Notes under the pieces: generated by a model
Told to the model about the DNA's origin: nothing
The model's database searches: none
What the model saw: the letters and a program-made list of their open reading frames with translations, nothing else
Part shown: positions 1 to 64,000 of the stretch, piece by piece
How positions within the stretch are numbered: the first letter of the stretch is position 1
How the letters are laid out: each line of letters starts with the position of its first letter
Translations under genes and position numbers: made by a program
Assembly: GCA_036495685.1 (NCBI GenBank)
Contig: DASXMJ010000114.1
Location: forward strand, 1 to 64,000
Direction: 5' to 3'
Source: Candidatus Binataceae bacterium
GTDB lineage: Bacteria > Desulfobacterota > Binatia > Binatales > Binataceae
Length of the DNA: 64,000 bases

Positions 1-624
1 AGGAGCATATTCAGTGCGCCCTTCGCCGGTCGTGATTGATCTCACCACTACGTCGCCAGTGTTCACGCCCACCCGTGCCTGGATTGGAAGGTCACCTTCT
101 GCGCGGGTGCGGTCCGAGTAACGTTTCAGCTCCTCCTGAATTCGCAGCGCAGCGTATAGGGCGCGCTGCGGGTGGTCTTCGTGAGCGACTGGCGCGCCGA
201 ACACCGCGAAGATCCCGTCGCCAGTGGACTGCGCGACGTAGCCGCCGTAGTGCTGGACCGCTTCGATCATCAGCTTGAGTGCCGGATCGACGATAGCGCG
301 CGCCTCTTCCGGGTCGAGATCCTCGATCAGCTCCATCGAGCCCTTGATGTCGGCGAAAAGGGCGGTAACGGTCTTGCGCTCGCCTTCCACATTCTCGGCC
401 GCAGATGTTCCAGTCACCCGAATGGGCGTATCGTTCGCCTTCGCCCCCGCTAGCCCAAGAACTGCCGGGCCCGCTCCAAACGCGGCACCGCAGGAATCGC
501 AGAATTTTGCATCCGTGCGGTTTTCTGCTCCGCACGAGGCACATCTGGGCGAAAGCTTAGAGCCACATTTGTCGCAGAAGCGTGCGCCTTCTCGATTGTC
601 AGCTCCGCATTTCGCGCAGCGCAT
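1..624 (-). CDS. Zinc-ribbon class III adenylate cyclase/AAA ATPase, copy A (partial)
   Basis: The N-terminal 208 codons are present; the rest lies beyond the left edge. Translation from the ATG at 624 gives two CxxC zinc ribbons (MRCAKCGA, CDKCG, CASCGAEN, CDSCG), then the cyclase catalytic domain with the metal-binding stretch ALFADIKGS and the loop TGDGIFAVFG. It breaks off at GRTEYAP. The sequence closely matches the start of the complete paralogue at 6137-9463, and the bases around both start codons are identical (CATGGTGGTTAC on the plus strand). By family, it would make cAMP or cGMP and couple this to an ATPase with a TPR tail. The divergent neighbour is a secreted propeller gene. Family call is firm; the missing domains are inferred from copy B. 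Confidence 0.85.
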   Translation of the reverse strand, partial: MRCAKCGADNREGARFCDKCGSKLSPRCASCGAENRTDAKFCDSCGAAFGAGPAVLGLAGAKANDTPIRVTGTSAAENVEGERKTVTALFADIKGSMELIEDLDPEEARAIVDPALKLMIEAVQHYGGYVAQSTGDGIFAVFGAPVAHEDHPQRALYAALRIQEELKRYSDRTRAEGDLPIQARVGVNTGDVVVRSITTGEGRTEYAP

Positions 625-1030
625 GGTGGTTACCCAGGTCCCCCTCGTTTGCAAGACGCTCAAGACTAAGCCCCTTTCAGCGCGCATCGCAAAGGTTTGA
701 TTTGAGAGGCGGAGCGACCGTCCACCTATGGTCCCGCCCACCTTCCGAGCGAGAAAAAGGACGCGCGATACAGTCGCGGTACCACCCTGCAAGGACCACA
801 AAGACGCAAGCAGGAATGATTATCAAATTTATGCCAAATACGCCGAAATCGAAGGGGGTTACCGCCCCGCACCCTGATTATCAAGATGCTAATCACTCCG
901 CAGCACTAAATTCCCCAACGTTGCGGAAGGCCATTTTTCCCGGGCACCGACGCAATAAAAGTACTCGGGAATTTCTGCCGGGGAATTATTTTCCCGAATA
1001 CGTTAAGAGGACCCGATCCAGGCTTGGCGC
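625..1030. repeat. Upstream noncoding segment duplicated with cyclase-ATPase copy A
   Basis: This stretch aligns with 9464-9930 in the same position relative to the paralogue's start codon. Shared blocks include GCAAGACG just upstream of the start, AGCGAGAAAA, CACAAAGAC, GATTATCAA, GCCGAAATCGA and TGATTATC...ATGCTAAT (around 870-893). It is interrupted by small indels. No open frame of its own is convincing. It probably contains the promoter and 5' leader of copy A, duplicated together with the gene. Confidence 0.65.
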
Positions 1031-1033
1031 CAA
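1018..1033. repeat. 16-bp exact repeat containing a perfect palindrome
   Basis: CCAGGCTTGGCGCCAA occurs here and again at 9986-10001; it contains the 10-bp palindrome TTGGCGCCAA. Imperfect relatives lie at 6098-6112 (GGGCTTGGCGTCAAA) and, with AA replacing CG, at 1095-1110 and 5366-5380 (GGCTTGGAACCAAA). It may be a protein-binding site or part of a dispersed intergenic repeat. Confidence 0.5.
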
Positions 1034-1077
1034 ATGGACTTGATGGAGGCGAGAGCGTGCCACGCCGACGACAGAAT

Positions 1078-1187
1078 ATGACCATCTGCACGGAGGCTTG
1101 GAACCAAAGAGCCGTACGGAATTCAAGGCGATCCGCGGAGCGTAGGATTAGCATCGTTTCGCTCCGCGCGCGGAAAGACTAGCCACC
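1078..1187 (+). repeat. Direct repeat R1, left flank of the secreted-protein cassette
   Basis: About 110 bases that align with 5349-5458 in the same orientation, with roughly three quarters of positions matching. Landmarks are TGACCATCTGC, GGCTTGGAACCAAA, a GCGGAGC block and a final CCGCGCG...AAAGA...TAGC. The two copies differ by small indels that would shift any reading frame, so this is a noncoding repeat. Together they bracket the propeller gene and its small partner. Confidence 0.6.
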
Positions 1188-1490
1188 TAGTGGACCTTTT
1201 ACCGCTAACAAGATGTTGGATGCTGCCCGGGATCAATAATCTCGTTCTTTTGGTTTGCGTGATCAATTTGCGCCAATCGAAAACGCAAACCTCAGAATCA
1301 CGGAACCAGGAGATCCCGTTGCGTGCAGGGGCGCGACGGATCGCGTGAGACACCTACAGGCGGCGACCGGAAATCTAACCTCATCTTGCTGTCTCGATTG
1401 GTTCTGACAAATAACTACAACTTGTAATCTAACAGTGATTAAGAGTAGCCTTCGTGTGGCTGCACCACACCGACGCTAGGGGGACCAACC

Positions 1491-4400
1491 GTGAAGCAGA
1501 ACTCGGTTTGGAGCGCGTGGACGCCTCGCCACAAAGGGGCAGTTCGAGTCAGCCTGATAGCAGTGCTCCTTCTCGGCGGCGCCGGACTCTTGGGGCTGAG
1601 TGCGCACTCGCGAGCAGCCGATTTGAACCCGCCAAGTCAACCGATCCCGCTTGTCAGCGTCCAAGATCGGATCGAGCGGTCCAAGTTTTTCGCCAGCAAA
1701 CTAGGCCTTGAGTTTGGCGTACCCGCAGGCGCACGCCGCGGCGCCATTACTCGAGGAGCGGCGACCGCGCTCTCGGCTGCGGTGACACCTACCAGCAGTC
1801 TCGCCTGGAGCAACATAGGGCCCCTCCCGATGAATGAGGCAGCGAACTTCGGCGGCGTCATCGTCGGGACTCCCGTAGCCATGACTGGACGGGTGAGCGC
1901 TATCGCGGTAGACCCGGCTAATGCGGCCAACATCGCTATCGGCGGCGCCAACGGCGGGATCTGGCTCTCGGCCGACACCGGCACAACGTTCAAACCGGTA
2001 TTCGATTCCGAACCCAGCCAAGCCATCGGCGCATTGGCCTTCGACACCAGTACCTCACCGTCGACTTTGTGGGCCGGAACCGGCGAAGGCAACAACGCGG
2101 TCGACACCTACTATGGGCAGGGGTTGTTCAAGTCGACCAACTTGGGCAGCACCTGGACCTCGGTGGGCAGTTTTGATCGCGTCGCCTTCTCCAGGATCGC
2201 GGTAGACAACTCCTTCTCGCCCGCCCATATCTTTTTAGCGACTGGCAATGGAATCAGCGCCGGACGCTCAGATCCAGCGTTCAACGAGACCGACTTCACC
2301 AAGCAGGGCCTGTACCGTTCCACTGACGACGGTGTCACATTCTCGCAATACAGCGGGGCGGTGTTTGGGTGCTTCCTGGGTGGCGGTCCGTGCCCGGCCG
2401 CCGATGTCGCGGTCGACGGCAACCTTGTTGCTGCCGCGATCAACTTCGATAACGTTTTCATCTCCACTGACGCGGGAACAACGTGGACTCCCGCCAACTT
2501 TCCAGGCTTGACATTAGGCCCCGGTATCCTCAGCAACACCTTTCGTCAGAGTGTAGCTATTCAAACCGCCAGCCCAACGACGATTTACGCCATGGTTGGC
2601 AATGCCGCAGGGACCGCCTATCTGGGGTTCTTCACGTCAACTAACTCGGGCGCCACCTGGACAGCCCAAACGGTGCCGCAGGCCACTTTGAATGGAGTGA
2701 CCATTGACGGCACAAGCAGCAGTAATATCGCGCAGTCGTTTTACGATCAGTACCTACTCGCATCGAAAATCACACCCGGGCTGGTGAGCTTTGGTGGTCT
2801 GGGACCGTATCTGTCAACCAACGGCGGCGCGACATGGATCTTTCTCGGCGCAAACGGCGGTATTCACACCGACCAGCATGCGGCCGCCTCCAACCCGACC
2901 GAGAGCACACTCTACATCGGCAACGACGGGGGCGCCTATGCGGTTAATGCGAGCAACGGCAGCATCGCGTCGCTGAACAACGACATCAACATCGGCCAGA
3001 TCCAGGGCATCGGACCACTACCGCCCAGTGGCAGCAAGCTGATCGCCGGGTTCCAGGACAACGGTACACAGATTTTTTCGGGCACCCCAGCCTGGTTCTT
3101 TGCTGAAACTGGTGACGGGGGCTTTGCCCTGTTTGATCAAAAAGACCCGAGCTTCGCATACCACACCCTTGCTAGCGTGGGTGCCGGTATCCCTGTCGTC
3201 TCCATGTCCACCGACGGCGGCAACACGTGGAGCTTCAACACGCCGACCACCAATCTTGAAAACGCGCTCATCGCGGCCGGCGACCGCGGGGCGAACTTCT
3301 ACCCGCCGCTGGCCAGCGATCCGATTACCGCCCATCGCGTCTTGTTCGCCGCTCAATTCGTTTACGTGTCGACCGACGGGATGGTCACCTGGGCTCGGCA
3401 GAGCACTACTGATCTCACCAGCGGTACCTGCGCCAGCACCTTCTGCGACGCTGGCGATGTGGAGTTCTCACCGGTCGATTCCACCAGGGCATGGGCTCTT
3501 GCAATGACCTTCAACGGCTCCGGCTTTGAGATCTCCAACACCACGCAAGCCAATTTGAACAGCGGTGGCACCTGGAACAACGTGACCGCCAACTTCAATT
3601 CGACGGCAGGTGCTAGTGCCAACACAACCACCCAGATAACCGGTGTTACCCCCGACCCGTTCAGCGCCCAGACTGCCTACGTGACGATCTCAGGCTTCAA
3701 GGCATCTACCGGAATCGATCACATTTTCAAGACTACCGACTTCGGCACAACCTGGAGTGATGTGACCGGCGATCTGCCCGACATTCCATCGCTGCGCCTG
3801 CTTGTGGATAACCAGGATTCGACCGGCCAAACGTTGCTCGTCGCCACCGACATCGGAGTATTCCGTTCAACTAATGGCGGTACAAACTGGGTGCAGGTGA
3901 GCCCCGCAGCGGCCGGTGGCACGCTGCCGGCGGTGCCGGTGTTCGATATCGAGCAGAGCAGCAACGGATTGATCTTCATCGGTACTCACGGCCGTGGTGC
4001 TTACCAGTTAACCACCGCCGCGGCGACTCCGACTCCAACCCCTACTTCGACCGCGACGCCAACAGCCACCCCGACCGCCGCTCCTACTTCCACCGCGACT
4101 CCCACCATCGCGCCTACCCCGACGGCAATACCAACCCCCGTCGTTACCGTAGTCTCCTCGGGAAATGGCAGCGGCAAGCCTGGCTCGACTGTCGCCGGCG
4201 GAACCTTTGCCATCTCCAACAGCAGTTCTGGTATGGAAATGATCTCCTCGGTAACCATCGGGGTAAGTGATCCCAAGGTGTTCTCCTCCCTGACCCTGAC
4301 CGCGACAGTCGGCGGAGCCCAAACCGTTTCCGGCCCGGTCACGCCAGCCGGTTCAACGGTCTTCAGCTTCTCGCCTCCATTGAGTCTGGCGAGCGGACAG

Positions 4401-4793
4401 AGCGCGAAGTTCGCTCTTAGCACCGTCATCTCGATGAACCCCGCAACGAACAATCAACGCCGCGTTCAATACGTATATGCGGCGATCGGTCCTACGACCG
4501 GTGACAAAGATGAAAATTCGGGCGGGCTTTGTCCGCTGCTCTGGGGGCTTGGGATGATTGGAATCACCTTGCTTAGCACTAACGAACTCAAGCGACTCAG
4601 AATTATTGCTTTCACATCCCTTGCACTAATGATTGCGCTCGGTGCGGCCGGATGCGGAGGGGGCAGTGGAGGCGGTGGTCGTACCGTCAGGCCATCATCC
4701 ACCCAGACCGTGCAGGCGGCATCGGTCACGCTGGGCGGCGTCACCCAGACTGTCGGGGGTTTACCGGCGACGCTTGGAGAGATCAAGGGCTGA
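1491..4793 (+). CDS. Secreted BNR/sortilin-type beta-propeller protein with C-terminal anchor
   Basis: An 1100-residue exported protein of unknown ligand. The GTG start is supported by an AGGGGGA ribosome site eight bases upstream and a signal peptide with the core VSLIAVLLLGGAGLLGL. The body is built of repeated Ser/Thr-Asp-G-G-T/A-T-W motifs (STDDGVTF, STNSGATW, STNGGATW, STDGGNTW, TTDFGTTW, STNGGTNW), the signature of BNR or VPS10-like propeller blades. A Pro/Thr linker (TPTPTPTSTATPTATP, about 4024-4140) leads to an Ig-like stretch. The end is odd: a membrane span (LCPLLWGLGMIGITLL), then basic KRLR, a second hydrophobic stretch ending LGAAGCGGGSGGGG, and a short tail. This resembles a C-terminal membrane or sorting anchor. 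It lies opposite to both cyclase genes. Confidence 0.8.
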   Translation: MKQNSVWSAWTPRHKGAVRVSLIAVLLLGGAGLLGLSAHSRAADLNPPSQPIPLVSVQDRIERSKFFASKLGLEFGVPAGARRGAITRGAATALSAAVTPTSSLAWSNIGPLPMNEAANFGGVIVGTPVAMTGRVSAIAVDPANAANIAIGGANGGIWLSADTGTTFKPVFDSEPSQAIGALAFDTSTSPSTLWAGTGEGNNAVDTYYGQGLFKSTNLGSTWTSVGSFDRVAFSRIAVDNSFSPAHIFLATGNGISAGRSDPAFNETDFTKQGLYRSTDDGVTFSQYSGAVFGCFLGGGPCPAADVAVDGNLVAAAINFDNVFISTDAGTTWTPANFPGLTLGPGILSNTFRQSVAIQTASPTTIYAMVGNAAGTAYLGFFTSTNSGATWTAQTVPQATLNGVTIDGTSSSNIAQSFYDQYLLASKITPGLVSFGGLGPYLSTNGGATWIFLGANGGIHTDQHAAASNPTESTLYIGNDGGAYAVNASNGSIASLNNDINIGQIQGIGPLPPSGSKLIAGFQDNGTQIFSGTPAWFFAETGDGGFALFDQKDPSFAYHTLASVGAGIPVVSMSTDGGNTWSFNTPTTNLENALIAAGDRGANFYPPLASDPITAHRVLFAAQFVYVSTDGMVTWARQSTTDLTSGTCASTFCDAGDVEFSPVDSTRAWALAMTFNGSGFEISNTTQANLNSGGTWNNVTANFNSTAGASANTTTQITGVTPDPFSAQTAYVTISGFKASTGIDHIFKTTDFGTTWSDVTGDLPDIPSLRLLVDNQDSTGQTLLVATDIGVFRSTNGGTNWVQVSPAAAGGTLPAVPVFDIEQSSNGLIFIGTHGRGAYQLTTAAATPTPTPTSTATPTATPTAAPTSTATPTIAPTPTAIPTPVVTVVSSGNGSGKPGSTVAGGTFAISNSSSGMEMISSVTIGVSDPKVFSSLTLTATVGGAQTVSGPVTPAGSTVFSFSPPLSLASGQSAKFALSTVISMNPATNNQRRVQYVYAAIGPTTGDKDENSGGLCPLLWGLGMIGITLLSTNELKRLRIIAFTSLALMIALGAAGCGGGSGGGGRTVRPSSTQTVQAASVTLGGVTQTVGGLPATLGEIKG

Positions 4794-4794
4794 A

Positions 4795-5232
4795 ATGACG
4801 GCCAAAGTGAGCGGGCGGGTTCCTAACCTACTAACACTTGCGTGCGGAGCCCTCATCGCTCTTTTAGTCTACCAAGAGCCCGGATGTGCTAATACTCCAA
4901 CATCGACGCCGTCACAGTCCATGAGTGATTCGGGCATATATGGGTACCTGACCGCTGCCTTAGGCAATGCGCCGGCCAATCCACCCTCGACGCAATGCGT
5001 CAAGGTGTATGGCTCAGCGGGCGTCAACTTGATCGCGCGAGGAACCTGTTCCGGAATGTTTGGAAGCTTCCGCGTGCCGCTGCCACCGGGGCGATATGTG
5101 GTTGAACTAGGAGGAAGCTGGGAATCGAAAAATGGGGCCGTGTCCTTCGTTCCGAATCGCCGAACCCTCGAGATCCGTGAGCGCCAGTGGCTCAAACTTG
5201 CGCCCCCATCGCCGCTTGGTCCGGTTCCGTAA
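4795..5232 (+). CDS. Small exported protein paired with the propeller
   Basis: A 145-residue protein beginning one base after the propeller's TGA, so the two are almost certainly co-transcribed. The N-terminus has a signal peptide (LLTLACGALIALLVY) ending near EPGCANT; the Cys could be lipidated, but the lipobox is not canonical. The mature part is Gly/Pro-rich. The segment FRVPLPPGRYVVELGG resembles the conserved strand of carboxypeptidase-regulatory or Ig-like beta-sandwich domains. I do not recognise a family. Its position suggests a partner or accessory of the propeller protein. Confidence 0.65.
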   Translation: MTAKVSGRVPNLLTLACGALIALLVYQEPGCANTPTSTPSQSMSDSGIYGYLTAALGNAPANPPSTQCVKVYGSAGVNLIARGTCSGMFGSFRVPLPPGRYVVELGGSWESKNGAVSFVPNRRTLEIRERQWLKLAPPSPLGPVP

Positions 5233-5348
5233 AGTTCGCGTTCACAAAATTTGGTACCCGACCGTAGATAAGGAGGACCAATCGAAGCTTGGGAGTCATA
5301 CCGTACTCGGTGGTGAAACAAAGGGGTGGGCACTCCCGGCAAAATGGA

Positions 5349-5458
5349 GTGACCATCTGCCGCTGGGCTTGGAACCAAACCGCCGGACCGGATTTCAATA
5401 CGATCGCGGAGCACAGGGTTGATTATCCGTTGTTCCGCGCGAAAAAGAGTAGCTACAA
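5349..5458 (+). repeat. Direct repeat R2, right flank of the secreted-protein cassette
   Basis: This is the partner of R1 (1078-1187) in the same orientation, starting about 115 bases after the small exported gene. It shares GTGACCATCTGC, GGCTTGGAACCAAA and TTCCGCGCG. Another, weaker relative may lie at about 9985-10167. No transposase or integrase is nearby. Confidence 0.6.
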
Positions 5459-5512
5459 AGCGAGCGATCTATTGAGCAATCGGGTTTGCGGGCGTCGCGG
5501 GGACTACGGCGC

Positions 5513-5749
5513 TTAGAATCCGCGTGGCCGCTCTTTGGCCGAGAGCGCAAAGGGACTGAACGATAAGTCCCTGGCCTGCGCCAGACGCTGCTTGCGCTTG
5601 CGCGCTTTTGCGGCGCGAGCTCGCACCAAGTTTGGAAAGCCTAGCGAACGCCAGAATGCCGCACGCTTGCGACCATATACCCTGCAACGCGCGATGCGCC
5701 CTTTGGGACCCGACGGGGAGCTGGGAGGACCCGATCGGAAGCGTTCGTG
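5513..5749 (-). pseudogene. Arg/Lys-rich coding relic, second unit (no start codon)
   Basis: A 78-codon open stretch ending in TAA, in the same frame as the unit upstream of it and separated from that unit only by the TGA at 5750-5752. It carries GRKRAAFWR, LGFPNLV and ARAAKAR, followed by an RL...S..PFAL motif shared with the neighbour unit. Over the 25-codon core (5600-5674 against 5960-6034), 15 codons differ and 13 of those are synonymous, so the sequence diverged while its protein was under selection. No ATG, GTG or TTG precedes the conserved core. Function unknown; the high Arg/Lys content would suit nucleic-acid binding. Confidence 0.55.
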
Positions 5750-6136
5750 TCATCGACGCTTCTCACGACGGGCCTTGAAGAGTGAGTAGCCATTGGGCGC
5801 TTTCTTACGTTGGAGCGCAGACAAGTCCGCCCTGTGTCCGCGCGTTTGGACTTTGTTTCTGGCGACTGAAGCCCATAGATGCGCGTCCTCAGGCAGTGCG
5901 AACGGGTTGACTGATCGCGCGAGCGCCAACTCTTCTCCTTTCAATCGCTCAAGTCGGCAGCGAGCCTTTGCCGCGCGGGCTAACACCAGATTGGGAAACC
6001 CCAATGCACGCCAGAAGGCGGCACGCTTTCGCCCCAGCGCCCTGGCGCGGCACGAACGTCCAAGCAGGACCCGCTCGCGGATAGAAGGACCCGATATGGG
6101 CTTGGCGTCAAACTGGAGCTGGTGTTTGAAGGAGGT
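5750..6136 (-). pseudogene. Arg/Lys-rich coding relic, first unit (in frame behind the cyclase-ATPase)
   Basis: 128 open codons that begin immediately after the TGA of the cyclase-ATPase gene, in the same frame, and end at TGA 5750-5752. The core reads GRKRAAFWR-A-LGFPNLV-L-ARAAKAR, then SVNPFAL, then a basic C-terminus (KARREKRR). The only common start codon, a TTG at 6004, falls inside the conserved motif, so no normal start is visible. Possibilities are a former C-terminal extension of the upstream protein, a gene that lost its 5' end, or a product made by readthrough. The strong synonymous bias against its neighbour says that it was functional for most of its history. Confidence 0.55.
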
Positions 6137-9100
6137 TCAGTGTGAATTGCTCAACTCATCGAGCAGCGCCTTCGCGTCCTTCAGGTCGGCGGTGTCGAAG
6201 CCTTCGGTGAACCAGTTGTAGACTTCGGCGAGCGTCGCGCACGCCTCGTCGCGCTTGCCTTGCTTCGCGAGCAATCGCGCAAGGCTCGTCGTTGCGCGCA
6301 GCTCCCAAGCCCTCGCCCTCATCTTTTGCGCAAGCGCGATCGCTTCACGGAGGTCGGCCTCGGCCAGTTCCATCTGCGCAATTTTGAACCGCAGTTCCCC
6401 GCGACAGTTCAGAGCGTCGGGTCGGTAGAGCAGTTCCCCTGGGTTCGCCTGGAGCGCCTCCCCGATCGTGGCGAGCGCGTCGTCGATAGTACCGTCGAGC
6501 GCCTGAGCCTCCGCCATACACGTGAGATAATTAGTGATTCCGCGCCGTGCCGATTCGACCAAGCCGGCTAAACCATGGCGGATCAGCGAAACGCCTTCGC
6601 CGGCGCTGCCGAGCTGTGCCCGCGCCCAACCCAAGTAGATGCGGGACCAATCTGTGACAAAGCCATGCTCTTCGGACAAGGCCAGCGCGTGCGTGGTCGC
6701 AGCCTCAACGCGCTGCGGATCTCTGAGAAGCTTGTACAGCGAGCCTTCAAAAAGTCGTCCGGCCGCCATGTTGATAGGGTTCTTGCTATCACGGGCGACG
6801 GCGAACATCTGGGCGATACGCTCGCGGGCTTTTTCGGCATGACCCATCATCCACGCGCTAAAAGCCGCAAGACCGAACGGAAATATGTTAAAAACGGGAA
6901 CCTGCACATCACCGCCCCTATCCCGGCAGAGGCTCCAGCGCGCGAAATGCTCCTCGGCTCCGACGAGGTCCCCGAGATAGAAGCGCACGGTCAGTTGAGC
7001 ATTGTGAGCGAATCCGAGGCTGGTGGGGCTGCCCTCGCGCTGCGCGAGGTCGAGTATCTGGTCGGCAAGCGCGGCGGAGCCAGAGATGTCACCCGAGTTC
7101 CAAGCGCCAATCTCTGTCCAGAATAGTTGCATAATTAGCTGCGCAAGGTTGCCGCCTTTTTCGGCAAGGGCCACTGCGCGCGCGGCTGCCTCTCGAGTCT
7201 CATGCGCACTAAACCCTTTAAGGTACAGAAGCACCGGTACCAGCCTGCTCGCAAGCTCGAACTCACGCGCGTCACGCTCAACTGAATCGGGCAGCCGATT
7301 GATCCACTCCAGCCCCTGCTGCAGATGCGCTTGAGCCTCGGCCACGGCGGCGCGCTCCAGCGACTGTCTGCCGGCGAGCGTCAGATACCGCACCGCCTTA
7401 TCGGCGTTAGCGGCCTGGGTGAAGTGATGCACCAGCTCAGTCAGATGATCCTCGAGGCGGCCTGGGAACACCGATTCGATGGCTTCACCAGCGCGGTCGT
7501 GGAGCGCTCGGCGCCGCTCGTTCAGCAGCGAGCCTAACGCGACCTCCTGCGTCAGCGCGTGCTTGAAGATAAATTCGACCTCGCCCACCGCCGGCTGCTC
7601 GTAGATGAACTCGGCGAGCTGAAGCGCGGCGAGCATGCGATTGAGTTCCTCGTCAGATTTCGCGACTACCAGCCGCAGCAGACCCAAGCTGAACTCTCTT
7701 CCGATGACGGCCAGCGTCTGGAGCAGGTCCTTCACGTCGGCCGGCAGCCGGTCGATGCGCGCCGCGAGAATGCCCTGCACCGTCGGTGGAATCCTTAGCT
7801 GGTTAAGCGACTTGGCCAGTTTCACCGTTCCGTTGCGGACCAGCGCGCCGTCCTCGAACATCGACTGGACGATCTCCTCCATGAACAGTGGGTTGCCTTC
7901 GGTCTTCTCGACGATGACCCGCTTGAGCGGGTCCAGATCCTGGCCGTCACCGAGCATCGCCGACAGCATTTCCTCAGCCCTCTCCTGTCCCAGAGGATCG
8001 AGCCGCACCTGCGTGTAGTAGGTCTTGCCGCTCCACTGATGCGAATACTCAGGACGGTAATTGACCAGCAGCAGCACCTTCGCGGTGCCGATCGAATCGG
8101 CGAGCAGGTTCAGCAGCGCCTGCGTCTCGTCATCGATCCAGTGCAGGTCCTCGAATATCACCATCAGCGGCTGGTTGAGCGACTCGCGCAACAGAATCCG
8201 CTTGATCGCCTCCAGCGTGCGCCGCTTCTTCACCTGCCCGTCCATCCGGGCCAGCGGGTCGTCACCCTCGACGATGCCGAGCAACGCGAATAAGTACGGC
8301 AGCGTGTCCTCGAGGCTCCGGTCGAGCGCCACCACGCGACCGGTGACCTTCTCGCGCCGCTTGCGAAGGTCATCGCCGGCGTCGATGGCTAAGTAGCCGT
8401 GCAGCAGCCCGATCACGGGCAGATACGCCGATGCTTTCTGGTGCGAGACCGAGAACGTCTCCAGCACCATCCAGCCCGACTGCGAGACCGCCTTGAACTC
8501 GAACAGCAGGCGCGATTTGCCGACACCCGGCTCAGCCATCGCCGCGACCATCTGACCCCTTCCGGCGCGCGCTTGCTCCGCCGCATGCTTCATCGCGTCC
8601 AGCTCGCGCTGCCGTCCGACGAATTTGTTGTAGCCACGTCCTGCCGAGCGTTGCAGCCGCGTGCGCAGCGGACCCAGCCCGGTCACCTCATAGACGTTGA
8701 CTGGCTCGCTGACGCCTTTGACCTTCGTCGGACCGAGTGCCGTAAAGGCGAAGTAACCCTCGCACAGCTTCCTGACCTGCTCCGTCGCCGCGATCGAACC
8801 AATCGGAGCCAGTGCCTGCATTCGCGCGGCCAGACTGGTCGAGTGACCAATCGGTGCGTACTCGCCGTGCTTCTCGCCCGTCCGGATCTCACGCACCACC
8901 ACCTCTCCCGTGTTCACTCCGACCCGGACCTGAATCGGTAAGCGACCTTCGGCGCGGGTGCGATCGGAGTACCGCTTCAGCTCCTGCTGCATCCGGAGTG
9001 CAGCGAGAAGCGCGCGCTGCGGATGGTCTTCGTAAGCGACTGGTGCGCCGAACAGCGCGAAGATCCCGTCGCCAGTGGGCTGGGCGACATAACCGCCATA

Positions 9101-9463
9101 GTGATGGACGGCGTCGATCATCAGCTTGACCGCCGGATCCACGATGGCGCGCGCTTCCTCGGGGTCGAGGTCCTCAATCAGCTCCATCGACCCTTTGATG
9201 TCGGCGAACAGCGCGGTGACGGTCTTGCGCTCACCCTGGAGAATATCAGGACTGGACGTCTCGGCTACTCGAATCTGAGGCTCGTCGGACTTTGTGGGGG
9301 CCGCAATAGGTGTTCCAAGCAAAGTCCCACAATCGCCGCAGAATTTTTCACCAGGCTGAGTTGCAGCGCCGCATCGTGGACACTTGGCTGCAAGCAGAGA
9401 GCCGCATTGGGTGCAGAACTTACGCCCCTCGAGGTTTTCAGCTCCGCACTTCGCGCAGCGCAT
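6137..9463 (-). CDS. Zinc-ribbon class III adenylate cyclase/AAA ATPase with TPR tail, copy B
   Basis: A complete 1108-residue signalling protein. Domains in order: two zinc ribbons (CAKCG, CTQCG, CPRCG, CGDCG; residues 1-50); a class III cyclase domain (about 75-260; ALFADIKGS and TGDGIFALFG carry metal and substrate residues); an AAA-type ATPase starting GRQRELDAM with Walker A AEPGVGKS and a FEDLHWIDD Walker B; and a long helical TPR-like C-terminus. By family it converts ATP or GTP to a cyclic nucleotide and couples this to a STAND/MalT-like ATPase, usually as a cytoplasmic sensor. It is the paralogue of the partial gene at the left edge. Translation stops at TGA 6137-6139, but the same frame stays open far beyond. 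Confidence 0.88.
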   Translation of the reverse strand: MRCAKCGAENLEGRKFCTQCGSLLAAKCPRCGAATQPGEKFCGDCGTLLGTPIAAPTKSDEPQIRVAETSSPDILQGERKTVTALFADIKGSMELIEDLDPEEARAIVDPAVKLMIDAVHHYGGYVAQPTGDGIFALFGAPVAYEDHPQRALLAALRMQQELKRYSDRTRAEGRLPIQVRVGVNTGEVVVREIRTGEKHGEYAPIGHSTSLAARMQALAPIGSIAATEQVRKLCEGYFAFTALGPTKVKGVSEPVNVYEVTGLGPLRTRLQRSAGRGYNKFVGRQRELDAMKHAAEQARAGRGQMVAAMAEPGVGKSRLLFEFKAVSQSGWMVLETFSVSHQKASAYLPVIGLLHGYLAIDAGDDLRKRREKVTGRVVALDRSLEDTLPYLFALLGIVEGDDPLARMDGQVKKRRTLEAIKRILLRESLNQPLMVIFEDLHWIDDETQALLNLLADSIGTAKVLLLVNYRPEYSHQWSGKTYYTQVRLDPLGQERAEEMLSAMLGDGQDLDPLKRVIVEKTEGNPLFMEEIVQSMFEDGALVRNGTVKLAKSLNQLRIPPTVQGILAARIDRLPADVKDLLQTLAVIGREFSLGLLRLVVAKSDEELNRMLAALQLAEFIYEQPAVGEVEFIFKHALTQEVALGSLLNERRRALHDRAGEAIESVFPGRLEDHLTELVHHFTQAANADKAVRYLTLAGRQSLERAAVAEAQAHLQQGLEWINRLPDSVERDAREFELASRLVPVLLYLKGFSAHETREAAARAVALAEKGGNLAQLIMQLFWTEIGAWNSGDISGSAALADQILDLAQREGSPTSLGFAHNAQLTVRFYLGDLVGAEEHFARWSLCRDRGGDVQVPVFNIFPFGLAAFSAWMMGHAEKARERIAQMFAVARDSKNPINMAAGRLFEGSLYKLLRDPQRVEAATTHALALSEEHGFVTDWSRIYLGWARAQLGSAGEGVSLIRHGLAGLVESARRGITNYLTCMAEAQALDGTIDDALATIGEALQANPGELLYRPDALNCRGELRFKIAQMELAEADLREAIALAQKMRARAWELRATTSLARLLAKQGKRDEACATLAEVYNWFTEGFDTADLKDAKALLDELSNSH

Positions 9464-9930
9464 GGTGGTTACAGGCCCCCGCTCGCAAGACGGTCCAGAT
9501 TAGGCCTGTTCAGCACGTACCGCAAAAGCTCGAATTGCGTAGGTCGGACCGACCGCCGTGCTTTGGATCCCGTCCACTTTCCCCAGCGAGAAAAGCACGC
9601 GGTTTCGTTCTCGCGATCTAGAGTGCGGCACCCACAAAGACAATTGAAGCAATCGATTTGCTCTACGCCCCCAGCAAGCAGAAACGATTATCAATTTTAT
9701 GGCGGATAAGCCGAAATCGAGGGGTGGATCCAACCCGCGCCTGATTATCTAGGATGCTAATGATATCCGCCAATTTTCCGGATCTATATGCGCCATTTGT
9801 TGTGGAATGGAATTTTTTTCGGGCACTGCCGCGCATACCAAAAAATGCTGCCAAGATTGGGGAAATACGGCGAAATAAAATATCTGGGAATTTCGGCCGG
9901 GATTTATTTTCCGGGAGTTATTTTTTTCCG
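9464..9930. repeat. Upstream noncoding segment duplicated with cyclase-ATPase copy B
   Basis: This is the counterpart of 625-1030. The best conserved block is about 9685-9762 (GATTATCAA, TTTATGGCGGATAAGCCG, CGAAATCGAGG, CTGATTATC, GATGCTAAT). A second match is GGGAATTTC...CCGGG...TTATTTTCC near 9888-9930. The rest (to 10177) is noncoding, with the 16-bp repeat at 9986-10001 and a short direct repeat GGGTATCAA at about 10109 and 10122. Likely holds the gene's regulatory region. Confidence 0.6.
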
Positions 9931-10177
9931 GCGGCGGCGACGAAACGATTAACCGGTCCGCTCGGCGCGGCGCGGAGGCTCAGAGCCAGGCTTGGCGCCA
10001 ATGCGTGCCCCCTGGCCGGGGGGTGGTCGGACGTGCGACCGGGGCGTGTTCTTAAGCCGGAGGACAAGTCGGCCGAAGCGGCCGAAATGCCCCGAATTCA
10101 AGGCTGGCGGGTATCAAATGTGGGTATCAAGACCCGGGAGAAAGGCGGGTTATCGGGGAAAAGTGCTTGATTTTACT

Positions 10178-10252
10178 TGGTGATCCCAGCGGGAGTCGAA
10201 CCCGCGTTCCCGACGTGAGAGGCCGGTGTCCTAACCACTAGACGATGGGACC
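10178..10252 (-). tRNA. tRNA-Glu (CTC)
   Basis: A full cloverleaf on the minus strand. Acceptor GGTCCCA pairs with TGGGATC, the T-arm contains GGTTCGACTCC, and the anticodon loop TCTCA in the stem-loop GGCCTCTCACGTC gives anticodon CTC. The 3' CCA is encoded. It sits 34 bases downstream of tRNA-Gln in the same orientation, so the two are probably one transcript. Confidence 0.93.
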
Positions 10253-10286
10253 GTCTGTCGCGCGCCCACCTTAGGGGAAGTGGGTT

Positions 10287-10362
10287 TGGCTGAGGAGGAA
10301 GGACTCGAACCTTCAATCGCCTGATCCAGAGTCAGGTGGCTTGCCAATTAGCCGACTCCTCA
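10287..10362 (-). tRNA. tRNA-Gln (CTG)
   Basis: The minus-strand cloverleaf has acceptor TGAGGAG pairing with CTCCTCA, a D-arm GGCTAATTGGCAAGCC, anticodon loop ACTCTGGA (anticodon CTG), a T-arm with GGTTCGAGTCC and an encoded CCA. It is the first tRNA of a two-gene unit with tRNA-Glu. Confidence 0.93.
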
Positions 10363-10757
10363 GCGCTAGAAAAATATAACCAAGCATCCGGTCTCGCGCC
10401 ACCGCGGAGGTATAAGCTTTTGAACGGGGTTGCGGCGTAACTGTGAGACCAAACGGTCATGGCGGAGCAAGCGGTCCCTCAGGTCGCTGTCCTCCTTCGG
10501 CATAGGCTGCGCCACTCGCACCGGGTTTTTCGGTGAGACCGGAACCGCGCGACTCACGCGGATTTGTTCTGGGCCCGAGCAGTCTTCACCAACTCCCGCA
10601 AGCAGGTTTCAACATAACTTTTTCCCGCGGCATCTCGGCGATCTCGCTTGAAGGCAGTTGACCCTGCCGTTAGAAGCCGCGGATGTCCGCAATAACAAAC
10701 CGCCAAGACCAATGAGTCGGAAAAAGGCGACTCCGGTCGTTGAATCCTATTGCTAGC
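10363..10757. other. Noncoding gap between the ferritin-like gene and tRNA-Gln
   Basis: I see no convincing gene. It should contain the tRNA promoter (the minus strand is T-rich next to the tRNA). A weak hairpin GAGTCG/CGACTC at 10714-10733 lies just behind the ferritin-like gene and could be its terminator, but it has no following T run. The stop codon of that gene is embedded in the short repeat GCTAGC-TTA-GCTAGC. Confidence 0.4.
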
Positions 10758-11309
10758 TTAGCTAGCTTGCCGGACTGTGAAATGGCGCAAGGCCTCAGCG
10801 TGGCGATCGCACAGAGCATCGCAGCGGGCAAGCAGAGAGGAATCCTGACAATTGTGCTCGATCATGTAGCCAAGTTCGCCGAGGTCATGGACCAGTAGCC
10901 GCAGGCAGCGTTCGTACTCGTCAGGTGCCTGCACCGCTTTCAACAGGTCAGCGACCAGGTCTTCGAGCTCGGTTTCTTCGACTTCGAGCGCCATCTCAAG
11001 GGCGCGCTGAATGCGCAGTCCCGGCTTGGCCTCGCGATGGAATCGAGCCAACAATTCGCGGAGTTTCACGATAGCGGAGTCTTCCAGCGAGATCGGGCCA
11101 GGCGCATCGAGCTTGCCCTCAAGGTCGAGGACTGTCCAAACCAGGTCGAGGGCCCCGACATGGCGGGCTTCGTCGCGCGCCATGCCAAACCAGAAATCCT
11201 GCAGCTTGCGTTCCGCGGCAAACAACTTCGCAAGCCGCGCATAAAGGGCCATGCTCTCTTTCTCAAGAGCAATCGTCGTTTCCAAGGCGTCGCGGGTTGT
11301 AGCCATCAA
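10758..11309 (-). CDS. Ferritin-like (rubrerythrin-type) four-helix protein
   Basis: A 183-residue all-helical protein. Two Glu-containing helix motifs typical of ferritin-like diiron folds are visible: ALEKESMALYARLA near residues 13-26 and ARDEARHVGALDLVW near 44-58, the latter close to the ExxH motif. A further Glu-rich helix (ALEMALEVEETELEDLV) follows around 107-123. By family it may bind two irons and act in iron storage or peroxide stress; a degenerate, metal-free member cannot be excluded. It stands alone, in the same orientation as the rny operon upstream of it. Confidence 0.65.
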   Translation of the reverse strand: MMATTRDALETTIALEKESMALYARLAKLFAAERKLQDFWFGMARDEARHVGALDLVWTVLDLEGKLDAPGPISLEDSAIVKLRELLARFHREAKPGLRIQRALEMALEVEETELEDLVADLLKAVQAPDEYERCLRLLVHDLGELGYMIEHNCQDSSLLARCDALCDRHAEALRHFTVRQAS

Positions 11310-11451
11310 TCTGATGATACTCCGCGTCTACTTTCGCCGAAAAGATGAGGATACTCAACCACCGAGGCACAACCTCCAGGAATTACCAGCAAAGCCTTCC
11401 GTGCAATCCCAACCCAGCCGAAAGGAGCTGCGCCGCAGCTTAGCCGGCCCT

Positions 11452-11476
11452 CCTTGCCCAGCGTCACAAGGCAAGG
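11452..11476 (-). terminator. Hairpin downstream of rny
   Basis: The inverted repeat CCTTGCC/GGCAAGG has an 11-base loop and lies about 50 bases beyond the rny stop codon. It lacks a T tract on the minus strand, so intrinsic termination is uncertain. Confidence 0.25.
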
Positions 11477-11527
11477 GAAATGGGGTGCATCCTCTTTAGG
11501 CTACACCCTTCCCATTCATGGCCGCAC

Positions 11528-13087
11528 TTAACGTGCTATTTCGGTTGACCGGGTCTCACGGATCACGGTGACTCGAATCTGGCCCGGATAGGTCATATCG
11601 GTTTCGATCTTGCGGGCGACGTCACGTGCGAGCATCGCGGAATCCTCGTCGGAAACCTGACCGGGCTCGACGATCACGCGCATCTCGCGGCCGGCCTGGA
11701 CCGCGAAGCATTTTTCAACCCCGCGAAACGACTTGGCGATTTGCTCCAGGTCTTCGAGCCGTTTCACGTAGCTCTCGAGCACTTCGCGCCGCGCTCCGGG
11801 GCGAGCGCCCGACAGTGCATCGGCCGCGTCGACCAGCGGGGCCAGGATGGTCTCGGCTTTGACCTCCTCATGATGCGCCGCGATGGCATTTACGATCTTC
11901 GCCGATTCGCCGTACTTGCGCGCCAGCTCCGCGCCGATCAGCGCGTGCGACCCCTCGACTTCGTGGGTCAGCGCCTTGCCGATATCATGCAGCAGCGCGG
12001 CTCGACGAGCCTGCTTTTCGTTGAGTCCCAGCTCCGCAGCCATCGCTCCGGCAATGAACGCCGCTTCGATCGAGTGCATGAGGACGTTCTGCGCATAACT
12101 GTAGCGGTACTTGAGCATGCCGAGCAGCTTCACCAGCTCCGGATGAATGCCGTGGACCCCGACCTCGATGATCGAGCGCTGTCCGGCCTCGCGAATCGAC
12201 TCTTCGACCTCCTGTTCCGCTTTGCGGACCACCTCCTCGATGCGGCCCGGATGAATACGGCCATCCGAGATGAGCCGTTCCAGGGCGACTCGAGCGATTT
12301 CGCGGCGAATCGGATTGTGACACGAGATGACCACCGCCTCCGGCGTGTCGTCGATGATGATATCGACGCCGGTGGCAGCCTCGATAGCACGGATGTTGCG
12401 GCCTTCGCGCCCGATGATGCGCCCCTTCATCTCGTCGGTGGGCAATGCGATCACGGCGACGGTACGCTCGGCAACGAACTCGCCGGCTAGCCGTTCGATG
12501 GCGATCGAGACGATACGCTTGGCCCGGCGGTCTGCTTCTTCACGAGCTTCTTCCTCGACCACGCGGATGTGGCGGGCCGCATCGGTACGGGCCTGCCCGA
12601 TCATTTCGTCCATCAAGCTGCGTTTAGCCTCCTCGCGGGTGAGGCCGGCTACCGCCTCCAGCTTGGTGCGAGCCTCGTCGACCAGTTTCTGGCGTTCTTC
12701 TTCCTTTTCGGCGAGGTTCTTCTCGCGCGTGCGAAAACTTTGCTCGCGCCGATTGAGATCCCCCTCGCGGCGTTCGAAGGCCTCCTGGCGTTTTTCGAAC
12801 GCTTCCTCGCGTGATTCAAGTTTGGTTTCCGCCTGCTGCATCTCGCGGCGGCGATCGCGCACTTCACGCTCGGCGTCGGCGCGAGCGCCGACCACCAGGT
12901 CCTTGGCCCTTACTTCTGCTTCCTTGATGATTAATTCGCCTCTGGTTTGTGCCTCCCTGACCGTTTCTTCGGCTTGAACTCGAGCGGCTTCCTGGTCGAC
13001 GGCGCTCACACGTCGCCGCGTCAATCCCCACACCAGGAAGATCGCGCTGCCAACTACGAATCCCAGGATTGCGACTATCAGATTCAC
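11528..13087 (-). CDS. rny: Ribonuclease Y
   Basis: 519 residues, the usual length for RNase Y, a membrane-anchored endoribonuclease that starts mRNA decay. The order is standard: an N-terminal membrane helix (LIVAILGFVVGSAIFLVWG), a long coiled coil (about 30-200) rich in Glu/Arg, a KH RNA-binding domain with IGREGRNIRAIE, and an HD hydrolase domain with HSIEAA and LLHDIGKAL, whose His/Asp residues bind metal. Its start overlaps the stop of the cyclo-ligase gene by four bases, placing it at the end of the ftsY-zapB-zapA-6S-ygfA block. Confidence 0.95.
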   Translation of the reverse strand: MNLIVAILGFVVGSAIFLVWGLTRRRVSAVDQEAARVQAEETVREAQTRGELIIKEAEVRAKDLVVGARADAEREVRDRRREMQQAETKLESREEAFEKRQEAFERREGDLNRREQSFRTREKNLAEKEEERQKLVDEARTKLEAVAGLTREEAKRSLMDEMIGQARTDAARHIRVVEEEAREEADRRAKRIVSIAIERLAGEFVAERTVAVIALPTDEMKGRIIGREGRNIRAIEAATGVDIIIDDTPEAVVISCHNPIRREIARVALERLISDGRIHPGRIEEVVRKAEQEVEESIREAGQRSIIEVGVHGIHPELVKLLGMLKYRYSYAQNVLMHSIEAAFIAGAMAAELGLNEKQARRAALLHDIGKALTHEVEGSHALIGAELARKYGESAKIVNAIAAHHEEVKAETILAPLVDAADALSGARPGARREVLESYVKRLEDLEQIAKSFRGVEKCFAVQAGREMRVIVEPGQVSDEDSAMLARDVARKIETDMTYPGQIRVTVIRETRSTEIAR

Positions 13088-13716
13088 CCGGGTGTACCTC
13101 CTCGGCCCACCTCTGCCGCGAGCGGCTGAACCTGCGGTTCGGCCACCCGAATGAGGGCGGACTCGGTAATGATGTATTGAAGCCGCCGGTCGAAGGATTC
13201 CTGCGGAATCCGATCCAGCAGCTGGAAAGAATAGGCGAGACCTACCGTGATCGCTTCACGCGGCAACGCCGCCAGGAAACGATCATAATGGCCTCCACCC
13301 CGGCCAAGCCGCTGGCCCTGCGGTCCAAACGCCAACCCGGGAACCACTACTATCGCGCGCGCCAGCTCATAAGGTCGTGCGCTTGCACTTTCGGAGCCCG
13401 GCTCGCGGATGCCGAAGGCTCCCCTAACCAGCTCCGATAAGGCATGAACCCGCGCCACCGTCATGGTCTCGCGATCCCGGCGCTGGCGGGGAAAAAAGAG
13501 CTCCTTTCCGGATGCGATCGCGTCGGAGGCGACCAGATCCATGGCAACTTCGTTATCGATCGGAGAATAAAGAACGACCGCCGGCGCGTCACGGTAGCAA
13601 TCGGTCGCAAGCAGCCGGCGCTGAATCGTAACCGAGCGCGATTTCGTAAAGTGCGGCGCCAGTGATGCGCGGCATTCACCGAGCATCGTGCGCAGGTATT
13701 TTTTCTGGTCCGCCAT
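13084..13716 (-). CDS. 5-formyltetrahydrofolate cyclo-ligase
   Basis: A 210-residue cytoplasmic enzyme that converts 5-formyl-THF to 5,10-methenyl-THF with ATP. The signature GQRLGRGGGHYDRFLA, the nucleotide- and substrate-binding loop of the family, is at about residues 147-162. VVPGLAFGPQG precedes it and the N-terminal KKYLR helix is present. It lies between the 6S RNA locus and rny, the arrangement known for ygfA in many proteobacteria. The four-base overlap with rny indicates translational coupling. Confidence 0.93.
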   Translation of the reverse strand: MADQKKYLRTMLGECRASLAPHFTKSRSVTIQRRLLATDCYRDAPAVVLYSPIDNEVAMDLVASDAIASGKELFFPRQRRDRETMTVARVHALSELVRGAFGIREPGSESASARPYELARAIVVVPGLAFGPQGQRLGRGGGHYDRFLAALPREAITVGLAYSFQLLDRIPQESFDRRLQYIITESALIRVAEPQVQPLAAEVGRGGTPG

Positions 13717-13727
13717 GGTTCATGCCA

Positions 13728-13950
13728 TGGCGGGAGCGGGATCAACTACTCAACCACCACTGAACGCTTGCGCCTTGGTTCGAACCCGGACCTCGCCCCG
13801 GTGGACCGCAATCGAGCAGATCGCGATACGCTCGCGGATATTGCGCCGATCCACCGACAAATCCTCTCACGGGCCGCGCGATCGCGGGCCTCGCGTTGTG
13901 GCTAGTTACCAAACCCAGTTCCCCGCCCCCGTACCATCGCTCTAGATCCT
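13728..13950 (-). ncRNA. ssrS: 6S RNA (ssrS), inferred from synteny and folding
   Basis: The 264-base gap between zapA and the cyclo-ligase gene has no good protein but folds strongly. Read on the minus strand, CGGTGGA pairs with TCCACCG across an apical arm in which CGCAAT pairs with ATTGCG and CGAGC with GCTCG. The outer ends CGGGGGCGGG and CCCGCTCCCG can close the molecule. Long-armed folding with a central bubble, between zapA and ygfA in this orientation, is the classic setting of 6S RNA, which sequesters housekeeping RNA polymerase. Ends are approximate. Confidence 0.65.
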
Positions 13951-13980
13951 CATGGGCATGTGCGCGTGCGGGCATGGCTC

Positions 13981-14259
13981 TCACAACTCCTTGCCTTCAA
14001 TCGCGGCGCTCAGCCTCTTGTTCATCGCCTCGATATGCTCGACCAATGCCGTATGCTCTTGGCGCAGGCGCTCGAGCTCGTCGGCGAAGTTTAGTGCCGC
14101 CAAAATCGCCAGGTGGACCGAGCTTACCGCCTGGGTTCCGGCGCGGATGTTTTTGATCTTTCCATCAACCGTGCGAGCGAGGTCCTTGACCCACTGGTCG
14201 CCCGAATCGCTGGCGACGGTGAGATTCTGCCCCATGATCTCGACGTTGATGCCTTTCAT
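13981..14259 (-). CDS. zapA: Cell division protein ZapA
   Basis: 92 residues with the ZapA layout: an N-terminal beta-strand domain (VEIMGQNLTVASD), the NIRAGTQAVSSVHLAILAALNFADEL helix, and a C-terminal coiled coil ending in EAMNKRLSAAIEGK. ZapA binds FtsZ and cross-links protofilaments at the division ring. It lies five bases behind the zapB-like gene and just ahead of the 6S RNA locus. Confidence 0.88.
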   Translation of the reverse strand: MKGINVEIMGQNLTVASDSGDQWVKDLARTVDGKIKNIRAGTQAVSSVHLAILAALNFADELERLRQEHTALVEHIEAMNKRLSAAIEGKEL

Positions 14260-14263
14260 CTCC

Positions 14264-14518
14264 TTAACCTAATTCAATGCCGTCGAAGCGGGCGAGGATC
14301 TTCTCGATCCTGCTACGGACTTCTCCGCGTTCGTTTTCGTGCTGCTTGCGCTCCTGTTCGAATTGCCGAATCTGGGCGGTGGCCTCCCCGATGCGTCGCT
14401 CGCTCTCGGCCAGGCGTTGCTGAAGCTGTTCGTTTTCTTTGCGTAGTTGCTGAATGCGGGTTACGGATGCCTGAATGCGTTCATCGAGTTGCTTGAGGAC
14501 ATCGATCGACGTGGACAT
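14264..14518 (-). CDS. ZapB-like coiled-coil cell division protein
   Basis: 84 residues that are almost entirely one heptad-repeat coiled coil (LDERIQASVTRIQQL, QLQQRLAESERRIGEA), matching ZapB in size and build. ZapB binds ZapA at the Z ring; coiled coils are too low in specificity for sequence alone to prove this. The position directly upstream of zapA supports it. Confidence 0.7.
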   Translation of the reverse strand: MSTSIDVLKQLDERIQASVTRIQQLRKENEQLQQRLAESERRIGEATAQIRQFEQERKQHENERGEVRSRIEKILARFDGIELG

Positions 14519-14562
14519 AGAGAAACTTCTACCTTTACTTTAGTTTTCGATTAACTGGCCTG

Positions 14563-15810
14563 TCAAGCTGCATAAGAGCCGCTTGTGTTATCCCCCTCGC
14601 CCTGCCCACCTTCGAAGAGCGCGTCGACGAATTCGCGCGCATCGAACTCGCGTAGATCGTCGATCTCTTCACCCAGCCCCACGAACCGGACCGGTACCTT
14701 GAGCCGGTCGGCAATCGCAATGACCACACCACCCTTTGCGGTGCTGTCAAGCTTGGCCAGGACTACCCCGGTGAGGGGAACCGCATCGCCGAAGATCTTC
14801 GCCTGACTAAGCGCATTCTGTCCGGTGTTCGCGTCCAGCACCAGCCAGGTTTCGTGCGGAGCACCGGGCAGTTCGCGTCCCGCGACCCGCGCGATCTTCT
14901 TGAGCTCCTCCATCAAGTTGACCTTGGTCTGCAAACGTCCCGCCGTATCGATCACGACCGACCTGGCATTGCGCGCGACGGCGGCCTTGACCGCGTCGAA
15001 GGCGACCGCGGCGGGGTCGGAGCCCTGCGATTGCTTAATCATGTCGACGCCAGCGCGATCGCACCAGACTTGGAGCTGTTCGATCGCGGCTGCGCGAAAA
15101 GTGTCCGCGGCCGCCACGATCACACCGCCGCGCTCTGCCTTGAGCCTAGCCGCCAGCTTGGCGACCGTGGTGGTTTTCCCTACGCCGTTAACCCCCACCA
15201 CCAGGATGACCAGCGGCGCATCGCCGGCGTCCGCGGGCGCGCGCGTCGCAGCCTCGAGGATGCGCGCGATTTCGGCTTTGAGAGCATCGCGCACGACCTC
15301 GGGACGGCTGTCATTGCCAAGCCGAGTACGCACCGCTTCGACGATCTTCAGACTGGCTTCGACGCCCACATCGGCGGCGATCAGAGCCTCTTCGAGGCCT
15401 TCGTAGAGCTCTTCGGTCTTCTTGCTGCCGGTGATTGCAGCGCGGATGCGCGCCAGGAAATTCTCGCGCGTCTTGCGTAGGCCAATTCCGATTCGCACCG
15501 GCGCCTTCGGTGCCGGTGCGCGCTCTCCAACCTCGGGGGGAGCCGCAACTTCGTCGATGGTGGTCGGCCGCTCCGAAATCGGCGGGGCTGCTTGCTCGGG
15601 CGCCAGCGTGCCCTCCAACACCTCTTCGTAGAGCGCTTCCTCCGACCGCTGGACCAGCACCGCTCGCGCCTGCGGCAGCGACGGCTCGGCTTGCGAAGGG
15701 CGCGATTTGCGCAGGCTCCACTGGATGAGAACGCCGATGAATGCGAGCCCACTCCCCAGGACGAGCGCAATCACGATGATGGCGACAGTGTTGAGATCGA
15801 GCGACAACAT
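14563..15810 (-). CDS. ftsY: Signal recognition particle receptor FtsY
   Basis: 415 residues. An N-terminal membrane helix ([20 protein letters not shown]) replaces the amphipathic anchor of some homologues, followed by a variable acidic region (about 40-110). The NG GTPase domain has G1 [22 protein letters not shown] and TKLD-type motifs ([10 protein letters not shown]). It docks SRP-ribosome complexes at the inner membrane so that SecYEG can insert membrane proteins. It heads the minus-strand block with zapB and zapA, and is divergent from the dehydrogenase at 15990. Confidence 0.96.
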
Positions 15811-15989
15811 TTCCGGTAGCGCCGTTTAAACCGCCGGCGCATAGACACAATAACAGCCGCCGGATCGATCCGAAACCGCAGACCAAGGCGCGGGCGCAAC
15901 CGATGAGGCTCGATCAGTGGTCGAGTGACGGCGACAACGACTATAAGATGAGTATCCCGAGTAACACTTCGGATACATAGGAGCGCTCG

Positions 15990-16832
15990 ATGGGCAAGCT
16001 CGATGGAAAGGTCGTAATTGTGACCGGCGCTAGTCGCGGAATCGGAAAGGCCATCTCCGAGTTGTTCGCGCGCGAGGGCGGCAGGATCATCTGCTCCGCG
16101 CGCACCCTCAAAGAAGGCGACCATCCGCTCGAGGGGTCGCTGGAAAGCACCGTCGCTGGAATCCGGAAGGCGGGAGGCGAAGCTACTGCCGTGACCTGCG
16201 ATGTGTCCGCGGAGGCCGAGTGCGAGAGATTGGTCGCGGACGCGAAGAAGATTTACGGTCCCTGCGATGTGCTGGTGAATAACGCCGCGCTGACCTACTT
16301 CATTCTGGTTAAGGATTTTCCTCCAAAACGCTGGCTGCGATCGTTCCAGGTCAACTTGCACGCGCCCTTCATGCTCAGCCGGCTAGTGTTGCAGGACATG
16401 ATGCCGCGCAAGTCGGGTGCGATCCTGAATATCTCCTCGGGCGCGGCAATCGGTCCCGGCCGTGGTCCATACAAGAAGGACGAGTTCATGCCGGGCGCGG
16501 TGTGCTATGGCGCCGAGAAGGCCGCACTCGAGCGGATGACCCAGGGACTCGCTGCGGAGGTATTCGAGGATGGCATTTCGGTAACCTGTCTCTCGCCATC
16601 CGAAGTCGTCGCAACGCCGGGAACTTTGTACCACCATCTCGTCGAGACTATGCAAGATGGGGAGCCCATCGAGTATATGTCGCGCGCTGCGCTGCTGCTG
16701 GTCACCGAACCGGTGAACAAGATCAGCGGCCGCGTGACTTACAGCCAGGAACTTCTGAAGGAGTACGGGCTTATCGCGCGGGGCACGGGGATTGGGTTCG
16801 ATCGTAAGGGCAGCGGATACAGCCAGATTTAA
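15990..16832 (+). CDS. Short-chain dehydrogenase/reductase
   Basis: 280 residues with the classical SDR features: cofactor loop TGASRGIG (about 12-19), NNAA at the end of beta-4, and the YGAEK catalytic pair, with Ser from NISSGAA. An insertion before the Tyr (GRGPYKKDEFMPGAVC) is unusual. NAD(P)-dependent oxidation or reduction of an alcohol or ketone is expected; the substrate is unknown. It starts a four-gene plus-strand run with a lyase and a LeuCD-like pair, 14 bases ahead of the lyase. Confidence 0.85.
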   Translation: MGKLDGKVVIVTGASRGIGKAISELFAREGGRIICSARTLKEGDHPLEGSLESTVAGIRKAGGEATAVTCDVSAEAECERLVADAKKIYGPCDVLVNNAALTYFILVKDFPPKRWLRSFQVNLHAPFMLSRLVLQDMMPRKSGAILNISSGAAIGPGRGPYKKDEFMPGAVCYGAEKAALERMTQGLAAEVFEDGISVTCLSPSEVVATPGTLYHHLVETMQDGEPIEYMSRAALLLVTEPVNKISGRVTYSQELLKEYGLIARGTGIGFDRKGSGYSQI

Positions 16833-16846
16833 ATGCCGGAGCAAAC

Positions 16847-17689
16847 ATGAACCCAGCAAAACAGTTGCGCGAGAAACTGAACCTAAACCCGATGGTGGTC
16901 GCCCCGTTTGTCTACGATGCGCTCCAGGCCAAGATCGCCGAACGGGTCGGTTTCGAGGCGGTCTACATGACCGGTTTCGGAACGGCCGCGGCGCGCGGAT
17001 TTCCCGACCTCGGGCTGCTCACGATGAGCGAAATGGTGGAGAACGTCCGGGCCATCGCGCGCTCGGTGCAAATTCCGGTTATCTGTGATGCGGACACCGG
17101 ATATGGCAATCCGGTCAACGTGTGGCGCACCGTAAACGAATATGAACGTGCCGGGGCGGCCGCCTTGCACATCGAAGACCAGGTGTGGCCCAAGCGTTGT
17201 GGGTTCCTCGCCGGCAAGCAGGTGATCCCGCAGGACGAGATGGTCCCCAAGGTGCGGGCCGCATGCGACGCGCGCCGCAATCCCGACACCGTGATCATCG
17301 CGCGCACCGATGCGCTCGCGGTCAACGGATGGGATGACGTAGTGCGCCGCGCAACCGCGTACCGTGAGGCGGGCGCCGACCTTATTTTCGTCGATGGCAT
17401 CCGCACGCTGGACGACTTGCGCAACTACGCAGGGCGGCTCAAGAATTTACCGCTCCTGTACAACGGGCAGCTATTGCCGGTCGCGGAACTCGCCCGTCAC
17501 GGGTTCAAGCTGACCATCTATTCGGGAACCCTGCTCCATTACTATCAATCCGCGCGCACTGCCTTGAGCGAGCTCAAGCAGACCGGCGCCCTGAAACCGG
17601 TTGCGCAGGATAATGCGTTCCGTGAGCTGATCGATTTGCTCGGCGTCGATGAGATGGACGCGCTGGGCAAGAAGTACACCGGTCACTAG
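16847..17689 (+). CDS. Isocitrate lyase/PEP mutase family lyase
   Basis: 280 residues, the size of methylisocitrate lyase (PrpB), oxaloacetate decarboxylase and 2,3-dimethylmalate lyase. Landmarks are YMTGFGTAAARGFPD, the metal-binding CDADTGYGNPVNV, the IEDQVWPKRCG segment with the catalytic KRCG loop of the superfamily, and ARTDA. These enzymes cleave a C-C bond in a 2-hydroxy acid to pyruvate or glyoxylate plus a second acid. The directly following aconitase-family pair suggests that the substrate is a branched malate-type acid produced by hydration. Exact substrate is inference. Confidence 0.85.
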   Translation: MNPAKQLREKLNLNPMVVAPFVYDALQAKIAERVGFEAVYMTGFGTAAARGFPDLGLLTMSEMVENVRAIARSVQIPVICDADTGYGNPVNVWRTVNEYERAGAAALHIEDQVWPKRCGFLAGKQVIPQDEMVPKVRAACDARRNPDTVIIARTDALAVNGWDDVVRRATAYREAGADLIFVDGIRTLDDLRNYAGRLKNLPLLYNGQLLPVAELARHGFKLTIYSGTLLHYYQSARTALSELKQTGALKPVAQDNAFRELIDLLGVDEMDALGKKYTGH

Positions 17690-17719
17690 GACCGAATCGT
17701 TCGCCGCAGGAGGTCGGAT

Positions 17720-18979
17720 ATGGGCATGACGATGGCCGAGAAGATTCTCTCGCGGCACAGCGGCGGCGGCCGGGTCCGACCCGGCGATATCGTCGTTTGC
17801 GATGTCGATAAGATCGTTCAGATCGACTTGACGTTTGCCGCGACCGCGCCCATGCCGAAGCGGATTGCGGACCCCCACAAAATCGTCGTCATCCTCGACC
17901 ATGCGGTTCCTGCGCCCACGATTGCCGACGCCGAGGGGCAGTCGATCGCGCGCCAGTTCGTCAAGCAGTTTAGCGTCGAGTAGTTCTATGATGTCGGTCG
18001 CGGCGGTATCTGCCACCAGGTGATCCTGGAAAATGGAATCGCCCTGCCCGGCCAGATTCTAACTTGCACCGACTCGCACACCTGCGCCTCCGGCGCGTTC
18101 AATTGCGTTGCACGGGGCATGGGTCCCCTCGAGATGCTCCAAATCATGTGCACTGGGAAAACCTGGTATCAGGTCGCACCCACCGTCAGATTCGAGCTGC
18201 AAGGCAAGAAGCCCGCCAATGTATTCGGCAAAGATGTCTTCCTTTATCTGGCCGCGGTCGCCGGGAGTGTCGAGGGTCACAATATCGAATTCGGCGGACC
18301 CGGCGTCGCGGAACTGACGCTCGACGATCGGGCCACGCTAGCGACCATGGGCGCGGAACTCAGCGCCGAGTTCGCGACTTTCCCTGCCGACCAAAGAGTT
18401 GTCGAGCATCTGCGTTCCGTCACAAGCGAAACCTTTGAAGCAATCGAGAGCGACGCGGACGCAACCTATTCCGCATCCTTTGACATCGACCTCTCGGCGC
18501 TCAGGCCATATGTCGCGCGACCCGACTTCATTCCTCACAATACCCTTCCGGTCGCCGAGTTGGCCGACGATGTTCCTATAGACCAGGCCTTCGTTGGCTC
18601 GTGTGCCAGCGGCAAGCTCGAAGATTTTCGGATCGCGGCGCAGGTGGTACGCGGCAGGAAAGTCGCGCCCGGCGTGCGCTTCATCGTGACCCCCGCATCG
18701 CAGCGAGTCCTTAAAGAAGCGGTCCACCGCGGATACGTCGAGACGCTCCTCGAAGCTGGTGCCGTGGTAACCAATTCGACCTGCGGCGCCTGCTACGGCG
18801 GACACATGGGCATCGTGGGATCGAAGGAGGTTTGCATCACTTCGAGCACGCGTAATTTCAAGGGGAGGATGGGAAGTCCTTCTGCGCGAATCTACATGGC
18901 GTCGTCGGCGACCGTCGCTGCGTCGGCGATCGCGGGTCGAATCTGTGATCCCACGACCTATTTGGAGGACACCCTATGA
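17720..18979 (+). pseudogene. Aconitase/LeuC-type hydro-lyase large subunit, interrupted by in-frame TAG
   Basis: Read through, this is a 419-residue LeuC/HacA-type subunit of normal length. All three [4Fe-4S] Cys sites are visible (VGSCASGKLED and TCGACYGGHMG), as are CTDSHT and the GxGICHQ-type segment. A TAG at 17981-17983 separates SVE from FYDVGRGGICHQV, with no frame change. A GTG at 18020 could start a shortened product lacking the conserved DHA segment (ILDHAVPAP), which would be inactive. Possibilities are a recent nonsense mutation, a base error in the assembly, or suppression. It overlaps the small-subunit gene by four bases. Confidence 0.8.
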
Positions 18980-19479
18980 GCGATCTCCTCGTAGTTAAAG
19001 GTCGGGTATGGCTCTTTGGAGAAGACAACCTTAACACCGACCTGATGATGCCCCAGACGGTGTTTGGCAAGTCGCTGGAAGAGCAGGTACGCGCCGTGTT
19101 CGCCACCTATCGACCCGGATGGGTCGATGAAGTGCGAGTCGGGGATATCCTCGTGGGTGGACGCAATTTCGGAACCGGGTCGAGTCGTCCGGCTTCGCTG
19201 CTTTTGAAGCGGCTTGGAATCGCCGCGGTCGTTGCCGAGACTCTCAACGGACTCTTCTACCGTAACAGCGTCAACTACGCGCTGCCCGCGATGGAGTGTC
19301 TGGGCATTCGGAACCTGGTCACCGAAGGCGACGTGCTACGACTGGAGGTAGCAACCGGCATCGTCGAGAACCTCACGCGCAATGAGCGGCGCACCGGAAC
19401 TAAAATGCCCGAGTTCCTACAAGCGATCGTTCGATCCGGAGGCATCATGGAGCGTTTGCGCGCGGAAGGGTACTTCTAG
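18976..19479 (+). CDS. Aconitase/LeuD-type hydro-lyase small subunit
   Basis: 167 residues of the swivelling beta-helix domain, with the family marks NTDLMMP near the N-terminus, GGRNFGTGSSRP (the substrate-gripping GSSR loop), GLFYRNSVN and NGLF. It forms one enzyme with the large subunit; substrate is set by residues near the loop that cannot be read with confidence. Family alternatives are isopropylmalate, methylisocitrate/citramalate or 2,3-dimethylmaleate hydration. The start overlaps the large subunit's stop, implying coupled translation. Confidence 0.88.
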   Translation: MSDLLVVKGRVWLFGEDNLNTDLMMPQTVFGKSLEEQVRAVFATYRPGWVDEVRVGDILVGGRNFGTGSSRPASLLLKRLGIAAVVAETLNGLFYRNSVNYALPAMECLGIRNLVTEGDVLRLEVATGIVENLTRNERRTGTKMPEFLQAIVRSGGIMERLRAEGYF

Positions 19480-19684
19480 CGTTACTCAAGGGGCGGGCTG
19501 CTCCAGCCGGCAGTCGCACCTGCACAGCGCCAAGCAGCCGTGCGGATTGGAGATCAGGATGGCGTACCGTTAGGGAGTGCGAGGAGAACCGAGGTTCGAC
19601 CCACAAAGTTTATCCGGGTCTCGCGAAGTACTTCTCCAAGGCGCCGCCGAGCACTGTCGCACGCATGGCGGATGAACTGATCAA

Positions 19685-22600
19685 CTACGCCGCCTCGGGA
19701 ATCTTCAGGGAGATAACCTTGGAAATACCGGGGCGGTCCATGGTAACGCCGTGAATCTGGTCGGCGCGCTGCATCGTGCGCTGGTTATGAGTAATTACGA
19801 TGAATTGGGAGCGGTTCTTCAACTCGCCGAGCAAGTCGGTGAAGCGCGCGAGGCTGAATTCGTCTAGCGGCGCATCGACTTCGTCCATTACGCAGAACGG
19901 ACTCGGGTTGAGAAGGAACAGCGAGAATACCAGCGCCATGGCGGAGAGCGCTTTCTCGCCACCCGACAGCAGGCCGATTTCCTTCACCTTCTTGCCCGCG
20001 GGCTGCACCATGATGTTCACGCCCGCATCGAGCACATCGGTCGCTTCACTCAGCTCCAGGCGCCCCTTTCCGCCGCGCATCAGCTTGGGGAACAGTTCTT
20101 CGAAGTTTTTCGCCGCGCCTTCGAAGGTCTCGGCGAAGCGTTTGCGCGCCTCGCGGTTCAGATGAGTAATCGTCCTGGTCAAATCCTGCACCGCGGCATC
20201 CAGGTCCGCACGCTCCTTACCCAGCAGGGCGGCGCGTTCCTCCAACTCTTTCACCTCGCTGTCCGCGGCAAGGTTCACTTCGCCGATTCGCTCGGCCTTG
20301 GCGCGCAGTTCCAGCAACCGTGCGTCGTCCTGAGCCGGCTCCCGCCCTTCGAGCCCGGGAATGATCTCGGCCGCAACCGAGTCGAAGTCAGCTTCGAACT
20401 TTTCGCGGAAGCTACGCGCGAGTTCTTCGCATAGCGTTCGAGCGCGCTCGCGCGCAAGCTCGCACCCGCGTGCTTCACCCTCCAGCCTCTGCAGCTCCTC
20501 GTGTGCGGTCTTGAGGTGCTCTCGTTTGGTCTCCAAGTTCGACTCGCATTCGGAGCATTCCACCCGCAGCCGTTCTACGCTCGCGTTCAGTTCAGTCTCG
20601 CGAATTCGCGCCGCCTCGTGCTGTTCGGCAAGTGTGTTCAGTTCGCGCTCGAAGTCCACTCGCTCCGCCCGCGAACGTTCTAGATTCTCGTGATGCTCCC
20701 CGATTTGCGCATCAATCTGCGTCACCGTCTCGACCGCGTGGCGCAGGTCACGTTCCAGCGCGGCAAGCTCCGATTTGCGCGCGTCCACGCGCGCGGCGGC
20801 TTCGGCTACCGCCGTCATCAATCGATCGGTGCGCGCGCGGCACGCGGCCAGCTCAGCGCGTATGGTACCCAGTCGGGCGCGCGCGTCCTGCTCGATGGTC
20901 GCAAGCTCGCCAAGGCGCGCGTTGCCTCCGGTGACACTCTCAACTATTTCAGCGAGCCTGCGTCGCGCGTTCGCCGCTTCTGCCTCCGCCAAGGCTGAAT
21001 CCTGATCGGCTTGCGCAACCGCTCCGCGACGCTGGGCCACCTCGTGTTCGCACTCATTTGCCCGAGCACGCGCTGTAGTCAGGGCGCTGGCGGCTACTTC
21101 TCGCGCCGATTGACATTTAGCCAAGCGCTCGGCAGCGGCGCGATGCTCATCTTCGGCCAGCGCAAGCTCGTGACTCGCGGTCTCGCGCGCCCTCGCGTCC
21201 CCACTCTGAGGCGCAGTTTGAGTGAGGCTGCCGCCGGCGATCATCCTACCGGGATTGAGCAGGTCGCCGTCGCGCGTGACGAAAAGGGTTCCGCGGCCGT
21301 TCAGGTTCGAAGCGGCCATCGCGGAGTTAAGATCGTCAGCCACCAGCACGTGCCCGAGCATCGCCTCGGCAACGGCGCGGAACCGGGGTTCGACGCTGAT
21401 CATATCGAGCAGGCGTCCGGACACGCCCGGCGCCTCGATCGCGGGGTGAGGGGTCGCGGTCACGTCGGGCTCCGGCACAAAGCTCAATCGCCCACCCTGA
21501 TCGCGTTTCAGAATTTCGATCGCACGCAGCGCGAACGCCGGCGAATCAACCACCACCGATTCCAATTCTCCACCCAGCACCGCGTGGAGGGCCGGCGCCA
21601 GTTCCGCGGGCGCGTTAAGGACATCGTGCAGCCAGGCGGGCGGCGTCATGGGGCGGTCGCCGTTCATTGATTCGAGAACCGCGGTCAATCGCTGACTTTT
21701 CTCGGAAGTTGGCTCGGTGGACAGGGACTCGTTCCTCGAGGCGAGCGGCGAGCGCAGCGACGCAATCCGCTGCGCCAGATGCTCGAGAGCCGCTCGCGCC
21801 TCGATCTCCGCCTCGGCACCTCGGCGCTCGTTCGCTTCCAGAGCGGAAAGCTCATCCTGGCAGCGTTCAAGCCGCCGCTCGGCGGCCCCTAACAGAGCAT
21901 GCGCGTTGGAGGTAAGCACGTGCAGCTTAAGGGCCCCACCGTTGCCCGTATTGAAGGCCGCCAGCTTCTCCTCCAGCTCAGCTCGTTCTCCCGCCAGGTC
22001 GCCGAGGCGGCCGCGAACGACCGCCGCTTCGCGCACGATGTCTGCCAGGTCATCCTTGAGATTCTCGGCCTTGGCGTCGGTTTCCTTGAGATCTTTCTCG
22101 GCGGCGCGCAGTTGCTCGGTCAGGTCGGCGAGTGCCGCTTCATGATCGGATTCTTCAGCCGTGCTCGCGCGCGCGTGTCGCGCACCCGCCTCTGCCCGCG
22201 CCGCGCGGGCAGCCGTGACCCGGCTCTCGAGCTCTTCAAGTCTCGCGATAATCGCTGGTTCTGATTCGCTCAGATCGTGCAGCTTGCGGGTAAGAAACAC
22301 TCGCGTGCGCTCGCGCTGTGCCGCGCCCGCAACCAGGTTCTCAAGCTCGCGCTCGGCGGCCGCCAACTCGCCACGTAGGGATTGGGCATCGGCGGACGCG
22401 GATTCAGCGAGCTTCTGCGCAGCGGATGCACCCTGCCGCGAATTCTCGATCGAGGCGGCCAACTGTTCGCCGCGTACCGCTTCCGTGCCGAGCGTCTCGC
22501 GCTCCGCGAGCAGGCGGCGCGCCGCGGTCAGTTTCTCCAATTCCGACAGTTCGGCGCGAATGATCTTGTATTGTTCCGCCTTCTTCGCCTGGCGGCGCGC

Positions 22601-23224
22601 GTAGCTGAGCTGCCGTTCGATCTCGCTGAGCACGTCGTTGACGCGCGACAGGTTTTCTTTGACCCGTTCGAGTTTACGCTCGGAAATTTCCCGGCGGCCT
22701 TTGAACAGGGAAAGCCCAGCCGCCTCCTCGATCATCGACCGAAGCTCGTGTGGCTTGGCCTGGATAATCTCCTCGATTTTGCCCTGTTCGATCAGAGAAT
22801 AGCCGCGGCTATGAATCTGCGCGGCCATGAAGAACTCGGTGATGTCCTTCAGCCGGCAAGGAATTTTGTTGATGAGATATTCAGAATCACCCGAACGATA
22901 CACGCGGCGGGTCACCGCGAGTTCACTCAGCGCCGAATACGGCTCGGGGAGCGGGCCGCCATCTTCGGCGTCCAGGACCAGCGAAACCTCCGCCATTCCC
23001 GCGGCGGGATTCTGATCGTTGCCCGCATAGACCAGATCTTCCGTCGTCTTGCCGCGTAAGCGAGTCGGCGCCTGTTCTCCAAGTATCCAGCGAATGGCGT
23101 CAACAACGTTTGATTTGCCGCAGCCGTTGGGACCGACAACCGCCGTGATCCCGGATGCGAAACTTATCGTCGTAGGTTCGAGAAAAGACTTGAAGCCTAC
23201 CAATTCAAGGCTTTTTAAGCGCAT
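19685..23224 (-). CDS. smc: Chromosome segregation SMC ATPase
   Basis: 1179 residues, full length for bacterial SMC. The N-terminal head has Walker A GPNGCGKSN (residues 31-39) and LGEQAPTRLRGK. Two long coiled coils flank a hinge at about 510-640 (DRPMTPPAWLHDVLNAP to GGSLTQTAPQ). The C-terminal head has the signature LLSGGEKALSAMAL and Walker B FCVMDEVDAPLDE. With ScpAB it extrudes and compacts DNA. Its 3' neighbour is convergent; the HNH gene lies upstream in the same orientation. Confidence 0.97.
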   Translation of the reverse strand: MRLKSLELVGFKSFLEPTTISFASGITAVVGPNGCGKSNVVDAIRWILGEQAPTRLRGKTTEDLVYAGNDQNPAAGMAEVSLVLDAEDGGPLPEPYSALSELAVTRRVYRSGDSEYLINKIPCRLKDITEFFMAAQIHSRGYSLIEQGKIEEIIQAKPHELRSMIEEAAGLSLFKGRREISERKLERVKENLSRVNDVLSEIERQLSYARRQAKKAEQYKIIRAELSELEKLTAARRLLAERETLGTEAVRGEQLAASIENSRQGASAAQKLAESASADAQSLRGELAAAERELENLVAGAAQRERTRVFLTRKLHDLSESEPAIIARLEELESRVTAARAARAEAGARHARASTAEESDHEAALADLTEQLRAAEKDLKETDAKAENLKDDLADIVREAAVVRGRLGDLAGERAELEEKLAAFNTGNGGALKLHVLTSNAHALLGAAERRLERCQDELSALEANERRGAEAEIEARAALEHLAQRIASLRSPLASRNESLSTEPTSEKSQRLTAVLESMNGDRPMTPPAWLHDVLNAPAELAPALHAVLGGELESVVVDSPAFALRAIEILKRDQGGRLSFVPEPDVTATPHPAIEAPGVSGRLLDMISVEPRFRAVAEAMLGHVLVADDLNSAMAASNLNGRGTLFVTRDGDLLNPGRMIAGGSLTQTAPQSGDARARETASHELALAEDEHRAAAERLAKCQSAREVAASALTTARARANECEHEVAQRRGAVAQADQDSALAEAEAANARRRLAEIVESVTGGNARLGELATIEQDARARLGTIRAELAACRARTDRLMTAVAEAAARVDARKSELAALERDLRHAVETVTQIDAQIGEHHENLERSRAERVDFERELNTLAEQHEAARIRETELNASVERLRVECSECESNLETKREHLKTAHEELQRLEGEARGCELARERARTLCEELARSFREKFEADFDSVAAEIIPGLEGREPAQDDARLLELRAKAERIGEVNLAADSEVKELEERAALLGKERADLDAAVQDLTRTITHLNREARKRFAETFEGAAKNFEELFPKLMRGGKGRLELSEATDVLDAGVNIMVQPAGKKVKEIGLLSGGEKALSAMALVFSLFLLNPSPFCVMDEVDAPLDEFSLARFTDLLGELKNRSQFIVITHNQRTMQRADQIHGVTMDRPGISKVISLKIPEAA

Positions 23225-23417
23225 GCGTCCAGCGCCTCCACCGCACCACCACGAACACCTTATCCCATGACACTATAAGGCCGATCAAGATATCTACCTC
23301 GTTAATAGAGCGAACCAACCAACCCAGGGTTCGAGTGCTTGCTCTCTTGACCTCCCGGACAGGCCCCTCGAGCGACCTGGTCGGCCTTTGGCCTTAATAT
23401 TTCTTGATAAGACGAGA

Positions 23418-24065
23418 CTAGTCTTGAATCAGTTCAGTGTTCCAGTAGGCGCTATCCACCTGCGAGACAAACGGCATCCACTCGCGGTACCGCCTAAGCG
23501 AAAACATTTCGGCACTAAAAGGAGTCCACTCGGGCCGGCGTGGCCTGCGGATGAGCGCCATCGACGCTTCCTCCGGGGTTTGTCCGCCCTTCCTGCGGTT
23601 GCAGTGGTGGCATGAGCAAACGATGTTCTCCCACGTCGACGTCCCGCCACGAGAGCGCGGAATAACGTGGTCGAGATTCAGTTCGGTGCGCGGCAATCTG
23701 CGCCCGCAGTACTGGCAGGTATTGTTGTCGCGCGCGAAGATGTTGAAGCGCGAGAACCGTACGTGCCGCTTAGGAATGCGCTCGTACGCGGTCAGCAGTA
23801 ATACCCGCGGCACCCGAATAAAACCGCTGACGGTGCCCACTCGCTCGTGATGCACCTCAACCGCCAGATCACGCCACGAGTCAAAATCGAAGGTCCGGTA
23901 TTGTTCGTCGACGGCTCGCGCCACTCCCTGATAGAGCAGCGCAAACGCGCGTTTTACTGAGGTGACGTGAACTGGCAGGTACGACCGGTTAAGAACCAGA
24001 ACCTTGGTGTTGAGAATCGAGGCGCCCGGCATTGGCGCCGCCATGGCTACGGCCGCCGAAGACAT
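23418..24065 (-). CDS. HNH endonuclease
   Basis: About 215 residues. The HNH fold is complete: CQYCGRRLP supplies the first Cys pair, LDHVIPRSRGG the catalytic His-containing beta-hairpin, and ENIVCSCHHCNRRKGG the second Cys pair and Asn. The N-terminal VLVLNRSYLPVHVTSVKRAF block is typical of a conserved chromosomal family, often called restriction-like but without a methylase beside it here. The start is unclear; I chose the ATG at 24065, with ATGs at 24044 and 24032 possible and no good ribosome site for any. Confidence 0.85.
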   Translation of the reverse strand: MSSAAVAMAAPMPGASILNTKVLVLNRSYLPVHVTSVKRAFALLYQGVARAVDEQYRTFDFDSWRDLAVEVHHERVGTVSGFIRVPRVLLLTAYERIPKRHVRFSRFNIFARDNNTCQYCGRRLPRTELNLDHVIPRSRGGTSTWENIVCSCHHCNRRKGGQTPEEASMALIRRPRRPEWTPFSAEMFSLRRYREWMPFVSQVDSAYWNTELIQD

Positions 24066-24318
24066 TAGAAGTTTCGTAACTGCCCGCGAACAGCAAGTCA
24101 AGGCTCTACCCTATGAAAAGCCTGTGAATTCAAGGGTTTTTGTACTTGCCTTGCGCGCACGCGAACCCCTCCGTATGATCCCGGAAGTTCGTGGTGGTGG
24201 CTGATGGGCGGATGTCCAATTGGTGTAGTCCATTCCAGCACCGAAATTCCGCGAAAATCCTCACCGAGCGCCCGCGTGTTTGAAACCGCGCCATCAAGGG
24301 GCGTACAACATTTTCCAA

Positions 24319-25944
24319 GTGAAACGTGAAATCATAATCAACGCATCCGCACTCGAAGTGCGGGTGGCTCTAATCGAGGACAACTCCCTGGCCGAGTTCT
24401 ACCTCGAGCGCGATAGCCATCGCGGATTAGTGGGGAACATCTACAAGGGTAAAGTGACCCGCGTGCTTCCCGGAATGCAGGCCGCGTTCGTCGACATCGG
24501 GCTTGAAAAGGCGGGCTTTCTCCACGTCTCCGACTTCCAGGGTGAAACCGACGGGCTCAGCTCTATCGCCGAAGTACTGGGCGAGGAGGACGTCGAAACC
24601 GATGAGCCGGCGGTCGTCGATGCCCTCGACGATTCCGCGTAACCCGATGACAGCGAGAGCAATGACGCGGCACCAGTCGAACACCCGGCGCCGCGGCGCA
24701 AACCGTCACGCCGACCGCACCGCTCGCGCCTGCCCATCGAGCAGCAGCTTCGCCGCGGACAGGAGATAATTGTTCAGATCGCAAAAGAACCGATGGGCAC
24801 CAAGGGCGCCCGGCTGACTTCATCCATCTCGCTACCCGGCCGCTACCTCGTCTACACTCCAACCAGCAATCATTTAGGGGTCTCGCGGCGCATTGCCAGC
24901 GCGGAAGAACGTGCACGCCTGCGCGCGGCGGTGAACGAGGCGCGACCGCCGCAGGGTGGCTTCATCGTGCGCACCGCGTGCGAAGGGCTGTCACGCCGCG
25001 ATATCCAGCGCGATATCGCATTCCTCACCAAGACCTGGGGTTCGATCCTGAAAAAAAGTGAGAAGGGCTCCCCGGCATCGATGCTCTACAGCGATCTCGA
25101 TGTGGCCCTGCGCACAGTGCGCGACCTGTTTTCCAGCGAGGTCGAGCGCCTGTGGTGCGACGATCCCAATACGTACAGCCGCATCGTTCAATTCATACAG
25201 ACCTACATGCCACGGTTGCGCGCGCGGGCGATGCTGCACCAGGGCCAGGAGCCGATTTTCGACCGCTTCAACATCGAGCCCCAAATCGAGCGCGCACTCG
25301 ATCGCAAGGTATGGCTTAAGTCGGGTGGCTACCTGGTGTTCGATCAGGCCGAGGCGCTTACCGCCATCGACGTCAACACCGGGCGCTTTGTCGGCAAGCG
25401 CAACCAGGACGAGACGGTTTTGAAGACCAACCTTGAAGCCGTCGAAGAAGTCGTCAAGCAGCTGCGTATGCGCAACATCGGCGGCATCATCATCGTCGAT
25501 TTCATCGACATGTCGCGCGAAACGGACCGCAGGAAGGTTAGTGAGGCGCTCGGACTTGCGCTCAAGCGCGACAAGGCGCGAACTTCCGTGCTCAAGATTT
25601 CCGAGCTCGGGCTGGTGGAGATGACGCGCAAGCGCACCCGGGAGAGCCTGGAAGCATCCCTCACCGAGCAATGCCCGCGATGCCAGGGGCGCCGCGTTGT
25701 TAAATCCATCGCCACCGTTGCCGCCGAAGTTATCCGCGGTATCCGGCGCGAGGCGGCGCAGCGAACGCTCGGCGACATGGTGATCGTGAGGCTTAGCTCT
25801 GAGGTCGCGCGCTATCTATATGACAATGGCGCCAAAGACCTCGAGGCGCTGGAAGAGAAGCTGGGTGCCAAAGTAGTGCTGCGCTCCAAGGAAGGCCTCG
25901 AACCCGGCGCCTTCGAACTAAGTAAGGCGCCGGCAGCCGCGTAG
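24319..25944 (+). pseudogene. rng: Ribonuclease G/E, interrupted by in-frame TAA
   Basis: Read through, this is a complete RNase G-type endoribonuclease of about 540 residues. It begins VKREIIINASALEVRVAL (GTG start by family; a TTG at 24280 is possible). The S1 part GNIYKGKVTRVLPGMQAAFVDIG is followed by an acidic/Arg-rich linker, then the catalytic part with the metal-binding TAIDVNTGRFVG and IIIVDFIDM, and the zinc-link CPRCQGRR. TAA at 24640-24642 falls in the variable linker inside the S1 domain, without a frame change. An ATG at 24793 would give only the catalytic part. The remaining sequence shows no decay, so either a very recent mutation or a base error is likely. Confidence 0.85.
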
Positions 25945-26018
25945 GTAAATCCGGGCCGCGCCGAGGTTTACGGATCGGATTCTCGTACCCGCGTGAGGGG
26001 CTCAAAATCGCCGCTTTC

Positions 26019-26930
26019 TTATTCCGTCGCAGTGGCCGCCGCTATTTGCGCGGCCGCGCGGATTTGACCGAAGTGAATCTTGTCGAGGTCGAATTCTGAC
26101 AGTGCTTTGATAAGGCTGTTCAGCGCCGTGTGGCAAGTGGGGATCGTCTTGCGTGCTCGCGTCAGCGGATTCGACCGGGCGATGATGAAGTTCTTGAGAT
26201 ATGGGTGCACCAGTCCCCGCTTCTTGCCCTGCACAACCAACTGCGTAACCAGCTCATCGGCGCGTTCTACCTGCTCAGCGCGTTCTTCCCGTTCTCCAAT
26301 CGCTTCCTTGAGCGGCTGCGCCAGGAAATTGTCGACGCGGCTCAAGAGGGGTGCGTAAGCGCCGCCCGAAAATTTCGGCTTCTTCTCGTAAAGCAGTCCC
26401 AGGGTGATGAAATGTGCGCGCTCGAATTCGAACGCAAACTCCTTTTCCGCACGCCGCGGATGCTCCTCCAGCCGCGCGCGATACATCCTGATCACCTCCA
26501 GCGCCTTGTCGCGGAGGTTGTGGGCCTTCTCGGTATTGAGGGCGAGGATCTGGAATGCCACCTCGGGCTCCGGAACGACGATCGCGGGGATGCTTTTGGC
26601 GCCAACCTTGGCGGCGGCGGCGCGGCGATGGTTGCCGTTGGGCGTCCAGTAGCGGCCGTCCGATCGCACCGCCACGATCGGCTCAGTATATCGATCGAGC
26701 TTCTTCATCACTTCGACCATCCGCTTGAGGTGCGCCGGCGAGAGATCGCGCTGGTAGGGCGTCCCCTCGACCAGGTTGAGCGGTAGCAACGCGAAGATAT
26801 GCCAGTGCCCGCCGATCGGATCTTCAAATGCCGCCAATGCCTGGCCGCCGTCAGCCTGTATGGCTGCCGCCAGTTCCTCGACCGCTTTGGGAGGCTTGTC
26901 TGATTTTGGAGAAACCGCAAAATCCACCAT
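26019..26930 (-). CDS. ParB N-terminal domain protein
   Basis: 303 residues. The ParB/sulfiredoxin-like domain is seen in PYQRDLSPAHLKRMVEVMKKL, then PIVAVRSDGRYWTPNGNHRRAAA, the NGxHR box (about 100-125). The C-terminal half is helical, with no recognisable helix-turn-helix of the ParB type and no parA nearby, so a role as plasmid partitioner is unlikely. ParB domains bind and hydrolyse CTP in partition proteins; some relatives act in other contexts. The start codon is 14 bases from that of the divergent exported gene at 26945. Confidence 0.75.
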   Translation of the reverse strand: MVDFAVSPKSDKPPKAVEELAAAIQADGGQALAAFEDPIGGHWHIFALLPLNLVEGTPYQRDLSPAHLKRMVEVMKKLDRYTEPIVAVRSDGRYWTPNGNHRRAAAAKVGAKSIPAIVVPEPEVAFQILALNTEKAHNLRDKALEVIRMYRARLEEHPRRAEKEFAFEFERAHFITLGLLYEKKPKFSGGAYAPLLSRVDNFLAQPLKEAIGEREERAEQVERADELVTQLVVQGKKRGLVHPYLKNFIIARSNPLTRARKTIPTCHTALNSLIKALSEFDLDKIHFGQIRAAAQIAAATATE

Positions 26931-26944
26931 GCTGGACCCCTGTA

Positions 26945-28249
26945 ATGTATTATCGCCGCTCGCGCCAATCGCGCCACCTGGCAGAAATCGTCGCGGTCTG
27001 GCTCGTTGCGGCTTTGTGCGCGTCCCGGGTTTCGGCGAGTCCGCGTGAATGGCAGCCCCTCATTTTGAAAGGCAGCCAATTGCCATCGCTGTCGGGTGTC
27101 GACATCGGCCATCTCGAGGTTCTCACCGTCCACAGCGGCAAGGCCGAACCGATTCCGTTTCAGGTGGACGAGATCTCTCATGAGGGCAGCTACGCGCTGC
27201 CCGAGGGACCGGCTGGAATGCCGGGCAATCCTCGGCCCACGTTCTCGCCCGACGACGAGATTGCGTTGATGTTGTCAGATCTTGGTGAAAAGGGCACTGC
27301 GACTACCCAGCTGCCGTCGCAGGCTCTCGAAATCGAGGTCGCTGACCCCTTGGGTGGCTCGCTCCGCTACGCATATGTAGACGTGGCCGGCGCTCCTCGC
27401 CTGAGCAATCGGCGCTATGTCACCTTCGATCCTCGCACCGACACCATCGAGACCGACCACTATCGCGTGGGCTTGACCAATGGACTTCCGACAGACTTCA
27501 TGACGCAGAACGGTCTCGGCGAGCATAGGCCGAACCTGATCGATCGCATGAAAGTACGGCTAACCACGCTGGTTATCGGTTTGATCCGGTTTTCGTTTTC
27601 GGAAGATGACATCCACAGTGAGCTGCTGGCGTGGAAGGTGGGTCCGATTCGGGTGATCCGCAAGCTCAGCCACTCTGTAAATCTGCTCCTGGGGCTTCAT
27701 TCGCCGGTTTTCGAGCGCAATGATTTTTTTTATCGTGATCATCTTGAAAACCCTTTCAGGATGCATTTCTCATGGGCGCCGCGGATTTTTTTCCGTGATA
27801 TCCGCGTCCGTATCGACCTCGATTTCAATGATTTGAGCGGCTATGAACTGCTGTGGTCACAGATGCCAATGCCGCCGCTGAAAATTGGCAACCAGGAGAT
27901 GGAGCAACGGCTCGCAGCGATGGGTTCCGTTCCGATCTCGTGGATCGCAATTCGCGGCGCCGGCCGCACCACGGTGCAGACCCTCGCACCCACGCCTGAT
28001 CTCCCGCTGCTCAGCCGCCAGCTCTATTTCAACGACGCCCCCAACCGGCCGGATCCACCCGAGCATATCCCCGGGGAACATCCCGGAATCGGATACGTAA
28101 TCACCGGATGGGAGAAACTCGAAAGCGGGGTCCACAATTTCGATTCCCTTCTGATCACGACCCGGGCGGACTATAGTCCCGAGGTTCTCATCGAGGAGTT
28201 GCACTCGCCTCCTGTGGTTACCGTGCGACCAAGGGTGGGTACCAAATGA
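26945..28249 (+). CDS. Exported protein of unknown function
   Basis: 434 residues from the ATG at 26945. I chose this start because the signal peptide (LAEIVAVWLVAALCASRVSA) follows it at once; longer frames would put 39 odd residues before it. The mature part is beta-rich (PLILKGSQLPSL, PFQVDEIS, DDEIALML), with an aromatic-rich second half (FFYRDHLENPFRMHF). It has no recognised motif. Its stop overlaps the start of the DUF3047 gene by four bases, so the two probably act together in the periplasm or outer envelope. Confidence 0.7.
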   Translation: MYYRRSRQSRHLAEIVAVWLVAALCASRVSASPREWQPLILKGSQLPSLSGVDIGHLEVLTVHSGKAEPIPFQVDEISHEGSYALPEGPAGMPGNPRPTFSPDDEIALMLSDLGEKGTATTQLPSQALEIEVADPLGGSLRYAYVDVAGAPRLSNRRYVTFDPRTDTIETDHYRVGLTNGLPTDFMTQNGLGEHRPNLIDRMKVRLTTLVIGLIRFSFSEDDIHSELLAWKVGPIRVIRKLSHSVNLLLGLHSPVFERNDFFYRDHLENPFRMHFSWAPRIFFRDIRVRIDLDFNDLSGYELLWSQMPMPPLKIGNQEMEQRLAAMGSVPISWIAIRGAGRTTVQTLAPTPDLPLLSRQLYFNDAPNRPDPPEHIPGEHPGIGYVITGWEKLESGVHNFDSLLITTRADYSPEVLIEELHSPPVVTVRPRVGTK

Positions 28250-28908
28250 AATACTGCCTCGTCGTTACCTTGGCCGTTGCGCTTGCCGCCGCCCCGGCGG
28301 CCAGCCGCGCCCAGTCCCCAGTCGGCGAGGATTTCGAGCATGGAGTCCCACACGGATGGGCCACCGAAGGGCTTGGTCCCCAGCCGGATAAAGGAAGGGT
28401 CGAAGACGATCAGGAAACCGGGGGTAATCACTTCCTGAGAATCTCGACCGATGGTTCCTTCTACTCATTTGGAATCGATACCCCATTCGACCCCGAGCAG
28501 TATCCGGTTCTGACCTGGCGTTGGCGCGTGGAGCGAATGCCACAACGGGCCGATATTTCCACGCGCAATGGCGACGATGCGGCAGCGCGGTTGTTCGTCG
28601 TGTTCCATGATGCTGCCGATCCTTCGATTAAGCGCAAGCTGGAGTATGTTTGGGACACCACCCACGCCCCGGGAACCATCATCCCAGACCCTTATTCACC
28701 CGATACGATGAAAGCGGTGGTGCTAGAGAGCGGATCCGCGAAGCTTGGGCAGTGGATCCCCGAAAAAGTGAACCTGGTGTCCGACTACCAGCGCGCCTTC
28801 GGCACCAAGCCGGGACGAGTGAAGACGATCGCATTTGCCAGCAACAGCGAAGAAACTCACTCGGCGACTGTCGCGGATTTCGACGATCTCCAAATCACCG
28901 AAAAATAA
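28246..28908 (+). CDS. DUF3047 family exported protein
   Basis: 220 residues with an N-terminal signal peptide (LVVTLAVALAAAPAASRA). The family pattern is visible: VLTWRWRVERMP, RLFVVFHD, KLEYVWDTTHAPGT, VVLESGSAKLGQWIPEKVNLVSDYQRAFG and a C-terminal ADFDDLQI strand. The fold suggests a jelly-roll carbohydrate-binding-like domain, but no activity is established. It is translationally coupled to the exported protein upstream. Confidence 0.75.
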   Translation: MKYCLVVTLAVALAAAPAASRAQSPVGEDFEHGVPHGWATEGLGPQPDKGRVEDDQETGGNHFLRISTDGSFYSFGIDTPFDPEQYPVLTWRWRVERMPQRADISTRNGDDAAARLFVVFHDAADPSIKRKLEYVWDTTHAPGTIIPDPYSPDTMKAVVLESGSAKLGQWIPEKVNLVSDYQRAFGTKPGRVKTIAFASNSEETHSATVADFDDLQITEK

Positions 28909-29220
28909 CTCCGCATCTAATCAAGAAGACCGCGCTCTACGCTCGTGGTCCGCGCTGAACTTGCCGCGTCGCTTGAGACCTCTCCGGAGAACACCCGAAT
29001 TTTCCGGAGACCACCCGAAATTTGCCGATGACATTCCCGCGAAAAGAGGACATCGGCTCAAGAACCGTCGCGGAAATATCACTCGCTGACGGATTGGCGG
29101 TAAAGTGCAAAAACTCTCCGCGCGCGCGAGCCGGGTGCAGAATCACGACCGCCGCGACTGCAATCACCATTGCGGCTCGAGAGTCGACCCGGTGCGTGGT
29201 CGCGCCGGTCCGCGCGCTGC
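28909..29220. other. Noncoding gap between convergent genes, with a short tandem repeat
   Basis: It contains two adjacent ~20-bp copies, TCCGGAGA(A/C)CACCCGAA followed by T-runs, at 28983-29002 and 29003-29023. I see no gene. The sequence separates the DUF3047 gene from the end of the ABC permease gene; no strong terminator hairpin was found. Confidence 0.5.
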
Positions 29221-30936
29221 CTACGGCGCGAACCGTCGGCGGCTGATCGCGATCCCGACAATCATGTAGAGGAAACCGAACCCAAGGTTGACGGCGCTCG
29301 GCACCAAAGCGCTCGATGCCGAAAGACCTCGAATCATCAGATCGTTGAATGCGCGCATCGCCCAGGTCGTTGGCACGGCCAGCGCCGCCCTCTGCATCCA
29401 CTGCGGTTCGAAATCTATCGGCCACCAGCATCCCCCGACCGCGGCCATTGTCATGATCACGATCGCGCCGACCGGAAGAACTGCATCGCGCGTGCGTCCG
29501 ACCCCCGCGACCACCAGGCCGAAGGCCGCGCCGGCAAACGCGATCGCGGCGGAAGGAACCACCAGGGCCAAGGGGGCGCGTCCCAGCGAGATTCCGAAAA
29601 AGACCCAGCCCGCGGCAAACAGTACGGCCATCTGCACAAACCCGATCATGAACCGGGCAAGCAATTTCCCGGCAAAGGTAGCACCCAGCGGAGCAGCAGC
29701 TGCGCGCAAACGGTCGAGGGTTCCCCAATCGCGCTCGTCGATGAGCGCTAGAGACACGCCCATAAGCATGCCGATCAGCAAGAAGGTTACCGCAAACCCC
29801 GGCACCTGTAGGTCGAACGCGTTGAACCCACTCAAGGGGCTAACCTCTACTCCGCTGGAATTCTCCTCCGCGAAACCAATCGTGCCGGGAACGGTCGCGG
29901 AAACCTTGGTCGCCTGTGTAGGAACTGCCGGAATCGCGGGCAACGGCGGAAACGCCATCCCCGGGATGTGAACGTTTAAGTCCGGCGTGGCGATTGATTT
30001 CTCCAGGCGAGCGCGAAGCGCCTCGAAGTTGGGAGCGGTAGGTTCGGAGTTGCCGATGGTCAGCAGATCGCTCGGGGGCTCCGGAAACGCCGGCGGCGCG
30101 GGAATACTGGACGCGCGCGAGCCCGCCAACTGCTGGAGATCCGCCAACCATTTTTCAAATGCGACCCGCGTCGTCCTGAGACGCTCCAGATAGTCACGGG
30201 TCTGGCCGAGCAACGCGCGCTGCGACGCGACCTGTGACTGCGCCTGTGAGGAGAGTTCGGTGATCGCGTTGTTTACCGCCTTCTCGGTCTGGGCGCGGGC
30301 GCTGGCCACCGCCGTCTCCAATTGCTGGCGTACCTGCGCGTCAAGTTCTGCGCGCGAATGCTGCGCAGTTCGAGCGAACTGCGCGATGGCCGCGCGCGCC
30401 TCGTCGGCACCATGATTGGCGTCCGCGATCTCCCGCTCCAGACGGTCTCTCGCCTCGGCAAGCGCCTGGCGCGCCCGATCGTTGGCCGTCTGGTTGATGC
30501 GCCTGCCCAACTCGGCTAGCTCGAGTTCGACGCTAACGGTCTCAAGGTAGCGGACGGGATCTGCGTACACGATAAGCCGAACGGATGCGCCGCGTTCAAA
30601 TGCAGCGCTGGTGCCTGCCGGGATTACGATCGCAACGATTGCCTGTTTGTGTTCACGGACCATCGCCCTGGCCAGATCGCGATTGTCTACGTGCAGGACC
30701 GCGATTGAACCTTTGCTGTGCAACGCATCGATGATGGCGCGCGAAATTTCGCCGTCATCTTCGTTGACCACCGCGACCGCGTATGATGAGGAACCCCCTC
30801 CGTACACGCGGGACAGCGAGAAACCGGCGGCAGCGATTACCGCGATAGGCGCAACGATGAGCATGAACAGCCCTACCGGATCGCGCCTAAGCAGGCGGAA
30901 TTCCTTGCCGATCGCGAGCAGGACCGCGCGAATCAT
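29221..30936 (-). CDS. ABC-2 type transporter permease with long periplasmic coiled coil
   Basis: 571 residues. One membrane helix at the N-terminus (VGLFMLIVAPIAVIAAAGF) is followed by a ~330-residue extracytoplasmic region. This has an initial alpha/beta part (YAVAVVNEDDGEISRAII, as in YhgE/Pip and ABC-2 exporters) and a coiled coil (about 160-290). Five or six helices close the protein, with LIDERDWGTLDRLRAAAAP in the conserved ABC-2 loop. It should export a lipid, drug or polysaccharide with an ATPase partner. None is adjacent; a same-strand ATPase is 3 kb away at 33948. Confidence 0.8.
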   Translation of the reverse strand: MIRAVLLAIGKEFRLLRRDPVGLFMLIVAPIAVIAAAGFSLSRVYGGGSSSYAVAVVNEDDGEISRAIIDALHSKGSIAVLHVDNRDLARAMVREHKQAIVAIVIPAGTSAAFERGASVRLIVYADPVRYLETVSVELELAELGRRINQTANDRARQALAEARDRLEREIADANHGADEARAAIAQFARTAQHSRAELDAQVRQQLETAVASARAQTEKAVNNAITELSSQAQSQVASQRALLGQTRDYLERLRTTRVAFEKWLADLQQLAGSRASSIPAPPAFPEPPSDLLTIGNSEPTAPNFEALRARLEKSIATPDLNVHIPGMAFPPLPAIPAVPTQATKVSATVPGTIGFAEENSSGVEVSPLSGFNAFDLQVPGFAVTFLLIGMLMGVSLALIDERDWGTLDRLRAAAAPLGATFAGKLLARFMIGFVQMAVLFAAGWVFFGISLGRAPLALVVPSAAIAFAGAAFGLVVAGVGRTRDAVLPVGAIVIMTMAAVGGCWWPIDFEPQWMQRAALAVPTTWAMRAFNDLMIRGLSASSALVPSAVNLGFGFLYMIVGIAISRRRFAP

Positions 30937-31217
30937 GGCAGTCCGATTAACACGAATGTCGCCCGCAAGGAACGCCGCCCTGGTGACGACGCCTCCGCGG
31001 GTCTAGGTACCCCATGCTGAGTCTTCCACACCCTATGGGCCGCGTCAGGACCGAGAAAATTAACAATTGCGCCGCTCATCCGACCGCGGTAAGTATTCGT
31101 GCCGCAACGACCTGATTACGCTGCAAGTGGTTGGTTAACGGATCTTGTTACCCATGGCTGGGAGCTAAGCACCTTGCTCGAGCCCGCAACCAACGAACCG
31201 ACGGCTAGCTACAAAGG

Positions 31218-32681
31218 ATGAACCAGTCATCGGCGCCCCGTCCCCCTCTCACCCTGGGCACCAACCTTCTCTATGGGGTCGGCTCGGTGGCCTTCGGAGT
31301 CCACATCGCCGCGCTGAGTTCCCTGTTGATGCTGTTCTTCAACCAGGTGGTGGGCCTACCGGCGGCCTGGGTAGGAGCGGCTATGATGGTTACGCTGATG
31401 TTCGATGCAATCTGCGATCCGCTGATCGGCGAATGGTCAGATCACTCGCGGTCACGATGGGGTCGGCGCCATCCCTTCATGTATGCCTCTGCGGTTCCGA
31501 TCGCCTTCGCGTTTTACTTTCTCTGGAACCCGCCGCACGGATGGTCCAATCAGAGCCTGTTCGTCTATCTTGTTGCGCTGCTGGTCACGGTTCGACTGTT
31601 CTTGAGTCTCTACGAGATTCCGAGCATCGCCCTGGCTCCGGAGCTGACCCTCGACTATGACCAGCGTACCGGTTTGATGAGCTCGCGGTTTTTTTTCGGC
31701 ACATTGGGCGGAGCCGCGATGGGGGTGCTCGCCCTACAGGTATTTCTACGCAAGGACGCGACCCATCCCCTGGGGCTGATGAATCGCGCCGGCTACAGCC
31801 AATACGCCCTGGTCGGCGGCCTCTTGATGTTCGCGTCGATCATGATTTCGTCCCTCGGCACTCATAAGTTCATCGCCAGCTTCGTTTATGAGCCAAAACG
31901 CGGGCAGAGCTGGGCCGAGCGGTGGCGCGAGCTACGCGGTACCCTAACCAATCGATCGTTTCTTGCCTTGATGGCATCCGGGGTATTTGGCGCGATTTCA
32001 CTGGGGCTGAGCACCACGCTGGAACTGTACGTGGGCAACTACTATTGGGAGCTAACTCCTGCGCAGATGTCGTACTTCCCAATGATCTCCACGCTTTCCG
32101 CATTCGTTGGCGTAGTCCTGGCTCCGGGCATCTCAAAACGCTTCGGTAAAAAGCCTTCGATGATCGGCCTATTCGTCTGTTCAACCTTTACTGCGAGCGG
32201 ACCAATCTCGCTCCGCCTGCTCGGAATGATGCCCGCGAACCACACTTCGACGCTTTTGACGATTTTGCTGGCAAGCTATTTCCTGACCGCGGCCCTTGGG
32301 CTCACCGGATTCATCATCATCAGCTCGATGATGGCCGACGTAGTCGAAGACGTCGCGGTTGTCACAGGCCAGCGCTCGGAAGGATTGCTGTTTGCAGCCA
32401 ATGGCCTGTTGAACAAGTCCATCAACGGCATCGGTGTGTTCTTGTCAGGCTTGCTGCTCGCGGTCGTGCACTTTCCGCAACACGCCGTCCAGGGCCAAGT
32501 GGCGCCTGCAATTTTGAGAAATTTCGCGCTGATCTACGCGCCGGTAATTGCCACCTGCAGCCTGATTTCGATTGCGCTGCTGCTATTTTACGATATCGAT
32601 CGTTTCACTCACGAGATGAACGTCGAGCGTCTCGAGGAGGTTGGAATCGAATCTGTTGCGAAAGCGGCGAGCGCGCGGTGA
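31218..32681 (+). CDS. MFS transporter of the glycoside-pentoside-hexuronide:cation type
   Basis: 487 residues with about 12 membrane helices. The GPH marks are present: FDAICDPLIGEWSDHSRSRWGRRHPFMYA, including the Asp residues of helix II (cation site in MelB) and the RxGRR loop, and PSIALAPELTLDYDQRTGLM after helix IV. Transport of a sugar or other glycoside with a cation is expected from family; the substrate is unknown. It stands alone, facing away from its neighbours. Confidence 0.85.
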   Translation: MNQSSAPRPPLTLGTNLLYGVGSVAFGVHIAALSSLLMLFFNQVVGLPAAWVGAAMMVTLMFDAICDPLIGEWSDHSRSRWGRRHPFMYASAVPIAFAFYFLWNPPHGWSNQSLFVYLVALLVTVRLFLSLYEIPSIALAPELTLDYDQRTGLMSSRFFFGTLGGAAMGVLALQVFLRKDATHPLGLMNRAGYSQYALVGGLLMFASIMISSLGTHKFIASFVYEPKRGQSWAERWRELRGTLTNRSFLALMASGVFGAISLGLSTTLELYVGNYYWELTPAQMSYFPMISTLSAFVGVVLAPGISKRFGKKPSMIGLFVCSTFTASGPISLRLLGMMPANHTSTLLTILLASYFLTAALGLTGFIIISSMMADVVEDVAVVTGQRSEGLLFAANGLLNKSINGIGVFLSGLLLAVVHFPQHAVQGQVAPAILRNFALIYAPVIATCSLISIALLLFYDIDRFTHEMNVERLEEVGIESVAKAASAR

Positions 32682-32701
32682 GCCTTTCCGGGGAGAAAGT
32701 C

Positions 32702-33064
32702 TCAGTGGCAGATATGGTTTATCTTTCGGACCAAAGTGCCGGCATCCACTGGCTTGCGAAAAAGTGCGACAGCCTTCAATTGGGATAGCTGGCTTTCCGA
32801 GGCCAAACTCGCTGTCACCACGATAACCGGCACCGCCGCGAGTTGCGGGTCGTCCAGTTGGGCTTTCCGAAATTGCCACCCGTTCATCACCGGCATCATC
32901 AAATCCAGCAAGATGACATCCGGTAGGGTGTCGGCGCGGCGCAGCGCTTCGAGAGCTCTTTGGCCGTCAGAGGCGAGCGCGACGGCAAAGCCCTGGTAGG
33001 CAAGCAGCTCGGACATAGCTTCGCCGGCATCGGAATCATCGTCTACTATGAGAATCCCAACCAT
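32702..33064 (-). CDS. Stand-alone response regulator receiver
   Basis: About 120 residues comprising only a CheY-like receiver. ILIVDDDSD carries the acidic pair, LLDLMMPVMNGW the phospho-acceptor Asp, VIVVTAS the switch Thr and FRKPVD the conserved Lys. I used the ATG at 33064, since residues upstream do not belong to the domain. No kinase or output domain is adjacent, so the partner is unknown. It ends just behind the convergent MFS gene. Confidence 0.88.
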   Translation of the reverse strand: MVGILIVDDDSDAGEAMSELLAYQGFAVALASDGQRALEALRRADTLPDVILLDLMMPVMNGWQFRKAQLDDPQLAAVPVIVVTASLASESQLSQLKAVALFRKPVDAGTLVRKINHICH

Positions 33065-33272
33065 GTGGCCCCTACTTGAAGATTTGTCAGCTTGATCAAG
33101 GCTCTGCAAGTAAGAATTTAGTAATTCGCACCTAAGGGACGACAGCTAAAGAGAATACCTTAGGCGTGATCCGCCATGATGTTGAAACTCGTTTTTTAAA
33201 CCAGTGCGTCGCTTCCTGTTAGGCCAAATTGAGTCGCGTGGGTTCTTGAAACGCGATCTGCAGCGCTGCGGT

Positions 33273-33932
33273 TCAGACCACGGTTGCTCCCAATCCGCGA
33301 ATAAGCGCGAGAGCTTGTAGCGAATCGATAGTCAATCCCGGAAATTGACTAGGTTCTATTCTGGCGCCATCCAGCGTCGAATCTCGAAGATCCAGGGAAC
33401 CCAGTTTGGCATGTTCGAAGTCCGCGTTTCGTAAGTCACAGTGGATGAACGCGGCGCGGTCTAATGTCGTGCGACGAAAGTCCGCGTCAGTCAGCAAGCA
33501 ATTTTCGAATCGCACATTGGTCCACTTGGAACCTTCGCAACGCAGAAACTCAGCCTTGCAGTCCTTGAAGAGGACATCGGAACCGTTTGCGTTAATCAGC
33601 GAGATTCCGGTCAGGCGGCAGCCGAGAAACTCAATCCGTCGAAGATGTGCGTTGTCCCACTCGGCGTTGCTTGCATTACATTTCTCCAGGCGCGAATCGA
33701 GGAGCCGCAACCGGCGGAGCACGGAACCTTCGAACGCTGCGCGACGGAATTCGCAGGTGTCAAAGACCACTCCGCTCGCGCGCGTGTTCGGTAGGCTTGC
33801 ATCGCGCAGCGTCGAGCGCTCGCAGCGCAGTTCGTCATCGAGATACGAAAGCGAGGCTTCCTGCAGCGTGATTCCCTCGAGCACCGGGCCCCCCACCGAA
33901 CCTGAGCGTTTGAACTGGTTCTTCGGAGTCAC
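33273..33932 (-). CDS. Pentapeptide repeat protein
   Basis: 219 residues dominated by A(D/N)LxX-type pentapeptides, e.g. DADFRRTTLDRAAFIHCDLRNADFEHA, SLDLRDSTLDGA and CDLRNADF. These build a right-handed quadrilateral beta-helix. Residues 30-150 carry more divergent repeats with Cys and Ser. Functions in the family vary (gyrase mimicry, scaffolding) and none can be assigned. It starts 16 bases after the stop of the ABC ATPase gene and may be in one transcript with it. Confidence 0.8.
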   Translation of the reverse strand: MTPKNQFKRSGSVGGPVLEGITLQEASLSYLDDELRCERSTLRDASLPNTRASGVVFDTCEFRRAAFEGSVLRRLRLLDSRLEKCNASNAEWDNAHLRRIEFLGCRLTGISLINANGSDVLFKDCKAEFLRCEGSKWTNVRFENCLLTDADFRRTTLDRAAFIHCDLRNADFEHAKLGSLDLRDSTLDGARIEPSQFPGLTIDSLQALALIRGLGATVV

Positions 33933-33947
33933 GGCGCCTGGGTAGCC

Positions 33948-34919
33948 TCAGGGGACGTCGCGCAAGGCGCGGCCGGTCAGGGCCAGAAACGCATCCTGCA
34001 AATTCGGCCGATGGAGGTAGAATTCGACCACCTGGCCGCCGTCGCGCTCGGCCATCCGCAATATCTCCGGCGCCTGGTCGACGCGGACTAGCGCGAGGGA
34101 AACCTTGGCGCCGTTGTCGCCTTGGCGTGTAAGTTCTCGCACCCCCTCGACGCCGTGCGCCCATCCAGGTGGGAGCGGATTTGCGGTGGTCACTTCGATT
34201 CGCGGTTCCGTTCCGGCCAGAGCGATTAGCGCGGCACTCGCACCTTCTGCGACGACTCTGCCGCGATCGATTAAGATGATCCGGTCGGCAAGGCGCTCGA
34301 CCTCTTCCATGTAATGCGTGCTATAGAGGATCGCCTCACCTCGTTCGCGTGCGCGCTCGACGATCGAGAAAATTCGTCCACGAGATTGCGGGTCGACTCC
34401 CACGGTCGGCTCATCGAGCAGCAATGCGCACGGTTGATGCATCATGCCGCATGCCAGATTGAGCCGCCGCTTCATTCCACCCGAGAACCCGCCGACCGGC
34501 TCGTGAGAGCGATCCGCCAGTCCCACCTCGTCCAGAAGCTCAGTGGCACGCCCTACAGCAACATCCCCGCTCAAACCCTGCATCCGTCCGAAGAAAAGCA
34601 GATTTTCGCGCGCCGTAAGGGTGGGATACAGCGCGATGGACTGCGGCACCAGGCCGAGTTTGCCCCGCGCCAACGGCGACGAACCATTCATGGTAATGCC
34701 ACCAATTCGGACATCGCCCGAATCCGGCGGAATCACGCCCGAGAGGATTGACAGCGTGGTGGTTTTCCCCGCGCCGTTGGGTCCCAGCAGACCCACGACT
34801 TCGCCCGCGGAAACCTTGAGCGACACGCCGTCCAGCGCTACTCGGTCGCCGTAATGTTTATGAAGCTTTTCCGCCTCGATTCGCGGGTTCATCTCGGGTC
34901 GCGCGCGGGCGGGGGTCAT
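33948..34919 (-). CDS. ABC transporter ATP-binding protein
   Basis: 323 residues. Walker A GPNGAGKTT, signature SGGMKRRLNLA, Walker B ALLLDEPTVGVDP and the H-loop STHYMEE are all intact, followed by a C-terminal ~90-residue extension (DRIILIDRGRVVAEG...GWAHGVEGVREL). This is the DrrA/NatA/CcmA-like type that works with ABC-2 permeases. No permease gene follows directly; the nearest same-strand candidate is 29221-30936. It overlaps the VOC gene by four bases. Confidence 0.92.
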   Translation of the reverse strand: MTPARARPEMNPRIEAEKLHKHYGDRVALDGVSLKVSAGEVVGLLGPNGAGKTTTLSILSGVIPPDSGDVRIGGITMNGSSPLARGKLGLVPQSIALYPTLTARENLLFFGRMQGLSGDVAVGRATELLDEVGLADRSHEPVGGFSGGMKRRLNLACGMMHQPCALLLDEPTVGVDPQSRGRIFSIVERARERGEAILYSTHYMEEVERLADRIILIDRGRVVAEGASAALIALAGTEPRIEVTTANPLPPGWAHGVEGVRELTRQGDNGAKVSLALVRVDQAPEILRMAERDGGQVVEFYLHRPNLQDAFLALTGRALRDVP

Positions 34920-35308
34920 GTGCGCTCGCGATAGGTCACTACCTCAAGCAGGTTACCATCCACATCCAGAAAATACAGGCAGTCGTGATCGCCCCAATCG
35001 ATGGGGCGGGCGGTTTCCACGCCGGCCGCAGTGAGGCGATCGCGCGCCAGGGAAAAATCGGCATAGCTGACGCGGAAGGCGTGATGACCTTTCCCTAGCG
35101 GACTGGCGATTCTTGCTGCACGCTCCGCGGGCGCGAGCGGCGCACGCGAGACTGCGAACAGCGCAAGGTTCTGACCGCCGCAGTCGAGCAAGACCTGATC
35201 GCCCATCCGGGTAACCACACTGAGCCCGAGCACTTCGGTGTAAAAGCGCTCGGCACGCACGAGGTCAGTGACTTCGAGACCGAAATGATCGAGCCGCTGG
35301 AGCTTCAT
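34916..35308 (-). CDS. VOC/glyoxalase-fold protein
   Basis: 130 residues with the vicinal-oxygen-chelate pattern. LDHFGLEVTDLVRAERFYTEVLG begins the first beta-alpha-beta unit and carries a metal His; GHHAFRVSYADF begins the second module; the end is YFLDVDGNLLEVVTY, with the metal Glu. It may be a glyoxalase, dioxygenase or drug-binding protein; the substrate cannot be read. It is translationally coupled to the ABC ATPase, so export or resistance is possible. Confidence 0.82.
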   Translation of the reverse strand: MKLQRLDHFGLEVTDLVRAERFYTEVLGLSVVTRMGDQVLLDCGGQNLALFAVSRAPLAPAERAARIASPLGKGHHAFRVSYADFSLARDRLTAAGVETARPIDWGDHDCLYFLDVDGNLLEVVTYRERT

Positions 35309-35444
35309 ATGGGGAGTTAGTCTGAATTTTAGACCTGGGATCGCGATGAATCGCGGCAGCCCCGCTTACCGCTTCATAGGGAGCCCGTTTTTCCTGCCCG
35401 TTCGGACAACCCTCGAGTCCGGCCTCGGTTGAAAAAGGCCCCGC

Positions 35445-37838
35445 TTACGCGGAGGCGGCCGCGACTGCGCGTTGCGCCAGGTCCGGCCGCCGCGAGGCAA
35501 TCACCCGTTCCTTCTCGCGGTAGATAAACTTCGGATCGAAAATCACGATCAGCACCGGTAGAATCGTCATCGCCCCGAGCATTGAGACGAACATCCAGAC
35601 TGCGAGCAGCAGGCCCATCTCCGCATCGAACCGGATACTGGACCAGTACCAGAACAGCACCGAAGCGACCAGGGTCAGGGCGGTGAAAGCGACCGCTTTC
35701 CCCGAGGTAACTAGCGCGTGATAGGTGGCATCCTGAATCTCGCGGCCCAGCGCGAGCTCCTCGATGATTCGGCTCACGATGTAGATCGCGTAGTCAATTC
35801 CGAATCCGACCCCAACGGTCACAACCGGCAGCGTGTTGATATTGATGCCGATGTCGTGGGCGCCCATGTATGCGTTGATAGCGGCATTGGCCAACGCGAG
35901 CGGAAACAACAGATACAAGCCCGCCATGAATGAGCGATAGGTTAACAGCACGATGATGTAGATGGTCGCGAAGGCAAGGATGTTCAGGCGCAGGTCGTTG
36001 TCAATTATCTCCTGGTTGGCGGCGGCCAACTGACCGATGATTCCGCCACCCGGCTTGAACTGCACCCCCGACACCTGATGTTTGGGATCGGCGAAAAACT
36101 GTTGCGTGCGCGCGACGATTCGCTGAATGTTCTCGCCCTCCCGGTTCTTGCAATAGATGGTGATCTGGGTGGCCTCGCGACGCGGGGTTAGGATGAAAGC
36201 GGTGGCGAGTGGAGATGAGCCTGCCAGAAATGACTGGAGAAGTGCGCCAGTGGTGCCCCTGGTGGTCGGCAGCACACTCCATTTGAACTGAAATTCCTTG
36301 AGCGGGCCCCCGCTGTTCGCCAGCTGATCGGCCAGCGAATATGAGTTACTTACTTCGGGGTCGCCCTCCATGTAGCGCTGGTATTGGTCCATCACGTTGT
36401 ACAGCTGCGGGTCGTTGAGCACGCTGCGGCCCTTGAGCTCGACTACTACCAGGAACGGATCCACACCACCGAACTTGCTCTCGATAGCCTTGGCGGCTCG
36501 ATTGTAGGCAGACGCGGGCCACAGAAACGGGGTCTCGGAGCTCGGGTCACCGACCTTCAAACCGGTCCAGAAGAAAGCACACAGCACGATCACACCGACG
36601 GTCGCGAGCGTCGTGACGATCCGCCCGCCCGGTGACAGCATCGGCCGGGCGATGGCTTCCAGCATCCGCTTGAAAAATCCCTTTTCGCGCCGCTCGATCA
36701 CCTCGATGCGTGGCGGTTCGAGGTAATAATAGACAATCGGATTAAGCAGCAGCTCGCTCACGATGATCGCGGCGATCCAGAAGGAGGCCGTGATCGCGAG
36801 CTTCTGCAGAAACAGCACCGGCACCAGCAGGATGACCAGCACGCCGAACGCGTCGGTCAGAATTCCCGACAGCGAAGGGACGAACAGCTCGGAGAACGCG
36901 GAAAGGATCGCCTTTTCCTTGTCGCGCAGCCGGTAATACTCCTCGTAGTACCGGTCGTGCATCTGTACCGAGTGGCTGACCGCGCGCGCGGTTATGAGAA
37001 ACGGGATGACCAACACCAGCGGGTCGAGCGCGAACCCGATTAGCCTGATGAACCCGAGTCCCCAGATCGCGCAGATTACTCCGGAAATAGTCGGTCGCAG
37101 CGCACCCCGCCAGTCGTGGAAGTACAAATACAGCAGTACCCACAACACGACCACGGTGATCATGAAAATTCTGAAGATCTGCGGTGTGTAGTGATAGACC
37201 CAGCCGTAGAGAATCGGCGGCCCATAAACGTAGATCCGGACGGTCGAGTCGCGGTGGGGATCGACGACCAGCTTGTAGGTTTCTTCGAAGATCCTGCGAT
37301 AGTCGAGTCGGCTTTCGAGGAAGGTCGCGGTGATCTTCGCGGCCTTCTCATCCAGCGAAACGAATTGCCCGAAAACCACTCCCGGGTTTTTGTGAACGTT
37401 GCCCTTCAGCTCCTCCAGTTCGCGCGGGGTGCTCGGGATCACCCCTTCCGGCAGTATCGGCGCGTTCAAGATCACGCCGCCCGGGAGCGGTCGGAAGAAG
37501 CTTGCGTTGGTCAGCGAGCGCACCGAGCCGTGCTGGACTCCATACACCAGGTCCATGTCCCGGGTCATCGCGGCGACCTTGGCGATAATGTCGTGGGTGT
37601 AGATGGTGCCTTCGCGCGCCTCAACCATGATGGTCACGGTGTTGGTGCCGCCGAAAAACTCCTCGTACTTCTGATAGGTCTTGATAAAAGGATGATTCTT
37701 CGGGAGCAGGTCGCTAAAGCTCGTGACCAGCTGAGTCTGGGCCGCGAAATATCCGAAGAACAACGTCAGCGCGCCCAACACGAGCAGCACCCTGAAGCGG
37801 CGCTCGATTATCCATTCACCGAATCGATACCAGGTCAT
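35445..37838 (-). CDS. MMPL/RND-family transporter
   Basis: 797 residues with two similar halves, each having one helix, a large periplasmic domain and a five-helix bundle. The order is: helix 1 (VLLVLGALTLFFGYFAA), SFSDLLPKNHPFIKTYQKYEEFFGGTNTVTIMV, then helices (IFMITVVVLWVLLYLYF etc.); the second half starts LATVGVIVLCAFFW and ends with VGVGFGIDYAIYIVSRI. Such proteins export lipids or hopanoid-type molecules by proton motive force. The Ycf48-like lipoprotein is immediately upstream on the same strand (29-base gap), a repeated association that suggests joint function. Confidence 0.9.
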   Translation of the reverse strand: MTWYRFGEWIIERRFRVLLVLGALTLFFGYFAAQTQLVTSFSDLLPKNHPFIKTYQKYEEFFGGTNTVTIMVEAREGTIYTHDIIAKVAAMTRDMDLVYGVQHGSVRSLTNASFFRPLPGGVILNAPILPEGVIPSTPRELEELKGNVHKNPGVVFGQFVSLDEKAAKITATFLESRLDYRRIFEETYKLVVDPHRDSTVRIYVYGPPILYGWVYHYTPQIFRIFMITVVVLWVLLYLYFHDWRGALRPTISGVICAIWGLGFIRLIGFALDPLVLVIPFLITARAVSHSVQMHDRYYEEYYRLRDKEKAILSAFSELFVPSLSGILTDAFGVLVILLVPVLFLQKLAITASFWIAAIIVSELLLNPIVYYYLEPPRIEVIERREKGFFKRMLEAIARPMLSPGGRIVTTLATVGVIVLCAFFWTGLKVGDPSSETPFLWPASAYNRAAKAIESKFGGVDPFLVVVELKGRSVLNDPQLYNVMDQYQRYMEGDPEVSNSYSLADQLANSGGPLKEFQFKWSVLPTTRGTTGALLQSFLAGSSPLATAFILTPRREATQITIYCKNREGENIQRIVARTQQFFADPKHQVSGVQFKPGGGIIGQLAAANQEIIDNDLRLNILAFATIYIIVLLTYRSFMAGLYLLFPLALANAAINAYMGAHDIGININTLPVVTVGVGFGIDYAIYIVSRIIEELALGREIQDATYHALVTSGKAVAFTALTLVASVLFWYWSSIRFDAEMGLLLAVWMFVSMLGAMTILPVLIVIFDPKFIYREKERVIASRRPDLAQRAVAAASA

Positions 37839-37867
37839 CGCAATTGTTCGCTCAGGGGTTGCGTGGT

Positions 37868-39016
37868 TCAGCCCTGGCCGGTGCAGAAGCGCCAGGTCTT
37901 GCCGCCGTCTTCGGTATAGAGGATCACGCCAAATCCGACGATCCAGCCATGCTGGTCATCAAAAAAGCGCGCCTGCATGAGGGGCAGCGGCATGGATGGA
38001 AATCCCGCAATCGGACCCCACGCTCCGTTGCCCTGCAGACGCAAGGCCGTGCCCGTCAGGCCGGTGGTAAGTCCACTGTCCTTGCCATACAAATCGATCG
38101 AGAAGAGCGGATCGCGTGCCGGCAGATCCAGGCGCAACTGTCCCGGCACGAGTGTATCGGGTGGACCATCCGGCTTCTCGGCCTGATGCGCGAACGTCCA
38201 GCTTTTGCCGCCGTCCGAGGTCTGAACTATGGATCCGTGAACCCCGCACGCGGCTCCGTGCTGCGGGTCGCGGAACGAGAGTCCATAAAAGCTCGGAAGG
38301 GTGAAACTCAGAAATCGGGGATCCTCGTTAGTGGCAAGCTCGTGCTTCCATTGCGGCATCAGCTCGTCCTGTTGTTCCTGCCAGGTCTTGCCGCCGTTTT
38401 CGGTTGTCCAGATGCGTCCCATTTCCCCGACCACCCATCCCCGGTTGTTGTCCAGGAAAGTTACGCCATAGTAGCTCGGTTCCTCGAAAGGCAACGCGTA
38501 GTCTTTTAGCTCGGGGGGAAAGATGTGCTCCAACTGACGCTTGAAAAAACTCTCACCACCGTCGGTGGTGTTCAGTACCAACCCGCGGTCCCCCACCATG
38601 AAACCGTGTAAGCGATCGGGAAATGAGAGCGCGAAAATATACAACTTGGTGCGCGTGTTGAGGCGCTCCCAGCTCTTGCCGCCGTCGCGCGTACGCATGG
38701 CCAGGCCGTCCTGTCCGGAGAGATAGCCGTTTTCACCGTCGACCATTTGGATTGCGAACACCGCCTCATGGGTTCCGATGTCAATGGGGGTGAAGTGACG
38801 GCCGTCATCCTCGGTCAGCAGGACCTTGCCCCTAGCGCCCACGATAAACGCGCGGTCGGGGCCGGTCGGCCAGACATCGAAGAACTTGTCTTGCAAGGTG
38901 ACCGGCCGATAGGGCAGTGGAGGCACCACCACCTGCCGGTGGCAGGAGGCGGTTGTAAGCGCAGCAATCGTGAGCAGCAGCGTCACCGTCTGACGCAGGC
39001 GGATCCTAGGCATCAT
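37868..39016 (-). CDS. Ycf48/Hcf136-like lipoprotein propeller
   Basis: 382 residues. A signal peptide with the lipobox LTTASC is followed by a seven-bladed propeller of Ycf48-type repeats, seen in LLTEDDGRHFTPI, RTRDGGKSWERL, NTTDGGESFFKRQ, TTENGGKTWQEQ, QTSDGGKSWTF and YTEDGGKTWRF. Homologues in photosynthetic organisms help photosystem II assembly; here, with no photosynthesis genes in view, it is more likely a periplasmic partner of the MMPL transporter. Start at the first of two consecutive ATGs. Confidence 0.85.
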   Translation of the reverse strand: MMPRIRLRQTVTLLLTIAALTTASCHRQVVVPPLPYRPVTLQDKFFDVWPTGPDRAFIVGARGKVLLTEDDGRHFTPIDIGTHEAVFAIQMVDGENGYLSGQDGLAMRTRDGGKSWERLNTRTKLYIFALSFPDRLHGFMVGDRGLVLNTTDGGESFFKRQLEHIFPPELKDYALPFEEPSYYGVTFLDNNRGWVVGEMGRIWTTENGGKTWQEQQDELMPQWKHELATNEDPRFLSFTLPSFYGLSFRDPQHGAACGVHGSIVQTSDGGKSWTFAHQAEKPDGPPDTLVPGQLRLDLPARDPLFSIDLYGKDSGLTTGLTGTALRLQGNGAWGPIAGFPSMPLPLMQARFFDDQHGWIVGFGVILYTEDGGKTWRFCTGQG

Positions 39017-39099
39017 TGGATTCTTTAGTTGGGAGTCGCTCTATACTCAAGCAAATGGCGGCGCTGCGCAAGCACCTAAAACGCCCCGCCTATCGAGTG

Positions 39100-40308
39100 T
39101 TAGAGGTCGGCCAGGAGCAGTCCGGTTAAGTATTCGCCCTCGCTATGACCGAGCAGAACCGGATGGTCCCTGCCGGGCCCGAGGCGCGCCAGCATACGAA
39201 GGTTGCGCCGTGCTTTCGCCTGCCCAATTCGCACGGCGTGAACAAAGTCATCGCCGCGGAAATGCGCGGAACAAGAGAAGGTCAGCAGGCGCCCACCCGA
39301 AGCGAGCAGCTTGATTGCCAGCGCGTTTAGTTCGCTGTACAGACGTCCGGCCCGCACGGCATCCGCACGGCTGCGGGCGAGCGGCGGCGGATCGAGCACA
39401 ATCAGGTCGAATTTCCGACTCGCGGCGGCCATGAATTCGCCCGCTTCACCGTGCACGGACTCGACCATTTTCGCGTCGCATCCATTGAGCGCGAGGTTGC
39501 GGTTCAGTAACGCGAGGGCCCGAGCCGAGGTATCAATCGCGACCACCTGTTTCGCTCCGCCCTGCAGAGCAGCGAGCGTAAAGCCACCACCATAACAACA
39601 GGCATCGAGCACCTGCGCTTGGGCTGACAGAGATTGCGCCAGGGCGCGATTCTCGCGCTGATCCAGAAAGGCGCCGGTTTTCTGCCCACGCACAAGGTCG
39701 GCGACAAACTTGAGTCCATTCTCGGACCCGATGACTTCATCGACGGCCTCGCCTGCCAGCAGCTCCGAGCGATCTTCCAGACCTTCTTGCTTTCGCACCG
39801 CGCCCTGACTGCGCTCGAGGATGGCACGGGGCGAAAAACGTGCCGTCAACGCGTCAACCACTGCCTGGCGCATCGCATCTGCTCCCGCGGTCAGAAGCTG
39901 GACAACCAGGACGTCGGCGTAGCGATCGACGACCACGCCGGAGAGGCCATCGCCGTCGCCGTTAATCAAGCGAAAGGAATCTGTACCGCCGACCACGAAG
40001 CGCCGTCGCAACTCGCTGGCTCGGTCGATTCGGCGCGCGAGGATCTCGGATAGTGGCAGAATCTGGCCCCACGCCAGCATGCGGATCGCGATAACCGTGC
40101 GGGGGTTGTAGTAGCCAACACCGATAAGGTCGCCGTCGCAATCGCAGACCTTGACCCGCGTGCCGGCGACCAGATCGGCCGGTTCCACGCGCGCGATTGC
40201 TTGAGAGAAGATCCATGGGTTCCCGCCACGTACCGGACCGTCGCGTCCAGAGCGCAGACAGATACGCCCGTATGCGGTCTTGGAAGCCTCGGCGCCAGTT
40301 TCGCTCAT
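39100..40308 (-). CDS. SAM-dependent rRNA (cytosine) methyltransferase, RlmI-like
   Basis: 402 residues. The PUA domain is N-terminal (GNPWIFSQAIARVEPADLVAGTRVKV, YYNPRTVIAIR), then a middle domain and a Rossmann methyltransferase with DACCYGGGFTLAAL (SAM loop) and LIVLDPPPLARSR (target-binding DPPxxxRS). This matches RlmI/YccW, which methylates 23S rRNA. It overlaps moaC by four bases. Confidence 0.86.
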   Translation of the reverse strand: MSETGAEASKTAYGRICLRSGRDGPVRGGNPWIFSQAIARVEPADLVAGTRVKVCDCDGDLIGVGYYNPRTVIAIRMLAWGQILPLSEILARRIDRASELRRRFVVGGTDSFRLINGDGDGLSGVVVDRYADVLVVQLLTAGADAMRQAVVDALTARFSPRAILERSQGAVRKQEGLEDRSELLAGEAVDEVIGSENGLKFVADLVRGQKTGAFLDQRENRALAQSLSAQAQVLDACCYGGGFTLAALQGGAKQVVAIDTSARALALLNRNLALNGCDAKMVESVHGEAGEFMAAASRKFDLIVLDPPPLARSRADAVRAGRLYSELNALAIKLLASGGRLLTFSCSAHFRGDDFVHAVRIGQAKARRNLRMLARLGPGRDHPVLLGHSEGEYLTGLLLADL

Positions 40309-40838
40309 CGCGCGGGCCAGGCCGATTCGCCGGGTCGGATAAACTCCCCGCTCCGCCCACCCTGCTTAGAAACCAGACGAATCGGGCCGATCTCCATCGC
40401 TCGATCGATGGCTTTCGCCATGTCGTAGATGACCAGCGCCGCCGTGCTGACCGCGACCAGCGCTTCCATCTCCACGCCGGTGCGAGCTTCGGTAGCAGCT
40501 CGGGCCTCGATTTCCAGGGTGGATCGTTTTCGATCGGGCAGGAAGTCGATCGCTACCACTTCGAGCGGAAGCTGATGGCACAACGGAATCAATTCATGGG
40601 TTCGCTTGGCTGCCATTATTCCCGCCAGACGCGCGGCGGAAAGCGCCTCGCCCTTCTTCAACTTGCCACCGAGGATCGCGGCGAGCGTCGCGCGTGCCAT
40701 GGTTATCCTCCCGCGTGCGATCGCTGTGCGGCGGGTGACAGGCTTTTCGCCGATGTCGACCATCCGGATGCGTCCGTGCGAATCCAAATGTGTCAGCCGC
40801 GGCGCAGCTTTGCTGGATACGGTTTTCTTCACGCCCAT
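40305..40838 (-). CDS. moaC: Cyclic pyranopterin monophosphate synthase MoaC
   Basis: 177 residues from the ATG at 40838, chosen because homologues begin close to the LTHLDSHGRIRMVDIG segment; longer frames add about 80 unrelated residues overlapping trxB. The signature KRTHELIPLCHQLPL, with TEARTGVEMEAL and the KxxxR-type MCKAID (here YDMAKAIDRAM), is present. It makes the pyranopterin core of molybdenum cofactor from the MoaA product. No other mo-cofactor genes are in the window. Confidence 0.92.
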   Translation of the reverse strand: MGVKKTVSSKAAPRLTHLDSHGRIRMVDIGEKPVTRRTAIARGRITMARATLAAILGGKLKKGEALSAARLAGIMAAKRTHELIPLCHQLPLEVVAIDFLPDRKRSTLEIEARAATEARTGVEMEALVAVSTAALVIYDMAKAIDRAMEIGPIRLVSKQGGRSGEFIRPGESAWPAR

Positions 40839-40895
40839 CGATTCGGAGCTTATGTTGACCGTCTCGCCAGATACAATAAACTGCACCGCACAGGC

Positions 40896-41837
40896 ATGGC
40901 AGACGACGCAAACAAGGTTGTAATTCTCGGCTCGGGGCCGGCGGGACTGACCGCGGCCCTCTACACCGCACGCGCGAACCTCGCACCTTTGGTCATCGAA
41001 GGGACGTCGCCCGGCGGCCAACTTACCATCACTACCGACGTAGAAAATTACCCGGGCTTCGAAAAGGGCATTCAAGGGCCGGAGATGATGGAGGTATTTC
41101 GGCGCCAGGCAGAGCGTTTCGGCACCCGGTTCATGAGCGGAGAAGTGAGCGAGACGCGCTTGGACCGACGCCCCTTCGAAATCATAGTCGACGGGGCAGC
41201 GATTAGGGCGCAGTCAGTGATCATTTCGACCGGGGCTTCGGCCAAGCTGCTCAACCTCGAGTCGGAAAAGCGCCTGATGGGCTACGGCGTCAGCGCGTGC
41301 GCAACCTGCGACGGCGCGTTTTTTAAAAACAAGGAAGTCGTGGTGGTGGGGGGCGGCGATACGGCCATGGAAGAAGCGACGTTTCTCACGCGTTTCTGCA
41401 CCCGGGTGACGATCGTCCATCGCCGCGACACCCTGCGCGCATCGAAGATCATGCAGGATCGCGCCATCAAGAATCCCAAGATCGCGTTCGTCTGGGATTC
41501 GATCGTGGACGAGATTCACGGCGAGGCAAAAGATGGCGTCCACGGCGTGCGGCTCAAGAATGTCAAGACCGGCGCGACCTCCGAGTTCAAGGCCGACGGC
41601 GTGTTCATGGCAATCGGTCATCAGCCCAATACGAGTGTCTTCAAGGGCAAGCTCGAGATGGATGATCTCGGCTATCTCAAGGTGCATCCCGGTTCTACCT
41701 ACACCAACATCGAGGGCGTATTTGCCGCCGGCGACGTGGCAGATCGCGTCTATCGGCAGGCGGTCACGGCCGCCGGCACCGGATGCATGGCCGCGATCGA
41801 CGCCGAGCGCTGGCTGGAAACCCAACCCGCCGGCTGA
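40896..41837 (+). CDS. trxB: Thioredoxin reductase
   Basis: 313 residues. The FAD-binding ILGSGPAGLTAALYTARA (about 10-27), GQLTITTDVENYPGF, redox-active ACATCDGAFF (the CATC pair, about 136-139), NADPH-binding VVVVGGGDTAMEEA and the C-terminal GVFAAGDVADRVYRQAVTAAG are all typical. It reduces thioredoxin with NADPH. The start at 40896 follows from homologues. It is divergent from moaC with a 57-base intergenic region. Confidence 0.95.
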   Translation: MADDANKVVILGSGPAGLTAALYTARANLAPLVIEGTSPGGQLTITTDVENYPGFEKGIQGPEMMEVFRRQAERFGTRFMSGEVSETRLDRRPFEIIVDGAAIRAQSVIISTGASAKLLNLESEKRLMGYGVSACATCDGAFFKNKEVVVVGGGDTAMEEATFLTRFCTRVTIVHRRDTLRASKIMQDRAIKNPKIAFVWDSIVDEIHGEAKDGVHGVRLKNVKTGATSEFKADGVFMAIGHQPNTSVFKGKLEMDDLGYLKVHPGSTYTNIEGVFAAGDVADRVYRQAVTAAGTGCMAAIDAERWLETQPAG

Positions 41838-42003
41838 TCGCAGGAGTCCATCGGGTCCGCTTCTCCTTCAGATTCTTCGATTCCCCGCACCCGCGAGGGG
41901 GCGCAATTTGCTGGTGCTGTCACGGCATTTCCGGTGAGTTCCGGTCACCTCGGGAACGGTGTGCTTTAGCCCCGAACTCTTGGACAAGCGGCAGGCGCCG
42001 CGC

Positions 42004-42054
42004 TTGACAATGCTCCTGGATTGAGCGATCGTCCGAAATATAGGACGACCGTCC
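42004..42054 (+). promoter_or_regulatory. Promoter/operator candidate upstream of the tetR gene
   Basis: A perfect -35-like TTGACA lies at 42004-42009 and is followed by the half-sites CGTCC (42030-42034), GGACG (42043-42047) and CGTCC (42050-42054). They form CGTCC-N8-GGACG and the tight palindrome GGACG-AC-CGTCC. The last ends nine bases before the ATG of the TetR gene. This layout suits autoregulation by the TetR protein; -10 is not clear. Confidence 0.5.
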
Positions 42055-42063
42055 AAATCCTCG

Positions 42064-42714
42064 ATGCCCCGATATCTCACCGCCAGATTCAAAGCCGAGA
42101 CGCGACGCATGCGGCGCGAGCAGATCGAAGCGGCCGCCCTGCAGAGCGTTCTTAAGCACGGCTTTCCCGGAAGTTCGTTGCGGGTGGTCGCCAGAGAGGC
42201 AAAGGTGCCTCTCTCGATTCTTCACTACTACTTCAAGGACAAAGACGATCTGATGCACTCGGTGGTCGCGCGACTCTTCGAAGACGGGGTGGAGCGGCTC
42301 AAGAACGTTCGTGCGCGCGAACACGATCCGCTGCGGCGCATCGAGGCGTTACTGGAAGAGTACGTGCTGCGCACTACCAACAACTGGCGCTCGACCATCG
42401 CGATCATCGAATACTGGGCCGCCTGCGTCCGCAGCGGCACGGTTGAGCGCTTCTACACGCAGCTTCACTTCCGGTTGCGCGAATTGCTCGCCGAAGCGTT
42501 GCGGGAAGCCGGCGCCCCCGATGCCGACGTCCTCGCCCTTGCTTTGCTGGGAATGATGGTCGGATACGCGACTTTCTACCAGACCAAGCCGGCTGATCCG
42601 CTAGAACGCAAACAACTGCTCGACTTCGCACGCGTAATGGTTCGCCGCGCGGTCGGCCGCAGCCGCCGAGCGATGCGGCTGGTTCGCCGCCGCTCTGCAA
42701 AAGACCGCGCTTGA
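42064..42714 (+). CDS. TetR/AcrR family transcriptional regulator
   Basis: 216 residues. The N-terminal helix-turn-helix shows the TetR pattern: RREQIEAAALQSVLKHGFPGSSLRVVAREAKVPLSILHYYFKDKDDLM. The last part (YYFKDKDDL) is the hallmark. The C-terminal half is a helical ligand-binding domain, ending in a basic tail. It is the first gene of a same-strand series leading to Rieske, dehydrogenase and P450 genes and likely controls them, with the palindromic site just upstream as the operator. Confidence 0.88.
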   Translation: MPRYLTARFKAETRRMRREQIEAAALQSVLKHGFPGSSLRVVAREAKVPLSILHYYFKDKDDLMHSVVARLFEDGVERLKNVRAREHDPLRRIEALLEEYVLRTTNNWRSTIAIIEYWAACVRSGTVERFYTQLHFRLRELLAEALREAGAPDADVLALALLGMMVGYATFYQTKPADPLERKQLLDFARVMVRRAVGRSRRAMRLVRRRSAKDRA

Positions 42715-42726
42715 GGAGAACTTGCG

Positions 42727-42945
42727 ATGCGCTCGATACGACATCCGCTAAGTGGCGCCCTCTACGACTTGCAAACCGATGGGACCGTCCGGGTCGAGAA
42801 GGATGGCAAGTCGGGAACGTTTCGCGCCGATGGTTCCTACGTCTCGGGTGACATCTACAGCGCCGATCCGCAGATGTGCGTGTGGGTGGGCGGTCGCGAA
42901 CTCGGCTCGCGCAGCGGTCCGCTGATTCCCGCTAAAAACTCCTGA
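42727..42945 (+). CDS. Small beta-rich protein ahead of the Rieske oxygenase
   Basis: 72 residues: a repeat-like pattern of GxLYDLQTDGTVRVEKDGKSGTF strands, then ADGSYVSGDIYSADPQMCVWVGG. It has no signal peptide or recognised family. It lies 12 bases behind the TetR gene and 20 bases ahead of the oxygenase start, so co-expression is expected. Function unknown. Confidence 0.6.
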   Translation: MRSIRHPLSGALYDLQTDGTVRVEKDGKSGTFRADGSYVSGDIYSADPQMCVWVGGRELGSRSGPLIPAKNS

Positions 42946-42965
42946 CCTGGTTCATGGAGGCAAAC

Positions 42966-44327
42966 ATGGGTGTTGCCCAAACTATTCCCAGACGACCGGA
43001 CAATTGGCTGACCTACCAGCGCCTGCTCGATAGCGATACCCGTCCGGTGCCCAGCGTCTTGCGGCGCGAGAACCCGCTTAAACTGCCTCCTTCGGAAATC
43101 GCGGTTGAGCGTTACACCTCGCGCGAATGGTTCGATCTGGAGGTCGAGCGGGTGTGGAAGCGAGTTTGGCAGATGGCGGCTCGCGAAGAAGACCTTCCCA
43201 ATGTCGGCGACAACCTCGTCTACGACATCGCCGGGATGTCGTTTTTAGTCGTGCGGGTGGCGCCAGACCAGTTCAAGGCCTTCTACAACGCGTGTCTGCA
43301 TCGCGGGCGCATGCTGCGCGAAACCGGCAGCACCCGCGCCGCCGAGTTTCGCTGTCCGTTTCACGGGTTTGCCTGGAATATTGACGGCACTCTCAGGCAC
43401 ATTCCCTGCCAGTGGGACTTCCCGCATATCAACCCTTCGGCGTGGTCGCTGCCGGAGGCGAAGGTCGGCACCTGGGGCGGCTTTGTATTTCTCAATCCCG
43501 ATTTGAACGCCCCGCCCCTCGCCGATTTCCTGGGCAACGAGTTGAGCGATCAATTCAAGCGCTGGCCGTTGGAGCTCCGCTACAAACAGGCGCACGTCGC
43601 GAAGATTCTGCGGTGCAACTGGAAGGTCGCCCAGGAAGCATTCATGGAGGCCTTCCACGTGGTCGCGACCCATCCGCAACTGCTCGCGGGAATCGGTGAT
43701 GCGAATTCGCAGTACGACGCGTGGGGCAATTTCTCGCGAGCGATCACCGCCAACGGAACTCCAAGCCCGCATCTGTCGTGGAAACCGAGCGAGCAGGAGA
43801 TGTTCGATTCGATGACCGACCGGCGCCTCGATGAACCCCCGCTGGCCGAAATCGGCGGAGAGCTTAGCGCGCGCATCGCCTCTGCCGCGGGCGCGCGCGA
43901 GATGCTGCGCCCCGCGCTCGGCGCCGCTGCGCAAAATCTGTCCGACGCCGAACTGGTAGACAGCTTCTACTACACGGTCTTTCCGAATTTCCATCCGTGG
44001 GGCGCGTACAATCGGATCGTCTATCGCTTTCGGCCCAATGGAGTGAACATCGACGAATCGATCATGGAATGTATGTACCTGGCGCCCCACCCGCCGGGCG
44101 AAAAGCCCCCCGCCTCCCCGATTCATCGGCTTGGCGCCGACGACGATTGGACCGAGGCGCCGGAACTCGGTTTCCTGGCCCGGGTGTTCAACCAGGACAC
44201 CTTCAACCTCGCCAGGGTGCAGCTCGGGCTTAAAACGATGAAGAAGAAGACCGTGACCCTGGCGAACTACCAGGAGACCAAGATTCGTCATTTTCATTAT
44301 CTGCTCGATCAGTGGCTGGCGCGCTGA
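42966..44327 (+). CDS. Rieske [2Fe-2S] aromatic-ring-hydroxylating oxygenase, alpha subunit
   Basis: 453 residues. The start is set by the GGAGG ribosome site at 42955-42960; an ATG at 42954 overlaps it and is not used. The Rieske cluster is CLHRGRML...CPFHGFAWN (C-x-H, then C-x2-H), with WNIDGTL following. The mononuclear iron site is the EAFMEAFHVVATHPQL segment (two His; the third ligand cannot be placed with certainty). It oxygenates an aromatic, steroid or similar substrate using electrons from a separate reductase, not seen here. It sits with an SDR and a P450. Confidence 0.9.
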   Translation: MGVAQTIPRRPDNWLTYQRLLDSDTRPVPSVLRRENPLKLPPSEIAVERYTSREWFDLEVERVWKRVWQMAAREEDLPNVGDNLVYDIAGMSFLVVRVAPDQFKAFYNACLHRGRMLRETGSTRAAEFRCPFHGFAWNIDGTLRHIPCQWDFPHINPSAWSLPEAKVGTWGGFVFLNPDLNAPPLADFLGNELSDQFKRWPLELRYKQAHVAKILRCNWKVAQEAFMEAFHVVATHPQLLAGIGDANSQYDAWGNFSRAITANGTPSPHLSWKPSEQEMFDSMTDRRLDEPPLAEIGGELSARIASAAGAREMLRPALGAAAQNLSDAELVDSFYYTVFPNFHPWGAYNRIVYRFRPNGVNIDESIMECMYLAPHPPGEKPPASPIHRLGADDDWTEAPELGFLARVFNQDTFNLARVQLGLKTMKKKTVTLANYQETKIRHFHYLLDQWLAR

Positions 44328-44346
44328 GGTCGAAGGAGTAGCCGTC

Positions 44347-45117
44347 ATGGAGCTGGGACTTAAAGGGAAGGTCGTGATGATCACGGGCGCGAGCAAGGGG
44401 CTCGGGCGGGCGATGGCGCAGGCGTTCGCGGCGGAGCGCGCTCGACTCAGCATATGCGCACGTGGAGCCATCGAGTTAACGGCGGCAGAGAGGGAACTGG
44501 GCGGGGCAGGTGCGGAAGTACTCGCGGAGGCTCTCGATGCCACCGACACTGCAGCTACCAAACGATGGGTCGCGGCAACCGCCGAGCGCTTCGGAGGGGT
44601 AGACGTGCTCATCAACAATGCCGGCGGAGCAAACCCGCAACCACTGATGGCGCTTGACGAAAAGGCGTGGCAGGCCGCCTTTGATCAGAATTTTTTCTCG
44701 GCCGTCGCTCTGACGCGCTTTTGCGCGGAAGAAATGAAGAAGCGCGGCGGCGGCGCGATCATCAATATCAGCTCGATCTACGGGCGCGAGGCCGGAGGGC
44801 CGGTGAGCTACAACATCTCGAAGGCCGCGCTCATCTCGCTGACCAAGATGGCCGCACGCGAGCTCGGGCCGCACAAGATTAGAGTCAACACGATCGCCCC
44901 GGGCTCTATCATCTATCCCGGGGGCGTATGGGAGATGATTTTCAAGCAGAATGCGGCCTTCGAAAAAGATTTTATTGCTCATGAGTTTCCGTGCGGGCGC
45001 CTTGGCCGGCCCGAGGAAGTCGCCTATGCCGCCCTCATGCTCGCCTCGCCGCACGCCAGTTGGATAACCGGCGCCTGCTTGCCCGTCGACGGCGCCCAAG
45101 GCCGCAGCAACATCTGA
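44347..45117 (+). CDS. Short-chain dehydrogenase/reductase in the oxygenase cluster
   Basis: 256 residues. TGASKGLGRAMA (cofactor), NNAGG, NISSIYG with the catalytic Ser, and YNISKAAL (Tyr/Lys) are all present. The C-terminal WITGACLPVDGAQ is typical of the FabG-like group. It probably oxidises the diol or alcohol made by the Rieske or P450 enzyme. It starts 19 bases after the Rieske gene, with AAGGAG upstream of the ATG. Confidence 0.88.
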   Translation: MELGLKGKVVMITGASKGLGRAMAQAFAAERARLSICARGAIELTAAERELGGAGAEVLAEALDATDTAATKRWVAATAERFGGVDVLINNAGGANPQPLMALDEKAWQAAFDQNFFSAVALTRFCAEEMKKRGGGAIINISSIYGREAGGPVSYNISKAALISLTKMAARELGPHKIRVNTIAPGSIIYPGGVWEMIFKQNAAFEKDFIAHEFPCGRLGRPEEVAYAALMLASPHASWITGACLPVDGAQGRSNI

Positions 45118-45130
45118 GGACGCCGTAGTT

Positions 45131-46360
45131 ATGGGCGCGCTGGCAGATATCAATCCGTTCTCTCCCGAGACGATCGAAGATCCCCGCCCGTTCTGGGACG
45201 CCATGCGGATGGGGCAGCCCGTCTATCAAGTTCCGGGGACCGGGTACTTCGCGATCAGCCGCTATGAAGACGCACTCTACGTTCTCACCAACGAAGAGAT
45301 CTTTTCTTCCAAGGAGCCGCCCGGCCTGCAGCAACCGCCCGGCCCCGAGATCGAAGCGATCCTGAAGGAGGGCTACCCGCCCGCGAATACCCTTCTGAGC
45401 AACGATCCGCCCTCACATACCCGCTTTCGCGCCCTGGTCAACAAGGCGTTTTCAGCGCGGCGGGTAGCTGGCATGGAGCCGCAGATACGGGAAATCGCGA
45501 ACCACTTGGTCGATGGATTCATCAGCCAGCAGCGCGTGGAGCTGATTTCGCAATTCGCGGTGGGGCTGCCCCTCACCGTGATCGCGGATTCGCTCGGCGT
45601 GCCGCGCCAAGACATGGGCAAGTTCAAGAAATGGTCGGATGATTCGGTGGCGCCGCTGGGTGGGATGATTTCGTACCAACGGCAGATCGAATGCGCGCGC
45701 AGCCTGGTCGAATTTCAGCACTACTTCGCGGCCCGCCTTGAAGAACGGCGGCTTGAACCGCGCGACGATCTGCTGACCGACCTGGTCAACGCACGCCTCG
45801 CCGGGGCGGAGGCGCTCAATGTTCCCGAAATGCTGAACATCCTTCAGCAGCTGCTGGTCGCCGGCAACGAGACAACCACCAATCTGATCGCCAGCGCCAT
45901 GATGCTCCTAGTGCGCAGTCCCGAGCAGATGACGGCTCTGCGCGCGGATCCCTCGCGGATACCCAACTTTGTGGAAGAAGCGCTGCGCATGGAGTCGCCG
46001 GTGAGCGCGTTGTTCCGAGTAACCCTTGTCGACACGGAGGTTGGCGGGGTCAAAATTCAGGCAGGCACTCGCGTCATCGTGATCTATGGCTCCGCCAACC
46101 GCGACGATGCGCAATTTCCGGACTCCCATCGCCTGGTTCTTGAACGCGACAACGCCCGCAGCCATCTGGCCTTTGGGCAGGGCGTGCACTTCTGCATAGG
46201 CGCTGCGCTGGCGCGCCTCGAAAGCCGCGTTGCGTTCGAGACGCTGCTCGGTCGGCTCCACAACCTCCGCTTCATGCCGGAGCGCAACGACTTCACACAT
46301 ACGCCGAGCTTCATCCTCCGCGGACTTAAGGAATTGTGGCTCGAGTTCGACGCGGCCTGA
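45131..46360 (+). CDS. Cytochrome P450
   Basis: 409 residues, typical for a soluble bacterial P450. The I-helix oxygen-activating motif is AGNETTTNLI (about 246-255), the ExxR of the K-helix is EEALRMESP, and the heme loop FGQGVHFCIGAALARLE provides the axial Cys. It hydroxylates a hydrophobic substrate using ferredoxin and ferredoxin reductase encoded elsewhere. It follows the SDR by 13 bases and ends the oxygenase run. Confidence 0.93.
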   Translation: MGALADINPFSPETIEDPRPFWDAMRMGQPVYQVPGTGYFAISRYEDALYVLTNEEIFSSKEPPGLQQPPGPEIEAILKEGYPPANTLLSNDPPSHTRFRALVNKAFSARRVAGMEPQIREIANHLVDGFISQQRVELISQFAVGLPLTVIADSLGVPRQDMGKFKKWSDDSVAPLGGMISYQRQIECARSLVEFQHYFAARLEERRLEPRDDLLTDLVNARLAGAEALNVPEMLNILQQLLVAGNETTTNLIASAMMLLVRSPEQMTALRADPSRIPNFVEEALRMESPVSALFRVTLVDTEVGGVKIQAGTRVIVIYGSANRDDAQFPDSHRLVLERDNARSHLAFGQGVHFCIGAALARLESRVAFETLLGRLHNLRFMPERNDFTHTPSFILRGLKELWLEFDAA

Positions 46361-46551
46361 GCGAAGTGCTGCGGGTCTCGAAAAAAGACGCACCGCTCTC
46401 CAAAAGGAGCAAGAATCCTAGACCCGCCAGGCCGAACCTCCCCACTAAGAGTGGGCCCTTGATTTCCAACGAGGGGCTCCGCCTAAGCCTGCGCTCGTTC
46501 AATTTCCGAGATCCGCGTGCGCGCCTTTAGTCGCTGTGCTAAGCAACGCGG

Positions 46552-47925
46552 ATGGCTGACATGACCTTTCCACAAGGATTTCTATGGGGGACGGCGAGTG
46601 CCTCGTACCAGATCGAAGGCGCCTGGAACGAAGACGGCAAAGGAGAATCGATCTGGGACCGTTTTTCGCACACCCCCGGCAAGATCAAACGCGGTGAGAC
46701 CGGCGACGTCGCTTGCGATTTCTATCGTCGCTACAAGCAGGACATCGCGATTCAGTCCGAGCTGGGACTGAGCGCCGCGCGAATCTCGCTGTCGTGGCCG
46801 CGCATAATGCCGGCCGGCCATGGCGCCGTAAACCGCAAGGGGCTTGATTTTTACGATCGGGTTGTTGATGAGTTCCTGGCTCATCGTATCCAGCCGTGGA
46901 TCACCCTGTACCACTGGGATTTACCGCAACCCCTGGAAGACAAAGGGGGCTGGCCGAATCGCGACCTAGCCGAGTACTTCCGCGACTATGCTTCGGTGGT
47001 GGTCGATCACCTGGGCGATCGCGTGAAGCATTGGATGATCTTCAATGAGCCGTGGGTCTTCACGATCCTGGGCTACCTCGCCGGCATTCACGCGCCCGGA
47101 CGCCGCGAGCCCAATGAGGCGATCCGTGCCACGCATACCGTGAACCTGGCGCAGGGACTGGCGGCGCGCGCGTTGCGCGAATCGCGCGGCAAACCCGCGA
47201 TGGTGGGAACCGCGTTCAGCATGGCAGCGGTGCACGCCGCGTCGGACTCCGATGAGGATCGGGGTGCGGCGGAGCGATGGCACCGTTTTTCCAACTTGTG
47301 GTTTCTCGAGACCGTCATGCAGGGACGGTATCCGGACGCCTACCTGCACGGCACCATGGACGATCGAGTGGAGATCAAGTCGAACGATCTGGAAACGATC
47401 AAGGCACCGCTCGATTTCATCGGGATCAACCTCTATTCACGCGCGGTCGTCGCGCACGATCCGGCGGATCATCACCTGGCCGCGAAGCAGATTCGCGGCG
47501 GGTCAGAGGAAGTTACCGATTTCGGATGGGAGGTCGTCCCCGAGGCGCTTTCGCAGATGGTGCTTAAAGTAGCGACGGACTACCCAACGGTTCCCATGTA
47601 TATCACCGAGAACGGATGCTCGTTCGGCGATGGGCCGGGCCCCGATGGCACGGTCAACGATCAACGGCGTATCAGTTTCATGCGCCGTTATCTCGCTGAA
47701 TTGAACCGCGCGATTCGCCGGGGTGCGGATGTGCGAGGTTACTTCACCTGGACGCTGACCGATAACTTCGAATGGGCGGAGGGGCTGCACGGCCAACGCT
47801 TCGGTATCGTGTGGTGCGATTTCACGACGCAAAAGCGGATCATCAAGGAAAGCGGGCGATGGTATACGAAAGTCGCGCGCTCCAACGCGCTCGATTTCGA
47901 TCCGGGCGAGTCGCACGCACGATAG
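46552..47925 (+). CDS. GH1 family beta-glucosidase
   Basis: 457 residues. MTFPQGFLWGTASASYQIEGAWNEDGKGESIWDRF is the N-terminal GH1 hallmark; acid/base Glu is in MIFNEPWV and the nucleophile Glu in MYITENGCSF. C-terminal GYFTWTLTDNFEWAEG closes the (beta/alpha)8 barrel. It hydrolyses beta-glycosides such as cellobiose or steroid/phenolic glucosides in the cytoplasm. It has its own promoter region of 191 bases after the P450 gene. Confidence 0.95.
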   Translation: MADMTFPQGFLWGTASASYQIEGAWNEDGKGESIWDRFSHTPGKIKRGETGDVACDFYRRYKQDIAIQSELGLSAARISLSWPRIMPAGHGAVNRKGLDFYDRVVDEFLAHRIQPWITLYHWDLPQPLEDKGGWPNRDLAEYFRDYASVVVDHLGDRVKHWMIFNEPWVFTILGYLAGIHAPGRREPNEAIRATHTVNLAQGLAARALRESRGKPAMVGTAFSMAAVHAASDSDEDRGAAERWHRFSNLWFLETVMQGRYPDAYLHGTMDDRVEIKSNDLETIKAPLDFIGINLYSRAVVAHDPADHHLAAKQIRGGSEEVTDFGWEVVPEALSQMVLKVATDYPTVPMYITENGCSFGDGPGPDGTVNDQRRISFMRRYLAELNRAIRRGADVRGYFTWTLTDNFEWAEGLHGQRFGIVWCDFTTQKRIIKESGRWYTKVARSNALDFDPGESHAR

Positions 47926-47961
47926 GTTTCGTTTCGTCAGCGCGCGGGAAGACGGCCATCG

Positions 47962-48558
47962 ATGTCGGGCGCCGAAATCCTTATCTGGATTCACATTCTA
48001 GCATGGGCGGCGTACTTCGGCGCACAGTTCGCGGTCATCTACATGCTGATTCCCGCCGCGGCGCGCGCCCCCGATGAAGCGCATCGGCGCGCCAGTCTGA
48101 TCGCGGGGTTCAGATTCTACAATCCCTTCACGCTGGCGGCGCTGCTGGTGATCGTAATCACGGGCGCAATGCGGCTGACGGACCTTAAAGCCGAGATGAA
48201 GTTCGACTATTTCGCGAAAATCGGCGGGCCGCTTGCACTCAAATTGGGACTCGCGTTCTTGATCATTTTCCTCCAGACCTACATCTGCCTGGGGCTGGCA
48301 TTCCGCATCGGCAGGCAGGAGGAGATCGCAGCGCACGGAGATGGCGAGCCGTTTACCGTCGCGCAGGTCAATTCTATCCTCGCGCGGATCCGCGCGATGG
48401 CCTGGGTTACGATCGTGCTGACCGCGATTACGGTCCTGGTATCGTTGAAAATGGTGCGGCGCGCTACGGCTGAGGTTCTGGTTGACACTCTACCGGCGCG
48501 CGCCGCATTTGTGGTTGGCTCTTCCCAACCAGCGGCGCGCGCAGTGCGCGTCGATTGA
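47962..48558 (+). CDS. CopD-like integral membrane protein
   Basis: 198 residues with about four membrane helices (EILIWIHILAWAAYFGAQFAVIYML, FTLAALLVIVITGAMRL, LALKLGLAFLIIFLQTYICLGLAF, AWVTIVLTAITVLVSL). The WIHILAWAAYFG opening resembles CopD/DUF2269-type heme- or copper-linked membrane proteins, with a His in helix 1. No soluble domain. It follows the GH1 gene by 36 bases and is convergent with the small peptide genes. Confidence 0.65.
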   Translation: MSGAEILIWIHILAWAAYFGAQFAVIYMLIPAAARAPDEAHRRASLIAGFRFYNPFTLAALLVIVITGAMRLTDLKAEMKFDYFAKIGGPLALKLGLAFLIIFLQTYICLGLAFRIGRQEEIAAHGDGEPFTVAQVNSILARIRAMAWVTIVLTAITVLVSLKMVRRATAEVLVDTLPARAAFVVGSSQPAARAVRVD

Positions 48559-48738
48559 TTAGGCGAGAGCGAGTAGCGAGCTTACGATGTAGCAGAGCGT
48601 GATGATCCCGAAGGCTACGCCCGGCAGCTCGGTCAGAAAACTGTTTTGCGCGATCCGAATATAATCGGTCGGCGCCGCCGGCTCAGCCGCAGGATTGACG
48701 TCCGCTATCCTGGCTCGGTTGGTCGTCGTCGCGTTCAT
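48559..48738 (-). CDS. Small single-pass membrane peptide, tandem copy 2
   Basis: 59 residues from the ATG at 48738, fixed by AAGGAGGA 8 bases upstream; a TTG at 48756 lies before this site and is spurious. The N-terminal half is hydrophilic (MNATTTNRARIADVN, PAAPTDYIRIAQNSF). The C-terminal part has the motif ELPG-x2-FG-x-IT-x2-YIV-x-SLLALA, a single membrane helix ending at the stop. It is a paralogue of the next gene, 32 bases away. No family recognised. A small membrane subunit or a precursor peptide are both possible. Confidence 0.75.
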   Translation of the reverse strand: MNATTTNRARIADVNPAAEPAAPTDYIRIAQNSFLTELPGVAFGIITLCYIVSSLLALA

Positions 48739-48770
48739 GGTAAATTCCTCCTTCAATGCCTCGATTCGTT

Positions 48771-48947
48771 TTACGCAAGCGCGAGCAGTGAGGTCACGAT
48801 GTACACCACCGTGATCAGCCCGAACACCATGCCGGGCAACTCATTGAGCCATGCATACTGCGCAAGCCGAACTGCATCGGTCGACGCCGCCTGGCTCTCA
48901 GCTCCCACAAATCCGTCAAACCTTGCCTCGTTGGTCGTCGCGTTCAT
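48771..48947 (-). CDS. Small single-pass membrane peptide, tandem copy 1
   Basis: 58 residues from the ATG at 48947, with GGGAGG nine to ten bases upstream. It begins MNATTNEARFDGFVG and ends NELPGMVFGLITVVYIVTSLLALA (as two blocks, NELPGMVFG and ITVVYIVTSLLALA), the same C-terminal pattern as its neighbour. Between the two genes the C-terminal codons differ mostly at synonymous positions (ACG/ACG, TAC/TAC, CTA/CTG, GCT/GCG, CTC/CTT), so the peptide is under selection. Transcribed first of the pair, divergently from the ICMT-like methyltransferase gene. Confidence 0.78.
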   Translation of the reverse strand: MNATTNEARFDGFVGAESQAASTDAVRLAQYAWLNELPGMVFGLITVVYIVTSLLALA

Positions 48948-49232
48948 CTCTGGTAACCTCCCGTCAAACTTGAGGGTGTGTAAAGCAACCACTGTGCCAT
49001 TGAATATTTGTGGATTTTGCTACGTCGAAGGCATTCGCAGGCTGTGCAAAAGATTAAGGAATTTTAAGAAAGGCCTGCAAATATGGACCTTTTCTCTACT
49101 TTCGCAGTTTGCGATCCGCGAATTACTTCCCATGCTGATTCTCATTAATTTTCTATTTTTGCGAATCACTGCAATGGGTCTACTGCGCTGCAGCGCTAGC
49201 AAATCCGGCCAGTATTGGGAGTCACTTTGATC

Positions 49233-50036
49233 ATGGGAACCGATCTGCAACCATCTCACTGCATGGCTCCAGACCGGTCAGCTGGCGAGTCGGAAAACGC
49301 TTCTGCGCGCGCGACCGGCGCTCTCGACGAAACGCTAGCGAAGCTCGACACGGCAGCGGCGCCGGTCGAAGCGAAGTTGGTAAGCCGTGACCTCACGGTT
49401 CGGCTCATCGAGCAGGTTGTCTTCGTTACTGCGGTAATCGGCGCCGTTTCGCTTGGGATGGGGATCACTGCCTACTTCGCGGAGCATCGCTATCTTGCGG
49501 CCTACCTGCTCGCCTACATCGGCTTTAGGTTTGCCGACCTGTTAGTGGGCGAGGATTCGGAAACCGCGCCCGCAGCACGGGGGCTGAGCGAACGCGTTAT
49601 AAACGAGTTGCCCGTGCTGATTCTGTTTGCAGCCGCGCCCTTTGAGCGCACCTACATTTGGGGTGGAGAAGGCCCGTCATGGCTCAGCGCACTCGGACTG
49701 CTGCTTGCGCTGGTGGGCCTGTGGCTCGCACTCGGTTCACGAATTCAACTTCACTTCTTTTCCTCCGACCACAGCGGGCGCGAGCGTATGGTCCTGGTCA
49801 AGACGGGCTTCTTTAGATACATCCGCCACCCAGTGTACGCCGGCATCATGCTGGTGCTATTCGCGTGGCCCCTGGTTTATGGCGCGCCCATCGTAATAAT
49901 TCTGACCCTGATCATCGGCGGCGCTATCGCCCGCAGCCAGATCCTTGCCGACGAGAGAGTCCTGCGTGCACGATTTGGTGAGGAGTTCGAAGAATATTGC
50001 CGCACCACCGACGCGCTGATACCCAGCATCTGGTAA
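49233..50036 (+). CDS. Isoprenylcysteine carboxyl methyltransferase (ICMT)-like membrane protein
   Basis: 267 residues from the ATG at 49233, with GGGAG ten bases before it. A hydrophilic ~55-residue N-terminus precedes five or so membrane helices. The C-terminal core has the ICMT/PEMT pattern: KTGFFRYIRHPVYAGIMLVLFAWPL, then ARSQILADERVLRARFGEEFEEYC, with the Glu and Arg that bind SAM. Bacterial relatives methylate lipids, isoprenoids or unknown substrates. It is divergent from the two small membrane peptides across a ~285-base AT-rich gap. Confidence 0.78.
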   Translation: MGTDLQPSHCMAPDRSAGESENASARATGALDETLAKLDTAAAPVEAKLVSRDLTVRLIEQVVFVTAVIGAVSLGMGITAYFAEHRYLAAYLLAYIGFRFADLLVGEDSETAPAARGLSERVINELPVLILFAAAPFERTYIWGGEGPSWLSALGLLLALVGLWLALGSRIQLHFFSSDHSGRERMVLVKTGFFRYIRHPVYAGIMLVLFAWPLVYGAPIVIILTLIIGGAIARSQILADERVLRARFGEEFEEYCRTTDALIPSIW

Positions 50037-50132
50037 GCGGGCCTCTCTGGTCGCTTCAGAGGCTCGCAAGAGAGCACGCTTTAAGTTTAGCTCCCTATCG
50101 CAGTCTCTGAAATTCGCTGAGGGTCCTTTACT

Positions 50133-50756
50133 TCACCCCTCACCCCGGACCAGCGGAGGACGCGAAACCAGCCTCACAACCTCGCCGAGCGACTCGATGC
50201 GCACGTCGCCGTCGATCCGATAGCCCGCGAAGCCGATTCTGGCGCGGCGCGCCGCTTCGCGATCAAAGTTCGTGTCGCCGACGAACATCGCTTCGGCGGC
50301 GGTAAGCTGAAGCAGCGTCAGGGCTGCGAGAATTCCGTCGGGCGCGGGTTTCGGTTCGCAAACGTCGTTGCCGGAGACCAGCACATCGGGATCGAATCGC
50401 GCCCGATCGAGCATCGCGCGCGCTACCTCACTTGGACTATTGGTGACGACGGCTACCCGTATACCGTTGGCGCGTAGCTCCTCAAGCACGGGAGGACCGT
50501 CAGGCTCGACCTTCAGATGCTGAACATACTGTCGGAACATCAAACCGTACTCGCCCTCCAGTTCTTCGACCGTGAATCCCGGATAGAACAGCCGCACATC
50601 TTCAGCGATTCCCTGTCCCCACGCGCGCTCCATCTGCTCCGCAGAGATCTCCGGATAGCCGAACTTGCGAGCGATCGCGCGCATCACCTCAAACCAGACC
50701 GCTCGGCTTTCCACCAAAACACCATCCAGATCGAATAGCACCCCACGCAGTCTCAA
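50133..50756 (-). CDS. HAD-superfamily phosphatase
   Basis: 207 residues. Motif I is FDLDGVLVES, motif II VVTNSPSEV, motif III Lys in CEPKPAPDG, and motif IV VGDTNFDREAA. This is the phosphoglycolate phosphatase/beta-phosphoglucomutase type with an alpha-helical cap. The substrate is unknown. Its start overlaps rnhA by four bases. Confidence 0.87.
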   Translation of the reverse strand: MRLRGVLFDLDGVLVESRAVWFEVMRAIARKFGYPEISAEQMERAWGQGIAEDVRLFYPGFTVEELEGEYGLMFRQYVQHLKVEPDGPPVLEELRANGIRVAVVTNSPSEVARAMLDRARFDPDVLVSGNDVCEPKPAPDGILAALTLLQLTAAEAMFVGDTNFDREAARRARIGFAGYRIDGDVRIESLGEVVRLVSRPPLVRGEG

Positions 50757-51175
50757 GCCGTGACTCCGCGCGACCCGAGGTTTGCCAGCCGATCCGCGCG
50801 CGCATTGAGCGGGTCCGAGTCATGGCCCTTGACCCACTGGAAAGTGACCTCGCGCCGTGCCGCCTCCGCGTCAAGCGCCGCCCACAGCTCATGGTTCTTT
50901 CGCCGCTTCCAATTGAGCGTCATGGTCTTGATAACATATTGGCTGTCGCTGCGGAGCAGGACCCGACTGGCCGGAGCGGTTTGGCGCAGCCCCTCCACGG
51001 CTGCCGTGATTTCCATCTGGTTGTTGGTCGTGGCGGGATTGGCGCCGTGATGTTCGCTCTCCGAGCCGTCCGGCCGCACTACTATGACGCCCCACCCGCC
51101 GGGCCCGGGGTTACCGATACATGAGCCGTCAGCGTAGACCAGAAAATCAAACCCTGGCGGTACTTTCATACTCAA
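50753..51175 (-). CDS. rnhA: Ribonuclease HI
   Basis: 140 residues. The catalytic acidic residues are seen in VYADGSCIGNPGPGGWG (first Asp), NNQMEITAAVEGL (Glu), LLRSDSQYVIKT (Asp) and the C-terminal HDSDPLNARAD (Asp). It cleaves RNA in RNA-DNA hybrids during replication. The start overlaps the glgA stop and the stop overlaps the HAD gene, giving a three-gene coupled unit. Confidence 0.93.
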   Translation of the reverse strand: MSMKVPPGFDFLVYADGSCIGNPGPGGWGVIVVRPDGSESEHHGANPATTNNQMEITAAVEGLRQTAPASRVLLRSDSQYVIKTMTLNWKRRKNHELWAALDAEAARREVTFQWVKGHDSDPLNARADRLANLGSRGVTA

Positions 51176-52632
51176 GCCACCTGTGTGGCGCGCTGTCCCT
51201 CAAGCCGCTCGAACCATGTGAGATAGTCGCGCGCCGCACGATCCCAGGAAAAGTCCGCCGCGAAGCAATTTTGCATCAGGCGCCGCCACCCTCGGGAGTC
51301 GGCGAACGCCGCCTTCATTCTCTGCACCGCTCCGACCAATGCATGGGTCGTGTAGTCCTCGAAGACAAAACCGTTTCCCGAGCCCGGGCTGCGATCGAAT
51401 TCGGCGACGGTGTCACGCAGTCCGCCGGTTGCGCGCACGATCGGGGTCGTGCCGTACCTGAGCGCATACATCTGGGTAAGACCGCACGGCTCGAAGCGTG
51501 ACGGCATGAGCAAAGCATCGGCACCGGCTTGGATTCGATGGGCAGCGGCGTTGTCGAATTTGGTCAGCACACGCAGGTTTTCCGAGAAGCGTTTTTCGGC
51601 CGCGCGAAAGAATAGCTCGAGTGCCGGATCGCCGCTGGCGAGCATGACCAGTTGCAGGTCGAGCGCCATGAGGTCCTCGAGCGCGTCGCGCAGCAGGTCG
51701 CAGCCTTTCTGCGCAGTCATGCGGGTGATCATTCCAATCAGCGGACAGGCGCGTTCGGCCAGCCGCACCGAACTGCGCAGGTCACGATTACAAAGCCGCT
51801 TGCCGGCAGGGTGTTTCGGACCGTACTTGGCTGCGATCAGGCTGTCGCCCTGCGGATCCCATTCGCGATAGTCGGCCCCATTCAGAATTCCCACAAACCG
51901 ATCGCCCTTGTGCCGTAAAACCCCTTCGAGCCCAAAGCCTCGTTCAGGATCCGACGCGACCTCGTGCGCGTAAGTAGGGCTCACGGTGGACACTCCGTCC
52001 GCCAGCATCGCCGCGCCCTTCATCAGGTTCATGCGGCCATAGAACTCGAGATATTCCATCGCGAAGTAAGACCAATCGATGCCGAGCAGCGGGAAGTCTC
52101 CGACATCGTAAATGCCCTGGAACGCGAGATTGTGGAGTGTGTATGCGACGATCGCACCTCGCGTTCGCTGATGAAGACCGGGGTCGGCACGAAGTACGAT
52201 GGGCGCAACTGCCGCGTGCCAATCGTGCGCGTGGACCACGTCGGGCCGAACCAGGTCCGCAATCGTCGCGGCGGCCGCCTTGCCGAAGAAGATGAAGCGC
52301 CGCAGATTGTCCGGGTAGTCGCTTCCACGTTCGCCGTAGACTCCGTCACGGGCGAAGAACCCCGGATGGTCGATCAAGTAGAGCGGGACACCTTCGGCGT
52401 CTCTGGTTTGCAGCACGCGAAATTGATGCGCGTCGACGCCGACGTACACCGTCATCAACGTGCCCACCTGCTTTGCGGAAAGGTTGCTCAGAATGGAGGA
52501 ATATCCGGGCAGGATGACCGCGGGCTCAGCGCCCGCTCGTCTGAAGGCAGCGGGCAAAGCACCGATCACATCGGCGAGACCTCCGACCTTGGCCCAGGGG
52601 GAGATCTCGGCGGCTACGATCGCAATCTTCAT
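51172..52632 (-). CDS. glgA: Glycogen synthase (GT5)
   Basis: 486 residues. The N-terminal KIAIVAAEISPWAKVGGLADVIGALP contains the ADP-glucose-binding KxGGL motif; ADPGLHQRTRGAIVAYTLHNLAFQGIYD is the second conserved block. The C-terminal PSRFEPCGLTQMYALRYGTTPIVRATGGL has the catalytic Glu (E-P-C-G). It extends alpha-1,4 glucan from ADP-glucose. No branching or pyrophosphorylase genes lie beside it. Confidence 0.94.
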   Translation of the reverse strand: MKIAIVAAEISPWAKVGGLADVIGALPAAFRRAGAEPAVILPGYSSILSNLSAKQVGTLMTVYVGVDAHQFRVLQTRDAEGVPLYLIDHPGFFARDGVYGERGSDYPDNLRRFIFFGKAAAATIADLVRPDVVHAHDWHAAVAPIVLRADPGLHQRTRGAIVAYTLHNLAFQGIYDVGDFPLLGIDWSYFAMEYLEFYGRMNLMKGAAMLADGVSTVSPTYAHEVASDPERGFGLEGVLRHKGDRFVGILNGADYREWDPQGDSLIAAKYGPKHPAGKRLCNRDLRSSVRLAERACPLIGMITRMTAQKGCDLLRDALEDLMALDLQLVMLASGDPALELFFRAAEKRFSENLRVLTKFDNAAAHRIQAGADALLMPSRFEPCGLTQMYALRYGTTPIVRATGGLRDTVAEFDRSPGSGNGFVFEDYTTHALVGAVQRMKAAFADSRGWRRLMQNCFAADFSWDRAARDYLTWFERLEGQRATQVA

Positions 52633-52660
52633 CGACTCGCGTGGATCCGCGGGTGTCTGT

Positions 52661-53413
52661 TCATGCGCGTCGGTTCTTGTTGGTAAACGCGGCTATCCGC
52701 TCCTGCATGTCGGGACCGACCCCGGGGTGACGGTAAACCTCATGGGCGAGGCCGGCCTTAAGCGGCATGCCGTCGGTCTCGAGCAGCAAGCGCTTGTTTC
52801 CACGATGGCTGAACCAGGAGTTAGCCAGAATGGTTGCGGCCAGAGACTGCAACTCGACCTCGAATACCGCATCGGGAACGCACATGTTTGCGAGTCCCAT
52901 CGCGAGCGCTTCCGCTCCGGTGTATGGGCGGCAGGTGAACATCATCTCGCGCGCTTTGTAGGCACCGATGCGCCGCGGCAGTCGCTGGCTCATTCCCCAG
53001 ATTGGAGTCAGCGCCCACCGTGCATGAGTATCCGCGAACCGGGCCGATTCTGCGGCGAAGATAAGGTCGCCGGCCAGCGCCAGCTCAAGCGCCCCGGTGT
53101 AACAAACCCCGTGGACTGCCGAAATCACCGGCTGCGGCAGCATCGCCAGGCGCTCCACGGTCTCGGATTGATAGTTCACCTTTGGCGGCCGCTGACCGGC
53201 GGCGATGCCGCCGAGATCGTTCCCCGCAGAAAAACCCTTTCCCGCACCGCGAATCACCACCAGTCCCACGCGATCGGTCCGCTCTGAAATCTCATCGATA
53301 TGACCGCGCAGCTCGACGAACATCTCCACGTTCAAGGCGTTCAGCTTGTCGGGACGATTCAGCGTCAAGGTCGTCAATCCGTCCCGGTCGTCACGGAGTA
53401 CTAGTCCTGGCAT
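52661..53413 (-). CDS. Enoyl-CoA hydratase/isomerase family protein
   Basis: 250 residues with the crotonase fold. LNRPDKLNALN is N-terminal, FSAGNDLGGIAAG forms the oxyanion hole, and GALELALAGDLIFAAESARFADTHARWAL is the active-site region. The first Glu (GALE) is present, but the position of the second catalytic Glu (normally in G-x-P-E) reads THA, so hydration by the usual two-Glu mechanism is unlikely. It may be an isomerase, a thioesterase-like or a dehydrating relative. It stands alone between glgA and lon. Confidence 0.85.
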   Translation of the reverse strand: MPGLVLRDDRDGLTTLTLNRPDKLNALNVEMFVELRGHIDEISERTDRVGLVVIRGAGKGFSAGNDLGGIAAGQRPPKVNYQSETVERLAMLPQPVISAVHGVCYTGALELALAGDLIFAAESARFADTHARWALTPIWGMSQRLPRRIGAYKAREMMFTCRPYTGAEALAMGLANMCVPDAVFEVELQSLAATILANSWFSHRGNKRLLLETDGMPLKAGLAHEVYRHPGVGPDMQERIAAFTNKNRRA

Positions 53414-53448
53414 AGTTGTTCTCCGAAGTTGTTGCGCTCGAGTTTCTC

Positions 53449-53475
53449 AACCACAAAGGCACAAAGAAACCAAGA
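53449..53475. repeat. AACCACAAAGGCACAAAG-type short intergenic sequence
   Basis: A run of A/C-rich CACAAAG units in the gap between lon and the crotonase gene. Similar wording (CCACAAAGACGCAAG at 796 and CCCACAAAGACAATT at 9632) occurs in the duplicated upstream segments. Sequences like this are scattered between genes in many environmental genomes; origin unknown. Confidence 0.4.
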
Positions 53476-53532
53476 AGATCAATCCAGACCGCCTGGGGTC
53501 CTTGGAAGAAAGGCTGGGAGTCCGGGGCGTGC

Positions 53533-55956
53533 CTAGTTGAGTACCGTGCGCTCGGGCGGCACCGCTGCGGTCGAGGCCAGCTCCGAGCTACCGTTGCGCA
53601 GCGCGAGGTTGAGCACCTCGTCCACGGTATCCACGAATTTGAAAGTGAGTTCGGCGCGCACCTCGGCGGGAATGTCTTCCAGGTCGCGCTCGTTGCGTTT
53701 GGGCAAGATTATCGTCTTGATGCCGGCGCGACGAGCGGCCAGGACTTTCTCCTTGATTCCGCCTACCGGCAGAACCTTGCCGCGCAGGGTAATCTCACCG
53801 GTCATCGCGATATCCGAACGCACCGGACGTCCGCTGAGCAGCGAAGCGATCGAGGCGGCGAGTGTGACCCCGCCCGACGGACCGTCTTTGGGAATACCCC
53901 CGGCCGGAACGTGCACGTGAATGTCGGATTTCTCGAAGAAGTCGCTCGCAACGCCGAGCGTTTCGGCATGCGAGCGTACGTAGGACAGCGCCGCCTGCGC
54001 CGATTCCTTCATCACGTCACCGAGCGAGCCAGTAAGCGTAAGCTGTTTGGTCCCCGCCATCCGGGTGCTCTCGATAAATAGGATGTCGCCGCCGTTCGGC
54101 GTCCACACCAGGCCGGTCGCGATCCCGGGTTCGTTGGCGAGTTCGGCGACTTCCGAGAAAAACTTGGGCGGACCAAGATACTTTGCGATGTCGGCACCCA
54201 CGATTTTCTCGGGCACCTGCTCGCCTTCGGTCATGGCGCGCGCCACCTTGCGAAAGACGCGGGCGATCTCGCGTTCCAGATTGCGCAGGCCCGCCTCGCG
54301 GGTGTAACTGCGGATTATCTCGGCGGCGGCTTCGAGGGTGAATTCGATGTTGCTGTCGCCGAGACCGTTTTCGATCTTCTGCTTGGGAATCAGGTGCCGT
54401 TCCGCGATCTGGAGCTTTTCTTCTTCGGTGTAGCCGGGCAACTCCAGCACTTCCATGCGGTCGCGCAGAGCCGGGGGAATCGGATCGAGGATATTCGCCG
54501 TGGTCAAAAACAGGACCTTGGACAGATCAAATTGGACATCGAGATAGTGGTCCTGAAAGGTGCTGTTCTGTTCGGGATCGAGCACCTCCAGTAGCGCTGA
54601 AGCCGGATCGCCGCGGAAGTCCATTCCGAGCTTGTCCACCTCGTCGAGAATGAACAGCGGGTTGTTTGATCCGGCGTTGCGCAAGCCCTGGATGATGCGG
54701 CCCGGCAGCGAACCGATATAGGTCCGGCGATGACCCCGAATTTCCGCTTCGTCGCGGATCCCACCGAGCGACAGGCGGACGAATTTGCGCCCGAGCGCCC
54801 GCGCGATCGAGCGGCCGAGCGAAGTCTTGCCGGTCCCGGGCGGTCCAACGAAGCACAAAATCGGGCCCTTGCTGTCCTTCTTGAGCTTGCGCACCGCAAG
54901 GAACTCGAGAATGCGCTCTTTGATCTTGTTCAGATCATAGTGGTCTTCGTCGAGGACTTTGCGCGCGTTGGCGATGTCGAGATTGTCTTCGGTCGAAACG
55001 CTCCACGGCACACCGACCAGCCAATCGAGATAGGTGCGAACTACGGTGTGCTCCGCCGACTCGGGCGGAATCATCTTCAGACGATCGAGTTCCTTGTCGG
55101 CCACCTTCTGCGCCTCGGGAGGCATCTTGGCCTCCTCGATTTTCTTCTCGAGTTCCTCGATTTCGGACGAACGCGTGTCGCCTTCGCCGAGTTCTTTCTG
55201 GATCGCCTTGAGCTGCTGGCGCAGGTAGTACTCGCGCTGGTTTTTGTTTAACTCGGTTTGTACCTGGGACTGGATCTTGTGCCCAAGTTCCAGCAATTCG
55301 ATTTCTCGCCCGAGGATCGCGATCAGCTTTTCAAGCCGCGCGCGCACGTCAAGCGTCGCGATCAAGTCCTGCGCCTCCTCGACTGCGATCTTGAGGTACG
55401 ACGCCACCATGTCTGTAAGCCGACCCGGTTCGGTCACCTTCATCGCCCGCGCCTGCAATTCGTCCGGCAGGTACGGTACCAGGGACACAAACTTAGAGAA
55501 TTGGTTCACCAGATGCGCCTGGAGCGCGTCGACCTCTTTGGCGGGTGATACCAGCTCCGCGAGCCGGGTCGCGTGCGCGATGAAATAGGGAGTACTCTGG
55601 GTAAAATCGCTCAGCTCGATTCGCGCCAGCCCCTGCACCAGAACACGCACGCTCTGGTCCGGGTAGCGCAGCATCTTGAGAATTTGTACCGCGCTGCCGC
55701 GCGCGTAGAGTCCCTCGGGCGCGGGGTTTTCCTCTTCCGGGTTCTTTTGTGCGGCCAGCGCGATAACTTTCTGCGCCTGGCCGACATCCTCGATGAGCTT
55801 GAGCGACGAGGGCCGCGAGACCAGGAAGGGATGAATCTGGTTGGGGAAAATTACGATACCGCGCAGCGGCAGTACCGGCAGAACGCCCGGAATCTCGATC
55901 TTGCTTAAGTCTTCCTCGAGTTCGAAGCGCTTCTCCGTCTTCGGTTTATCCGCCAT
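53533..55956 (-). CDS. lon: ATP-dependent protease Lon
   Basis: 807 residues, normal for LonA. The LAN substrate domain begins [21 protein letters not shown], and coiled regions follow. The AAA+ module has Walker [10 protein letters not shown] (about 360) and Walker [15 protein letters not shown]. The C-terminal protease domain has catalytic Ser in PKDGPSGG and Lys in [14 protein letters not shown]. It degrades misfolded and regulatory proteins. Its promoter should lie in the 141-base gap shared with the divergent DUF2203 gene. Confidence 0.96.
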
Positions 55957-56097
55957 ATGAAAGTCGAAACCTCATGGGAAGTGCCTCGCTTCCACCGCCA
56001 CCGAAATTTACCGTAATATACGAGTGTCGGACTGACAAGGTAACCTTCCGCCTTAAATCTAACCACGTTCGGTTGCGCCGCCAGTGGAGGGAAACAT

Positions 56098-56523
56098 TTG
56101 TCGAATCAAAGTTTTCAGAAGCTCTTCAGTCCGGAAGAAGCCAATGAACTCATTCCGAGGCTGGAATTGCTGATTCGCGAGATGCAGGTGGCGCTCAAGA
56201 CCTTGCGCGCGCGGGTTGCGGCGCTGGCGGTCAATGACGATCGTCTGGTCAATCTCACGCTGCCGGAAATCATCGAGCGCTATCCCGAGCTACGTGGACC
56301 AGGAGAAGCGATGGCGGAGGCGGTTTCGCAAATCGAATCGCTCGGCTGCTTCCTGAAGGACGTCGATCAGGGTCTGGTCGATTTTCCGTTCGACAACGGA
56401 GGGGAAGTGGCGTTCCTCTGCTGGCAATCCGGGGAACCAAGCCTGATCGCCTGGCACAGCATCGACGTCGGTTTCTCTGGGCGCCAGCCGTTGCCGGGCG
56501 CCCCCAAGCCGTACCTAAATTGA
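56098..56523 (+). CDS. DUF2203 family protein
   Basis: 141 residues with a TTG start supported by GGAGGG seven bases upstream. The family pattern is seen in LFSPEEANELIPRLELLIREMQ, LGCFLKDVDQGLVDFPF and EVAFLCWQSGEPSLIAWHSIDVGFSGRQPL. A helical coiled N-terminus precedes a small C-terminal beta part. Function unknown. It begins a plus-strand run of small genes with short gaps. Confidence 0.8.
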   Translation: MSNQSFQKLFSPEEANELIPRLELLIREMQVALKTLRARVAALAVNDDRLVNLTLPEIIERYPELRGPGEAMAEAVSQIESLGCFLKDVDQGLVDFPFDNGGEVAFLCWQSGEPSLIAWHSIDVGFSGRQPLPGAPKPYLN

Positions 56524-56554
56524 TGCGGCCGCCGCCCACCCCGCCGGCTTACTC

Positions 56555-57028
56555 ATGATGATCGCACTGTTTGTTTATCTGCTCAGCCTGGCATGTTGGC
56601 TCGGAGGTATAGTTTTCTTTTCCTTTTTCACGGCCCCTGCCGTGTTCGGTTCCGGGATTCCGCTGCCCGAGGCGGGCAAGGTAATCAGCACCATCTTTCC
56701 GCGCTACTACCTGCTCGGGTATGTTGCGGGAATCGTTGCGCTCCTGCTGGCGCTCTATTTCACGGCCGCCCGACCGGCGCGGTTCGCGTGGGGAGCGACG
56801 GCCATTTTCCTGGCGGTCGCGTTGGGCCTCACCTTCTATGCGGGCGCGGTCGTACGGCCGCGGGTCGATGCGATTCGGACGGTGGCTGAAGAGTCGACTC
56901 CTGACCCCGCGCGTAAGGCCGAGTTTGATCGGCTGCACCGGCTCTCGGTTTATCTCAACGGCGCGGCGCTACTTTTGAATCTGGCTGCGCTCGCAGGCAC
57001 GGCGGGAGCGCTGACGCCGCGTGGCTAA
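56555..57028 (+). CDS. DUF4149 (TMEM205-like) membrane protein
   Basis: 157 residues with four membrane helices (ALFVYLLSLACWLGGIVFFSFF, YYLLGYVAGIVALLLALYF, WGATAIFLAVALGLTFYAGAVV, LNGAALLLNLAALAG). The pattern WLGGIVFFSFFTAPAVF and YAGAVVRPRVDAIR, followed by FDRLHRLSVYLN, is typical of the family. Function unknown. It overlaps the HAD gene downstream by eight bases. Confidence 0.8.
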   Translation: MMIALFVYLLSLACWLGGIVFFSFFTAPAVFGSGIPLPEAGKVISTIFPRYYLLGYVAGIVALLLALYFTAARPARFAWGATAIFLAVALGLTFYAGAVVRPRVDAIRTVAEESTPDPARKAEFDRLHRLSVYLNGAALLLNLAALAGTAGALTPRG

Positions 57029-57788
57029 CTACGAATTCAAGGCAATCGTACTCGACCTGTTCGACACAATCGTGACCTGGAATCCGGCCGGCCTGGAGTC
57101 GATGAATTGGCGCGGCCGCGAGATTCGGACCACCATGCCGCTGCTGTTTCCGGTGCTCAGCGAGGTGCTCGGCGACCGCTTCGACCAGACTGGGTTCATG
57201 GAGGCGCACTACGACGTCTATCAGGAGATTTCTGCGGAGCGCGCCGGTACCGAGATAGAAATAACTTGCCACGAGCGGTTTCTGCGGACCTTGAAACGCA
57301 TCGATTGCGCCGCGACACTCGATGACTCCGAGTTGATCGAGCTGGCCGAACTGCTGCGCAAGACTCACATGGCGCGGGTGCGCGCGGTTACCAAAGCGCC
57401 AGCGCAGAGAATCGCGGCGGTTCGCCGCCTCAACACGCGGTTCAGGCTTGGCCTGCTCTCAAACTTCGACGACTCCGCCACGGGCTACGAGATAATCGCC
57501 GACACCGGGCTTCGCGAGCTGTTCGAAATAATCGTCATCTCGGCCGAGTTCCGCCTGCGCAAACCACACACCGCCCTGTTCCAGCGAGTTCTGGACACGC
57601 TGAATCTGCAACCGCGCGAAGTGCTGTTCGTGGGCGACACCGCGCACGAGGACGTGGCCGGCGCGAAACGGGCGGGAATACCGGTCGCCTGGATCAACAA
57701 GCATCAGCAGCCGTTTCCGGAGGGAATCCCGCCACCGGAAATTACCATCGGTGATTTGACCGAGTTGCCCGCCCTGCTTGGCTGCTGA
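57021..57788 (+). CDS. HAD-superfamily hydrolase
   Basis: 255 residues with a GTG start inside the end of the DUF4149 gene. Motif I is LDLFDTIVTW, motif II LLSNFDDSA, motif III EFRLRKPH and motif IV VGDTAHEDVAGA. The cap domain is about 20-110. Likely a phosphatase of unknown substrate. Two bases separate it from the LOG-like gene. Confidence 0.85.
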   Translation: MANYEFKAIVLDLFDTIVTWNPAGLESMNWRGREIRTTMPLLFPVLSEVLGDRFDQTGFMEAHYDVYQEISAERAGTEIEITCHERFLRTLKRIDCAATLDDSELIELAELLRKTHMARVRAVTKAPAQRIAAVRRLNTRFRLGLLSNFDDSATGYEIIADTGLRELFEIIVISAEFRLRKPHTALFQRVLDTLNLQPREVLFVGDTAHEDVAGAKRAGIPVAWINKHQQPFPEGIPPPEITIGDLTELPALLGC

Positions 57789-57790
57789 GA

Positions 57791-58261
57791 ATGCGCCGGG
57801 CTCGCGTGATAGCCGTCATCGGCGCCGGCTCTGCCCCGGCGGCAGCCTTAAAGCTCGCTTATGAGGTCGGGCGCGAGATTGCCCGGCGGGGCGCGACCCT
57901 GATCAACGGCGGGCGGTCGGGAGTGATGGAGGCGGCGGCGGCTGGTGCGCGCAAGCTGGGCGGTCGTACCATCGGCATTCTGCCTGGCTACGACCGCTCT
58001 ACGGCAAACCGGCATATAGAATTTGCGATCGCGACCGGGATGGGAGAGGCGCGCAATGCTATTATCGTGGCCAGCGCCGATGCCATCATCGCACTGGCCG
58101 GCGAAGGTGGTACGCTCGCCGAGATTGGCTTCGCCATGAAGATGAAACGCCCGATCGTCGCTTTGCAATCGTGGCTCGAGATTCCGCGCTTGCACCGCGC
58201 CAACACTCCAGCCGATGCGGTAGCGCTCGCACTCAGACTGGCGGGCCGTCGCGCAGGATAG
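57791..58261 (+). CDS. LOG-like / TIGR00725 Rossmann-fold protein
   Basis: 156 residues. AVIGAGSAP, TLINGGRSGVMEAAAAGA (the nucleotide-binding GGxxGxM) and ALAGEGGTLAEIGFAM correspond to the family consensus. Related proteins are cytokinin-activating phosphoribohydrolases (LOG), but the full PGGxGT motif is altered (AGEGGTLAE), so the activity is uncertain. In the same coupled run as the HAD and thioesterase genes. Confidence 0.8.
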   Translation: MRRARVIAVIGAGSAPAAALKLAYEVGREIARRGATLINGGRSGVMEAAAAGARKLGGRTIGILPGYDRSTANRHIEFAIATGMGEARNAIIVASADAIIALAGEGGTLAEIGFAMKMKRPIVALQSWLEIPRLHRANTPADAVALALRLAGRRAG

Positions 58262-58265
58262 ACCC

Positions 58266-58670
58266 ATGGTAGCGCGCAAGGACAACCTCGATTCGCTTGA
58301 GCGAGCCCCGTTTTCCGCGCTGCTCGGACTGCGCGTCGAGTCCAGAGCCAACGGGAGCGCCGTGGTGCGTATGCCGTTTGCACCGACCCTGATCAACGAT
58401 GGCGGACCGCAGGCTCCCATTCACGGAGGCGCCATCGCATCGCTCGCAGATGTAGCGGCGTGCGCCGCGGTCTGGACCATCGACGCGACCACGCGCAGCG
58501 CGACGATCTCGATGACCGTAAACTACACCGGCATGGCGTCACAGAGCGCGCTGGTCGCGCGCGCGACGGTTCGGAGGCATGGCAAGCGCCTGGCCAGCGT
58601 CAACGTGGAAATTCGCGACCAGGCCGACGCACTCATCGCCGATGCGCTGGTGACTTACAAGATCGCATAA
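58266..58670 (+). CDS. PaaI-type hotdog-fold thioesterase
   Basis: 134 residues. The hotdog core is visible: APFSALLGLRVES, then NDGGPQAPIHGGAIASLADVAA with the HGG catalytic loop, and SMTVNYTGMASQSALVARATVRRHGKRL. It probably hydrolyses a small acyl-CoA or aryl-CoA. Four bases lie between it and the LOG-like gene; the next gene starts one base after its stop. Confidence 0.88.
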   Translation: MVARKDNLDSLERAPFSALLGLRVESRANGSAVVRMPFAPTLINDGGPQAPIHGGAIASLADVAACAAVWTIDATTRSATISMTVNYTGMASQSALVARATVRRHGKRLASVNVEIRDQADALIADALVTYKIA

Positions 58671-59453
58671 GTGACTATGAGTTCGCTGGTTGAAACAATC
58701 CGTAGCGCGGGCGAGCCGTTCGGCTTGAATCTTATCGCGGCCGTACCGGTGCATCGCTACGATGCGGTCGTCACGCAACCGTATCGCGCCGGGGCCCTGG
58801 ATGCGAAAGCGAAATCGATCGTTGTGATCGCCAACGGCGGGGGCGCGCTGTGGGCCGGGCTTCGCCGTCACGCCGAGCACAACCCGGGGTGGTGGGAACG
58901 CAAGCATCCCCTCGACGATTTCACGCGCGCGATCGTCGAAAAGGAAATCGAGCCGGCGGTCCGCCAATCGCATAGCCGCTACACGATCGTATTTCCTTTC
59001 ATGAGCGACACCGCAACGCTAAATTTTATCGAGCTGGGAAAGGTGGCGGGCCTGGGGGGCTCGAGCATACTCGGCGTCCTAGTGCATCCGAAGTTCGGGC
59101 CCTGGATCGCGTTTCGCGCGGCGATTCTGATCGATGAATTCATCAATGCGCCCGGAGCAGCAGCAAGCTTTGATCCGTGTCCGACCTGCACGCAGCGCAG
59201 CTGCATTGCGGCGTGCCCTACCGGCGCGGTCGCGCTCCCTTCAGGTTGGGACATTCCCCGATGTCTTGCCTATCGAATCGAGTCCGAACCCGATTGCACG
59301 CCGCGATGTCACGCGCGCGTCGCATGCGTGCTGGGCCCGCAGTATCGATATCCGGAAGATGAACTGGCCTACCATCAGAGTCGCGCGCTGGCGGCAATGC
59401 GCCCGTGGTACGAAAAGAACCTTAAGCCACCAGGGCACTCGGACACCGAGTAG
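58671..59453 (+). CDS. Iron-sulfur protein related to epoxyqueuosine reductase
   Basis: 260 residues (GTG at 58671, or ATG at 58677). A flavodoxin-like N-terminal part is followed by a [4Fe-4S] motif CPTCTQRSCIAACPTGAV (Cys-x2-Cys-x4-Cys-x3-Cys, about 168-181) and a Cys-rich end (DCTPRCHARVAC). The layout resembles QueG-type reductases, but it is shorter than QueG and lacks recognisable cobalamin-binding sequence, so a role in queuosine synthesis is unproven. It may transfer electrons to an unknown partner. Confidence 0.7.
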   Translation: MTMSSLVETIRSAGEPFGLNLIAAVPVHRYDAVVTQPYRAGALDAKAKSIVVIANGGGALWAGLRRHAEHNPGWWERKHPLDDFTRAIVEKEIEPAVRQSHSRYTIVFPFMSDTATLNFIELGKVAGLGGSSILGVLVHPKFGPWIAFRAAILIDEFINAPGAAASFDPCPTCTQRSCIAACPTGAVALPSGWDIPRCLAYRIESEPDCTPRCHARVACVLGPQYRYPEDELAYHQSRALAAMRPWYEKNLKPPGHSDTE

Positions 59454-59515
59454 GCGGAAGCGACTTCCACGCCTCGCGTCGTAAAGGTGCGCTGGTTAAA
59501 GAATCTCTCGGCAAC

Positions 59516-60460
59516 CTAGCGCCAGTCGTCGAGCAGAAACAGGTCGTGCCGGTTGTAGCCGCAATCGTTGCCGTGCTGCATCGAGACGCCGGTAAGGAAG
59601 GTGCGGAAGCCGCGTGCGAGCATCGCACGATAGGCGGTGTGGCGCTCGGTGTTGACTCCCGCTTCCAGCTCGTTTGCTCCGCTGGCCGCCGCAACCCGTT
59701 CGCAGGCTTCGAAAAGCTTTTCAAAAGTCTGTGCGGCGCCGTCGTTCGGGCGCACCGCGCCGAACTTGATGTAGCAGGAGCCGCTGCCGGCCTCGCTGCC
59801 TTTGCCGATGTGGCAGGTCGCAACCGCATCCACCTGTGAGCCATTTCGTAGCAGGACGGTGTCTCCAATTTTCTGCCGCGCGATTGACTCGATCTCTTGG
59901 GTCACGTCCAGACCTTCGTAGATCGATGCCAACATCTCGCGGGTGTCTGCAAGGGCGATCTTTTGGCCCGCCGCGTCGAGGGTTGAAAACAATTGTACAT
60001 TTGGCGCAAGCCGCCCGGCCTCTACTTTCTTGTCCATTACGGCCGTCAAATAGCGCGGCCAGAAACCATATTTCTGATAGAGCGCCAGATGTTTGGGGCT
60101 CTGCGCAAAAGTGAACAACCCGATATGCCGCATGCCCCATTTCTTGAACAGCTCCATCGTGGGGTCGAGCAGACGGCGCGCGATCTTGCGCTCCCAAAGC
60201 GGAGGATCGACGGAGAGCGGCCCGAAGAATCCAACCGAACCCCAATTCGCGAGAAAGTTGGACCCCACGACACGGCCATCCAGCTCCGCACCCAGCGCTC
60301 CATCCGGATTACCGCGGAAGCGAGTCCGCGCCATGTCCGAGTCGCCAAACATGGTCATCGGATCCGCGAGTCCGACGAAGGTCCCGAAGGCAAGCCGCAT
60401 GACGCGGTCGGCTTCGTCAAGGTCGGCTTCCTCGAGCGGCCGAATGATCAAGTTATCCAT
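59516..60460 (-). CDS. GNAT-type N-acetyltransferase, two-module
   Basis: 314 residues. The N-terminal GNAT module shows IRPLEEADLDEADRVMRLAFG, then the acetyl-CoA region VDPPLWERKIARRLLDPTMELFKKWG and QKYGFWPRYL. The second module (about 160-314) has EKLFEACERVAAASGANELEAGVN and ends with GYNRHDLFLLDDW. Substrate unknown. It lies alone on the minus strand, convergent with the iron-sulfur gene. Confidence 0.8.
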   Translation of the reverse strand: MDNLIIRPLEEADLDEADRVMRLAFGTFVGLADPMTMFGDSDMARTRFRGNPDGALGAELDGRVVGSNFLANWGSVGFFGPLSVDPPLWERKIARRLLDPTMELFKKWGMRHIGLFTFAQSPKHLALYQKYGFWPRYLTAVMDKKVEAGRLAPNVQLFSTLDAAGQKIALADTREMLASIYEGLDVTQEIESIARQKIGDTVLLRNGSQVDAVATCHIGKGSEAGSGSCYIKFGAVRPNDGAAQTFEKLFEACERVAAASGANELEAGVNTERHTAYRAMLARGFRTFLTGVSMQHGNDCGYNRHDLFLLDDWR

Positions 60461-60568
60461 CTGATTCGCCCCTGGGATAGCACGGAAATCCTCACTCGGC
60501 GCAGACTTCAGATTGGCAGTTTTCCAATCTGGGTCACTTTTCGCGAAATCTGGCGGATCCCTCGCCTT

Positions 60569-61537
60569 CTAGAGCTTCTTCGCCACTTCCTTGGCGAAGT
60601 AGGTCAGTATCAGGTCGGCACCGGCGCGGCGGATGCTGGTGAGTACTTCCATGATCGTGCGATCCTCGTCGAGCCAGCCGTTGATGCCCGCGGCACGGAT
60701 CATCGCGTATTCGCCCGAGACGTTGTAGGCGGCGACCGGCACCCGAAACTCGTTTTTCACCCGCCAGATCAGATCAAGGTATGGCAGTGCCGGTTTCACC
60801 ATCACGATGTCGGCACCCTCTTCCAGGTCGAGCGCGACCTCACGTAGCGCTTCCTCTCCGTTTGGCGGGTCCATCTGGTACGAGCGCCGATCCCCGAATT
60901 GAGGCGCCGATTCCGCGGCGTCGCGGAAGGGTCCGTAAAACGCCGAGGCGAATTTAGCTGAGTACGCCATAATCGCAATCTCGGAGAATCCGTCCCGATC
61001 CAACGCAGTGCGAATCGCAGCGACTCGCCCATCCATCATGTCCGATGGCGCGACGATATCCGCGCCGGCTCGCGCGTGCGAAAGCGCCTCGCGTGAGAGC
61101 AATTCCAGCGTCGCATCGTTGTCGACGTCGGTGCCTTTGATCGCTCCGCAATGGCCGTGATCGGTGTACTCGCACATGCACACGTCGGTGATCACGACCA
61201 AGCCGGGAACCTTCTCCTTGACCTCGCGGATGGCGCGCTGGACCTCGCCATTGTCGTTCCAAGCTTCGCTGCCAAGCGCGTCCTTGCGCTCGGGAATCCC
61301 GAACAGGATTATCGCGGGAACACCCGCAGCATGAATTGCGCGCGCTTCGGCTGCCACCCGGTCGACCGAAAGCTGCGCCACCCCGGGCATCGAAGGAACA
61401 GGATTCACCACCCCGCGTCCGGGGCAGACGAAGAGCGGGTGAATCAGGTTGTCCGGTGAAAGCCGCGTCTCACGGATCATGCGGCGCAATGTGTCGTTGC
61501 GTCTAAGCCGCCGCGGCCGGTTAATTGGAAAAGGCAT
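60569..61537 (-). CDS. hemB: Delta-aminolevulinic acid dehydratase (porphobilinogen synthase)
   Basis: 322 residues from the ATG at 61537 (an earlier TTG at 61603 would overlap the previous gene). The metal site is [14 protein letters not shown]; the two active-site Lys lie in [15 protein letters not shown] and [10 protein letters not shown]. It condenses two 5-aminolevulinate molecules to porphobilinogen, feeding HemC. It follows the fused cobA-hemD gene by 49 bases, in one heme/siroheme operon. Confidence 0.95.
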
Positions 61538-61586
61538 AGTAGAGCGCGAGGTTCGCGATGAAGGAATTATATACCGGTCAAATACA

Positions 61587-63119
61587 TTAAGAAGCCCGCG
61601 CAAAAAACCCGCCGATCGCCTCGATCAGGGCTGGGACCGTGTAGCTGGTAGGAGACACCACTACGTCGAACCCATGGCTGCGGGCAGTCTCGGCGGTGAT
61701 CGGCCCGATAGCCGCTGCTTTGAGCCCTTCGACATTGCCGACCATGTCGCAGAAGTTAGACACGGTACTCGAACTGGTGAAGGTAACCAGGTCAATTTGC
61801 CGGGCCTGGATTAGCTCACGAATTCTTTGCAGGCCCGCCGGCTTTGGTTTAATGGTGCGATAAGCGGGAGCCACCGTGACCGAGCTTGCGCCGTGGTCGC
61901 GCAGAAGCTCCGGCAGGATCTCGCGTGCGATCTGTGCTCGGGGAATCAGGATGCGCGCGCCGCGAATTCGTTCTGACCCGATCGCGGGAACAATCGCTTC
62001 CGCTCGGTATTCGCGGGGTACCGCAGCGACCTGAAGGGCGTATTGCTCGAGCCGCACCGCCGTAGCTGGACCAATCGCACACAGCGACGCGTGCCCAATT
62101 GCCCGTATATCGCGGCGTAGAACCTTGAGTCGCGCGATGAAAGCATCGACGCCGGTCGCACTGGTGAAGATGATCCAGTTGAATTGTTCGAGGTGGTCGA
62201 TTGCTTCGTCGAGAGCCGCATAGGTGGCCGGACGCGCAGTCTCTATGGTCGGGAACTCGACCGCGTCGGCGCCCAGCGTGCGCAGCTCGCGGGCAAAGGC
62301 GGTGCTCGCCCCGCGTGATCTGGTCACCACGATTCGTCGTCCGAACAATGGCAGCTTCTCGAACCATTTGAGATGCTCGCGGAGTTTCACCGATTGGCCC
62401 ACGACTACCACCGCGGGCGCGGTGAGGTGCTCACTGGCACATAACCCCGCGAGAGTAGCGACGGTACCGACCACGGTCTTTTGCGCCGCGGTCGTGCCCC
62501 ATTGCACTGCTGCGGCTGGCGTTTGAGCTGGGAGACCCGCGCGGGTGAGGCTCGTGAGCGAGGCGGCCATCCGCGTGGACGCCATCAGAACCACGATGGT
62601 ACCCCCGTTGCGCGCGGCGCGGGCAAGTTCCCTCCACGGAACGCGCTTACTGCCGGCTTTGTTTTGGTCCTCGTGGCCGGTGGCGAACGCGACATAAGAC
62701 CCGAGTTTGCGATGGGTGAGCGGAATGCCCGCGAATGCAGGGGCTGCGATCGCGGAGGTGATTCCTGGTATGACTTCGAAGTGAATACCAGCACGCGCTA
62801 GCGCATCAGCCTCTTCGCCTCCACGCCCGAAGATGAATGGGTCACCACCTTTGAGGCGGACCACGCGCTTCCCTTTGCGCGCGCGGTCGATCAGCAGCGC
62901 ATTTAGTTTGGCCTGGGCGATCGATGCCCCGTTGCGCCTCTTTCCTGCGAAGATCAACTCGGCCTGGGAAGGGGCCAGTTGCAGCAGATCGGGATTAACC
63001 AGGGCGTCGTAAACCACGCAATCCGCTTGTCGCAGGCAATCCGCGCCGCGCAGGGTGATCAGATCGAACGCACCTGGTCCTGCGCCGACCAGGAAGACGC
63101 TGCCGCGCCGATCACTCAT
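61587..63119 (-). CDS. Uroporphyrinogen-III C-methyltransferase/uroporphyrinogen-III synthase fusion
   Basis: 510 residues. The N-terminal half (1-245) is CobA/Sum[38 protein letters not shown] and the [21 protein letters not shown] block. The C-terminal half (250-510) is Hem[40 protein letters not shown] and [13 protein letters not shown]. It would both close the uroporphyrinogen-III ring and methylate it to precorrin-2. It overlaps hemC by eight bases and precedes hemB. Confidence 0.94.
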
Positions 63120-64000
63120 TCGTAATCAGCCGATCCGCGCCGCGCGCAAGCATCCGCTCACCGAGCCGCGCACCAAGCGCGTGAGCGGCGGAGGGAGCTA
63201 GGTCCACATCCAGCGGTTCTTCGACCTCATCGGACATTTCGGCCGAACCATCGGTGGAAAACAGGATCGCGCGAAGTGACACGGCGTCTTTCGCGGCCGT
63301 CGCCTTCACCCCTACCGGGGTGGCACAGGATGCACCAATCGCGGCGAGAAATGCGCGCTCCGCCGTCGTTTCGTATCGGGCACGCGAGTCGTTGAATACT
63401 GCCAGTGTGCGATCAAGCTGCGGAGACGAGCTATTCGCGAGCGTCTCGATTGCGAGTACCGCCTGCCCGCCCGCGGGGATGAAGTCACGCTCGTCCAGGG
63501 GCGTGAATCTCACGTCAACGCTATGCCCCAGCCGTCTGAGACCAGCCATCGCGATTACGATTGCGTCCAGCCGGCCTTCCGTGACCCGCCGCAGGCGGCT
63601 ATCCACGTTGCCGCGCAGCGGGGAAATCTCCAGACCAGGATTGGCCTTCAGGACCTGGAAGCGCCGGCGCAAAGAAGAGGTACCTAAGCGCGCGCCGCTG
63701 GCGAGCGAAGCAAGCGGACTGCCGTCGCGCGTAACCAGGATGTCGCGCGGATCTTCGCGTTCAGAGACAGCCGCGATGCGAAACTGGGGCTCAAGAATCG
63801 CGGGCAGGTCCTTCATCGAGTGGACCGCCAGGTCGATGCGCTTTTCCAAAAGGGCCTGTTCGAGCTCGCGGATGAAAAGTCCCTTGCCCCCCACCCCGGC
63901 CAGCGAGGCACTCGCCATCCGATCGCCCGAGGTTCGAATTTCCACGACTTCTGCGCTCAAGTCCGGAACTATGCTGGCGAGCCGCGACCGGACAATCTCG
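63112..64000 (-). CDS. hemC: Porphobilinogen deaminase (partial, 5' end beyond the window)
   Basis: The frame stays open to the right edge: codons beyond the TTG at 63960 read VRSRLASIVPD, the usual helix before VEIRTSGDR, so that TTG is not the start. KGLFIRELEQALLEKRIDLAVHSMKDLP, ARLGTSSLRRRFQVL and the dipyrromethane-cofactor Cys in GASCATPVG are all present, and the C-terminal module is complete. It polymerises four porphobilinogens to hydroxymethylbilane. It overlaps the cobA-hemD gene by eight bases. Confidence 0.95.
   Translation of the reverse strand, partial: EIVRSRLASIVPDLSAEVVEIRTSGDRMASASLAGVGGKGLFIRELEQALLEKRIDLAVHSMKDLPAILEPQFRIAAVSEREDPRDILVTRDGSPLASLASGARLGTSSLRRRFQVLKANPGLEISPLRGNVDSRLRRVTEGRLDAIVIAMAGLRRLGHSVDVRFTPLDERDFIPAGGQAVLAIETLANSSSPQLDRTLAVFNDSRARYETTAERAFLAAIGASCATPVGVKATAAKDAVSLRAILFSTDGSAEMSDEVEEPLDVDLAPSAAHALGARLGERMLARGADRLITNE

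Follow-up and report, generated by a model that had tools for sequence, protein, structure and literature searches.

Two short open units on the minus strand of a Candidatus Binataceae genome, lying in the variable region beyond a tRNA-Glu gene, are probably decaying relics of an accessory gene of phages or small integrative elements that was once under selection; we put the probability of this reading at roughly three in four. It is based on homology to intact genes in phages and in elements with an integrase, on past purifying selection and on the parts that the copies have lost. The units themselves look like ordinary gene remnants, and the modest interest lies in their family, which is not in the catalogues searched.

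Two units without a start codon behind a cyclase-ATPase gene

The window, that is, the whole stretch of 64,000 nucleotides that was analysed, contains the following features.

5894 to 6061, minus strand: unit 1, homologous part (GRSCRARALGRKRAAFWRALGFPNLVLARAAKAR...VNPFAL), without a start codon; from translation
5513 to 5707, minus strand: unit 2 (PKGRIARCRVYGRKRAAFWRSLGFPNLVRARAAKAR...SPFALSAKERPRGF-stop), without a start codon; from the profile match
6067 to 6116, minus strand: leader of unit 1, common to a broken copy in contig C50 of the same genome; from local alignment
5706 to 5735, minus strand: leader of unit 2, common to unit 1 (ATCGGGTCCT...CGGGTCC); from local alignment, P 0.006
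5751 to 5753, minus strand: ATG upstream of unit 2, with the core in another frame
6137 to 9463, minus strand: neighbouring cyclase-ATPase gene, not part of a unit, with zinc ribbon, guanylate/adenylate cyclase and AAA_16 ATPase domains (Pfam PF13240, PF00211 and PF13191)
10178 to 10252, minus strand: tRNA-Glu (CTC); from ARAGORN

Retranslation of the minus strand between 5510 and 6139 reproduced to the base the in-frame units and the motifs given in the preliminary description. The TGA at 6137-6139 is followed by 128 open codons up to the TGA at 5750-5752, and then by 78 open codons up to the TAA at 5513-5515. The lack of a plausible start was also borne out: ATG, GTG and TTG are absent in the core frame from the preceding stop to either core, and judged by the presence of a start codon neither unit is a complete gene. 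Unit 1 keeps its PFAL motif, and its frame then continues beyond the point at which its relatives stop, as far as the TGA at 5750-5752.

The preliminary description had considered a lost C-terminal extension of the ATPase, or an expressed readthrough product. The units share the frame of the cyclase-ATPase gene, and 128 codons pass without a stop, which speaks for an extension. However, among dinucleotide shuffles 4.6% have no stop in that frame over 128 codons, and 60% contain an open run of this length in at least one frame of the strand; with about one such frame in 20 expected by chance, the open frame says little about coding, and its length was rejected as an argument. Moreover, in 13 other cyclase-ATPases examined from this genome and a genome of the same genus, the end falls at the same point to within about a dozen residues and nothing similar follows the stop, which speaks against a lost extension. 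The DNA common to unit 1 and the C50 copy begins at about 6116, about 20 bases beyond the cyclase stop; thus, unit 1 is separate from the cyclase gene. As each intact relative is likewise a gene of its own with its own start codon, the readthrough product is not supported either, and we regard an extension of either kind as hardly credible. Two cyclase-ATPase genes occur in the region (1-624 and 6137-9463 of the window), and their family has 26 matching places in the window's genome and 8 in the same-genus genome.

Codon pattern of the core

The two units share a 25-codon core, GRKRAAFWR[A/S]LGFPNLV[L/R]ARAAKAR, in which 15 codons differ, 13 of them synonymously; our recount gave the same figures as the preliminary description. 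The 18 nucleotide differences are split 4/1/13 over the three codon positions. None of the other five frames of the aligned DNA has a comparable count: synonymous differences number 2 of 16 and 0 of 15 in the other two sense frames, and 1 of 15, 7 of 15 and 1 of 16 in the antisense frames. When 18 substitutions were placed at random, two or fewer changed residues were never obtained (0 of 20,000 placements). A non-coding DNA repeat was rejected, because the synonymous pattern is confined to one reading frame. The case for coding therefore depends on the codon pattern and on the homologues described below, and not on the open frame.

Over 34 codons, pN between the units is 0.16 and pS is 0.77 (saturated), so the units split a long time ago under constraint and are no fresh tandem copy. 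Unit 2 is identical to unit 1 at 27 of these 34 positions and to the protein of phage contig L077 at 26 of 34. From these comparisons the units appear to be old, separately constrained copies that lost their function recently, rather than products of a fresh duplication. The claim that the protein had been kept by selection thus holds for the past, on the basis of the codon pattern, the random placements and the pN and pS values.

An uncatalogued family in phages, integrative elements and Binataceae genomes

The units belong to what we define here as the GFPN-core family, an uncatalogued family of small basic proteins of about 57-95 residues in the simplest forms. No member gave a match above threshold in Pfam, PHROGs, NCBIfam or PDB sequences, and a search of plasmids gave none. 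Among named phages, only a weak match was obtained (Mycobacterium phage BirdsNest, E 0.5), which was left unused, and the L154 protein as a query gave no match. In the profile search, unit 1 matched with E 2.8e-19 over 5933-6061 and unit 2 with E 2.3e-21, values to be read in the light of the query alignment, which itself contains both units; a single-sequence search also tied both units to genomes G029 and G032 and to contig C127 of the window's own genome.

The preliminary description had made its claim depend on homologues in related genomes, and such homologues were found. The Binataceae MAG JOPF072 (G029) has six places with the family, and G032 and G040 have one each. With the window's genome, in which single-sequence and profile searches gave four copies (units 1 and 2 and those in contigs C127 and C50), the family is present in 4 of 41 genomes of the order and absent from the other 37, including the same-genus genome. 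A wider sample of 395 genomes from the phylum contributed nothing but weak, short matches. Single-sequence matches in distant genomes with E above 0.005, as well as weak profile matches in G100, G397 and G424, were taken as chance.

A scan of IMG/VR, a collection that includes uncultured phages, gave intact genes of 57 amino acids in L077 (3300046372_000016), 60 in L076 (3300036804_000280) and 68 in L154 (3300036828_000700), and a related intact gene in L080 (3300037258_000517). Longer versions are present in L079 and L155, and L152 has a partial match; the phage copies form a varied set. Two of these phage contigs, L079 and L080, carry a terminase large subunit. L076 and L077 have a common gene set around the small gene, which is placed where leftward and rightward genes part.

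In the intact phage-type genes the ATG is 15-16 codons ahead of the core (MFNSKTGR..., MLFDSKSAN...), and in the intact bacterial genes 16-17 codons ahead (MRFTRETGR, MPFTSETAR, MARFTSDSGR). The phage proteins end in PRGF-stop (including DDDRPRGF-stop) or SPYALTSKQKPKGY-stop. The window units resemble the genes of L077, L076 and L154 in core, length and the C-terminal PxG[FY]-stop, but the phage genes have an intact start, whereas the units have none and have a different leader. The narrower P[RK]G[FY]-stop of the phage members is found in unit 2 only, and SPxAL precedes this motif in L154. The end of unit 2, SPFALSAKERPRGF-stop, which closes with RPRGF-stop, matches L154, L076 and L077; its stop codon is therefore the original one. 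No further phage gene was found in the window.

An AlphaFold2 model made with 14 sequences is a helical hairpin, with helices at residues 4-26 and 29-46 and the conserved G[FYW]PN turn between them (mean pLDDT 79, pTM 0.40). Two things suggest that the intact protein may be a small nucleic-acid-binding or regulatory protein: the predicted helices are both basic, and the gene is located at the point from which the phage genes diverge.

The same small gene is carried by tyrosine-integrase elements at tRNA genes of Binataceae. In G040 (contig C157), a 4.6-kb island extends from a tRNA-Lys gene to a perfect 52-bp repeat of its end (L167 3007-3058 and 7583-7634) and contains a tyrosine integrase (PF00589, PF13356, PF22022), an HTH_36 protein (PF13730) and the GFPN gene. 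The complete element (L167:3007-7634) also encodes a 237-residue protein of no recognised kind and a putative lipoprotein. In G032 (contig C26), an integrase beside a tRNA-Gly gene is followed by a regulator and an HTH protein, which is 45% identical to that of G040, and the small gene lies further along. In G029 (contig C420), integrase pieces end about 170 bases ahead of the GFPN gene. Phage satellites and small integrative elements have a layout of integrase, HTH protein, tRNA site and a gene common to phages. The G040 element has this layout; a packaging or capsid-interference gene was not recognised in it.

A second small ORF family (SSLDFPEH...RPCTVPGCKCRIHEILPALEIM...NKQTKLGKEYNAPDEERL) was observed at 46 places in G029 and in none of the 40 other genomes of the order (loci L081-L092, JOPF072; also L038:3259-3507 and L040:2205-2447). 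Its changes are mostly at third positions, which indicates coding, and some copies contain stops. PHROGs and viral contigs gave no match to it. In three contigs this ORF adjoins the GFPN gene.

Phages and integrating elements are the best-supported source of the small gene. An alternative is that the family is originally a chromosomal one of Binataceae that was picked up by phages and elements, in which case the window units would be host genes that have decayed. Several other G029 copies do have a start codon and sit between host-type genes with no integrase in view. However, the family is confined to 4 of the 41 genomes of the order and is missing from the same-genus genome; the G032 and G040 copies and one G029 copy sit with an integrase, and the phage copies are diverse. 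We therefore consider this alternative improbable.

State and origin of the copies in the window's genome

None of the four copies in the window's own genome is intact: units 1 and 2 have no start, the C127 copy loses its frame after GFPN, and the C50 copy has a TAG in the core. The suggestion that a duplicated gene family left the units behind as remnants is thus upheld, since homologues exist and every copy in the genome is damaged. In unit 1 and C50, a common leader replaces the usual N-terminus; none of 1000 shuffles reached the score of this alignment, and the comparison of unit 2 with C50 alone was not significant (P 0.12). An intergenic repeat of about 100 bases is dispersed in this genome; its copies at 5325-5420 and 1079-1186 of the window are 75% identical, and another lies at 4095-4191 in C127, not far from the broken gene copy of that contig.

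Relatives have kept the tRNA-Gln/tRNA-Glu pair together with the genes that lie on its far side. Beyond tRNA-Glu, the sequence is different in all four relatives that are comparable over kilobases, and likewise in a short contig of G010; the window locus is therefore a variable region next to a tRNA gene. The units, like the gene in the G040 and G032 elements, sit by a tRNA gene, here on its variable side. Unlike in those elements, no integrase, HTH_36 protein or repeat of the tRNA end was found near them. The integrase and HTH proteins of related loci (integrases of three) gave no match in window positions 1-10300, and a repeat of the tRNA-Glu end was not found in the whole window, position 1 of which is the start of the contig. 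Accordingly, we did not assign the window locus to an integrated element. Beside the other two copies of this genome, in C127 and C50, an integrase or HTH element gene was likewise not found.

On the reading that we favour, the small accessory gene would reside in phages and small integrative elements, and copies of it would have reached this Binataceae genome on such elements. These copies, once under purifying selection, have lost the start (both units) or other essential parts (C127 and C50), and are probably no longer translated. Against this reading, the vehicle itself is not seen at the locus. Nor was an L079-type resident prophage seen, as no such terminase was found in the 41 genomes of the order, in a search that had no positive control. 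In addition, both startless units keep an undamaged core under long-term constraint, which could mean an unusual initiation.

The units might accordingly still be translated. A non-standard start could serve, such as ATC or CTG ahead of unit 1 and ATC ahead of unit 2, or else ribosomes could begin at the out-of-frame ATG at 5751-5753 or at the TTG at 6111 and then shift frame. The undamaged cores, the intact stop of unit 2, the strong codon constraint and the leader common to both units and, for unit 1, to C50 are consistent with continued translation. On the other hand, the start codons near the units are out of frame, with offsets to the core that differ in phase between unit 1 and unit 2; the other two copies of the genome are plainly broken, and the intact relatives use an ATG 15-17 codons ahead of the core. 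We consider continued translation unlikely. A bolder proposal holds that the family is an undescribed regulator of soil phages and tiny tRNA-integrated Binatota elements, exchanged by helper phages and satellites, and also that the startless pair is a domesticated copy translated from a non-standard start; as a whole, this seems to us very improbable.

Whatever the fate of the individual copies, a small uncatalogued protein links unassigned phage contigs, Binataceae genomes and tRNA-integrated elements. This link points to possible hosts for phages of a phylum that is largely uncultured, and the family is a candidate addition to phage annotation libraries.
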